Part shown: positions 1-45,436 of the stretch, one piece after another
How the letters are laid out: every line of letters begins with the position of its first letter
Numbering within the stretch: position 1 is the stretch's first letter
Virus record (IMG/VR): IMGVR_UViG_3300023281_000916
Span: 1 to 45,436 of that record
Reading direction: 5' to 3' (one strand)
Length of the DNA: 45,436 bases
Origin: a virus
The notes under the pieces: generated by a model
The model's database searches: none
Told to the model about the DNA's origin: nothing
Seen by the model: only the letters and a program-made list of their open reading frames with translations
Position numbers and translations under genes: made by a program

Positions 1-69
1 CCCTCGCACACCCATCTACTCCCAAACACCCATATAAAACTCCCAACACACAACCCCGACGGTTCTCTC
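1..69. repeat. Left copy of terminal overlap (circular junction)
   Basis: Bases 1-69 match 45368-45436. Bases 16-69 are identical (54 nt) and two mismatches lie at positions 12 and 15. A reading frame crosses the junction, so this is most simply the assembly overlap of a circular or terminally redundant genome. In the crossing frame, mismatch 12 is silent (Thr) and mismatch 15 changes His to Gln, as expected of strain variation. Confidence 0.9.
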
Positions 70-135
70 CGACCGACTAAACACCTAGCCGACGACTTAT
101 CCGTCATAATCCGTAGCATAAGTCATGCCAACTAA
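1..135 (+). CDS. C-terminal part of junction-spanning zinc-ribbon protein
   Basis: This is the 3' end of the gene that starts at 45089. The frame entering at base 1 is in phase with codon 94 of that gene. It reads through the 69-base overlap, adds 21 codons unique to the left end (70-132) and stops at TAA 133-135. The whole protein would be about 137 residues on the circular map. The stretch at 1-135 has no start codon of its own in this frame. The promoter for the next gene follows directly, so this gene is the last of its early block. Function is discussed under the N-terminal part. Confidence 0.75.
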   Translation, partial: PSHTHLLPNTHIKLPTHNPDGSLRPTKHLADDLSVIIRSISHAN

Positions 136-173
136 TCAACTTTGTCCGATCCAACTTTGATTACACATTTGTC

Positions 174-202
174 TTGCAAGTCGCGCCCACATCTATTATA
201 AT
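174..202 (+). promoter_or_regulatory. Sigma70-type promoter directly abutting an ATG
   Basis: TTGCAA (174-179), a 17-bp spacer and TATAAT (197-202). If the last base of the -10 is position -7, +1 falls on base 209, the A of the next ATG. The transcript would therefore be leaderless. No Shine-Dalgarno sequence is present. Confidence 0.7.
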
Positions 203-208
203 ACTACC

Positions 209-457
209 ATGCTTAGGAAATCCTTTCACACTTTCTTGCGATGCTGTCTAAAATCACGTCCCTCTCCACTTGCTGAGGTGAGTGGGGAGGGCGACGATTT
301 AGACCTTTGGGTAATAGGTTCCACTCACCCGCGCTACGGCACAGTTGGTGCTATGTCTTGTCAGGATGGTGAACCCATACGATTTTTCACCGACGAACAG
401 GGCACAGTCTCTGTCATACCTTTATCTCAACTACAATATGAACAGCGCAATCACTAA
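209..457 (+). CDS. Small hypothetical protein, probably leaderless mRNA
   Basis: An 82-residue protein I do not recognise. The N-terminus is basic and Cys-containing, and a mixed acidic/hydrophobic core follows (DLDLWVIG about residue 31, then RYGTVGAM and IRFFTDEQGTV), consistent with a small beta-rich fold. The ATG is chosen because it coincides with the predicted +1 of a good TTGCAA-17-TATAAT promoter. The gene stands alone between that promoter and a second promoter candidate at 475-503, so it is likely an immediate-early product made by host RNA polymerase. Nothing in the sequence indicates a specific activity. Small phage proteins in this position often target host functions, but that is inference only. 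Confidence 0.6.
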   Translation: MLRKSFHTFLRCCLKSRPSPLAEVSGEGDDLDLWVIGSTHPRYGTVGAMSCQDGEPIRFFTDEQGTVSVIPLSQLQYEQRNH

Positions 458-474
458 TATCATTCACTTTTTTC

Positions 475-503
475 TTGCCTTTTGCGAATCCTTATTTTAG
501 TAT
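475..503 (+). promoter_or_regulatory. Candidate sigma70-type promoter
   Basis: TTGCCT (475-480), a 17-bp spacer and TAGTAT (498-503). Predicted +1 is near 510, so the ATG at 504 would lie upstream of the transcript start. The promoter would drive the structured region 510-923 and the gene at 924. Confidence 0.5.
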
Positions 504-509
504 ATGAGT

Positions 510-923
510 TGTACAGTTAATCAGCGAATGATATTATTTATGAATCACACTCAAGATAAAGAACCCACGGATAAAACCGCTGTGGTACGCCATTGTGCAC
601 GCCGGATTCTTGAGTGTGATTTCACTTTCTTATCCCTCTTGCGAGTGTGTGTCCCTACTACGTACCACACACATGACAACTGCAACAAGGGTGGTGTAGC
701 AATAGACGCTACACCAAACTTTATGGTCAGGACATTTAATCAGATTAACACCTACCTAAACAGCAGGTTGTTATGGGTTAGATGTGACGCTACACTAGGA
801 CGTCCGTCGAGGTTGCTAGGCTCCCTGACCACCCTTTCACACGCGTGGAAACAGAGAAGTGAGTGCTCTGATCTACACTCACAAAACTGAGGATTAACAC
901 AACCCTCACCACATCAACACAAA
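510..923 (+). ncRNA. Structured leader or small RNA upstream of the 924 gene
   Basis: About 400 bases rich in inverted repeats: a 13-bp perfect repeat 543-555/609-621; stems 645-651/666-672, 693-700/708-715 (8 bp, 7-nt loop) and 859-865/876-882 (7 bp, 10-nt loop); and two copies of GACGCTACAC (705, 785). An open frame exists (504-890, + strand), but its start lies upstream of the predicted +1. Its translation (many Cys/His/Ser residues, no domain) looks unlike a conserved protein. I interpret the region as a long structured 5' leader or a non-coding RNA. A real 128-residue protein cannot be excluded. Confidence 0.4.
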
Positions 924-1553
924 ATGATAAACAAAATCCAACCATCACTCGGTCTTGAAGTAAACGTACCTGTACCTGAAACGGTAGCAGAGTTTGACCA
1001 GCTCGCAGGTAAAGAAGGTGCGTGTCTCGAAAACGCAACTAACAACGTAGTCTATCGTTCAATCCTAGCACAGTTCCGTCGACTCCTCGTCACCGTAGTT
1101 GAAGACATCTCTGGCATCAAACGTGAACTCGTTGACTCAGGAAAGACCAAGAAAGAAAAGAACGACGCAGGTGAAGAAGTGGACGTACCCGTCCTCGAAT
1201 TCGCACCGCAACACGCAACGGAAAAGAAGTACATCGAAGACGCTTGTCGCCAAACTGGCAAGTCTCTACGCGCACTTGTATCCATTGAAAAACAAGCCGA
1301 GATCGAAGCGCAACTCACATTCGACCCATCCGAACGTGAAGCTGGCTCAAAGAAAATCCCTGACTATGTAACCAACATTGTCAACAAGATCGTAGCGGCT
1401 GGTGTTGTAGAACAGGTCGCTTCAGACCTCTCAGCGGAACTCGAATACACCGTTGACCCAACCCCCGAAGGACTCGCTAAGGCAGTCCACGCTAACGAAC
1501 TCAAGAAAGCAGCCGCAAAAGGTGACGCATACATCGCCTCTGCAACTAGCTAA
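924..1553 (+). CDS. Hypothetical protein, probably abundant early product
   Basis: A 209-residue protein of unknown family. It is acidic and Ala/Val/Glu rich, with a charged KTKKEKNDAGEE stretch near residues 73-84 and a helical Ala/Lys-rich C-terminus (ANELKKAAAKGDAY). Codons end mostly in C or G, more strongly than in neighbouring genes, which suggests high expression. It is isolated, with a 400-base structured region upstream and a stable hairpin (1561-1603) immediately downstream. That is the layout of a separately controlled, abundant transcript. No catalytic motif, signal peptide or membrane segment is visible. A DNA-binding or scaffolding role in replication is possible but unsupported. 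The ATG has no Shine-Dalgarno; AACACAAA precedes it. Confidence 0.85.
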   Translation: MINKIQPSLGLEVNVPVPETVAEFDQLAGKEGACLENATNNVVYRSILAQFRRLLVTVVEDISGIKRELVDSGKTKKEKNDAGEEVDVPVLEFAPQHATEKKYIEDACRQTGKSLRALVSIEKQAEIEAQLTFDPSEREAGSKKIPDYVTNIVNKIVAAGVVEQVASDLSAELEYTVDPTPEGLAKAVHANELKKAAAKGDAYIASATS

Positions 1554-1560
1554 CCCACAC

Positions 1561-1603
1561 TGGAATACGACCCTTGGGCAATCCCGCCCTTGGGTCTATT
1601 CCA
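1561..1603 (+). terminator. Stable hairpin after the 924 gene
   Basis: Stem TGGAAT (1561-1566)/ATTCCA (1598-1603), GACCC (1569-1573)/GGGTC (1592-1596) and inner GGGC (1576-1579)/GCCC (1586-1589). No U tract follows, so this is not a standard intrinsic terminator. It may be partial, protective or switch-like. Its 3' arm (TTCCA) is shared with the dyad at 1600-1612, so the two structures exclude each other. Confidence 0.5.
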
Positions 1604-1612
1604 ACTCTTGGA
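1600..1612. promoter_or_regulatory. Dyad element TCCAA-CTC-TTGGA (site 1)
   Basis: A perfect match to the recurring TCCAA-N3-TTGGA dyad. It is followed by ACTAAC and lies 19 bases before the ATG at 1632. It is in the gap between uncoupled genes. Confidence 0.6.
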
Positions 1613-1631
1613 ACTAACAGCTTTCTTTCTC

Positions 1632-2165
1632 ATGGACATCACGCAACCACGCTTTAACCTCGACGCCTTTCGTCGCTATGAACCTTTCTTCCTACAATTT
1701 GTATCACAATATCCAAAGCCGTTACAAATCAACCCCGCACCCCTCGCAACTGAGACCTTCGCATGTCGCTGTCGAGACTCAGCCAAAGCATACATCTTTG
1801 CTGACTGGCCTTCCGACCTCAACCACTCTCGCTTCATTGAACTCTGGTCAGAATCTCAAGTCATAATCCGTGACTCCTACATCTTCATTGGTAACAAACA
1901 CGCTCTTCGTGAAATGGACTCAGCTACAGCAGACTCACTCGTCGGTGACATCGTCGAAGCAGGTGCCTCGGTTGACCTCAGTCAACAAACTGAAATCCTG
2001 CGTAGTCAAATCCTACACGCCATTGCAACCTTACTAACCCACGGTATCCTACAGCAAATGACAATTTCAGGTCTAACCTACGACCAAGCACACGAACACA
2101 TTGGAGACTCCAAGTACGACATAGAAATCTTACCAACCACTAACAATAAACTCCTGTTAATATGA
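1632..2165 (+). CDS. Hypothetical early protein
   Basis: A 177-residue protein, not recognised. I start it at ATG 1632 (MDITQPRF). The frame is open upstream to a TTG at 1590, but that start would lie inside the hairpin and dyad element. The protein has an aromatic N-terminal half (RRYEPFFLQFVSQYP), two nearby Cys (FACRC), and a central IRDSYIFIGNK segment. Helical stretches follow (QTEILRSQILHAIATLL about residue 122). No nucleotide-binding or catalytic motif is seen. It is the first gene of a coupled train, because its TGA overlaps the next ATG (ATGA). Confidence 0.8.
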   Translation: MDITQPRFNLDAFRRYEPFFLQFVSQYPKPLQINPAPLATETFACRCRDSAKAYIFADWPSDLNHSRFIELWSESQVIIRDSYIFIGNKHALREMDSATADSLVGDIVEAGASVDLSQQTEILRSQILHAIATLLTHGILQQMTISGLTYDQAHEHIGDSKYDIEILPTTNNKLLLI

Positions 2166-2377
2166 CAGCAAAACAACCTGTTCCACAACCACGTCACCCT
2201 GACGACAACCCTAAGAAGAACCCGTACGCACGACGCGAACGTCCAACATGGTTAATCAAAGAGAACCGTGGTAAACAATACCTAGTTCAAGAAGATACGC
2301 AAACCTACATTCGTTACTGGGGTATCCGTACATTCATATCTAACAATAAATACCACTTCAAACGGCATGGCTCATGA
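2162..2377 (+). CDS. Small basic hypothetical protein
   Basis: A 71-residue protein, strongly basic. A Pro/Lys/Arg-rich disordered N-terminus (about residues 1-27) is followed by a compact segment WLIKENRGKQYLVQEDTQTYIRYWGIRTFI, which resembles two or three beta strands. It could bind nucleic acid, but no named family is recognised. It overlaps the gene before and the gene after by ATGA, so translation is almost certainly coupled along the train from 1632. No Shine-Dalgarno is present. Confidence 0.75.
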   Translation: MTAKQPVPQPRHPDDNPKKNPYARRERPTWLIKENRGKQYLVQEDTQTYIRYWGIRTFISNNKYHFKRHGS

Positions 2378-2823
2378 ACGCAGAACAACGCAATAAACTT
2401 TTCTCAGACCTTACCGTCACTGAACTCTCTCTAATGCACCTTAAAGGACACGCATACTCAGGTGACCATGATGTTCTATCGAACTTCAAACGGAATGCAG
2501 AACGCCTTGGCCTCACACCATTCCAAGTCCTCCAAGTCTACATGAACAAACACTTCGATTCAATCAACCAAGCAATAGCTGACAACCCAGACTACCCTGT
2601 TGACCGCTCCGAGGACTTCACATCACGCATCAATGACGCACGTAACTACCTCGGCCTACTTCACTGTCTCATGGTTGACCTCGCGCCAACAGCACGTATG
2701 ACAGCAACGGAAATAGACTCTGCCGATAGACAACGACAATTTACACCCGATGACTCTTTAGACAAACTCAACAAACACTTATCGCAATCGCACGACGACA
2801 CACCTAACCAACCATCAATATGA
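2374..2823 (+). CDS. Putative DUF1599-like nucleotide-metabolism protein
   Basis: A 149-residue mostly helical protein. Residues about 35-105 carry the pattern NFKRNAERLGLTPFQVLQVYMNKH, then SRINDARNYLGLLHCLM. This resembles a widespread small phage family (nucleotide-modification-associated, DUF1599-like, related to all-alpha NTP pyrophosphatases). The expected order is F...G-t-p-x-V...KH...I-D-a-x-N-Y-l-x-L-l. Assignment is from memory of that signature and needs a profile search. The C-terminal 40 residues are polar and probably disordered. It is coupled by ATGA overlaps on both sides. A role in dNTP supply or pool cleaning would fit the MazG-like gene at 13089. Confidence 0.6.
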   Translation: MNAEQRNKLFSDLTVTELSLMHLKGHAYSGDHDVLSNFKRNAERLGLTPFQVLQVYMNKHFDSINQAIADNPDYPVDRSEDFTSRINDARNYLGLLHCLMVDLAPTARMTATEIDSADRQRQFTPDDSLDKLNKHLSQSHDDTPNQPSI

Positions 2824-3221
2824 GCACAATGACAGCTAAAGTCTTTCAGTCTACTCAAGACCTACAAGGCACACCAATCAATCCATACCACGAAGAGCCA
2901 GACAAAATCCGTCTCTCCGCTGACGTTTCTACCGCCCACCGTCGTCAGATAGGCTCAGTCGTACCAGACCGAGGCATCCTATCCGACTGTCTCACCGCAT
3001 TCATCTTCTCAATCGTACACGACATCGAAGCCCACAACCTTAATCACTACTCACCAGACAATGAACGAAAACTTAGACAACTTATCGCCAGACGCACCTC
3101 TCTTGAACTTAATACAACAACCGATGGAGGAAATGTCACCCGAAGACCTGCAAGACCATCTAAGAAAACTGCGAGAAGCGTCAGCAAACGGGCAACAACT
3201 AAGAAAACAAGTGGGCGGTAA
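2820..3221 (+). CDS. Hypothetical protein with basic tail
   Basis: A 133-residue protein of unknown family. Residues about 1-95 look globular (SDCLTAFIFSIVHDIEAHNL, then a charged ERKLRQLIARR helix). The last 35 residues are rich in Arg/Lys/Thr/Ser and resemble a histone-like or nucleic-acid-binding tail. It starts at an ATGA overlap with the previous stop; ATG 2829 is an alternative. Its last 161 bases overlap the gene at 3061 in another frame, and both frames look coding. The basic tail may therefore be the constrained product of that overlap. Confidence 0.7.
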   Translation: MSTMTAKVFQSTQDLQGTPINPYHEEPDKIRLSADVSTAHRRQIGSVVPDRGILSDCLTAFIFSIVHDIEAHNLNHYSPDNERKLRQLIARRTSLELNTTTDGGNVTRRPARPSKKTARSVSKRATTKKTSGR

Positions 3222-3321
3222 GAAGACTGGGTCACGCACTAAGAAACCTGTATCCGAAACCGCCAAGGCTAAGAAGTCACAACAAATGGAATCAGATTAT
3301 CTAACCAAGTACACATCCTAA
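3061..3321 (+). CDS. Small hypothetical protein overlapping its neighbour
   Basis: An 86-residue protein with an amphipathic helix MSPEDLQDHLRKLREAS (residues about 25-41), a basic Lys/Thr/Ser-rich linker, and the ending SDYLTKYTS. The helix is typical of real small phage proteins. The frame extends past the stop of the 2820 frame by 100 bases, almost to the next gene. Within the overlap it uses codons (AGA, CTG, CGA, GGG) that are less common in neighbouring genes, as expected for dual coding. The C-terminus resembles that of the 43805 protein (SEYLNKYIT). Function is unknown. Confidence 0.65.
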   Translation: MNENLDNLSPDAPLLNLIQQPMEEMSPEDLQDHLRKLREASANGQQLRKQVGGKKTGSRTKKPVSETAKAKKSQQMESDYLTKYTS

Positions 3322-3323
3322 CC

Positions 3324-4370
3324 ATGTACGACCCTAACACAGCCATGCCTCTCCCTCTTGTCGACGGAGAAGTACTCACCATAGACAACTCCTCGCTCAG
3401 CACATTCGAGCAATGTTCCCGTCAATCCCAGTACCTCCTCATCCACAGACGAGAAAAGAACATTGAACGTGTGCCCCTCGTCTTCGGTCGCATCATGCAC
3501 GAAGCTCTGGAAGTACGTTACCGCTCACCCAAACGTATGGCTGACGAAGACCTAACCCAAGACATGGTTAACAACCTAGTCGAAGCCTTCACCCTCTGGT
3601 CACCACCCGATGGCGACTTCCGTAACCTAGAACAAGCAGCCGAGTGCATGGTGCGTTACAACAAACACTACCCAATCGAACCATTCACAGTATGCACCGT
3701 TGACAACTGCAACGACGACAACAAAGCAGTCGAACTCCCATTCTGTCTCCCTCTAATGGAACTACCCATAAACCAAGACGTTAACATCCTAAACCTAACC
3801 GATGGAACAACACAAATCAAACACATCAAGACGCTCCCGATCCTATGGACTGGGCGTATCGACCTCCTCATCCGTGACGGAGACGACAACCATTTCGTCT
3901 TTGATCATAAGACCTCTTCCCAAGGTGGCGCAACTATCTTTGACGAGTACGTCAACTCAAACCAGTTCAAAGGCTACGTCTGGGCGGGTCAGAAACTTAT
4001 CACTCACCCTATCATTGGTGCGTATGTTAACATTCTCGTTAATCGCAAGCCGAACAAGCAAGGGTTTTCAATTGACTTTCTTCGTCAACCTGTCTACTAC
4101 TCTCCCGAACAAATCGTCGAGTGGGAACAAAACGTAATGCACATGATCTCGGACTTCTTACACAACTACCTCCGAGGTTACTTCCCTATGCAAACCATAT
4201 GGTGCAAGGGTAAATTCGGACGCTGTCAGTTCTTCGACATCTGTTCAATGCGCACCGACCCTCAACGCCAGATCATGATAGACTCACCCGAGTACCGTGA
4301 CTGGACTTGGAACCCTGTAGACCAAGACGAATCCGCAGTAGTCAACGAAGCTAAACCATACATACCATGA
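3324..4370 (+). CDS. RecB/Cas4-like PD-(D/E)XK nuclease, probable Fe-S
   Basis: A 348-residue nuclease of the PDDEXK_1 type. Visible motifs are His59 in GRIMHEAL, Asp180 in TGRIDLL, Asp194-X-Lys196 in FDHKTSS, and Gln214-X3-Tyr218 in QFKGYVW. These are the canonical catalytic set for RecB/AddB/Cas4-type nucleases. Cys31, Cys294, Cys301 and Cys307 are placed like the four Cys that hold a [4Fe-4S] cluster in AddB/Cas4 proteins, one N-terminal and three C-terminal. It lies just upstream of the Sak4-like ATPase and the ssDNA-binding protein. Together they would form a recombination/replication-repair module that resects DNA ends. It starts 2 bases after the previous stop. A role in host DNA breakdown is an alternative. 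Confidence 0.85.
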   Translation: MYDPNTAMPLPLVDGEVLTIDNSSLSTFEQCSRQSQYLLIHRREKNIERVPLVFGRIMHEALEVRYRSPKRMADEDLTQDMVNNLVEAFTLWSPPDGDFRNLEQAAECMVRYNKHYPIEPFTVCTVDNCNDDNKAVELPFCLPLMELPINQDVNILNLTDGTTQIKHIKTLPILWTGRIDLLIRDGDDNHFVFDHKTSSQGGATIFDEYVNSNQFKGYVWAGQKLITHPIIGAYVNILVNRKPNKQGFSIDFLRQPVYYSPEQIVEWEQNVMHMISDFLHNYLRGYFPMQTIWCKGKFGRCQFFDICSMRTDPQRQIMIDSPEYRDWTWNPVDQDESAVVNEAKPYIP

Positions 4371-4573
4371 GCAAGACATATTTCCCAGACCTACTCATAG
4401 CAGTAGCTAAGGACACTAAACAAATTTGTGATTCACATGTCTGGTATATAGAAGAACAGCTTGAACACCCATTAGGATATAAGGTTACCATTGCTAACGA
4501 ACACGGCTATGAATACAAAGACATCATACCACATTCCGCTATTTACACTTATCTAGCTAACCTCAAATCCTAA
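4367..4573 (+). CDS. Small hypothetical protein
   Basis: A 68-residue protein without a recognised family. It has a hydrophobic N-terminal segment (DLLIAVAK) and an acidic-aromatic core (SHVWYIEEQLEHPLGYKVTIANEHGYEYKDIIP), suggesting a small beta sheet. ATG 4367 overlaps the nuclease stop (ATGA), so it is translated by coupling. It ends the coupled train that began at 1632. The next gene is separated by 27 bases containing dyad site 2. Confidence 0.7.
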   Translation: MSKTYFPDLLIAVAKDTKQICDSHVWYIEEQLEHPLGYKVTIANEHGYEYKDIIPHSAIYTYLANLKS

Positions 4574-4577
4574 CCCA

Positions 4578-4590
4578 TCCAACCATTGGA
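4578..4590. promoter_or_regulatory. Dyad element TCCAA-CCA-TTGGA (site 2)
   Basis: A perfect dyad in the 27-base gap. It is followed by ACTAACTCAT and then ATG 4601. The sequence from ATTGGAACTAAC through ATGCCAGAACA is almost repeated at site 3 (8152-8176). Confidence 0.65.
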
Positions 4591-4600
4591 ACTAACTCAT

Positions 4601-4846
4601 ATGCCAGAACAGAAACTTATGCTCGAAGGAGAGATTGTAACACAAAAGATCCTTCAAGACCTAGAGCTTGCTACTTGTATCGTGTGCAAACTCAGGTTCG
4701 ACCTCGGAGACGACAAATCTCTTACCGCTATTCAACAAGATCATCCCATCTTAGTGTCAGCAGTCTACAGTAAACTACAACACCAACCCATGCGTAAGGT
4801 AACAGACCATAAAGCCTTATGTCTCCAACTCAAACCAGCTAAGTAA
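4601..4846 (+). CDS. Small hypothetical protein with CxxC
   Basis: An 81-residue protein beginning MPEQKLMLEGEIV. An in-frame TTG at 4586 exists, but it is part of the dyad element, so ATG 4601 is preferred. Cys residues occur as CIVC (about residues 26-29) and a single Cys in HKALCLQLK near the end, which could contribute to metal binding. No family is recognised. The stop overlaps the ATG of the Sak4-like ATPase (TAATG), so the two are coupled and may work together in recombination. Confidence 0.7.
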   Translation: MPEQKLMLEGEIVTQKILQDLELATCIVCKLRFDLGDDKSLTAIQQDHPILVSAVYSKLQHQPMRKVTDHKALCLQLKPAK

Positions 4847-5595
4847 TGAAAGACTCCTCCGCATATAAACTCTCCTCCAACTTCGGCTTGCTCCTTATTG
4901 GTACACCCAAGTCCGGCAAGACCTGTCTCCAATTCGCTTTCCCTAACCCAGCTATCCTTGACTGTGACCACAACCTAGACGGTGCACTCCGTTGGGCTGG
5001 CTCACCACCCTTCGTCTATGTAGACCCACACGAATCCGAACCCCACGCACGCTGGACAACTGCCATGACATTCATGAAGGACGCCATAGCCGACCCTTCC
5101 GTCTCCACCATTATAATAGACGGACTCTCTCACCTGTCAAACTTCCTACAAGACTCCATCATTCACTCAGCCAAAGCTTCCACGGAACGTCAGAACACCG
5201 TAGCAGGTGACGCTGTCATGAACATGTCATACTGGAGACCCTTCCAAGTACGTATGACCCAGCTAGTCATGGAAGCTCGTGCCTCTGGTAAAATCTTCAT
5301 ATGCACATGCCACGAAGAACTTGTAACCGACGAGAAGTCTGGCGCCACCGTCGCTTACCGACCTATGATACCTGGTTCACTAAAGAACAACCTTTCTGGT
5401 CTGTTCTCCGACGTATGGCGAACCGAACTCAAGACCATCGGAGATAAGACAGACTACCTACTACGCGTCGCGCCACGTAACCTCCATCAAATAGGTAATT
5501 CACTCGGCATGAAAGAATCAACCTTGAATCTCACTGGACTCAAACCATCTGAAGTCTGGACTAAACATCTAGCGGCCTACTTCAAGACCGCATAA
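4846..5595 (+). CDS. Sak4-like RecA-fold ATPase (phage nucleotide-binding protein)
   Basis: A 249-residue P-loop ATPase. The Walker A motif is GTPKSGKT (residues 19-26). An acidic segment LDCDHNLDGALRW follows, and the Walker B region is STIIIDGLSHL (Asp92). Length and motif order match the AAA_24/Sak4 group of phage single-strand annealing and recombination ATPases, which load onto ssDNA with a cognate SSB. It is flanked upstream by a RecB/Cas4-like nuclease and downstream by a probable ssDNA-binding protein, the usual Sak4 neighbourhood. It starts at a TAATG overlap. Confidence 0.85.
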   Translation: MKDSSAYKLSSNFGLLLIGTPKSGKTCLQFAFPNPAILDCDHNLDGALRWAGSPPFVYVDPHESEPHARWTTAMTFMKDAIADPSVSTIIIDGLSHLSNFLQDSIIHSAKASTERQNTVAGDAVMNMSYWRPFQVRMTQLVMEARASGKIFICTCHEELVTDEKSGATVAYRPMIPGSLKNNLSGLFSDVWRTELKTIGDKTDYLLRVAPRNLHQIGNSLGMKESTLNLTGLKPSEVWTKHLAAYFKTA

Positions 5596-5618
5596 GTAAA
5601 ACACCAACACACATATAT

Positions 5619-6092
5619 ATGTCAGAAGAAGAAGTAAACTCGGACGCCCTGAACGCAGTTTGGGACGACCTCGCTAACACAGACCTGAACGCGATCGACA
5701 CCTCTCGGCCTGTTCTTGCACCTGGAACCTATGAGTTCTTAGTCAAGGACGTCAAGAAGGACGAATCCCGCAAGGGTACACCATGCCTCTCGATGCAACT
5801 CCTGTTGCAAGCAGAAGCACAGACCGTGGACGGAAAGACACTAGCCATAGGCTCAGTCACCGTGTTCCATAAAATCTGGCTCGTCACCACAGAAAAGTAC
5901 GACTACAAACAAGACCTCGCCCGCTTCATGGACGCAGTTCTTGGCAGTCGTCACTGGGACCCAACGCTCGAAGCCTACAAAGGACAGACACTCACTGCTG
6001 TCACTGGCGTTGAGAACTCCACGAACCCAGAGACTGGCGAATCCTACCCACCGCGTGAGCAGATCAAACGGCTCATAAAGAAGGCAGCCTAA
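5619..6092 (+). CDS. Probable single-stranded DNA-binding protein (DUF669-like)
   Basis: A 157-residue protein. After an acidic N-terminus it has PVLAPGTYEFLVKDVKKDES (about residues 30-50), LSMQLLLQAE and KIWLVTTEKYDYKQDLARFM. The pattern of APGTYEF..., beta strands and a late LARFMDAVLG helix matches the DUF669/SSB-like proteins encoded beside Sak4-like ATPases. It likely coats ssDNA during replication and recombination. It starts after a 23-base A/C-rich gap with no Shine-Dalgarno and no dyad. A strong hairpin (6103-6130) follows the stop, as after the other presumably abundant early protein. Confidence 0.65.
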   Translation: MSEEEVNSDALNAVWDDLANTDLNAIDTSRPVLAPGTYEFLVKDVKKDESRKGTPCLSMQLLLQAEAQTVDGKTLAIGSVTVFHKIWLVTTEKYDYKQDLARFMDAVLGSRHWDPTLEAYKGQTLTAVTGVENSTNPETGESYPPREQIKRLIKKAA

Positions 6093-6102
6093 CCAAACGC
6101 AT

Positions 6103-6130
6103 CCTCGTCACGGTTCTAACCCGTGCGAGG
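6103..6130 (+). terminator. Strong hairpin after the SSB-like gene
   Basis: Arms 6103-6113 (CCTCGTCACGG) and 6121-6130 (CCGTGCGAGG): ten base pairs with one bulged T and a 7-base loop. No U run follows, so full intrinsic termination is unlikely. A 3'-protecting or processing element for the upstream mRNA is as plausible. Confidence 0.45.
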
Positions 6131-6144
6131 TATGCCTACCCACC

Positions 6145-6417
6145 ATGACAGACATACACATCACAGCGCACCGCAACTCTATCAAGGTCTCATCAGGACG
6201 ATACTTCGTCTTACTCAACCTACACATTTGGTCAACAGCTACAATGATTCAATACCGTTGGGAAGTAGACACCGACCACGGAGTACCAAACATACAATGC
6301 GAAGACTTAGAAGACGCATACGAAACAGCACTCGCTCACCTTTACATCATGCAGTCGCAAGCATGGGCAAACCCACAACCAACCATACCAACAAATGTCC
6401 CAAATAAAAATCTCTGA
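6145..6417 (+). CDS. Small hypothetical protein
   Basis: A 90-residue protein of unknown family. The N-terminus has alternating strands (TDIHITAHRNSIKVSSGRYFVLLNLHIWS). Next come a short acidic stretch (CEDLEDAYETALAHLYIMQ) that should be helical and a Pro-rich tail. Start ATG 6145 is the first after the hairpin. The stop overlaps the ParB-methyltransferase start by 23 bases, so the two may be coupled. A competing frame (6123-6407) gives a His/Arg/Pro-rich translation typical of a shadow. Confidence 0.65.
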   Translation: MTDIHITAHRNSIKVSSGRYFVLLNLHIWSTATMIQYRWEVDTDHGVPNIQCEDLEDAYETALAHLYIMQSQAWANPQPTIPTNVPNKNL

Positions 6418-7894
6418 TATTAAACGAGAAGACAGGGTTCGCGAAGACTACGGTGACGTAGCTAAGCTCGCGGAGTCTATCCTCTCACTCGGACTAATCC
6501 AACCTATCTGCATCAACCAAGACAACACCTTGGTCGCAGGAGGTCGTCGCACCCGAGCATTACTCTCCTTAGTGAACTCTCAGAACTTTCAAGTTACTGA
6601 CGACTGTCACCCTGACATCATATCCTTCATTCAATCCGGCGGTATCCTAATCGAAGGCAAGCACTTCACCCGCATGACAACCCGCGACATCTCTCACCTC
6701 TCCATGCTTGAACTCGAAGAGAATGTCCGTCGCAAACAATTCGCATGGCAAGAGACCTGTCTCGCCGTCCGTAAAGTACACAACACCAAGCAAGGCGAAG
6801 CCTCACGAGCACAAGAAAAGTGGTGGACATCACACACCGGTGAACTCCTCGGCATGTCTAACGGTAACGTAGGCTACTGTCTTCTCATCGCACAGCACAT
6901 AGCTGACGGTGACGAAGAAGTAACCAACGCCGAAGGTCTAATGGACGCACTCCGTATCATCACTCAACGCAAGCATGACCTAGCTGAAGACCTTGTTGCC
7001 AAACGCACGATGGCACAAATCAAAGCAGGCACGTCACCCTACGCAGCCTCGGCCACCAACAAAGAAGCTACCGCAGGTGTCGACGACGTACTCTCCTCAT
7101 GGAACGAAGAGCAAGGTGATGACGCGTTAGCCCAACCCAACTCCCTACCAAACAACCCATCCTCTATCCCTGTCTCTCACATGATACGCCACGGCTCATT
7201 CCTTGACCTACCATGGTCACCCGAATCTGTTGACCATATCATAACCGACCCACCCTACGGTATAGACATGGCCAACCTCGATCAAGGTAACACCGGCATG
7301 GACGACATCTCACGCATAGCTGAAACCCACGATGTGCAATCCAACCTCGACAACTTCAACGCATGGCTCCAACAATGTCACTACATCCTACGCGACAAAG
7401 GGTTCTGCGTATGGTTCTGCGACGCTGTTCACTGGAATCACCTTCGTCTCCTCGCAGAAGACATCGGATTCAAGTCACAACGCTGGCCTCTAGTCTGGAT
7501 CAAAGCCCACTCCTGTATGAACCAAGCCGCCTCCTATAACTTCACTAAAAACATCGAGGTCGCACTCGTACTCCGAAAGGGAGTCGCAACTCTCACCGAA
7601 CCTCAATCAACCTGCTACCACATGGCATCATCTGACCCAGAACGACGTCTATTCTCAGGCCACCCGTTTGTCAAACCAACCTCACTCTGGCAGTGGATTG
7701 CCCAAGCCGTCGCTCTCAAGAACCAAACCATATGTGACCCGTTCTCTGGTGTCGGCTCCATGTCACGAGCACTACTCCACGACGGATATAACATATGCAA
7801 CTGCGAGATAGACTCCACTCACTACAACCAACAATTCAACATGATCTGCGAATTTTACCGTGAAAAGTACGGCGCGGACGTAACCTTCTCTTAA
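6395..7894 (+). CDS. ParB-like domain fused to DNA methyltransferase
   Basis: A 499-residue two-domain protein. The N-terminal ParB/sulfiredoxin-like domain shows VAGGRRTRALLSL (residues 47-59) and LELEENVRRKQFAWQE (about 105-120). The C-terminal SAM-dependent methyltransferase has motif IV DPPYG (285-289) before motif I DPFSGVGS (448-455), the beta-class order. HPFVKP (423-428) precedes motif I as in these enzymes. DPPY predicts N6-adenine or N4-cytosine methylation; the target site is not readable. No restriction gene is nearby. The likely role is therefore self-modification against host restriction, or marking DNA for replication or packaging. Confidence 0.9.
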   Translation: MSQIKISDIKREDRVREDYGDVAKLAESILSLGLIQPICINQDNTLVAGGRRTRALLSLVNSQNFQVTDDCHPDIISFIQSGGILIEGKHFTRMTTRDISHLSMLELEENVRRKQFAWQETCLAVRKVHNTKQGEASRAQEKWWTSHTGELLGMSNGNVGYCLLIAQHIADGDEEVTNAEGLMDALRIITQRKHDLAEDLVAKRTMAQIKAGTSPYAASATNKEATAGVDDVLSSWNEEQGDDALAQPNSLPNNPSSIPVSHMIRHGSFLDLPWSPESVDHIITDPPYGIDMANLDQGNTGMDDISRIAETHDVQSNLDNFNAWLQQCHYILRDKGFCVWFCDAVHWNHLRLLAEDIGFKSQRWPLVWIKAHSCMNQAASYNFTKNIEVALVLRKGVATLTEPQSTCYHMASSDPERRLFSGHPFVKPTSLWQWIAQAVALKNQTICDPFSGVGSMSRALLHDGYNICNCEIDSTHYNQQFNMICEFYREKYGADVTFS

Positions 7895-8140
7895 ATGTTT
7901 CAAATGATATTCACCTACCGCGGTCACCAAGTCACGATCCAAGACCTAATCACAGACGACACTCGTACTTGGATATACCACATCATCAACTCAAACAAAA
8001 CTGTACTCCCACCACCACCACGCGGAGCCTACGCACTCGACGCAAAACAAATAGCTAAACGTCACATTGACAAACTCATCAGAACAAACCAATCAATCGC
8101 CACCATCCGTGGTCAACACATGCACCACAAAAATCTATAA
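7895..8140 (+). CDS. Small hypothetical protein
   Basis: An 81-residue basic protein that begins immediately after the methyltransferase stop (0 bases between). It has a short beta-like start (MIFTYRGHQVTIQDL), a Pro stretch PPPPRGAYALDAKQIAKRHIDKLI and a His-rich end. The region AYALDAKQIAKRHIDKLI is typical of small phage proteins that take a helical form, but no family can be named. Its position suggests translational coupling with the methyltransferase. Confidence 0.7.
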   Translation: MFQMIFTYRGHQVTIQDLITDDTRTWIYHIINSNKTVLPPPPRGAYALDAKQIAKRHIDKLIRTNQSIATIRGQHMHHKNL

Positions 8141-8144
8141 CTCA

Positions 8145-8157
8145 TACAACAATTGGA
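8145..8157. promoter_or_regulatory. Dyad element TACAA-CAA-TTGGA (site 3)
   Basis: One mismatch to the dyad consensus. It is followed by ACTAACCT and ATG 8166, matching site 2 in the right half, the ACTAAC extension and the first codons of the gene. Confidence 0.5.
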
Positions 8158-8165
8158 ACTAACCT

Positions 8166-8345
8166 ATGCCAGAACAAGAAATACCACGTGCCTATCTAGG
8201 TGATGGTGCTTACGTAGAAGATCAAGGTCACTGCATCTGCATCTATACCGACAACGGAGTTACTCGTCATAACGAAGTGTTCCTAGAATCCAACGAAATC
8301 CAAGCCCTTCAACGCTTCCTCTTAACCCACAACCTAATCAAGTAA
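8166..8345 (+). CDS. Small conserved-type phage protein (YLGDGAYV motif)
   Basis: A 59-residue protein that begins MPEQEIPRAYLGDGAYVEDQ. It continues with GHCICIYTDNGV and a C-terminal helix ending RFLLTHNLIK. The order YLGDG-x-Y, a strand ending in T-x-NG, then NEVFLES and a hydrophobic helix is common in small hypothetical proteins of many phages. Its function is not known to me. The start is fixed by the dyad element ahead of it, and the stop overlaps the next ATG (TAATG). Confidence 0.75.
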   Translation: MPEQEIPRAYLGDGAYVEDQGHCICIYTDNGVTRHNEVFLESNEIQALQRFLLTHNLIK

Positions 8346-8761
8346 TGCCCGAAGAAGACATCTATAACATACTCATCACAGGACTTCGCGACATGGCTGA
8401 TCGTCTTGACCGAGTTCGTTCCTCTAACGCACCTCAGAACCAACGCAGACCCGAGCGTCCCGTAGTCGACGACGAGACTGCCCTTGCGCATAACGAGATT
8501 CGCAGACAATTAAAGCTCGTCTTCGAACAACACGGTGATAACCTCAACGACTTCGAGCGTGGGTTCTGCCGTGATGTACCTAAGCATGAAGGTGGTATGA
8601 CAGAAAAACAACTCCATTGTGCTGGTAAGATTCTGTCCAACTACGCAGTAGACACAGATGACAGGGAACACGCCTTCGACCGCTCAGCCGTTGGACAAGA
8701 CCAAAGCGGTGTCCCCTGTGACTTACGTGGCGAACCAACCGACGACGATATAACATTCTGA
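8345..8761 (+). CDS. Hypothetical protein upstream of DNA polymerase
   Basis: A 138-residue acidic protein not recognised. It begins with a helix (YNILITGLRDMADRLDRV), then a polar linker. A central part follows (QLKLVFEQHGDNLNDFERGFCRDVPKHEGGMTEKQLHCAGKIL), with spaced Cys residues but no clear zinc motif. The C-terminus is acidic. The segment EKQLHCAGKIL resembles the end of several phage proteins of unknown role beside polymerases. Overlaps of TAATG at the start and TGATG at the stop couple it to its neighbours, including the polymerase. Confidence 0.75.
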   Translation: MPEEDIYNILITGLRDMADRLDRVRSSNAPQNQRRPERPVVDDETALAHNEIRRQLKLVFEQHGDNLNDFERGFCRDVPKHEGGMTEKQLHCAGKILSNYAVDTDDREHAFDRSAVGQDQSGVPCDLRGEPTDDDITF

Positions 8762-11289
8762 TGACACCTGTACCCAACCGCTTCCCTGACTTAGCTCCCT
8801 CCGCTATTCGTGTTGCCGTAATCGGTGAAGCACCAAGCTCGGACGATGTCATTCAACGGGAACCCTTCGCCTCGACCTCTGGTCGTTTCCTCCGAGGGGT
8901 TATGTCCTCCATCGGACTCAACCCAAAACAATGCTTCTTCGGTAACGTATGTCAGATACAACCACCCGGCGGTTCACTCTTCCGCTTTAAGTGGGACGGA
9001 CCTGAAATACAATCTGGCTTAGCCCAACTCACTCGCGACCTCAATGAATTTAAACCCAACCTTGTTCTATGTCTGGGTCAGTATGCTCTTCGTGCTGCTG
9101 GCGTGTCTCACTCTATCATGTTTTACAGAGGCACCTTGTTCACCTCGTCTTGGGGTTATAAAGCACTGGGCTGTCTACATCCTGCTTATTGCCTACGCGA
9201 TTACAGCAGTACTCCTTTGTTTAAATTTGACATTCGTCGTGCTAAACTAGAAGGCGCAACACCCGACCTCATACTCCCCAACCGCACCATCATCACTGAC
9301 CTTGACCTCGGAGTCCAGATCGCCTGCCTTGACAAAGTCCAGCAACGTAAAGACGCCCTAGCTATTGACCTCGAAGGGTACCCTGATGAAAAAGGTGTAA
9401 CCTGCATATCCTTATTCCCCGAACCTCTTTGGGGATTCACACTACCATTCCGTCGGCAAGACGGTACCAACTGCTGGGAAGAACACGAAGAACTTATCCT
9501 CTGGCAAAAACTATGTTCGATCCTTGCCGACCCAACCATACCAAAGATATGTCAAAATGCTATGTACGAACTGTTTGTATTCGCATTTCGTCACTCGATT
9601 CTAATACGTGGTGTAATTGGGGACACTATGCTGGCACACTGGGAGATGTTTCACGAATTAAAAAAGTCGCTTGGTTTACAAACCTCCATATACACAAAGG
9701 AGCCTTACTACAAAGACGAACGAACCAAATCTGGAGACACAACACACTGGGAATACTGTGGCAAAGACTCAGCCGTCACCACCGAGATACATACCCACGT
9801 CGTCAACGGCTTACGCGCCGACCCACTATCTTACGCTCACTACCAGTTCAACATGGAAATCCTAAAGCCCTACCTATATATGTCTCTCCGAGGTTGTCTA
9901 TTCGACCGCGCCGAGTGGCAGAAACAAGTAGACGACACGTGGTCAAAGATTAAAATACTACAACTCGAAGTCGACGAACTCGCCGGAGCACCTTTCAACG
10001 TTAAATCTGTTGACCACAAGAAAGCGTTCCTTTATGGCACCCTCAAAGACGCCCCAGCTAAGTCCACTCCTAACTACGAGAAGTGCCTTAAACTACACGC
10101 TAACTCACTCAAACTCCCACCACAATATGAAGGTCGAGGCGCAACCCGTAAGATCACAACCAACGAAGAAGCCTTACTCAAACTCTACGACAAGACTAAA
10201 ATACCTATCCTTAAACTCTTATTGGAACTCGTCCGACTCCGTACCTACATGTCTGACCTTGGCAAGCTCATCCCGTTTGAGGACAATCGAATCAGATCGG
10301 TCTATAACCCTGTCGGCACTGTCACAGGCAGATGCAACTCGCGTGATACAAACGTACCCGAGCGTGTCCAACTACCTAAGATCGAACACAACACAGAAGG
10401 TGTACCCATACTAAACTGGAAATCGTCTATCGAGATGTTAGGTACTAACTTACAGAACCAACAGAAGGACGTTCGTAATTTATTCATCTCCGACCCTGAC
10501 TACGACTTCTACCAATACGACCTCTCCGGCGCGGACGCTTGGACAGTTGCTTGTGACCTAGCTGCACTCGGACACGACAAGATGTTAGAACATCTTAAGC
10601 TCGGTATCAAACCATCCAAGAACATCATCCTAATGCAACGTTACGGTGCCTCTGTGTGTCGCTCGTGGTCAAATCAAGACTGGCTTGACAAACAATCCGA
10701 GGTTGCTAAGGACGACAAGATGTACACCTGCGCAAAAGCCTGCCAGCACGGTACCAATTACGGCATGAAGCCTGCGCTGTTACGCGAGACAATCTTCAAA
10801 CGGTCACGCGGATCAATCGACATCTCTGTCCCAACCGCTGCACTTCTACAACAACTATACGATGAGCTATACCAAGTATCCGTCCGCACAAGATGGATTG
10901 AGAAAACTGTTCGGGAGACAAAACAACTCCGATGCGCTTCGGGTGCACTTAGACGTTTCACCTCGATCCGCCCTGCTCGTGAGCTTGACCAAGCTACGTT
11001 ACGGGAAGCGTTATCGCACGAACCTCAGCACAATACCACTTATGCAACTAACCTCGCCTTGCATAATATGTATTACGACCCTGAGAACCGTACGCCGTCG
11101 GGTTCGCTCATCATTCAACCGCTCGTCATGATTCACGACGCACTTGCAGGTCAATGGCCAACAGCCCGTCGCGAGTGGGCACAGCAAAAGATGCAAACCT
11201 ATTTCGACAACCCATTAACAATACACGGTATCACACTCACCATTCCGGTTGAAGGTGGATGCGGTTTAAACTGGAAGGATACAGAATGA
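8761..11289 (+). CDS. UDG-like domain fused to family A DNA polymerase
   Basis: An 842-residue replicative polymerase. Residues about 15-180 resemble the uracil-DNA-glycosylase superfamily: GEAPSSDD (22-29), TSGRFLRGVM (39-48), LVLCLGQYALRAAG (101-114) and CLHPAY (138-143). The N-terminal Fe-S Cys pair of family 4 enzymes is absent. The 3'-5' exonuclease shows Asp203-X-Glu205, Asn266-X3-Glu270 (normally Asp) and Tyr332-X3-Asp336. The polymerase shows motif A DLSGADAW (Asp587), O-helix KACQHGTNYG (Lys659, His663, Tyr667) and motif C IHDALAG (His792, Asp793, Ala794). His663 occupies the E. coli Phe762 position and Ala794 replaces the Glu of HDE. The glycosylase-like domain may detect uracil or only aid DNA binding. 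Confidence 0.9.
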   Translation: MTPVPNRFPDLAPSAIRVAVIGEAPSSDDVIQREPFASTSGRFLRGVMSSIGLNPKQCFFGNVCQIQPPGGSLFRFKWDGPEIQSGLAQLTRDLNEFKPNLVLCLGQYALRAAGVSHSIMFYRGTLFTSSWGYKALGCLHPAYCLRDYSSTPLFKFDIRRAKLEGATPDLILPNRTIITDLDLGVQIACLDKVQQRKDALAIDLEGYPDEKGVTCISLFPEPLWGFTLPFRRQDGTNCWEEHEELILWQKLCSILADPTIPKICQNAMYELFVFAFRHSILIRGVIGDTMLAHWEMFHELKKSLGLQTSIYTKEPYYKDERTKSGDTTHWEYCGKDSAVTTEIHTHVVNGLRADPLSYAHYQFNMEILKPYLYMSLRGCLFDRAEWQKQVDDTWSKIKILQLEVDELAGAPFNVKSVDHKKAFLYGTLKDAPAKSTPNYEKCLKLHANSLKLPPQYEGRGATRKITTNEEALLKLYDKTKIPILKLLLELVRLRTYMSDLGKLIPFEDNRIRSVYNPVGTVTGRCNSRDTNVPERVQLPKIEHNTEGVPILNWKSSIEMLGTNLQNQQKDVRNLFISDPDYDFYQYDLSGADAWTVACDLAALGHDKMLEHLKLGIKPSKNIILMQRYGASVCRSWSNQDWLDKQSEVAKDDKMYTCAKACQHGTNYGMKPALLRETIFKRSRGSIDISVPTAALLQQLYDELYQVSVRTRWIEKTVRETKQLRCASGALRRFTSIRPARELDQATLREALSHEPQHNTTYATNLALHNMYYDPENRTPSGSLIIQPLVMIHDALAGQWPTARREWAQQKMQTYFDNPLTIHGITLTIPVEGGCGLNWKDTE

Positions 11290-11867
11290 CAGACGAGGAA
11301 TTATTCGAGGCGTGGTTTCGGAAGAAATACGGCAGAGACCCACATGCCTTTATGGACGTAGACATACGCATTGCCTACCTATCTGGCTTATCGCAGGGCA
11401 GGTCTGAGGGCGTGAGCGTGGAGGATGTGATTGAGGAATGCTTCTACCGAATTAAGATGCGACTGATAGTAATCAACACCTTCCCTTGGGGTGATAAGCT
11501 AATGCCGAATGCTAAGTGCGTTAAGGTTATTCAGGTTAGCAATATGCTTGACGAGGTTAAGGAACACGTAAAAGAACTCACCGTACTCAAGACCCTGTTG
11601 TTTGATAACCTCGAAGTATCTGAAGAGACCAAGGCAAAGATTAAAGCCCGACTCGACTACGAGGAAGAGACAAAGGATTTAAACGAGGGTGAGTATTTGA
11701 GCAAGACCCTGCCGAAACCAGCAACGGAGGAGGAATACGTTAATCAGGTGTTAGAAGCATCTAAATACGACAGGGAGTTGAGAGAGGGCGGCCCTGAGGC
11801 TTACCCTGTTATGGACTTCCCTTGTGCGCCCTTACCCGCTGAACCCGAACAGGAGGTCGGAGGATGA
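11286..11867 (+). CDS. Accessory phage protein in imported cassette (gene 1)
   Basis: A 193-residue protein starting MTDEELFEAWFRKKYGRDP. An in-frame ATG at 11259 exists, but 11286 gives the usual ATGA overlap with the polymerase stop and the normal N-terminus for this type of protein. The opening (FEAWF...YLSGLSQGR) resembles accessory proteins common in phages of Proteobacteria. A coiled-coil-like middle follows (DEVKEHVKELTVLKTLLFDNLEVSEETKAKIKARL), and the end is EPEQEVGG. Codon choice is G-rich, unlike the C-rich neighbours. It marks the left edge of an inserted block. Function is unknown. Confidence 0.75.
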   Translation: MTDEELFEAWFRKKYGRDPHAFMDVDIRIAYLSGLSQGRSEGVSVEDVIEECFYRIKMRLIVINTFPWGDKLMPNAKCVKVIQVSNMLDEVKEHVKELTVLKTLLFDNLEVSEETKAKIKARLDYEEETKDLNEGEYLSKTLPKPATEEEYVNQVLEASKYDRELREGGPEAYPVMDFPCAPLPAEPEQEVGG

Positions 11868-12100
11868 AGATTAACTGGACGAAGCCATACCTGAAGGAGC
11901 CTAAAAACGGAGCAGGGTGGAGGAATCATTGCTTGAGGGCTGATAGCCCCTCGGGAGCAAGGTGGCACATCCATAAAACAATATATGGATACAATCTACA
12001 GCGTGGCTTATTCGATATATGCACAGTAAGAACACAGAAGGCAGCTAAACTAATAGCCCAAACAATCCAAGATAACCCCGAACAGAAAGGCGGAGGATGA
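11864..12100 (+). CDS. Accessory protein in imported cassette (gene 2)
   Basis: A 78-residue basic protein with WRNHCLRADSPSGARWHIHKTIYGYNL and a C-terminal helix (QKAAKLIAQTIQD) ending NPEQKGGG. It looks like a small nucleic-acid-binding or structural fold, but no family is named. Unlike almost every gene outside this block it has a genuine Shine-Dalgarno: AGGAGG at 11851-11856, seven bases before the ATG, plus GGAGG touching the ATG. It overlaps gene 1 by ATGA. Confidence 0.75.
   Translation: MKINWTKPYLKEPKNGAGWRNHCLRADSPSGARWHIHKTIYGYNLQRGLFDICTVRTQKAAKLIAQTIQDNPEQKGGG
12073..12090 (+). repeat. Gene-end/RBS linker repeat, copy 1
   Basis: TAACCCCGAACAGAAAGG, identical to 12288-12305. Both copies encode the peptide NPEQKG at a gene end and supply the AAAGG ribosome-binding sequence of the next gene. 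A diverged copy (AACCCGAACAGGAGG) is at 11842-11856. Confidence 0.85.
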
Positions 12101-12351
12101 GTAAGTCAGCCATATCAATCAAACCGTTTAAGTTCGGAGAGAATGGCCTGTTTGTGTTTTGGAGGGCTGTATCTGACACGGACGAATTACGCCTAAGGCA
12201 CTTAGGCATGATAAACTTTCTGAGCGAGGATCAGTTAAAAGACTGTGAGATGCTGGCACAGGCTCATGGGTGGGAAATCTGTAAAACTAACCCCGAACAG
12301 AAAGGACACCAATGCCAGACCTTGACGACTACGACTGCGAAGAAGTTATAA
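12097..12351 (+). CDS. Accessory protein in imported cassette (gene 3), altered C-terminus
   Basis: An 84-residue protein, unknown family. An IKPFKFGENGLFVFWRAV strand region is followed by a charged helix and GWEICKTNPEQKG. By analogy with genes 1 and 2 the original protein should have ended just after NPEQKG. Instead it reads on for 14 odd residues (HQCQTLTTTTAKKL) in the wrong frame of the following native gene, overlapping it by 40 bases. That indicates a recombination junction near 12305. The start has GGAGG adjacent to ATG, with AAAGG six bases upstream. Confidence 0.7.
   Translation: MSKSAISIKPFKFGENGLFVFWRAVSDTDELRLRHLGMINFLSEDQLKDCEMLAQAHGWEICKTNPEQKGHQCQTLTTTTAKKL
12288..12305 (+). 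repeat. Gene-end/RBS linker repeat, copy 2 (cassette right edge)
   Basis: Identical 18 nt to 12073-12090. Downstream the sequence returns to C/A-rich native composition. AAAGG lies six bases before ATG 12312. Confidence 0.85.
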
Positions 12352-12488
12352 ACTACCTCGAAGACCACCAACCCTACGAACTAACCGAATGGGAATGTGA
12401 GTTCGTCGAATCAAACCTCGGGCGAACAGAATTCTCTGACGCACAAAAAGAAGTAATCAATCGACTTGTAAAGAAATTTAAATTATGA
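12312..12488 (+). CDS. Small acidic hypothetical protein
   Basis: A 58-residue very acidic protein (MPDLDDYDCEEVINYLEDHQ..., ending VINRLVKKFKL). It is mostly helical by composition and has no recognised family. Codons are C-rich like the main early arm, in contrast to the three genes before it. Its 5' end overlaps the read-through tail of gene 3 by 40 bases. The stop overlaps the next start (ATGA). The acidity could fit a DNA-mimic or a regulator of a basic partner, but this is only composition. Confidence 0.7.
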   Translation: MPDLDDYDCEEVINYLEDHQPYELTEWECEFVESNLGRTEFSDAQKEVINRLVKKFKL

Positions 12489-12688
12489 CCTACACCGTAA
12501 CACGTACACCCGCCACACCAGACTTCGCGCCTGACCTCAAAGTAGGTGACACCCTAACCCTCTACGAGGCCGCACAATATTTTGAACTCAACGTACACAC
12601 CCTTCGCATTGAAGGTTACATGCAGAAGTACTGTACTCACCAAGGACACACACTCCTTTGTTCCCTCCACAACCAACCAACACTATGA
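12485..12688 (+). CDS. Small protein, possible MerR/excisionase-like helix-turn-helix
   Basis: A 67-residue protein. Residues about 25-50 read LTLYEAAQYFELNVHTLRIEGYM. This resembles the L-x-EAA-x-x-L-x-V-x-x-x-T-L-R pattern of MerR/excisionase winged-helix DNA-binding domains, although the wing and second half are weak. It could be a small transcription regulator of the early operon and a candidate reader of the dyad elements, which is speculation. ATGA overlaps on both sides show tight coupling. Confidence 0.6.
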   Translation: MTYTVTRTPATPDFAPDLKVGDTLTLYEAAQYFELNVHTLRIEGYMQKYCTHQGHTLLCSLHNQPTL

Positions 12689-13092
12689 TAGATAAATTCG
12701 CACTCAAAGACAACCAAGGTAACCCGCTTGACCTTGGCTCCTCCAACATCTGGGTCATTATGGACGGTCGAAAGACCACTGTTCTAATCGACCCCATGAC
12801 TGGCTCAGCCTACCACTCAACAAACAAAAAACTCGCTGAACTAATAGCTAAAGACTGTCGGGAACGTCTCGAACTCAAAGGCACATTCGTTCTCCCCCTA
12901 TACGAAGCCATACGTATCATAGCAGCCAACGAAGGTGTAGACCTCAAGCCCCCATACACCACAAAGAACATCATCGACCAACTCAAACACGGCTTCGAGA
13001 CCGGCGCACATGAAGACAAAGCCCGTTGTCGCAAACTTAAAAATAAAGCATCAATCACTAACTCATCACCGAAAGACAGGTACTCATTATGA
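12685..13092 (+). CDS. Hypothetical protein
   Basis: A 135-residue protein starting MIDKFALKDN at an ATGA overlap. An upstream TTG at 12658 is in frame but would overlap the previous gene further. The N-terminal half is beta-like (SNIWVIMDGRKTTVLIDPMTGSAYHS). The centre is helical (NKKLAELIAKDCRERLEL) and the C-terminus is basic and polar. No motif of a known enzyme family is visible. It sits in a coupled block with the MazG-like pyrophosphatase and the helicase-like ATPase, so a replication-support role is possible. Confidence 0.7.
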   Translation: MIDKFALKDNQGNPLDLGSSNIWVIMDGRKTTVLIDPMTGSAYHSTNKKLAELIAKDCRERLELKGTFVLPLYEAIRIIAANEGVDLKPPYTTKNIIDQLKHGFETGAHEDKARCRKLKNKASITNSSPKDRYSL

Positions 13093-13541
13093 AAAAACAA
13101 ATTCAAGACGTGCGCACATTCATGCAGGCATGTGACCAACCCACCCCCGATGAACCTATCCAAAAGTTGGATGAGTCTATTGCTCTCCTTCGTATCAAAC
13201 TACTAGTCGAGGAGGTCGAAGAACTCGCACAGGCTTTCGGGTTTGACATGAATATCTACATGGACACTCAAAGTTATGACCCAGAATTGTACCACGAAGT
13301 CGAAGTCATTGACGCCCTAGCCGACATAACTTACGTACTGTACGGAGCAGCAGTTACATGCGGACATCAAGACGTACTACCCGAAGCATTCAAGCGGGTT
13401 CAATTTTCCAACATGACCAAGGTAGTCAATGGCAAGTGTGTCAAAGACTCAACCGGTAAGGTTATGAAACCCGCGTCATACATCCCACCTAACCTTGATA
13501 ACATATTCACCGAATACGAACAAGGGGAATTTAATCTATAA
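13089..13541 (+). CDS. MazG-like nucleotide pyrophosphohydrolase
   Basis: A 150-residue all-alpha NTP-pyrophosphatase. The metal-binding signature is present: KLLVEEVEELAQAFG (about residues 37-51), then EVEVIDALADITYVLYGA (about 76-93). This matches the E-x-x-E-E...E/D-x-x-D arrangement of the MazG/HisE superfamily. The C-terminal segment EAFKRVQFSNMTKVVNGK...PASYIPPNL is characteristic of phage members. Such enzymes hydrolyse (d)NTPs to monophosphates and adjust nucleotide pools or lower (p)ppGpp stress signals. It is coupled by ATGA upstream and TAATG downstream. Confidence 0.85.
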   Translation: MKKQIQDVRTFMQACDQPTPDEPIQKLDESIALLRIKLLVEEVEELAQAFGFDMNIYMDTQSYDPELYHEVEVIDALADITYVLYGAAVTCGHQDVLPEAFKRVQFSNMTKVVNGKCVKDSTGKVMKPASYIPPNLDNIFTEYEQGEFNL

Positions 13542-14737
13542 TGTCATTCATCAAACACTATGCAGAATTCGTTAAAGAAAACGAAGCTCACCCTACGTAC
13601 CACCTCTTTAGTGGACTGGTCGCGCTATCATCAATCGTATCACGTCGTGTCTGGATCGAGCAGGGTTACTTCGACGTCTTTCCTAACCTCTACGTTACGC
13701 TGGTTGGCCCTCCGGGTAACCGCAAGACTACCGCAATGTCTGTTTGCAAGAAGCTACTCCGTGAACTCGGTGCAGACCTTGTCCCTATGTCGGCCGAATG
13801 TCAAACAAAGGAAAGCGTTGTTAAACAAATGGCAGAGAACGAACGATCATTTACCACGGATGTCTCCGCAGAGCCAACGCTGTACACTCCTCTTACCGTA
13901 TGCGTTACTGAGCTTAGCCATTTTCTTGGTGCTAACTCAGCTCATATGGTAGACTTCTTAACCAACGTCTATGATGAACCTGTATATGAAAACCGCACGA
14001 AGAACAAAGGGACGGAGGTTATTATCGGTCCTTATCTTACTCTCTTGGGTTGCACTACACCTGCTTGGATCACTGCTCGTATGCGGGACGATGTTATTAC
14101 TGGAGGCTTCTCTCGTCGCTGCCTCTTCGTATATGAAACTGGTAAAGGAAAGCGTGTTGCCCGTCCAGAAATTACTAAAGAGATGTACGCGTCGTGGAAA
14201 GAATTAGTTAAAATATCACACAAACTTCTGGCCGTTAAAGGTAAGTTCAAATGGACTCCAGACGCCCTAGCATTCTACGATCACTGGTACGAAACACTAG
14301 ACATACCCTCCAACGACCTGACTGCATCGTTCTATGAATCCAAACATATTCAACTATTAAAAATCAGTATGCTAATTGCAGTTAGCGAAACTGGTGTACT
14401 CGTTCTCGACACACCACACCTCAAGATGGGTTTGGAGATGTTGCAACTCGTCGAAGACAATCTCGAAAAGGTCTTCCAAGGTATAGGTCGTAATGAACTA
14501 AACGCCCTAGCTTCTAAAGCCGTGGAGATTCTTGACCGAGCACCCAACAACATGCTCCCCGAAAAGTTTATGAAGAAGGAGTTATTCCCACACGGTAACA
14601 TGGCAGAGATACTCCAAGTCATGTTGCATCTCGAACAAACAGACAAAATCAAGAAGGTACAAATTGGTGGCGAAGACGGTGACCCTACTGCTACCAAACG
14701 TTCCTTCTATAAACTAATAGGAAAGGACGGTAAATGA
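13541..14737 (+). CDS. DUF3987-type helicase/primase ATPase
   Basis: A 398-residue P-loop ATPase. Walker A is GPPGNRKTT (56-64). Walker B-like PLTVCVTELSHFL lies near residues 117-129. VYDEPVYENRTKNKG follows, and an arginine-finger-like GGFSRRCLFVYE lies near 188-199. The N-terminal FSGLVALSSIVSRRVWI region and overall order match phage DUF3987 (YfjI-like) proteins, which are placed among replicative helicase/primase-associated ATPases. No DnaB- or T7 gp4-type helicase is present elsewhere, so this is the best candidate for the replication helicase. The C-terminal 100 residues resemble a winged-helix DNA-binding tail. Confidence 0.75.
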   Translation: MSFIKHYAEFVKENEAHPTYHLFSGLVALSSIVSRRVWIEQGYFDVFPNLYVTLVGPPGNRKTTAMSVCKKLLRELGADLVPMSAECQTKESVVKQMAENERSFTTDVSAEPTLYTPLTVCVTELSHFLGANSAHMVDFLTNVYDEPVYENRTKNKGTEVIIGPYLTLLGCTTPAWITARMRDDVITGGFSRRCLFVYETGKGKRVARPEITKEMYASWKELVKISHKLLAVKGKFKWTPDALAFYDHWYETLDIPSNDLTASFYESKHIQLLKISMLIAVSETGVLVLDTPHLKMGLEMLQLVEDNLEKVFQGIGRNELNALASKAVEILDRAPNNMLPEKFMKKELFPHGNMAEILQVMLHLEQTDKIKKVQIGGEDGDPTATKRSFYKLIGKDGK

Positions 14738-15054
14738 TACGAGAAAATGATATACAATTCGACAATGATTATGAACACGACGATTACATTATAATCAAAG
14801 CGTTATATAAACAACGTACTGAGGCTCGCGTTTCTAAACGCATTGGTAGACAGGCCGAGTACGACCCAGTTAGAGAGGCCCACTATAGAATGAAACTTCA
14901 GCTCGTCGATTCCTTATACAAGGAGGTCATTATCGGACATCATGAGCTTAAGCGTCAGTTATTATATTTGATCCACCCAAGACATATGAATCACGAAGTC
15001 ATGGGACTACTCAACCGCTTTGCACCAACAGACAGAGAAAGGTTCCTTGTATGA
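14734..15054 (+). CDS. Hypothetical protein between helicase and ligase
   Basis: A 106-residue protein with an acidic N-terminus (DNDYEHDDYIIIKALY) and a basic helical remainder (RMKLQLVDSLYKEVIIGHHELKRQLLYLIHPRH). The N-terminus could form a short acidic arm. No family is recognised. It overlaps the helicase-like gene before it and the ligase after it by ATGA, so it is made with replication proteins and may bridge them. Confidence 0.7.
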   Translation: MIRENDIQFDNDYEHDDYIIIKALYKQRTEARVSKRIGRQAEYDPVREAHYRMKLQLVDSLYKEVIIGHHELKRQLLYLIHPRHMNHEVMGLLNRFAPTDRERFLV

Positions 15055-15812
15055 AACAACCCTCTAAAGACTCAACCATCGCAGACGCAATAGCTAAAGG
15101 CTATGACATCTGTCAACTCAAATACGACGGGTGGTGGTGCCGTACCGACTTCACACCCCGAACCCAACACACCGAAATAGACTACCTATCCTGCAATGGT
15201 CGTAACCTACGTCAAGACATCTGCCGACCTTTGAACCAACAAATCCCCTCCGTGATCGGCGAGTTCATGTACGGACGTGAGTGGGCGAAACACCCTGACC
15301 GTGAAGGTAACATATACGTACACGACGTTTACGGCTTTGAAGCCTACACCTACATCGAACGCTACAGACTCCTCCAACAATTGGCAGGCACCTTGCCTCC
15401 GAACTTTGTGATTGTGCAATCCTATCCTGTTACTGACGCCCAAGCTATCTGGAACACCGCAATAGTTAAACACGGTTTCGAAGGTCTGGTGTTTAAAAAA
15501 TGGTCTGACCCTCAGTCGGAACCGATATTAAAAGTCAAGGCAGTTGAGACCGAAGATATGTACATAGTCGCTTGCCATCGTGGTGACGGGAAGTATGCAG
15601 ACACACTCGGGGCACTGGGTCTTTCGAAAGAACCTACCGGAGCCGAGGTAACCCGTTGCTCTGGAATGACCGACAGTTTGCGTGACGAAATCTGGAACGA
15701 CCAAACTTCTTTTATCGGACGGTGTGTTGAAATAAAAGGTAGTCAACGGTCGGATCAGGGTATCTTACAACACCCGAGGTTTATATCGTTCAGAGAGGAC
15801 AAGGACACCTAA
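15051..15812 (+). CDS. Minimal ATP-dependent DNA ligase
   Basis: A 253-residue ligase of the nucleotidyltransferase superfamily. The adenylated lysine is Lys24 in LKYDGW (23-28, KxDG motif). Motif III is IGEFMYG (69-75), motif IV EGLVFK (144-149) and motif V LKVKAVE (160-166). The C-terminal 80 residues should form an OB fold. The size is that of minimal phage ligases with no extra DNA-binding domain. It seals nicks during replication and repair. It is the last gene of the early arm; its stop is one base from the stop of the giant late gene, and no terminator separates the converging operons. Confidence 0.92.
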   Translation: MKQPSKDSTIADAIAKGYDICQLKYDGWWCRTDFTPRTQHTEIDYLSCNGRNLRQDICRPLNQQIPSVIGEFMYGREWAKHPDREGNIYVHDVYGFEAYTYIERYRLLQQLAGTLPPNFVIVQSYPVTDAQAIWNTAIVKHGFEGLVFKKWSDPQSEPILKVKAVETEDMYIVACHRGDGKYADTLGALGLSKEPTGAEVTRCSGMTDSLRDEIWNDQTSFIGRCVEIKGSQRSDQGILQHPRFISFREDKDT

Positions 15813-15813
15813 C

Positions 15814-18800
15814 TTACAGTGATAGTCTGGTGCTACCCCCCAACATCTGCTGTGCCATACGCCTCGCTTGTGCCCTCGGCATGTTCGGATTTTGACTTCG
15901 TATCTGATCCACTAACGAATCTATCATAAATGTCTGAGGACTCGGAAGAGAGAATTGTCCAGTCAACTGAGTCGTCACCTGATCCTTCAACTGTCTCCTG
16001 TCTGTCTCTGTACCAAACGGAACATTAGGAGTTGATGCCGCAATCTGTTCAGCTCTCGGCTCAGCAGCACGGCTCACATTACCTAACGGGTCTTGTGGAA
16101 TTACTTGCTGCACCGCAATGTTTGCCACAGAGTCAGCAACTGAATCCCTATCTTCCGTTGGGTTCTTCGCGAGATACTCACTCAACAAAGCCTGAGCTAC
16201 CGGAACATTTCCAGCGTTGAAATTCGTCGCAACCTCGGCAAGAGCCTGCCTACGTTCTTCGCCAACCAACTCTTCAACTCGTCGCATAGCCTGTTGCTGT
16301 TCCCTGACTTCAGTCAATCGCTTCGGTCTGAACCCTGCGACATGAGCAATCTGTTCCGTCATGCTAGGCTTAAACAACAGCTCACCTTTATTATCCCGCA
16401 TCGCACCACCGTCAGCAATTTGCTGTAGCGCACCCCGCATCCACTGAGGTGCAGCCGCTTCAGCACCTCCGAGTAGGTCACCTTGCACAGCTTTCTGCAC
16501 ACCTTCATAAATATTCTCAGCGGTACCCAAGGTCGCACCTGCTATACCCTTGATGTTCCAACCATCGTATGGGTTCGTACCCAACACTCCGCCACCAAGA
16601 CCCAGTCTCGAATCGAAACTAATCCCAGGAATCTGGTGATCCGTTGCCCTACTTGCAGCACCACTGAAGGCCGTGGGCACACCAGACATAGCCAAGTCAC
16701 TCAAGAAGAACCCAAGCTCTTCGTCGTCACCAGCCAAGTCTTGTATACCTTCCTTAGCTACTTGTTCCAGCTCAATCCCGAACATGTTTTCAATAATTCG
16801 CAAAGCCGCACCAGCAAAAGGCATTCCCATACTACCGGCTAAGCCCATCTGTACCATCATCTGCGTAGCAAAAGCTTTACGTGCTGCTGATTTGTCTGGC
16901 AGACTTAACCTATCACTACTGTCAATAGCTTCTTTAGCAAACCGACCCATCTGACCCAGCGTAGCAAACGTGAAATTCTGTAGAGTAAAGATCACACCCA
17001 GCGCACCCTGCACACCCGGCCCAGCTTTGTCAAAGAAGAATGGTCTGTTTGCCCTACCACCTGAGAAGCTGGTTGTTGCCACACCTTGTTTAGCAAACGA
17101 ATACAGTGCCTCGCCTTTTAACCCGCGTGACTTACCCAGTTCCCAATTAGTCATAAAGCCTAGCTTTGCACCAGTACCACTAGCCATTGAGTATATCTTC
17201 TTAGCCGTGTGCATGTACCAATGCGCCGAGTTCTTTGTTAGTGATATCGGATCAAGCCCGGGTTTACCCTTTGACATCCGACTCTGCAACAAAGAGTCAA
17301 TCTGCTTAGGATTAACTAACTCATCTAAAGTACCAGACGTCAATAACCCTTCATCCATCGCACGATTAAAATGTCTTGTCAACTCTTCATCTTTAAAGTC
17401 TAACTGCTTACCTTTCTTTCTACTACCATAAGCCTCGCCCAACGCTGTCGCACCTCTTTTCATCATACCCATTGATTGTCCAATACTCCCAGTCTGCCTA
17501 ATCAAATGTGGCAACAACGTAAGCACTGGCTGTGTCGTTTCAATCAACGCGGAGGATATATTAAATCCTAACCAGTAAGCAAAGATACCATTCTTAAACG
17601 CACTATACTCCTTGCTCTGTTGCTGTGTCATATTCTGTGCATACCCAGCCGCAAGATTTTGTATATCTTTATGCTGTGCTAACTTTGCATCACTGACCAA
17701 CAACTGGTTCATCTTCTTAGCACGACTCAACGTAACTGAATGAGCTACATTAACAACTTGATTTAAGCTCGCTTGCCACATGTCTACGTAATTTCGACCC
17801 GCTTTAAACTTCCGTTGTTTCTCGAACGACCTCTGCGTCCTCTTAGCAAACTCTTCAGCAACCTTCACCCCAGGTGAATATTTAAACTCGCTGAACTTAG
17901 CAAAGTCCTCAGCGTCTAACTGCGACTTCAGTTCTTTCCTAGCCGAATCGAACACCGCGTTTTCCATCTCAATAAACATATTCAACACACGTTCATCCAT
18001 GTAATGATTGTTATTGTCTACAACAGATACTCTTGACTTGTCAACAATCTCAATGTCCTTACGCTCCAGACCCTCAGTCTCCATGACTCGTTGCAATTGA
18101 TGACCTAAGTCCTTCTTATCAATAGCCGAATGCGTTGCTGTTTCCATAACCGGCATACCATCTTTTGTAACTGGTTGTCCGTCACTATCCAACTTACGCA
18201 CCTGCCATTTAATCAAGAACTGTCCATGCCTCTGTTCAGGTAAATAATACGGACGTGCTTTATAAAACTCAACCATCTTAATCTGTGAGATACTTAACCT
18301 CGCCGCTGTTCTTAACGCAGCATTGAGGTCTAAGTTACCCAACTCCGGTCTCGCTGCAAGTATATCCGCTTTCAACTGACCAGCAATAGCATCAACCTCT
18401 GGGTCAGTTAAAGCTGTTTGTTTAATCTTCACAATAGGCTGACCTGTCTTCTCATCAATTTCTTGTGTAGTTCTCATAGCCCTGACCAACCCTTCAGCCC
18501 TAGCAAACACCAAGTCACCCATCTCTATAAACTGACTCGTCTCCTCGCCCCGATTCCTCACCTGTAACATCTTCGACACTCCCAGCGCATGGTTACCTGC
18601 GGAATGGTTAATCAACACATCCCTAGTAATCCTAGCACTCGCTAAGCTCGCATCTAACAATGCCATCACTTGCTCCTTCTTGGTGTCATCCAACTTTTGG
18701 AACGAACTAATCTTATCAAGGGAACCTTGTACCTCTGAAGGGTGTTGTTTCGCACCAAGTTCTTTCTGCATGACTCGGGCTACGTCACCGAACGCATCTT

Positions 18801-21800
18801 TAGCGTTAGCATCGTTGGACACCAACACCATTGCATCGGCTATGATTCTTTGTCCGGGCTTTAGTCTCTCCCGTCCGACTTCAGTAACCAATACCATGTT
18901 ACCTTTTTTGTCTCTCGTCATAAATGGCCCCATCTGTTGTCTGATATACTTACCAGATACAGATTCGATGTCTAGGCTGATACCAAAGATACGTCGCAAG
19001 ACTGGAAGCTCGTCACCAAACTCGTCAGCTAGCTGGGACATATTTCCAAACCACTGTCTGATCTTACCAATCCGGTGTTCCTTGCCGAGACCTAGTCCTT
19101 TCGTGTCAGCCGTTGGGTCTATCCAATGGGCTACCTTGTCAGAGAATAGTTTTAGATGTCTTAACTGATCGCCTTCAAGATCACTTGGTTTAATAGGCAT
19201 ACCCTTACGCTGTTCGAATAGGTGTGGGTTGGTATAGGTTGCCATCTGCACCATGTCTTTGCGAGCCTTCAACGCCTCGGGACTGACCTCTGCTAGTGTC
19301 TGTAGGTCACCAAGGAACGATCTCAACTCAGCTCCAAACTTAGCCTTGCCCCGACCAGCGTGATATGTTTGAATAGCGTCAGCAGCATCCATCACATCTC
19401 TAAAGAACCCGCGTTCAAAGTTTTGTACGTCTTCAGGATGTATATGCTCGACGTATTGCCGAAGCTCCTTGCTGAACACTCTCCTCTGTGCCTTACTCCT
19501 GGTCGCTATGCCGACTGACATCAACGAGTTGACTTGGGCTAAGAACTCTTCTGGTGTGTCTCGCGCAACTGAATTAATAATACTCTTCATGGTTGGATCC
19601 ATTTGTGTTCCTTTGAATAGAAACTTCTTGGGAACAACTACTCGCGTCAACGTATCCAACACTTCAATCTTCTCAGCTTCCGTCATCTGCTCGACCCATT
19701 GCTCAGCTTTACGTAGTGATTCGGCTCTCATTCTGTCTGGGCCGGTTAACTTGTCAGCGTCCTTGAGAGCGAAGAAGGCAGCGTGACTCATCTCATGGCC
19801 GAGTATCATCATCTTCATAAACCTGTCCATTGCGGGACGATCTGAAATCTGTTTAGCAATCATAGCGACCAATGGCCCACGGTACTTGGAGCCTGGGTTA
19901 TTAGACCCTGGAGAGAAGAGACCCAAATGTCCAAGGACTTCGTTCGTCACCTTGTCTTTGTATATGTTAGCATCCAACTCACCGATACGAAGATCATCTA
20001 GCTTGTTGTACATACCGATGATGTTCATTGCACCACGCTTGTAGTTCTCTTTAACCGCTGGTTCCAAACCTAGTGTATCAAAATATTTGTCTAAGAAAGC
20101 GTTGACATCGTCGACTGACTTAGCCTTCAAGTCTGTACCGGATATCTCTCTGTTAATACCAGCAAGCTCTCTAGGTGTCAGACCCCTGTCTCCTGCTTCG
20201 TTTAGTATCCTCACAATCCTATCCAACGGTTCGCCTTTGAGGTTACTCAGATTCTTGTCACTACCATTTAAGATAGCTTCTAAGTCTTTCAGCGCAACCT
20301 TCATCTTTGCACCGTGTGCCTTTTGGAAACCAGATAAGTTACCATCCGGGTCACCTATAGCTTGAAGAAAAATACGTTTGCCCTCATCGGTCAGCTCGAT
20401 ACGACCTTTTACCACAATAGTATCTACGCTCAAAGCCCGTATCGTCGCAACCAGATTGGTCAACTTCTTTTCGAACACCTTACCCTTAGCCTTGGTTACA
20501 TTTCGTAACATGCTGGTTAACATACCAACGTCCTCCCCTAACTCTCTCAACAACGTCTTCCTATTGTCCCTAGTCTGAGGCTGACTATCATCAGGCTGTT
20601 GCTCAACTTTTGTTTTAACATCAGGGGCTGGTGCGTCAGGTATTTCACCGGTCACAGTTTGGCCAATTTCTGTACGCTGTTTGGTATCTTCTTTATCTTT
20701 ACGATCTAAATCTCTCTTGCGTATCATTTCGGCTAAGCGATTGGCGTCACGTTTTTGGCCTCTTTGCACACCTTGCATATAACGAATGATCTTGTTGTCT
20801 AAATGAATTTGATCAGAGTCCTCACGAACCTTCTTCATCGCATCAACTACAACGAGTTGCTCTTCTTGGTTAAGGTGCTGCATAGCCTGACCAACCGCTT
20901 CAATCCTCTCAGCTTCGTTCAATCGTACCTTACCCTCACTTGCTTCAAGCTTCGCCGTAGTTCGACTGTAAACATTCTTGATCTGTTGTACCAACCGAGC
21001 CGTAGCTACATCTGCGTCAGCATATCTATCTGCATAAAACTCGAACCTTGTTTCCAAATCCCTTGCTGTAATCCTATCGGGATCAATACCATTTAGGCCC
21101 AGTGCGTCAACAATTTCTGGACTGGTTTCACGTAGGTCTTTTAACGCACCGTTGACAACCGTATTCAACTTAACAAACTTAGCTGATCCTTCTACCTTAG
21201 AGGTTTGTACAGCTTCGGAGGTTGGTCTTACGGGAGTGGTTACTACCTCGGGGTCTGTTTTAATTTCAGGCGCGGGTGTCTTGACCTCTGGTTCTGGAGT
21301 AATAACCCCTTCACCCTCAACCGGAGGCTGTTGTAACCTAGCTGTTTCCTCAGCACGTTTTGTAGCCAACCTACTAGTATCCGGCTCTGGTGGTAACAAC
21401 GCAAGCGGATCACCTTCAGTCCTCAACTCCGGTGGTAACTGACTAACAACCTCAACGTCAGCATCTTTAACCTCAACCGGGCCTGTCAATAAATCAAATT
21501 GTTTCCCTCTCGCAGTAGCAGCTTCGTCAGCGGCGGGCAACGCTAGACCCTCTCTAGTCTCCTGTGGCTTTTCGTTAGCCTTGGCTTCAGCCGCTTGTGC
21601 AGCTTCGAACTCTCTCAACCTACCAACCTGAATCCTCTCAGTATCTGAGAATGTAACTTGTCCAGTATCTGGATCACGCTCACCCTTAAAGAAGTTTCTA
21701 AGTTTCCTTGCTTCTTTCGGATTCAAGAAACGTCCTGTAGCAGCAACATTACCAACCGCATTAGCAAACAATAGTTCCTTACTAAATGGATCACCACCCT

Positions 21801-22515
21801 GAGACACTTGTTCTACAATATCCAGACCAAACAAAGCAGTTTCTTCACCCAGCTGTTCGCCTGCTTTCTGCAACGCTCTCGTACCCAACGCATCGGTAAA
21901 CCCCATCCTCACTGCTTTACCGCCCTTACCGATTAGTTTACCAGCCTCTTTATCTAATACACCACCCAACCGATTGCTCAAGAAGTTAGCCGCTCCTCTC
22001 CTGCCTAACCCAGCAACCGGGCCTGTGAGTCCAGTAGCAAGACCACTAACAGCTGCGGCAAATGGATCATCAGTGCGGGTGAAAGTATCTGCTGCGGCCG
22101 AACCAGTACCTGTGGCCAACAGTCCCAGACCTGCTACCGTTGGCAACACACCACCACTACCAACAGTCAAGCCAAGTCCTACACCAGCAGCACCGACCTC
22201 AGCAAAGCCCCTAGGTAGACCCTTACCGATATCTCGTGCGGCCTGTCGATCCAAACCAAAGGTTGCCCCGAAAGGCTCGACCAGATCGGCCGCAAACTCA
22301 TCAACCCCTGTGGCTTCAAATGCTTTATCGACTTGAACGCTAGCCCGCTTAAACACACTATCATTGAAGCCCATCGTGAAGTCACGAGTAGGATCAGTTG
22401 CTTGAAGTTTACGGGAGAAATCCCCGATACTCTGTTCGGCAATTCCTGGGAAATACCTAGCAAGGTCTTCTTTCTCGTCAGAGATTTCCCTAAATGATAG
22501 TTGTTTAAAAGCCAT
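15814..22515 (-). CDS. Giant internal virion (ejected) protein with HEXXH metalloprotease motif
   Basis: A 2,233-residue protein, the last gene of the late operon. Residues about 96-140 are a Gly/Ala-rich hydrophobic segment. Residues about 280-650 are polar and Pro/Glu-rich. A zincin-type motif GHEMSHAAF places His907-Glu908 and His911 as metal and catalytic residues. The C-terminal 600 residues have hydrophobic patches (near 1642, 1840 and 1890) and a Gln/Arg-rich helical end. Such giant multidomain proteins (polyvalent/PLxRFG-like) in podoviruses are ejected with the DNA to breach the cell envelope or act on host targets. I saw no RNA-polymerase motifs, so a virion RNA polymerase is unlikely. 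Confidence 0.8.
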   Translation of the reverse strand: MAFKQLSFREISDEKEDLARYFPGIAEQSIGDFSRKLQATDPTRDFTMGFNDSVFKRASVQVDKAFEATGVDEFAADLVEPFGATFGLDRQAARDIGKGLPRGFAEVGAAGVGLGLTVGSGGVLPTVAGLGLLATGTGSAAADTFTRTDDPFAAAVSGLATGLTGPVAGLGRRGAANFLSNRLGGVLDKEAGKLIGKGGKAVRMGFTDALGTRALQKAGEQLGEETALFGLDIVEQVSQGGDPFSKELLFANAVGNVAATGRFLNPKEARKLRNFFKGERDPDTGQVTFSDTERIQVGRLREFEAAQAAEAKANEKPQETREGLALPAADEAATARGKQFDLLTGPVEVKDADVEVVSQLPPELRTEGDPLALLPPEPDTSRLATKRAEETARLQQPPVEGEGVITPEPEVKTPAPEIKTDPEVVTTPVRPTSEAVQTSKVEGSAKFVKLNTVVNGALKDLRETSPEIVDALGLNGIDPDRITARDLETRFEFYADRYADADVATARLVQQIKNVYSRTTAKLEASEGKVRLNEAERIEAVGQAMQHLNQEEQLVVVDAMKKVREDSDQIHLDNKIIRYMQGVQRGQKRDANRLAEMIRKRDLDRKDKEDTKQRTEIGQTVTGEIPDAPAPDVKTKVEQQPDDSQPQTRDNRKTLLRELGEDVGMLTSMLRNVTKAKGKVFEKKLTNLVATIRALSVDTIVVKGRIELTDEGKRIFLQAIGDPDGNLSGFQKAHGAKMKVALKDLEAILNGSDKNLSNLKGEPLDRIVRILNEAGDRGLTPRELAGINREISGTDLKAKSVDDVNAFLDKYFDTLGLEPAVKENYKRGAMNIIGMYNKLDDLRIGELDANIYKDKVTNEVLGHLGLFSPGSNNPGSKYRGPLVAMIAKQISDRPAMDRFMKMMILGHEMSHAAFFALKDADKLTGPDRMRAESLRKAEQWVEQMTEAEKIEVLDTLTRVVVPKKFLFKGTQMDPTMKSIINSVARDTPEEFLAQVNSLMSVGIATRSKAQRRVFSKELRQYVEHIHPEDVQNFERGFFRDVMDAADAIQTYHAGRGKAKFGAELRSFLGDLQTLAEVSPEALKARKDMVQMATYTNPHLFEQRKGMPIKPSDLEGDQLRHLKLFSDKVAHWIDPTADTKGLGLGKEHRIGKIRQWFGNMSQLADEFGDELPVLRRIFGISLDIESVSGKYIRQQMGPFMTRDKKGNMVLVTEVGRERLKPGQRIIADAMVLVSNDANAKDAFGDVARVMQKELGAKQHPSEVQGSLDKISSFQKLDDTKKEQVMALLDASLASARITRDVLINHSAGNHALGVSKMLQVRNRGEETSQFIEMGDLVFARAEGLVRAMRTTQEIDEKTGQPIVKIKQTALTDPEVDAIAGQLKADILAARPELGNLDLNAALRTAARLSISQIKMVEFYKARPYYLPEQRHGQFLIKWQVRKLDSDGQPVTKDGMPVMETATHSAIDKKDLGHQLQRVMETEGLERKDIEIVDKSRVSVVDNNNHYMDERVLNMFIEMENAVFDSARKELKSQLDAEDFAKFSEFKYSPGVKVAEEFAKRTQRSFEKQRKFKAGRNYVDMWQASLNQVVNVAHSVTLSRAKKMNQLLVSDAKLAQHKDIQNLAAGYAQNMTQQQSKEYSAFKNGIFAYWLGFNISSALIETTQPVLTLLPHLIRQTGSIGQSMGMMKRGATALGEAYGSRKKGKQLDFKDEELTRHFNRAMDEGLLTSGTLDELVNPKQIDSLLQSRMSKGKPGLDPISLTKNSAHWYMHTAKKIYSMASGTGAKLGFMTNWELGKSRGLKGEALYSFAKQGVATTSFSGGRANRPFFFDKAGPGVQGALGVIFTLQNFTFATLGQMGRFAKEAIDSSDRLSLPDKSAARKAFATQMMVQMGLAGSMGMPFAGAALRIIENMFGIELEQVAKEGIQDLAGDDEELGFFLSDLAMSGVPTAFSGAASRATDHQIPGISFDSRLGLGGGVLGTNPYDGWNIKGIAGATLGTAENIYEGVQKAVQGDLLGGAEAAAPQWMRGALQQIADGGAMRDNKGELLFKPSMTEQIAHVAGFRPKRLTEVREQQQAMRRVEELVGEERRQALAEVATNFNAGNVPVAQALLSEYLAKNPTEDRDSVADSVANIAVQQVIPQDPLGNVSRAAEPRAEQIAASTPNVPFGTETDRRQLKDQVTTQLTGQFSLPSPQTFMIDSLVDQIRSQNPNMPRAQARRMAQQMLGGSTRLSL

Positions 22516-22516
22516 G

Positions 22517-23782
22517 TTATTGTAACCCGAGTTGTTTTAGTCGTGCGATTTCATTAGCGTCAATTGTTAGACCGCCCGAACCGCCGGAAGGTTGAAATTG
22601 TTCAAGCTCTTCTATGTTCCCAAACCGCTCTTGAACTTGTATAATAACCTGCTGTTGTTGTTCGGGAGTTAATCTATCAAACTGTGACGGATCATTAGCC
22701 AACAAGTCTAAGAACTCAATCTCCTGTCTGGACAGCGTAGCAATAGGGTCTTCTTGACCTCCCACTAAACTCCTACCGAATCGTGAAACACCCAAGGCAG
22801 CAGACTCAGCAATCTCACCGACATCCTCAGTAAACGCTCGGAACCTATCTCTGATACCTGGAGTCTGAAACCCACGTTCTTGAGCCGCTTGTTCGGGAGT
22901 AACCTCTGTAAACTGATTCAATAATTCTGTTTCAAATCCAAGGCTCCCTCGACTGCTTTGCTCATCAGATTGCCGACCAATTCGCATAGCTTTCAACTGA
23001 TCAACAAGGGCCAGATTGCCTGACGCTTGTGCCTTAGCTATCTCTTCGTCAAAAGCGGCGTCTCTAGCGGCGTCATTAGGTAAGTTTTTCAAACGAGCGT
23101 TGAATGTAGCCGGATCAAACGGTACGGCCTGAGCTGCTGCTTGCGGTGCACTACCGGGAAACAATGTATTAAACCCACTCGGGCCAGGGATATTCTCTGT
23201 CAAAAAAGCACCAGTAAGATTGCCTTGTGCGTCGCGTTCTGCGGCTGATCTAGTACCTCCCCGGCCTGCTTGTGACAAATCCTGAATTCTTTGTAACTGC
23301 TGATCCGAGAGACTTCCAGCATGTCTACGTATAATCTCAGGGTCACGCATGTTGATCCCCGGCTGTGGTCTTTCGCCTTCTGGCGGCTGTTCGGGTAACG
23401 ACATCTGTTGAAACACATTAGAGAACGCAAGCTTTTGCTGTTCGTTCAGCTCTTGTTCATTACTAAACTCAGCAGTATCTAAACCCAGCTGACCTTCATT
23501 GACACCAGCATTACGACCGGGTGCCCCAAACGTCCTGTCAACGAACTGCTCTTGTCGTTCAGTACCAATGCCTTGAAGCGCACCAGGATCCAGCCCCAAC
23601 CGTTCTCCTGCTCTCGGGACAACTTGCTCAGCGAACCTAGCATCCTGTTCGTCCCTTACTGGTCTGACCCCAAAGAAGTCTCCCAAGTCACGTTTAAAAT
23701 CCTTTAATGCACCCGGACGAAACCGAGTATCTATATTCAAACCAGAGATTCCTTTGAATCCGGCGTTTAAGTTTGCTGCCAT
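22517..23782 (-). CDS. Putative internal virion / DNA-ejection protein
   Basis: A 421-residue protein rich in Gln, Arg, Gly and Pro with no membrane segment. The middle contains long Gln/Arg helices (NDAARDAAFDEEIAKAQ...). The C-terminal part (LTPEQQQQVIIQVQERFGNIEELEQFQ) is strongly helical. This composition, and the position directly upstream of the giant protein with one base between, match P22- and T7-type ejection proteins that travel into the cell with DNA. No enzymatic motif was found. Confidence 0.6.
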   Translation of the reverse strand: MAANLNAGFKGISGLNIDTRFRPGALKDFKRDLGDFFGVRPVRDEQDARFAEQVVPRAGERLGLDPGALQGIGTERQEQFVDRTFGAPGRNAGVNEGQLGLDTAEFSNEQELNEQQKLAFSNVFQQMSLPEQPPEGERPQPGINMRDPEIIRRHAGSLSDQQLQRIQDLSQAGRGGTRSAAERDAQGNLTGAFLTENIPGPSGFNTLFPGSAPQAAAQAVPFDPATFNARLKNLPNDAARDAAFDEEIAKAQASGNLALVDQLKAMRIGRQSDEQSSRGSLGFETELLNQFTEVTPEQAAQERGFQTPGIRDRFRAFTEDVGEIAESAALGVSRFGRSLVGGQEDPIATLSRQEIEFLDLLANDPSQFDRLTPEQQQQVIIQVQERFGNIEELEQFQPSGGSGGLTIDANEIARLKQLGLQ

Positions 23783-23783
23783 A

Positions 23784-24371
23784 TTACGTATTCTCCATTA
23801 GTTGTTGAAGTTGTTGAGAGCGAAAGCTCTTAGGTTGTGCGTTTAAAGAAAGTTCAGGTATGGAATCAAACTCATTGAACTGTGGAATACCCTTGTTACC
23901 AAAACCCTCAGTATTACTAGCCTGCGCTACAGGATCAGGAACGACTCCGGCAAAACCTCCTCTGTCAATTCCAACGTTTGGAATAGTCTGATTAGAGTCT
24001 CCTTCTCTTGGTCTGTTGAATCGAGATAACACTCTACCATCATCGCCAGTTAGTTTACTAAATATTCTACCATCTTTGTTTGGATCAATAGCACTCTGAG
24101 ACTGCTCACGAAGTTTTTGTAGTCGGGTGAAATTCCCAACTGACTGTTCAGTATTCTTCTCACGCAGACCCGGGAACGCACCATCCTCAGTCGCTTCCAA
24201 TGACTCGTCTTTACGTGCCTTGTCAAACTCAAGTTCGAAGTCATTCTGCTCATCAAGGTCTGAAGGTGTGACCCCCGTCGCCTGACTTCTACTGCCTTGA
24301 TTGACAATAGAGTTTGGCTGGGCACCTTGGTTATTGCGGTTGATGCCTAGTAATGTGCCGATTAGAGCCAC
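23784..24371 (-). CDS. Putative internal virion protein
   Basis: A 195-residue polar protein with many Asp, Asn, Gln and Arg, no Cys and no hydrophobic core segment beyond the N-terminus (MALIGTLLGINRNN). It ends with a Gln-rich helix (RSQQLQQLMENT). It shares this low-complexity polar character with the next gene and overlaps the previous one by 10 bases. It lies among ejection-protein genes, so an internal virion role is inferred from context only. Confidence 0.55.
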   Translation of the reverse strand: MALIGTLLGINRNNQGAQPNSIVNQGSRSQATGVTPSDLDEQNDFELEFDKARKDESLEATEDGAFPGLREKNTEQSVGNFTRLQKLREQSQSAIDPNKDGRIFSKLTGDDGRVLSRFNRPREGDSNQTIPNVGIDRGGFAGVVPDPVAQASNTEGFGNKGIPQFNEFDSIPELSLNAQPKSFRSQQLQQLMENT

Positions 24372-25369
24372 TTACCAATTCCTTCCCAAGTCTTAAACCA
24401 GAAGTTCTTGACACTCTGATACTCATATCCATGGTCATGTACACCTTTGTACCAACCGCCCCATTTAGTTAAAGGCTGCACCATCGTATTGTTCACTAAG
24501 GAACGAACTAAACGACTACGTTTCATTGCTGGTACCAGCCACTTAGACATCCAGATATAACCCTTCCTGCGATCTGTATTCTCCGGTGCAAATTCATCAC
24601 GACATTCTCTAACATGCTTCGGCAACTCGCCATTGTAGTACTCCAAGAATATGAAGCAACAACTTGCCCCACCTTGTACACCCCAAGACTGTCCAGACGC
24701 TGTTTGAGCGCCCTTACCAGCAATGCTTTCTGCCGTATCCGTCTGGAACGGAGCAAGGAATTTGGACATTGCTTCGGCTGGCATAAGCGTTCCTGCCTTT
24801 GCGTTCGTAGCCTGACCAGCACCAGCAACTCTTTGTGCTGCCATAGCATTAGAACCATCTAACAGTTTTCTGAAGTCCAGTTCTCTCTGTTGTTCCACCT
24901 CAATCTGTCTAGAATTAAGCTGTTGTTGCATAGCGTCCGCAGTTCTAAAAGAGTCTCCGCGAGCAATTGGGGCAAGGACGTTGGCTTCCCCAGTACGAGC
25001 AACGGCATTAGCACGAGCGAGACGGTTGTCGAAAGCCGCATTAGTGTTTGTTTCATATTGAGGGTTTAATATAGACGCTTGGCTGTTATCTAAGTAAGAA
25101 CAAAGGTTGCCAACACCACAAGTGTTGAAACTCTGATCACCTACCTCTTTACCTATGTCATGGTCTCTGAAATCCTGTGTTAATCTCCCTAACCCGTTAT
25201 GCCCCCACGCATGAGTATTACCATACGGTGTATGCTGAGCACGCACATTAGTATTACCACTACGTGACATACTAGTATCCTGTTGGCTAGAGCCTCCGCC
25301 CTTACCGCCCCCAAAGAAGTTCAATTGGACTGGCCTTAACAGCCAACGCCATAAGTTATTAATCATCAT
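24362..25369 (-). CDS. Putative internal virion protein with CFI-type C-terminus
   Basis: About 335 residues if started at the ATG-ATG pair (25369 or 25366); a longer start at 25393 overlaps the upstream gene more. The N-terminus (NLWRWLLRP) is followed by Gly/Lys/Ser-rich GGGKGGGSSQQ. The middle is a helical Ala/Gln/Arg region typical of podovirus internal proteins. The end carries CCFIFLEYYNGELPKHVRECRDEF, resembling the short CFI...R-x-x-R-D motif found at the ends of several phage virion proteins. Predicted to be ejected or to sit at the portal-proximal core. Confidence 0.55.
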   Translation of the reverse strand: MMINNLWRWLLRPVQLNFFGGGKGGGSSQQDTSMSRSGNTNVRAQHTPYGNTHAWGHNGLGRLTQDFRDHDIGKEVGDQSFNTCGVGNLCSYLDNSQASILNPQYETNTNAAFDNRLARANAVARTGEANVLAPIARGDSFRTADAMQQQLNSRQIEVEQQRELDFRKLLDGSNAMAAQRVAGAGQATNAKAGTLMPAEAMSKFLAPFQTDTAESIAGKGAQTASGQSWGVQGGASCCFIFLEYYNGELPKHVRECRDEFAPENTDRRKGYIWMSKWLVPAMKRSRLVRSLVNNTMVQPLTKWGGWYKGVHDHGYEYQSVKNFWFKTWEGIGKWL

Positions 25370-25883
25370 ATTTAATAGGTTTGTGGAAGACAAGTGCCAC
25401 AGGTTCGAATCCAGCTAGCTTAACATAAGCTCGTTTAATTGCACCACTGAACCGTGGCGTAAAAGATTGTAGCGTCTTGTATCCGAATTCTGCTCCGTAC
25501 CAATCACCGACAGCACAGTGGTTTTTGAGCGTTACCACTCTCTTACCATTCTCGTCCTTGTGTGAGTACACAGCATACATCTGAAGTAATTGACGGTAAG
25601 AGAATCTTTCAGTAGCATCCGTAACTACCAAATGACCAACTGTCTCATCAATACCTTTACGCTTATAAACAAATATTGCACCCCAACCCTCATGTGGATT
25701 ACATCCAACAATCCAAGAACACGTTTTCCAGTATTCTTCTAGCGTTACCTTTATGGGAAACTCGTTGGCTTCAAAGATGGCTTGGTATCCTTCACGGATA
25801 TAGTCCCAATTATCTAAGAGGTCTTGCTGAGTTTCAATCATAAACAAATCAAACTCTTCTACGGAGTCTTTTATCTGTCTCAT
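25359..25883 (-). CDS. GNAT-like protein among tail/ejection genes
   Basis: A 174-residue protein with a fold pattern suggestive of GNAT acetyltransferases. It has an N-terminal helix pair (DLLDNWDYIREGYQAIFEANEFP), strands WGAIFVYKR and VGHLVVTDA, and a final AGFEPVALVFHKPI strand typical of GNAT ends. The acetyl-CoA loop (R/Q-x-x-G-x-G/A) is not clearly present, so activity is doubtful. Many short-tailed phages encode such a gene beside the gp10-like protein, where it may be a structural remnant or a modifier of virion proteins. It overlaps both neighbours. Confidence 0.5.
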   Translation of the reverse strand: MRQIKDSVEEFDLFMIETQQDLLDNWDYIREGYQAIFEANEFPIKVTLEEYWKTCSWIVGCNPHEGWGAIFVYKRKGIDETVGHLVVTDATERFSYRQLLQMYAVYSHKDENGKRVVTLKNHCAVGDWYGAEFGYKTLQSFTPRFSGAIKRAYVKLAGFEPVALVFHKPIKYDD

Positions 25884-27313
25884 CTCATAGCCTTTCCTAA
25901 GTATATTTCTTCATTCCAACCAGAGAACTGCGCATCTAGCACACCCGTTAGTGGGTCAACTGCTCTCCAGACAAATTTAAATCGTAAGACTCTTCCAGCT
26001 CTTGGACTAAACGTTTTCCGCTTTTCGTAGATAACGTCTGTCCAGAAACCAACCGACTGATATACGATTGGATCGAGGAGTTTCTCACGTACTGATACAA
26101 AAATCTCAACGCCTGAACAAGTGGCATTATCGTATGACGCATCTAGCCCAATAGACTTAATCTCTTTCATCCGTTCAGGAGCACCGTACATCATGTCAGC
26201 TGTTTCAACGAATGGTTCTTTGACGTCGAGGGTATCGTTGGCTACGTCCTCACCATCGAAAGCTCCTTCAGACAGGATTTTACAGTTGACATGTCCGTAA
26301 GCCCGAAGTTGTTTAAAGTTCGTTTGTTGTGCAAGGTCGTCAATTTGCTGTGGAGTAAGAGCGTCAATAGTACCTGTCAGGTCGTCAATCTTTAAACCAT
26401 TGTTAACTATGAAGAGCTGTGCAAAGCTGTGGACGTTAGGCATCTTAGTGTCTGTCCAGATTTGCAAACGATAGTTATAACCAATGGCTGTGTCTAACTC
26501 CCCGGCGACGGCATTCTTAGACGCAAAAGCCCACCAGACATAGTCTTCAGTACGATCTAACCAACCATGTAGTTTGTATCGGTGGGTAAGATCGCCGGTT
26601 AGAGTCTCAAACAAGAAGTTCTTGATGGGTTCGCCGATTACGTTGACTTGAAAACTCTCGTCAAGGAAATATATATTCTCGTCGGATATGAAGAAATGTC
26701 CAAAGCTGGTAGGTATTACACCATAAGGAAAACAAGAACCAATCTCACCCTTTAATCGGCGTTTGTTTAATACCTGAGGCAAGCCAACGTATTCTACGAT
26801 TTCAATAGACGTTGGTGTGTATAGCACAAAACTCTGTGCTAACTCCCCCATACCAGTGCAACCCTCAACAGCTTCATTAGTCTCATTCTTAGCCGTGAGA
26901 TAATAGGAGGTTGCTTCGTTCGTTTGATCTTCTGACCACGTACCGTACTTACGAAGATCAGAAAACATAACCCGCTCGAGGTTCTGTTCACCTTTAAAGT
27001 TACTGATAGCCCCGACAACTAAATGATCCCTGAACATATCTAAATACAACCCACTAGGATACTGAGCACCAGGATTATTGAAGCCGTCAACATTGATCAC
27101 ACTATTAGACTGGATAGCAACTAACGGAAACTCTTCCGAGATAAAGAATTGAGTCTCGTGCCAGCGAACATAGCCTGGACGCACATAGCCTGTATTGCCG
27201 ATGTTATGAATTAACACATCTGTACCATCAGCAGAGAACTTACGTATCTGTCCATCACAGTAGTAAAATAACTCCTGTCGGAACTCACGCATTAATGTAA
27301 CTTCTTGAGCCAT
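25880..27313 (-). CDS. P22 gp10-like tail hub / DNA-stabilisation protein
   Basis: A 477-residue protein with repeated beta-strand blades. The segments ISDENIYFLDESFQVNVIG, VWWAFASKN and GYNYRLQIWTD are typical of the beta-propeller-like packaged-DNA stabilisation protein (P22 gp10 family). That protein plugs the portal vertex after packaging and connects to the tail needle or spikes. Its length is close to that of P22 gp10. It is the firmest marker that this virion has a short P22/podovirus-type tail. It is coupled with neighbours at both ends. Confidence 0.7.
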   Translation of the reverse strand: MAQEVTLMREFRQELFYYCDGQIRKFSADGTDVLIHNIGNTGYVRPGYVRWHETQFFISEEFPLVAIQSNSVINVDGFNNPGAQYPSGLYLDMFRDHLVVGAISNFKGEQNLERVMFSDLRKYGTWSEDQTNEATSYYLTAKNETNEAVEGCTGMGELAQSFVLYTPTSIEIVEYVGLPQVLNKRRLKGEIGSCFPYGVIPTSFGHFFISDENIYFLDESFQVNVIGEPIKNFLFETLTGDLTHRYKLHGWLDRTEDYVWWAFASKNAVAGELDTAIGYNYRLQIWTDTKMPNVHSFAQLFIVNNGLKIDDLTGTIDALTPQQIDDLAQQTNFKQLRAYGHVNCKILSEGAFDGEDVANDTLDVKEPFVETADMMYGAPERMKEIKSIGLDASYDNATCSGVEIFVSVREKLLDPIVYQSVGFWTDVIYEKRKTFSPRAGRVLRFKFVWRAVDPLTGVLDAQFSGWNEEIYLGKAMR

Positions 27314-27501
27314 TAGTTAATAATCACTTTCTTACCAACCATCTTATAAGCCATACCGCTTTTGATATTGAGTTTGAAACAAGACACTTCCCGAAACTGC
27401 GAATTGGGGTCAAGCACGTGCGCAGGCGACAAGTAGTTCATCCCTTGTAGCGGCGTCTCGTGAGCGAGCACATCCGATCCCGACTGTTGTGGCTTAGGCA
27501 T
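27313..27501 (-). CDS. Small virion-associated protein
   Basis: A 62-residue protein, polar N-terminal half and a C-terminal strand pair (SCFKLNIKSGMAYKMVGKKVIIN). It shares its first base with the stop region of the gp10-like gene and its last with the upstream fibre-like gene, so it is fully coupled within the tail block. No family is recognised. A small connector or chaperone for neighbouring tail parts is plausible by position only. Confidence 0.6.
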   Translation of the reverse strand: MPKPQQSGSDVLAHETPLQGMNYLSPAHVLDPNSQFREVSCFKLNIKSGMAYKMVGKKVIIN

Positions 27502-28475
27502 TATGCGACCTTTAAGAATATTGCACTAGCGTACACTTCAGGAGAAAGGTTAGTAGGTACCCCTTTGCCGTTAGTTGCTTTGGTTACTTCAGCCCAAGTC
27601 TGAAACTTAATATCGGTATTAACCGCAAGACTTAGAAACTTAACAATACGTGAGTTAGTCTGATCGTAGATACTTACGGATGAAGTTCCCTGACCTCCGA
27701 CCACTGGCGCGGCTCCCGTTACATCAAAGATACGACCCTTATGACGACCCACACCATAGGCAGGTAGTTCAGCAAGAACGATATAATCACCAGCTTTAAC
27801 TGTCAACGTTGTTGCACCAGAGACAATAGAATTGTCAGCAACGACAACGTTCATATTTCTGTCATTCCAAGTACCACCAGTTAACGTACCTCCTGGAGTA
27901 CCTGCGGCTCCGTTTGTTTCCTCAACCCGAGCATATTGTATCAACTCTAGTGTAGACACATCGACAGTTACATTACCATCCGAGTCAATAATAAGACCTT
28001 TCAACGTTTTAGGAAGATAACCACCACCTGCTTGCTGAATCAGTAGGTCACCCGGAGCACCAAGGGCACTAAGTAGTTTAGTGTACGATAAAGTAAGATC
28101 AAGTATACGATCACCATTAATAGAGTTTAAACCAAGGAAAGGCCCAAGGTCAGCTCCTGCTTTAATTGTCAACTCACCAGAAACGTTGAACTCAAACAAG
28201 TTCGTATCTATCAACACCTCCAACTGTTTCGTCGTAGCATCTCTCTTGATACCCTTCAGAGCATTTGCAATATCGTTGTTAATTTTATCCTTAGTGACAG
28301 CATCATCTTGAAGCATTGCTGTAGATAAAAACAAAGCTTTATGACCGCCAATGAGGTCGTGCTCAAGACCAAACGAATCAATAATCGCTTGTCTGGTTTC
28401 GCGGATAAACAAATCAATGTCGTCTGCGTCTCTCGAACCCAAAGGTTCTGTAGGATCTAGTGTATCTAATGCCAT
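27501..28475 (-). CDS. Putative tail fibre or appendage protein
   Basis: A 324-residue protein. The N-terminal 60 residues are helical (DIDLFIRETRQAIIDSFGL). A middle part is rich in Asp, Gly and Leu with repeat-like strands (NGDRILDLTLSYTK, GLIIDSDGNVTVDVSTLELI). The C-terminal beta domain (NMNVVVADNSIVSGATTLTVKAGDYIVL...) looks like a trimeric fibre head or carbohydrate-binding fold. N-terminal helix plus beta C-terminus suits a fibre attached near the tail hub. It sits between the neck protein and the gp10-like protein. Confidence 0.55.
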   Translation of the reverse strand: MALDTLDPTEPLGSRDADDIDLFIRETRQAIIDSFGLEHDLIGGHKALFLSTAMLQDDAVTKDKINNDIANALKGIKRDATTKQLEVLIDTNLFEFNVSGELTIKAGADLGPFLGLNSINGDRILDLTLSYTKLLSALGAPGDLLIQQAGGGYLPKTLKGLIIDSDGNVTVDVSTLELIQYARVEETNGAAGTPGGTLTGGTWNDRNMNVVVADNSIVSGATTLTVKAGDYIVLAELPAYGVGRHKGRIFDVTGAAPVVGGQGTSSVSIYDQTNSRIVKFLSLAVNTDIKFQTWAEVTKATNGKGVPTNLSPEVYASAIFLKVA

Positions 28476-29209
28476 TAGTCTATGAAGTATTCGTTAGTAA
28501 TTGATACGTTCTGATCTGCGTCCCAGTTCTTTAAACTATCCCAAGCCTGTTTGTACTCTCGCTGTGGAATATTCAACCTGTCATCGTCTTTCAGATACGT
28601 GTTTAAATGTCGTATAGTCTCATACAGAAGCACATCTGGCGCATCCTGCGTTAAAAAATTTGTATCAATGTCAGCAACTAGTGGGTCTAACCAATACTGC
28701 ACATCAAACTGCAAGTTAGTAGCAGAAGCCAGATTCGGTTCGTACGTAAACCAATTGCCCTGTCGTTGTACATAAGGTCGATTAGCTGTAAACCTAGTGA
28801 AAGGTGTCTCTGATAACCGAGCTGTGTCATTTAGACCAGCGGCTTGATCCTGTCTCTGACTCTCGTGATAATGTAAATACTCTCTAGTAACAATATACAA
28901 AGGTACTAGGCTTGAATTGTTGCTTTGCTGGTCTAACATTGACCAAGCTCTTGTGAACTTCTTAATCCTCAACAGAGGCCCACCATAAATCGAAGCTGTC
29001 GGCACAATGATCCAACGACCCTGTGCAGGTATTGTTACCTGAATCGTACTGTGCGTCAGCTCAAAATCGTGGTCACGAAGTATCCTTGTTTGAGCTATGT
29101 TAATAGCATCCTTTAGATAGTTCGTACCTAACACATTGAGATCGTCAAAGACGGCAATCTCTCTCTGCATAAACGAAGCGATAAAGTTTTGTATTCCTAT
29201 GAAGTCCAT
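28475..29209 (-). CDS. Putative head-completion / neck adaptor protein
   Basis: A 244-residue protein starting MDFIGIQNFIASF at ATG 29209. A longer ATG start at 29248 lies inside a terminator-like hairpin, so I reject it. Features are an N-terminal helical half (TNYLKDAINIAQTRILRDHDFEL), beta strands STIQVTIPAQGRWIIVP, and a C-terminal DVLLYETIRHLNTYLKDDDRL helix. This resembles P22 gp4-like or other podovirus portal-adaptor proteins in size and in its place between capsid and tail-hub genes. Identification is tentative. Confidence 0.55.
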   Translation of the reverse strand: MDFIGIQNFIASFMQREIAVFDDLNVLGTNYLKDAINIAQTRILRDHDFELTHSTIQVTIPAQGRWIIVPTASIYGGPLLRIKKFTRAWSMLDQQSNNSSLVPLYIVTREYLHYHESQRQDQAAGLNDTARLSETPFTRFTANRPYVQRQGNWFTYEPNLASATNLQFDVQYWLDPLVADIDTNFLTQDAPDVLLYETIRHLNTYLKDDDRLNIPQREYKQAWDSLKNWDADQNVSITNEYFID

Positions 29210-29212
29210 AAT

Positions 29213-29271
29213 GTTATAAAAGTAAAGGGCGGGGCGAGTCCCCTCCATTAGTTGGAAGAGACTCGCTGCCC
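29213..29271 (-). terminator. Intrinsic-type terminator below the capsid cluster
   Basis: Arms GCGAGTC (29234-29240)/GACTCGC (29260-29266) and GGGC (29227-29230)/GCCC (29268-29271). On the - strand the stem is followed by TTTACTTTT, a U-rich tail. It lies between the 62-aa gene and the neck gene and would lower expression of tail genes relative to capsid. Its loop contains a dyad element. Confidence 0.7.
29244..29256. promoter_or_regulatory. Dyad element TCCAT-TAG-TTGGA (site 4) in terminator loop
   Basis: One mismatch to the consensus, located in the loop between the arms of the 29.2-kb terminator. Pairing or protein binding at the dyad could affect termination. Confidence 0.5.
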
Positions 29272-29277
29272 ATTTAA

Positions 29278-29466
29278 TTACTTCCGTGAAGGCTTGCCAC
29301 CAAGCATACCCTTGTCCGCACCCTTTGTGGTGTGTGCGACCATGGTATTGGTGTCATGCAATTCCTTCCCAGTAGGCATACCCGAAATCTGGTTAGTCTG
29401 CTGGACTTCTTTTCCAGTAGAGTCAGAGATCGAATCCTTGTGTGGATTGAATATTTTATGTGGCAT
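29278..29466 (-). CDS. Small polar virion-cluster protein
   Basis: A 62-residue hydrophilic protein with many Lys, Thr, Gly and Ser and no hydrophobic core, likely extended or disordered. It is 3 bases from the previous gene and lies just before the terminator, so it is transcribed with the major capsid and the 105-aa protein. A decoration tail or capsid-stabilising peptide is possible; no family is recognised. A longer frame in another register at 29274-29495 looks like a shadow. Confidence 0.6.
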   Translation of the reverse strand: MPHKIFNPHKDSISDSTGKEVQQTNQISGMPTGKELHDTNTMVAHTTKGADKGMLGGKPSRK

Positions 29467-29469
29467 GTC

Positions 29470-29787
29470 TTATTCCTTTCCGTATAGTTGTACACGAACA
29501 GTAGCAGTAATGTCTGCTGGTGTGTTTGTGCCTAGGTTGTATAACAATAGGTTGAGTCCATCATAAGATGGAGCAGCTAGGTAACGCTTATTGTCATTGC
29601 CAACAGCGTGACCTACCCGCGTGATCGACTTGAAGTCGAACAGTGTCGCAGGGATTTTGTTTGTTAAACCGCCTTGACCAGTTAAGGTCAAAACAGCCTG
29701 TACAAACTTGTCCCGATGCTTACCGGTCATATCACCAAGATACTTACGGTCTTCAATTGCGACAGCAGATGCAGCTAGGTCAGCCAT
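29470..29787 (-). CDS. Putative head decoration protein
   Basis: A 105-residue protein. An Ala-rich N-terminal helix (LAASAVAIEDRKYLG) leads to a beta-rich remainder (LFDFKSITRVGHAVGNDNKRYLAAPSYDGLNLLLYN, then ADITATVRVQLYG). It has no Cys. The gene is separated by one base from the major capsid gene and precedes the terminator, as is common for abundant head accessory (decoration) proteins. Assignment rests on position, size and beta content. Confidence 0.5.
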   Translation of the reverse strand: MADLAASAVAIEDRKYLGDMTGKHRDKFVQAVLTLTGQGGLTNKIPATLFDFKSITRVGHAVGNDNKRYLAAPSYDGLNLLLYNLGTNTPADITATVRVQLYGKE

Positions 29788-29788
29788 G

Positions 29789-31162
29789 TTACACAGCCTC
29801 CTGTACGTTCTGTAGGTACATGTGGGATTCAGGGAAGCGGAGTTCTAGTCCAGCTTCACCGAGCCACTCGTCCCTGCGGTAGTCAGCATCATTTTCCTGA
29901 CGTTCCGTTAGGAGTTGCGTGTCACGTCCATCCATGTAACGATAGCGCAAGTTGTGCACATCGAGGAAGAGAACGTTGAAACGCAGTACCGGATTCTGTG
30001 AGAACAACGGATGGGTCTTGTAGAAGACCGTACCGAACGGTGTGCGATGTGAAACGATATCCATACCGAACGTTGCCTCGAATGGCAAGTTGGTGTTGAA
30101 TACGGTCTGGTCGCTATAGACTTCATTGATTGTAGTCAAGAAACCTGAGCCACATAGACCGAGCTTTTCGTTCACAGTGTTGTTGGTAACGCGGAACAGA
30201 CGCTCAAGGAGGTCGTTGTAACGCTTTACGGACATTGTTCCCGCTGCGTTATCAATGATTCTCTTGTTATCGTCAGTGTCCAGTGTAGCACCAGTTGCAC
30301 CGTAAGGATTACCTGCTGTCAGTTCCCACTGTGATAGGAACCAGAGAACACCACCAGTGGTATACAGAGGCAGGTTGCTGACAGGGTCAACATCCTTACT
30401 CCGATCACCGAAGATGTAAGCGAATTCCATTTCGCGTGAGTTAGTAACTGCAGCATCCTTTGCCTTGTCACGATACGCCGACGTTTCGTCATACTTAACA
30501 GGAGTCTTCTTAGCTGTCCCAGTCATGCTGAATGACGAGCGGAAGATTTGTAAGTAGTTCGTAATGGTTACCGGAATTTCGTAAGGAACCTCAGCAGAAC
30601 CTACAGCACCTTGACGGTGAGCAGAACCTACGATCAGAACCTCATTCAGGTTAGAACCATTGAAGTCGATTGACGGCGTTGTGATTAGAGGAGTAACACG
30701 AATGAAGTCCTCTCCGATAGGAGCACCAGTGGCTACGAATGGATCATCAACAACACGGAATGTGAAGTTAGACGTTCCACCGGCAGCTAGTGCCATTGCG
30801 TTGATTCGTACAATCTGTCCCTTACGGAACCGATCAATTGAATCAACACGAATGCAGTAGTTTGTCGCAGCTGTAAGAACAGCATTAGCAGCAAACACCG
30901 CACCTGGTGCTGTTGAGCCTGCCACACCTGCTGCGTATAGATAGACGTTACCGCCATCTACCTCAACGAGATGTTTGTGCTCGGGAAGACGCTTTTCAAA
31001 GATGGAGAACTCAGGATCGTTTGCTTGTTCTTCTTCAAGCAACGACAAGAGACCCATCAAAGGAGCCGCGCCGTTAGGGTAGAAATAAAACACCTTACGA
31101 CGAATAGACGTGAATCTGTTCGCAGCAAGCTGCTCTGTTCCTAGTAGTCCTAATATAGGCAT
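29789..31162 (-). CDS. Major capsid protein
   Basis: A 457-residue protein encoded directly after the scaffold. The N-terminal region RRKVFYFYPNGAAPLMGLLSLLEEEQANDPEFSIFEKRL and the repeated Asp/Thr/Phe strands are typical of HK97-fold capsid proteins of the N4-gp56/DUF5309-like groups. The C-terminus NVLFLDVHNLRYRYMDGRDTQLLTERQENDADYRRDEWLGEAGLE resembles the P- or A-domain end of such capsids. It starts ACAAAGACA-ATG without a Shine-Dalgarno, despite expected very high expression. The terminator at 29.2 kb closes its transcript. Confidence 0.8.
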   Translation of the reverse strand: MPILGLLGTEQLAANRFTSIRRKVFYFYPNGAAPLMGLLSLLEEEQANDPEFSIFEKRLPEHKHLVEVDGGNVYLYAAGVAGSTAPGAVFAANAVLTAATNYCIRVDSIDRFRKGQIVRINAMALAAGGTSNFTFRVVDDPFVATGAPIGEDFIRVTPLITTPSIDFNGSNLNEVLIVGSAHRQGAVGSAEVPYEIPVTITNYLQIFRSSFSMTGTAKKTPVKYDETSAYRDKAKDAAVTNSREMEFAYIFGDRSKDVDPVSNLPLYTTGGVLWFLSQWELTAGNPYGATGATLDTDDNKRIIDNAAGTMSVKRYNDLLERLFRVTNNTVNEKLGLCGSGFLTTINEVYSDQTVFNTNLPFEATFGMDIVSHRTPFGTVFYKTHPLFSQNPVLRFNVLFLDVHNLRYRYMDGRDTQLLTERQENDADYRRDEWLGEAGLELRFPESHMYLQNVQEAV

Positions 31163-31195
31163 TGTCTTTGTTGTGTATTTACCAGTAGGTCAACG

Positions 31196-32068
31196 TTAGA
31201 ATACTTCAATACCTGGAGGGCCTTGAGGTGCTACCGCGCTTCCGTCTGTTGAACTCGCTCCCTGCCCTGCGCCTGACAAGGGGGGCATCCGTTTGGGAGC
31301 GTTTGCTGGTGGTTGGTTCGTTGGTTGAGTTGGTGGAGGTTTCCCTCCGTCTCGTATTGTGGTTATTAACTTGTTGGCTTCAGCGGCGATAGCTTTGTAA
31401 GCCTCCTCGTTAGATTTGTATTTAACTCCAGCAGCCAGTGTATTCTTATACGCCATATCCACGACTTGCTCGTGACCCTTAAGATTAGGGTTGGCGGTGT
31501 AGAACTCTGCTACCTCCTCGTTAAAAATTTGTTGTTGTGCCATTTCGACGTAAGGAGCTAACTGCTGTTTGTAAGCATTTAGTTCCTGATTAGCCAAAAC
31601 GCGTGAAAACGTAACCGCTTCTTTGACAGCCCCACGAACGATGTCACCCATCGCAGCGACAGCTTGCTCACCACCTTCGTGAAGAGCTTCAATGTGTTTG
31701 TCAGAGGGTGTGAAGACGTTCATCTTTGTGTTGAACTCTTCGTCGGTTAATGGTGCTGGAGCACCTTCGTCGGTCTTCCCCGTAGGTTTGCCTTCAGCAT
31801 CTAACACGCCCAGCTCTTTAAGCTGATCTACTGTATATGCTGTTGGTGGTGTATCTACTGGAGGCGTATCCACTGGTGGGACAACGTCTACGGGAGGTGT
31901 ATCCACAGGAGGAGTATCTACCGGAGGTGTGTCTGGTAGTGTATCCGTGTTAATTGGAGTATCGACTGGTGGTTCTTGTGACACAGGTGCTACTGCATCA
32001 TCGAAGACATCCCCGCCCGATACTGGCGCGTCTACGTCAGTGGGTGCTGCTATTGGTTCTTCTGGCAT
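31196..32068 (-). CDS. Capsid scaffold protein
   Basis: A 290-residue acidic protein directly upstream of the capsid gene. Residues about 35-80 are a degenerate tandem repeat of VDTPP units (near 31840-31960 in DNA). A helical Glu/Ala/Gln-rich region follows (about 120-240, with NQELNAYKQQLAPYVEMAQQQIFNEEV). A Pro/Gly-rich end closes the protein. Low complexity plus coiled-coil helices is standard for phage scaffolds, which guide capsid assembly and then leave or are cleaved. The repeat should vary in length between relatives. Confidence 0.75.
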   Translation of the reverse strand: MPEEPIAAPTDVDAPVSGGDVFDDAVAPVSQEPPVDTPINTDTLPDTPPVDTPPVDTPPVDVVPPVDTPPVDTPPTAYTVDQLKELGVLDAEGKPTGKTDEGAPAPLTDEEFNTKMNVFTPSDKHIEALHEGGEQAVAAMGDIVRGAVKEAVTFSRVLANQELNAYKQQLAPYVEMAQQQIFNEEVAEFYTANPNLKGHEQVVDMAYKNTLAAGVKYKSNEEAYKAIAAEANKLITTIRDGGKPPPTQPTNQPPANAPKRMPPLSGAGQGASSTDGSAVAPQGPPGIEVF

Positions 32069-32072
32069 TGTA

Positions 32073-32387
32073 TTATTGGGTTTTTAGTTTTTGTTGTAAC
32101 TCGACCATCAAGTCTCTTACTTCTTGGTCGAAGAATAGGTAACTGCTCGTTTTGTCTAACATTTTACCACGATCAATAAGACCATCAAGACCACTTCCAT
32201 CGTGGTTAATTGCTTGTTGTACCATGTTCATTTGTTTAGTCTGTGCTGTTAAGACAATAAGAGCATATATCGGATGTCTATAGAAGTGCGCTAACGCCTC
32301 CAGTTGCGAACGACGGTCCATTTTGCTGAACGAGTCCGCTTGGGTTAACAACTCCTGCTGGGTCAACTCCTGGTTGATTTGGCTCAT
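32073..32387 (-). CDS. Small helical protein overlapping the portal end
   Basis: A 104-residue helical protein, rich in Gln and Leu (SQLEALAHFYRHPIYALIVLTAQTKQMNMVQQA). Its 5' 110 bases overlap the portal 3' end in another frame. Both frames seem coding; a shorter start at 32321 would still overlap by 44 bases. It lies between portal and scaffold, where phages often carry a small connector or scaffolding-related protein. No family is recognised. Confidence 0.6.
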   Translation of the reverse strand: MSQINQELTQQELLTQADSFSKMDRRSQLEALAHFYRHPIYALIVLTAQTKQMNMVQQAINHDGSGLDGLIDRGKMLDKTSSYLFFDQEVRDLMVELQQKLKTQ

Positions 32388-34224
32388 TTATTGGTGCTGG
32401 TTGTGTGTTTTGTATTTTGAAACGAGTTGGATTTCTCACACCGCGTAGGAGGAGTATCTCGTCGGTTAAAGCACTAGGATCATAACCAAGTATACCGGCC
32501 GCTTCTGGGTTTGATAGTATACCGAGAACCAACTCTTGCAAGGTGTTAGCAAGTTCGTTCTTCTCTGTAGGTAATGTTCCGTCAAATATTTCAAAATCGT
32601 AGTCACCGACTAAGTCTTCCCTAGTCACGGCAAGAAACTGTTCTGCACCCTGTCGGGATTCAGGAGTGTCACCTAGTATCTTTACATACGTCGGTACATC
32701 TAAACCCTCTCGAAGATTAGACAACATCATACGACCGGTAGGCTCAAGACCTGTGTCGAAGATGAGTTTCATATGTAGGCGTAACCGTGACGCTGCTTGG
32801 TTATTAACCGCACCAGCTTCTTTAGCCGACCGTCGTCCAGGAGAAAACTGTCCCAGCACATTCTCGCTAATGCCAGTCACTAGTTGCATGATTTTCTGGA
32901 GCTCTTGTGTGTCTTTTAGATGTGATTGGGTCACGTCTTGGTTGTTTATCTCCTGAATGACGGTGTTCATAGGACGTCCAGAGAACTCTTTTTTGAGTCT
33001 CACGACAGTCTTACGGTCGGCAAAGTCTTTCAGCTCGACAGCCATTTGGTCTACAATGACTTGATTATTAATAGTTTTACGTACTGAAGAAATCCTAGAG
33101 TTTACCATCCAAGTAGCAACATCTTGTAAATAGTGTACAAGGTCTGCAAGCGACTCGTTGATGATAGCCTCTTGGTCTGGTGAGAACTGGCCAATGCTGT
33201 ATGTGAACTTACCGTGAGGATAGTTCAAAGGTTCGCAACGAATAACCCTGTCATCATTGGCATACCATATTAAGTAGCGAATTGGAAATTCTTCGTCTGA
33301 CATAGGCACACCATCAATCAAGAACAGCTTGGGAATTAGATCAATCTGACATTCAGTAACAACAACTGTATTGTTAATATTATCAGCCCTCTGCTTCTGT
33401 CCCGGATGTCCTCTACCTGTAATCTCAGGGTAGATATCATCGAACCTGTTTGAAGGTCTATTCCGAAAACGTGCTGCTTGAAAGTCTGGAATGTGGTCTA
33501 CACCAGCAACAAGACCAGCCTGTTCCATCTTCTTCAGCTGTACTCTTGTGAAGGTATCTTCTGATGCACAAAATTCACCTTCTTGGAACCGACCAAGAGG
33601 AAGACGAGTATCAGGAAAGAAACGATACGGAGACACCGAGGACAGTTTATTACCAAGAAACGTAGTCATCTGCTTTTTAACCATCTTGGTTGTAGCGGGT
33701 CTGACATTCTGTTCATTGATAACACGAGCTTGCTCGTTCTCTCTTACCCACTGGTTCTCTTCTTCTCGGTGCCAAGAGGTTTTGAGAATACCAAGTGAGA
33801 AGCGACCAATATCCAGTAGGAATTGATACATCTTTTCAGAACCAGTGTTCCAACGGAAGTCCCTGTCAAGCAATTGCTCAGCGGCGTGTGCTGCTTTCTG
33901 TCCATCAGTATTAAACCCACGCATCTCAAAGACTGAACGTTTCTGTAAATACATGCCCATACCGAAAGCAATGAAAGTTTCAATCTGTGCGTGTGTCCAA
34001 GGAATAGACATCTTCTCCGGCTCAGCACGTTCTAATGCTCTCTTGTCATTCTCATCCCGTTCGCGTTTCGCACGATAAACCCTATCATTCCTGTCCCAAA
34101 TAGGATAATGTTTTGACATCTTTCTAGCAGACATGTCAACACGTTTCTTAACATGAGCAAGCATAGTTAAGTGGAAAGGCGAGTGCTTTTCCTTCTTCAG
34201 CTCTTCTGTTATGTGTACTTCCAT
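32278..34224 (-). CDS. Portal protein
   Basis: A 648-residue portal. The region MSIPWTHAQIETFIAFGMGMYLQKRSVFEMRGF (about residues 72-104) and the middle GISENVLGQFSPGRRSAKEAGAVNNQAASRLRLHMKLI segment match the long portals of P22/N4-like podoviruses. There, a helical stem (LRLHMKLIFDTGLEPTGRMML) and a DNA-tunnel part follow one another. The C-terminus is Pro/Asn-rich and disordered, coded in the overlap with the 104-aa gene. It forms the dodecameric vertex through which the terminase packages DNA. Dyad site 5 lies before its start. Confidence 0.85.
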   Translation of the reverse strand: MEVHITEELKKEKHSPFHLTMLAHVKKRVDMSARKMSKHYPIWDRNDRVYRAKRERDENDKRALERAEPEKMSIPWTHAQIETFIAFGMGMYLQKRSVFEMRGFNTDGQKAAHAAEQLLDRDFRWNTGSEKMYQFLLDIGRFSLGILKTSWHREEENQWVRENEQARVINEQNVRPATTKMVKKQMTTFLGNKLSSVSPYRFFPDTRLPLGRFQEGEFCASEDTFTRVQLKKMEQAGLVAGVDHIPDFQAARFRNRPSNRFDDIYPEITGRGHPGQKQRADNINNTVVVTECQIDLIPKLFLIDGVPMSDEEFPIRYLIWYANDDRVIRCEPLNYPHGKFTYSIGQFSPDQEAIINESLADLVHYLQDVATWMVNSRISSVRKTINNQVIVDQMAVELKDFADRKTVVRLKKEFSGRPMNTVIQEINNQDVTQSHLKDTQELQKIMQLVTGISENVLGQFSPGRRSAKEAGAVNNQAASRLRLHMKLIFDTGLEPTGRMMLSNLREGLDVPTYVKILGDTPESRQGAEQFLAVTREDLVGDYDFEIFDGTLPTEKNELANTLQELVLGILSNPEAAGILGYDPSALTDEILLLRGVRNPTRFKIQNTQPAPINEPNQPGVDPAGVVNPSGLVQQNGPSFATGGVSALL

Positions 34225-34233
34225 TTTGACTCT

Positions 34234-34246
34234 TCCAAAGTTTGTA
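34234..34246. promoter_or_regulatory. Dyad element TCCAA-AGT-TTGTA (site 5)
   Basis: One mismatch. On the coding (-) strand it reads TACAA-ACT-TTGGA, followed by AGAGTCAAA and the portal ATG. It sits in a 27-base gap. Confidence 0.45.
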
Positions 34247-34251
34247 ATTAA

Positions 34252-34617
34252 CTACATTTGCAATCCGACTGTTTCGGTAGCAATTTCTCCAGCGAAGACC
34301 TTGCCGTTAAGCCCAGCCCCAGTTTGTTGGATTTCATCAACGACCGTGATAATAGCTTCGAAATTCGCTGACTGGTCACCCAAATCTCCAATCGTAAGCC
34401 CGACCAAGCCCCGAACAACATCTCCGACAGCGAGTCCAGGTACGCTGATGCTCCCAGCAACTGCAACTCCCTCGAACGACACGAGTTTGCGCGTGAGAAG
34501 AACGGGCTTATTGCTAGTGTTGAAGGAGAGTTCCTGCCGTGACGCCAAGGGAAACTTGTAACGCCTGAACTCAGCGTTGGCATCCTCGATTGTGATATAT
34601 GTTTCATTTGTCGCCAT
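34252..34617 (-). CDS. Hypothetical virion-region protein
   Basis: A 121-residue beta-rich protein (SISVPGLAVGDVVRGLVGLTIGDL, then ANFEAIITVVDEIQQ) with no Cys, reminiscent of small virion surface or fibre-shaft pieces. It lies between the membrane protein at 34604 and the portal. The first codons overlap the upstream gene by 14 bases. No known family is recognised. A shadow frame (34248-34607) covers the same DNA but is Ser/Arg-rich and not credible. Confidence 0.6.
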   Translation of the reverse strand: MATNETYITIEDANAEFRRYKFPLASRQELSFNTSNKPVLLTRKLVSFEGVAVAGSISVPGLAVGDVVRGLVGLTIGDLGDQSANFEAIITVVDEIQQTGAGLNGKVFAGEIATETVGLQM

Positions 34618-34855
34618 GTTTAAAAGGTGCTTTAGTCCAACCTTTGACTGCTTTCTTAAGCGGTTTCCAGTTGATGATGATTAGCATTGTAGTGAGTGTG
34701 ATACCGAGAAGACCGCCGATAAGACCTATATAGGTTCCGGCCATCTCTAACCAACTGTAGGTAGATACACTACCTCCTACGGCGGCTGACGGTATCGACA
34801 CCATCGGTTTCTGCAGTATCTCTACTGTCTTCTGTATTGTTTCGTGATTTGACAT
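34604..34855 (-). CDS. Small membrane protein, candidate holin
   Basis: An 83-residue protein. After 25 polar residues there is a hydrophobic stretch of about 30 (WLEMAGTYIGLIGGLLGITLTTMLIIINW), enough for one long or two short membrane helices. A basic tail follows (KPLKKAVKGWTKAPFKHGDK). Size, single hydrophobic block and basic C-terminus match small phage holins, which open the inner membrane at lysis. It is adjacent to another membrane protein (34876-35442); together they are the likely lysis module, although no endolysin is recognised. Confidence 0.6.
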   Translation of the reverse strand: MSNHETIQKTVEILQKPMVSIPSAAVGGSVSTYSWLEMAGTYIGLIGGLLGITLTTMLIIINWKPLKKAVKGWTKAPFKHGDK

Positions 34856-34875
34856 ATTCGTCTGTTTGGTTAGTG

Positions 34876-35442
34876 TTAGGCTCTGAGGAGCTTGTAAGTG
34901 ATTCCGGTAACGGCTGAGGCAACGAGGGTGATGATAGGCTGAACCATCCAGAAAGCCAATCCCCCCAACGTGATGGCAATAATTTCGGGGTTGTTAGTGT
35001 CCTTGGAGACAAGCCCAAAGGCGAGAGACCACTTACTGATTGCATTGTCTGGACTGAGCGCATAAATGACTCGTTCTGCGTTGTATGCGAATAGAATGTC
35101 GATGAAGCAGTACGTGAGAGACATCCCGCCGATGATACAGTGACTAAGCCACTGAGAAGGAGAAACGACAGGTTTCGTCGAAGACTTGTTACGACGGAAA
35201 CCGAACTCTTTATCCCAAATTGTGAATTTGATTTCATTGTTCGTTGTGATGGTTTTGATTACTATACGATCAGATTTTTCTTTATACGCAGCGAGCTGGC
35301 CAAGTGCAGCAAGGTCTTTCTCGAATGCACATTGACGCTCTTCTGACTTCTGTCTTGCGTCTTCAGCACGTCCAGCCTTGATGTAACCTATGATGGTTCC
35401 ACCAATACCGGAGATCATGCTTGTTACCATTTGTGCGATCAT
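34876..35442 (-). CDS. Multi-pass membrane protein, possible 3TM holin-like
   Basis: A 188-residue protein. The N-terminus (MIAQMVTSMISGIGGTIIGYI) can form a short amphipathic or membrane helix. A charged coiled region follows (EDARQKSEERQCAFEKDLAALGQLAAYKEK), then a basic segment, then two or three membrane helices (WLSHCIIGGMSLTYCFIDILF; IIAITLGGLAFWMVQPIITLVASAVTGI). This resembles the 3TM holin family of gene-transfer agents and phages. An alternative frame inside it (34770-35237) has a lipobox-like VSSAGC; see findings. Confidence 0.55.
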   Translation of the reverse strand: MIAQMVTSMISGIGGTIIGYIKAGRAEDARQKSEERQCAFEKDLAALGQLAAYKEKSDRIVIKTITTNNEIKFTIWDKEFGFRRNKSSTKPVVSPSQWLSHCIIGGMSLTYCFIDILFAYNAERVIYALSPDNAISKWSLAFGLVSKDTNNPEIIAITLGGLAFWMVQPIITLVASAVTGITYKLLRA

Positions 35443-35443
35443 A

Positions 35444-35983
35444 CTAAGATATTTTCCTCGCGGTTAATGCTGAGAGTTTGTAGAATGTCGTTGGGTCTGC
35501 ATCAGTAATAGCTTGTGCCCACTGAAGTTGTAAGGTACCAGCAGTGGTAACTTCTACAACTCCGTTGACTTGCAATTCTTCTTTAACAGTACCTAAAGAA
35601 ATAACTCCGGTGTCTGTGGTAAAGTCAGAAATAACACCACTTTCTATTCCACTTGGTGCACTCCAACCATATTCGATGTTACCGACTAGACCGGCTGTAG
35701 CAGCCAGTCGAAATTTCAAATTTGGGTTAGCCGCACCCTCATCAGCAAATAACGCAGCATTGATACGCCAGAACCCGAGCGTCAGTGGTAGCAACAAATG
35801 TACATCGTTTGTTAGTGTGGTATTACTAATCCGCGTTTCGTCAGCAGACTTATAAGCTTTAGCAAAACCCGAACCTCCAACGGAAGCAACTAGCTGTTGA
35901 ATACGCTCCGCTGTCCATTTACGAACGGTTGTTGAAACACCGGCTTCGGCTTCGGCTTGTGAGACTAAATCTTCGTGACTCAT
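35444..35983 (-). CDS. Virion appendage/fibre-like protein
   Basis: A 179-residue protein with a short helical N-terminus (SHEDLVSQAEAEAGVSTTVRKWTAERIQQLV). A beta-rich body follows (NDVHLLLPLTLGFWRINAALFADEGA, ... EYGWSAPSG, VVEVTTAGTLQLQWAQAI). The layout resembles small trimeric fibre or receptor-binding pieces encoded near spikes in marine-type podoviruses. It is adjacent to the tailspike block and just before the membrane genes. Assignment as a virion protein is by context and composition. Confidence 0.5.
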   Translation of the reverse strand: MSHEDLVSQAEAEAGVSTTVRKWTAERIQQLVASVGGSGFAKAYKSADETRISNTTLTNDVHLLLPLTLGFWRINAALFADEGAANPNLKFRLAATAGLVGNIEYGWSAPSGIESGVISDFTTDTGVISLGTVKEELQVNGVVEVTTAGTLQLQWAQAITDADPTTFYKLSALTARKIS

Positions 35984-36258
35984 TAGAATTTAAATTGTTT
36001 ATGTTCAAGTGTATCAGTAATACGGTAGTTAAACATACCGCACTGGCAAGTGGCATCGTCTGGCGCAAGGTCAGATTCGTAAAGATCGAACGATATAAGT
36101 GTTATATCTTCTTCGACGAAGTTTGGAATTGTCAAGATCATTGCTTCGTAAAAAGCGTCAAGCTTGTCAAGTTCGGCCTGAGTCAACGGAACAAACACAT
36201 CTTCGTTGTCGACCCAGTCGTACTGTTTCCAGTCAGCTGCTGTTTTTATACATTTCAT
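35983..36258 (-). CDS. Small hypothetical protein next to tailspike
   Basis: A 91-residue acidic protein with two Cys close together (CQCGMF) and mixed helix/strand content (AELDKLDAFYEAMILTIPNFVEEDITLISFDLYESDLAP). It lies one base after the tailspike gene and overlaps the next gene by one base. It could be a chaperone or capping protein for the spike, as small genes beside spikes often are; nothing specific shows this. Confidence 0.6.
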   Translation of the reverse strand: MKCIKTAADWKQYDWVDNEDVFVPLTQAELDKLDAFYEAMILTIPNFVEEDITLISFDLYESDLAPDDATCQCGMFNYRITDTLEHKQFKF

Positions 36259-36259
36259 G

Positions 36260-38764
36260 TTAGTAGACGAATAGGGTTGTACCGTCGGATTCGAGAATGA
36301 CAGTTTCGTTGAGACCAGTCAGAGCTTTGAATAGTGCGCCTGTATGGTCGTTGATATTAAGAGTGTTGCCTGCAGCTGTTTTTCGTATGACTACCTTCTG
36401 TTGCATCGCAGGGCGTAAGGTTGTGAGGTCTACGTCACCCGCAGTGGTGTCAACATTGATGTGACGATGGCCTCGATTGATTATCGTGTCAGAGGACACA
36501 GAAACTTGTGGGTTGTCTTCAGAGGTTTGTCCAACATCGGCGGATTGCAGCGTGAGTCGTTTATGGATCAAAGCGTTGAGTTCGTTTCGCCCTGCCTGCG
36601 CTTGTGAGAAATGTGGGTTGGAAACAATTGCAGTGATGTTTGTTCGTGACATCTGTGCTGGCGTGCCGTAGTAGGTTATCTGGATTGTTTCAGCACCAAA
36701 GCCAAAAACCTCGTTAGGTCCGACAAGAGCTGCTCTCAATTCCGTGGCTGAAAAACTAGTCAGACTGAAAGGAACGTAAGAAGCGTTGGGGTCTGTGGTA
36801 ACAAAAGCCAAACCAGCAACTGTGATACCTTGATTACCCGTGTTGATACCATGAGCAGCAGCGAACTCCAGTTGCAATTCATTAGCTATAATCTCAGCAC
36901 GAATGATTGCGGGGAGTGTTACAAGAGCAGCACCGACAACAGCGAACTCGTAAGTTTTTGTGTCGTTATCTGCTGCAGTTAAAGTATGATCTCCATTAAT
37001 CAGTGCGAATAAGTTTTCCACTTCAACTGTGTCGCCTATGTCGAAATACTCAGACAGCACACCAAAACCCGCCTGCACTATTCGATAAGTACCTGCTACG
37101 GGTACAGATAATACCCAAGACGGACCAAAAATTGAACTAATCATTGGTGGGCTTATAGCCGGTATGTTTAGGCTAGAACCATGTGCTGCTTTACCTGTGA
37201 AGTGAACATTACGCAGGGCAGCACCATCAAGTAAGGCAATATTACCACCAAAAGAACCGCCTCGCATTTCACCGCCAAAAGTGCCCAAATGACCTGTGGA
37301 TGTAGTTGCCATTCCGTTTACTATGGTACAGTCTATAAAAGTCATATCGTTGCGACTATTTCGAGAAGCACCAAAAGAACCAAAAGTAGACCCTGGCATG
37401 TAGTCAAAAAGAGTCCGCCTTGCCGTACCAGCAAGAATAGAAGCGTTTTCAAATATGTTTGGAGTGCCGTTAAATACCCCGCCGTCAATGAGTCCCGAAG
37501 CCTGAAACGCTCCGAAGGCGAGTGCGTAGGAATTTACTTCGCAGTCAATAAGTGTTCCGCTAATGTTAGCGTTGTTGCCTACGTTCGGGCCTTGGAAGTA
37601 AGAGTCTCGAACAAGCCCTGACATGGTAGTTCCGCCGAAACCAGTTGATATTTTTTTAACTAAGTTCTCAATATAACCTGAGATGGTGCTCATTCCAGCA
37701 CCTGTGTAGGCGTTTGAAATAACACCTGACATAATGCTTAAACCAAAGGTACCGCCAAAGCCGAAAACACCGTTGCGGAAAGTTCCTGAGAAGGTCGTCG
37801 CGGCCCAAGTCTGCACATAAGTATCAACCCAAGTTCCTCCTATTGTAGTACCAGTAACGCCGAAGCTCGCCGAAGCTGAAGGGTGTGGACCGAACCAGCA
37901 GTTTCTAACACCGAGAGAAGAACTAGAAGCATCAGTACTAAAAACTAATGAAAATGAACTCTGGATGTACTCAGCATAAATGTCATATAAATGAAAACCA
38001 TCTGCACTGTTTGTTCCTATGTAATTTATAGCATGAATAGAGTTACCAGAAGCGGCATCAGGTATAAGAGATACCTTACCGATATGAACGAAGTCACCAG
38101 CAACGTCAAAAATACGTTGCCCAACAGCACCTTCAATTACAGTATTGGGTACTGCGGTGGGCCTATCATCAACACCTGTTCCTCCTGACGGGCTACGCTC
38201 CCAGTTCTTAGACCACGCGAGTTCACCTTCACCTTCGAGTGTGACGTAATCAGTATCAAGATTAAGACGGCTTGGCAACTTATAGTGACCCGCACCTGCG
38301 ATGACAAAACCTCGGCTATCAGCACTAAGTCCTGGTAAGGTATGAATAGCGTCTGTTGCAATAATTAAACACGTACCGTTGTTGGTTGCTAGCGAGTCAG
38401 CCCAGATTTTTACAGACCTCTCACCGAATAAAAACTTTCCAACCTGACCAGTAAGCTGACCAGCACTGAAGTCAAAACCAGTTATACCCTCGGCACCAAC
38501 ACCTTCGACATACAAATCGTGCGTCGGGTTGAATGCTTGTGCGTATGTACCTGGCGCGATAGCTAACTTGTCACCAGATGATGAAGCAGCAACTGCGGCT
38601 GGGATTGTCAAGAAGGGTTTAGTAGGATCGTCGGGTAATCCCGTACCATCATTGCCATACAGCGCATCGACAAAGATTGTTCTCTGTTGGAATGCTACGG
38701 TGTTTTGATTAGGTACGATGATAGGTTGAATACCACCGCGTTTGGCTCTTGCAAATGTACTCAT
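36260..38764 (-). CDS. Beta-helix tailspike (receptor-binding) protein
   Basis: An 834-residue protein. Residues about 30-75 (IFVDALYGNDGTGLPDDPTKPFLTIPAAVAA...GDKLAIAPGTYAQ) are the hallmark opening of right-handed parallel beta-helix (DUF1565/pectate-lyase-like) spikes. Hundreds of residues of short Gly/Ser/Thr/Asn-rich strand-turn repeats follow (SGTFRNGVFGFGG..., SGLVRDSYF..., ASGLIDGGVF...), each coil about 20-25 residues. A separate C-terminal domain (about 720-834) may trimerise the spike. It probably binds or cleaves host surface polysaccharide; catalytic residues cannot be picked out. Confidence 0.8.
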   Translation of the reverse strand: MSTFARAKRGGIQPIIVPNQNTVAFQQRTIFVDALYGNDGTGLPDDPTKPFLTIPAAVAASSSGDKLAIAPGTYAQAFNPTHDLYVEGVGAEGITGFDFSAGQLTGQVGKFLFGERSVKIWADSLATNNGTCLIIATDAIHTLPGLSADSRGFVIAGAGHYKLPSRLNLDTDYVTLEGEGELAWSKNWERSPSGGTGVDDRPTAVPNTVIEGAVGQRIFDVAGDFVHIGKVSLIPDAASGNSIHAINYIGTNSADGFHLYDIYAEYIQSSFSLVFSTDASSSSLGVRNCWFGPHPSASASFGVTGTTIGGTWVDTYVQTWAATTFSGTFRNGVFGFGGTFGLSIMSGVISNAYTGAGMSTISGYIENLVKKISTGFGGTTMSGLVRDSYFQGPNVGNNANISGTLIDCEVNSYALAFGAFQASGLIDGGVFNGTPNIFENASILAGTARRTLFDYMPGSTFGSFGASRNSRNDMTFIDCTIVNGMATTSTGHLGTFGGEMRGGSFGGNIALLDGAALRNVHFTGKAAHGSSLNIPAISPPMISSIFGPSWVLSVPVAGTYRIVQAGFGVLSEYFDIGDTVEVENLFALINGDHTLTAADNDTKTYEFAVVGAALVTLPAIIRAEIIANELQLEFAAAHGINTGNQGITVAGLAFVTTDPNASYVPFSLTSFSATELRAALVGPNEVFGFGAETIQITYYGTPAQMSRTNITAIVSNPHFSQAQAGRNELNALIHKRLTLQSADVGQTSEDNPQVSVSSDTIINRGHRHINVDTTAGDVDLTTLRPAMQQKVVIRKTAAGNTLNINDHTGALFKALTGLNETVILESDGTTLFVY

Positions 38765-38765
38765 A

Positions 38766-39866
38766 TTAAGTTTCCTCGTAGGTTCCGTTGAAGGTTACTT
38801 GCGTGTCCGATAGATCGACTCGTCGAACTTCCCAGTTGTTAAGGTTGTCAACACAAGGGAAGGATGCAGACTCAAGATCGTTAACCCGTTCCGTGAAGCC
38901 CGAACCGCCAGTTCGTCTAAACTCAAGGTGCGCTCCAGTACGGTTTACGAAACGAAATGAGTCAGCGGCTAAGGTCGGCATAGCTGTCCAATTAGCACCA
39001 TTACCAACACCCGTAGCCGTAGCTCCTTGAAAGACATCTACAGTTACAGCAGGAGAAGTTAGCGTGCAGAGAATGCCACGCAAAATCTCCATCATAGTAG
39101 CAGTCACTGCGTTACAATCAACTTCAGGTGTGTCCGTTGTTGTACCAAGTACCTGCAGGAAAAGCCCGTTGTCGATGCAACATTGCAGTAAGCCACGTAT
39201 CAGTGAGTTGATGTTAGCAGAAGCGGCGTCGGGGTCAAGTTCTTTAGCGGAACTCTCATCGCCGAGTCGGGCTTCGACCTCGGTTAGCAAGATGTTAATT
39301 ACACCACCAGCTTCAACTGTGAATTCAATTTCTTGCGTGTTGTTTGCAATAGTCTTCAACAGAGTGATCATCGAATGACACTCGAGAAGTGCAACAATAG
39401 GATCGTCTGAAAGAATCGTACTGTCTGGCAACGCAGGCTCACAAGGATCACCAAGCGGGCCAAAAGAACCAGTTGTAGTTACGGGTATCGGTGTAACGAT
39501 ACCAACTGTAGGTGTCAGATCGAAATCTAACCCCGGCTTACGTCCAATGAGAAACAACCGTCCGCCAACTACACGAGCATATGCATCGCAAACGACTTCT
39601 TCAATCGTATGGTTGACATCGTGAAAGTTTGCATACGCATTAACAGCGTCGGCAAAAGCTTGTTTCAGTCCTTGATTGTTAACCCGCTCAGGGATAACTG
39701 TAGCCGTAGTTGACGCTGGATCATACTCAAAGAGTATAGTATTCAACGTGAATGACCTAATCGCATCAGGGTCTAATTCCGGATCAGTTGAGAAGAGAAT
39801 CTCCTTGACATACGGAATACCTAACGGAAGGTAATGAGGTAATGTTTGTTTACTTGATTGTGACAT
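38766..39866 (-). CDS. Virion appendage protein upstream of tailspike
   Basis: A 366-residue protein, one base upstream of the tailspike gene. The N-terminal 120 residues (PYVKEILFSTDPELDPDAIRSFTLNTILFEYD...) look like a virion-attachment domain. The middle is Cys-containing and helical. The C-terminus (VDVFQGATATGVGNGANWTAMP...FRFVNRTGAHLEFRRTGGSG) resembles a small beta-sandwich fibre tip. It may be an adaptor that carries the spike. Dyad site 6 is in the gap ahead of its start, and its start region repeats AGACGAATATGTC seen at the 34855 gene. Confidence 0.55.
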   Translation of the reverse strand: MSQSSKQTLPHYLPLGIPYVKEILFSTDPELDPDAIRSFTLNTILFEYDPASTTATVIPERVNNQGLKQAFADAVNAYANFHDVNHTIEEVVCDAYARVVGGRLFLIGRKPGLDFDLTPTVGIVTPIPVTTTGSFGPLGDPCEPALPDSTILSDDPIVALLECHSMITLLKTIANNTQEIEFTVEAGGVINILLTEVEARLGDESSAKELDPDAASANINSLIRGLLQCCIDNGLFLQVLGTTTDTPEVDCNAVTATMMEILRGILCTLTSPAVTVDVFQGATATGVGNGANWTAMPTLAADSFRFVNRTGAHLEFRRTGGSGFTERVNDLESASFPCVDNLNNWEVRRVDLSDTQVTFNGTYEET

Positions 39867-39883
39867 ATTCGTCTTGAGTTAAT

Positions 39884-39896
39884 TCCAATAGCTGGA
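39884..39896. promoter_or_regulatory. Dyad element TCCAA-TAG-CTGGA (site 6)
   Basis: One mismatch. On the - strand it reads TCCAG-CTA-TTGGA, followed by ATTAAC and, 15 bases after the dyad, the ATG of the 39866 gene. The ATTAAC extension matches ACTAAC at sites 1-3. Confidence 0.5.
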
Positions 39897-39900
39897 AGAG

Positions 39901-40152
39901 TTAAAAGAAATTGCCGTGAGCTTGTCCACCAGATGGACGACCTTCAGCGTTTTCACGATTTAGTTGGCGCATCGCTTTGACTTGGTGAATACCAGCCTCT
40001 GCGTCCGTTTCAAAGCCCCCGCCGTCCATGGCTTTGCCTGCGGCGTTGGTGACTGGTTTTTGCACTCTTAGGAAACGGTCGCCCTTGAACTCGTGCTCGG
40101 TTCGGGTCAATCGGAACTTGCCTCCTTGTTCGTCTATGTTTACTTCTGACAT
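39901..40152 (-). CDS. Small virion-cluster protein
   Basis: An 83-residue hydrophilic protein (FRLTRTEHEFKGDRFLRVQKP, then a Gly-rich segment KAMDGGGFETDAEAG and an Arg/Asn/Gln helix, ending GNFF). It has no Cys and no hydrophobic segment. It is one base after the large terminase gene. No family is recognised; small genes between terminase and tail genes are often assembly factors, which is inference. Confidence 0.6.
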   Translation of the reverse strand: MSEVNIDEQGGKFRLTRTEHEFKGDRFLRVQKPVTNAAGKAMDGGGFETDAEAGIHQVKAMRQLNRENAEGRPSGGQAHGNFF

Positions 40153-40153
40153 A

Positions 40154-45436: not shown

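Follow-up and report, generated by a model that had tools for sequence, protein, structure and literature searches.

Between the polymerase and primase-like genes of an uncultured phage lies a run of three small genes whose base composition departs from that of the surrounding DNA, raising the question of whether these genes were acquired from outside or are old residents of the genome. We addressed it in the virus record of 45,436 bases that contains them, referred to below as the window, in which the genes of the left arm run on the + strand and those of the right arm on the - strand. The three genes, designated A, B and C, are listed with their flanks and joints in Table 1.

Table 1. Position and features of the three-gene block, its joints and its flanking genes in the window.
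Feature	Coordinates	Strand	Remarks
Uracil-DNA glycosylase / family A DNA polymerase fusion (left flank)	8761..11289	+	Pfam UDG, 8.2e-16; DNA_pol_A, 5.2e-15
Gene A, 193 aa	11286..11867	+	Foreign composition; start overlaps the polymerase stop (ATGA)
Joint 1 (A/B), first, diverged repeat copy	11842..11867	+	Carries AGGAGGT
Gene B, 78 aa	11864..12100	+	Start overlaps the A stop (ATGA)
Joint 2 (B/C), second repeat copy	12073..12100	+	Carries AAGG
Gene C, 84 aa as ORF	12097..12351	+	Start overlaps the B stop (ATGA)
Joint 3, third repeat copy	12288..12305	+	Matches joint 2 exactly over 18 nt; native-type sequence follows
Right flank gene	12312..12488	+	Native-type codon skew; third-position skew -0.62
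DUF3987 / primase-like gene	13541..14737	+	Pfam DUF3987, 4.9e-17; phrog_14296, 1.7e-46

Gene layout and composition of the block

Four genes, starting at 12312, 12485, 12685 and 13089, separate C from the primase-like gene; the last of them is MazG-like (phrog_671, 3e-28). The primase-like gene is the next widely conserved gene after the polymerase and forms the far edge of a variable interval. Elsewhere in the window, a single ORF at 6395-7894 fuses a ParB_N-type domain to an N6/N4 DNA methyltransferase, positions 15814-22515 are occupied by a single minus-strand ORF of 2233 aa (similarly large minus-strand ORFs follow the primase in the relatives L001-L003), and a T run with a short GACC tandem repeat is located at 43538-43640. 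Most of the + strand is C-rich up to ~28 kb whichever direction the genes take, and it is near neutral further on, a pattern suggestive of asymmetric replication or transcription.

Within the C-rich first 28 kb, positions 11286-12305 are the only island of positive skew. The best 1020-base + strand skew window in 1-28 kb starts at 11251 and reaches +0.169, the next best non-overlapping one is at -0.032, and the mean is -0.176 (sd 0.088). Likelihood segmentation of 8761-14737 returned a deviant stretch at 11247-12277 with 30.8 nats, compared with at most 8.4 nats for four other stretches. The initial annotation had described the + strand here as G-rich between C-rich flanks, citing 23 G to 8 C in 11401-11460; the count is correct, and skew windows and segmentation agree on the flanks. 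Its limits for the block, 11286-12305, lie close to the segmented stretch, although the third ORF stops at 12351 and not at 12305. When the window and 10 relatives, 11 C-skewed genomes in all, were compared, no G-rich segment was stronger than the block (33.1 nats; shuffled 95% level, 16.4). The composition shift is sharp at both edges, fourfold sites included, and the small neighbour genes in the same slot of the window have native skew. A G-rich stretch was also seen in the relative L012 at 9288-11035 (27.5 nats; shuffled 95% level, 19.3), beginning in the slot over a MazG-like gene; since it runs on through the primase, it is not a second island.

Codon use departs from that of both arms. 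The G:C ratio at fourfold sites is 25:33 in the block versus 171:715 in 23 left-arm genes (Fisher P = 7e-5), and the synonymous codon fit of the block under the left-arm model is below that of uniform use (-1.319 vs -1.128 per codon). Under the right-arm model the gain is -0.044 per codon versus +0.043 expected, and 0 of 2000 simulations gave so low a value; of 23 right-arm genes, 5 also fall below zero on this model, none of them reaching the value of the block. The codons favoured in the block are AGG, GGC, CAG and CTG. Codon use and skew are thus both of foreign type and un-ameliorated, in keeping with the importation that had been proposed.

Repeated joints and start signals

The joints of the block share a repeat, which is exact over 18 nt at 12073 and 12288 and 88% identical over 24 nt at 11844 and 12077. 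At 18 nt, no exact repeat in the block is longer; in 1000 dinucleotide shuffles the maximum was 14 nt. Simple repeats aside, no other repeat of at least 16 nt with copies 1066 bases apart or less occurs in the window. The repeat is missing from the polymerase/A joint. The C-terminal peptides EPEQEVGG, NPEQKGGG and NPEQKG of A, B and C, which had been noticed as related, are all present and are accounted for by the DNA repeat at the joints. A pattern scan of IMG/VR did not find the joint sequence before genes in other contigs; its one match, in L053, lies antisense in a structural-type gene, an unrelated coding context.

The joints also help to place the edges of the block. The polymerase ends in NWKDTE* in the window and in NWKYTE* in L012, and this match of the 3' ends puts the left joint at the polymerase stop codon. 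After joint 3, C lacks the stop present in its neighbours and reads on for 15 codons, so that its last ~15 codons lie within the sequence of the 12312 gene. The right edge of the insert is probably at joint 3, ~12305. Edges at ~11286 and 12305 thus follow from the lineage ending kept by the polymerase on the left and the turn to native sequence after joint 3. The joints may also have served as a recombination substrate, although the polymerase end does not carry the repeat.

Start signals were scored as an SD word of at least 4 bases located 3-11 nt before an ATG. By this rule the starts from A to 12312 carry AAGGA, AGGAGGT, AAGG and AAGGA, giving 4/4 when 12312 is counted. AGGAGGT and AAGG each lie 6 nt before their starts (B and C, respectively) and inside the repeat, while AAGGA lies 5 nt before the 12312 start, in joint 3. 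Native left-arm starts have an SD word in 3 of 19 cases, which equals the rate at random + strand positions (628/4000), and right-arm starts in 8 of 23, with a background of 954/4000. Inside the G-rich block, 428 of 994 positions satisfy the same rule, and position counts give by simple arithmetic a chance of ~0.03 for 4/4 SD starts; given so many passing positions, the four starts taken alone are weak evidence. The initial annotation had assigned GGAGG-type SD sequences to the starts at 11864 and 12097. GGAGG is present there, but with zero spacing it touches the ATG, too close for a usual SD, and the better-placed words are AGGAGGT and AAGG. Nor are such signals absent elsewhere, as had been stated: they are rare, yet AGGAGG precedes 29470-29787(-) and AAGGA precedes 14734.

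The polymerase-primase interval and homologs of A, B and C

A primase profile search of IMG/VR yielded 42 loci. The order of polymerase and primase is kept in the relatives, and across 37 distinct relatives the two genes lie 15 to 2584 nt apart, distances that are slightly inflated since they were taken between tblastn ends. Counts of 37 leave out duplicates of another record (L013, L022, L031, L032, L038 and L040), loci with a cut polymerase (L041 and L044) and terminase-only loci (L048-L052). The contents of the interval differ among phages and include MazG-like, ligase-like, HNH-like and other small genes, where MazG comes from tool assignment and the ligase-like and HNH-like names were read from the sequences. 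The polymerase-primase interval is a variable cargo site in this phage lineage. The polymerase of the window is 37-45% identical to those of 13 aligned relatives, and a look for the host in GTDB gave four loci in metagenome-assembled genomes of taxa unlike each other, which point to no one host. In L002, at 7388-10423, two parts of the UDG-polymerase gene flank an ORF (8401-8796) that reads as HNH-endonuclease-like, an arrangement that an intron or homing insert would give.

An insertion between the polymerase and native early genes had been proposed, with an empty site expected in relatives. The polymerase side of this proposal stands, whereas the genes from 12312 onward are themselves variable cargo and native only in composition. 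Homologs of 12312 occur outside the interval in L042 and L043 and inside it in L007, and homologs of 12312, 12685 and 13089 are found elsewhere in some relatives. No empty site with both flanks was found among the relatives; L043 has an empty interval, with the primase directly after the polymerase, and in L007 a different gene fills the slot between the polymerase and the 12312 homolog. The idea that slot cargo generally deviates from its flanks was rejected: across relatives, cargo and flanks did not differ in skew (Wilcoxon P = 0.44 for 30 intervals, one of them from the window), and SD strength gave no difference either (P = 0.32 for 34 genomes).

Searches with A, B and C found no relative in 39 related records searched whole, nor in any related locus; one of the 39-record searches included the window as a positive control and two did not, and A was recovered in the window by a separate search. 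No usable match was obtained at loose limits in Pfam, PHROGs, NCBIfam or PADLOC, nor among solved structures, phages, plasmids (at the protein level with A) and IMG/VR peptide scans, the one row for B being a tblastn match at E=5 among phages. A peptide scan of GTDB genomes, performed for A only, gave no match; the peptide scans of IMG/VR and GTDB detect close relatives only. The three proteins have no similarity to any other ORF of the window, and AlphaFold2 models made without alignment, with a mean pLDDT of 42.1 for A and 47.7 for B, were of too low quality for use. In the collections searched, A, B and C thus have no detected relative, and whole-phage relatives carrying the same genes in native codon use, which would speak against importation, were looked for and not found.

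Origin and expression of the block

Taken together, the stretch from 11286 to ~12305 is most likely a recently acquired foreign piece of three genes, inserted in the cargo slot between polymerase and primase. Foreign codon use and skew, the lack of relatives in the lineage and the variable site all agree with the recent acquisition that the initial annotation had put forward. Its further suggestion of an SD-using phage lineage as donor gained no support: the searches turned up no donor, and G-rich DNA contains many SD-like words by chance. The word "recent" is drawn from composition, since the searches returned neither a donor nor a close relative without the block, the relatives being as distant in the polymerase as given above.

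Orphan genes can look absent merely through fast evolution, which counts against acquisition, and A, B and C could be old residents that kept an odd codon use for function, such as strong coupled translation, and were lost or diverged elsewhere. All three proteins are orphans, the relatives are distant enough for fast-evolving homologs to be missed, and SD words stand at all four starts when 12312 is counted, all of which fits long residence. It leaves the abrupt composition change at the block edges and the native skew of small neighbours at the same site without explanation, and we regard it as unlikely. A move from the late (minus-strand) arm of this phage or of a relative, where coding strands are G-rich, followed by a turn of the block, would explain the skew, since third-position skew is positive in many coding strands of the right arm, where it ranges from 0.33 to -0.38, and A, B and C are nearer to the right-arm than to the left-arm codon model. 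However, their choice of AGG, GGC, CAG and CTG misfits the right-arm model to a degree reached in none of the simulations, and the lack of similarity to other window ORFs extends to that arm. The misfit to the right-arm model as well makes relocation from the late arm of this phage improbable, and the late-arm origin as a whole is one to which we give very little weight.

The joints invite a separate objection, that they are merely convergent ribosome-binding sites and not a common boundary sequence. Some likeness between any two joints follows from SD words and ATGA overlaps, and two successive joints in L047, picked out by eye when we asked whether inserts in relatives also duplicate the upstream gene end, score 12, which is within chance for many comparisons, so that this candidate was rejected. 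The repeat of the window, in contrast, is not confined to the SD word but continues 5' of it into the last part of the gene before, and joints 2 and 3 have 18 exact nt in common. In a comparison of joint pairs, limited to ATG starts next to another ORF end and including some chance ORFs, joints 1 and 2 score 17, against a maximum of 14 among ~19,500 between-phage pairs, and they are the sole pair scoring at least 14 among 4060 within-genome pairs (38 genomes: the 37 relatives and the window). Mere convergence is therefore very unlikely.

If the block was acquired, a single gain event probably brought A, B and C into the slot together. The three genes are most likely read with the polymerase operon; a consensus scan of 10900-12800 for sigma-70-type sites found no + strand promoter of this type, and no terminator was found there. 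The four-base ATGA stop/start overlaps at polymerase/A, A/B and B/C would couple translation, with the last codons of each upstream gene supplying the ribosome-binding word for the next. The three joints have in common a boundary sequence of 18-24 nt, in which the upstream gene ends and the SD is located. The right joint would have cut C inside this boundary sequence, so that the stop was lost and C now ends inside 12312. As a guess held with low confidence, the products of A, B and C might be small accessory proteins of early expression that act on the host.

Phage accessory cargo slots and morons combine conserved flanks with changing small genes of foreign composition, and the defining feature of a moron is its own promoter and terminator. 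The block resembles cargo slots in its conserved flanks, changing small genes and foreign composition; it is not a strict moron, as the scan detected neither a + strand promoter of sigma-70 type nor a terminator. A closer likeness in form is found in the mycobacteriophage Island3, whose genes 67 and 68 have a common 60 bp 3' end where Brujita has one copy, and for which recombination between the 3'-end repeats was proposed (PMC3029335). As there, a small orphan gene repeats the 3' end of the upstream gene at the DNA and protein level and stands between syntenic genes, near a site of gene gain or loss. The repeat of the window differs in being 18-24 nt instead of ~60 bp, in having three copies and in having a polymerase flank gene without the repeat; Island3 has in Brujita a near-identical genome with the single-copy state, whereas the 13 aligned relatives here are distant. 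In form, the block is of the Island3 type; its repeat is shorter, and there is no close relative to prove the direction.

A second parallel is offered by the Start Associated Sequences of Cluster K mycobacteriophages, which are repeated and contain an SD (PMC3203893). Like them, the joint repeat places an SD core a few bases before the starts of different non-structural genes. The Start Associated Sequences are many per genome and lineage-wide, whereas the joint repeat occurs three times in one block only, as two window matches at up to 3 mismatches plus one diverged copy, and not as many dispersed copies. From literature searches on repeated gene ends and SD-led acquired genes, no further precedent was drawn.

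Speculatively, and with rather low odds in our judgement, the repeat could be a reusable docking module, in which the end of a cargo gene carries both the ribosome-binding site of the next gene and a short stretch of homology for recombination. On the same slender odds, genes could be chained in line with translation intact, bringing SD-led genes into an SD-poor arm. If docking is true, short boundary sequences could be tested as a means by which translated genes are added in line. As an acquisition, the block is a clear and fairly ordinary case of phage gene exchange. It provides a gene gain with sharp bounds in a phage lineage that is uncultured, both edges being placed to a few tens of bases at worst, and it identifies the interval between polymerase and primase as a cargo slot in a group of phages with the UDG-polymerase fusion.
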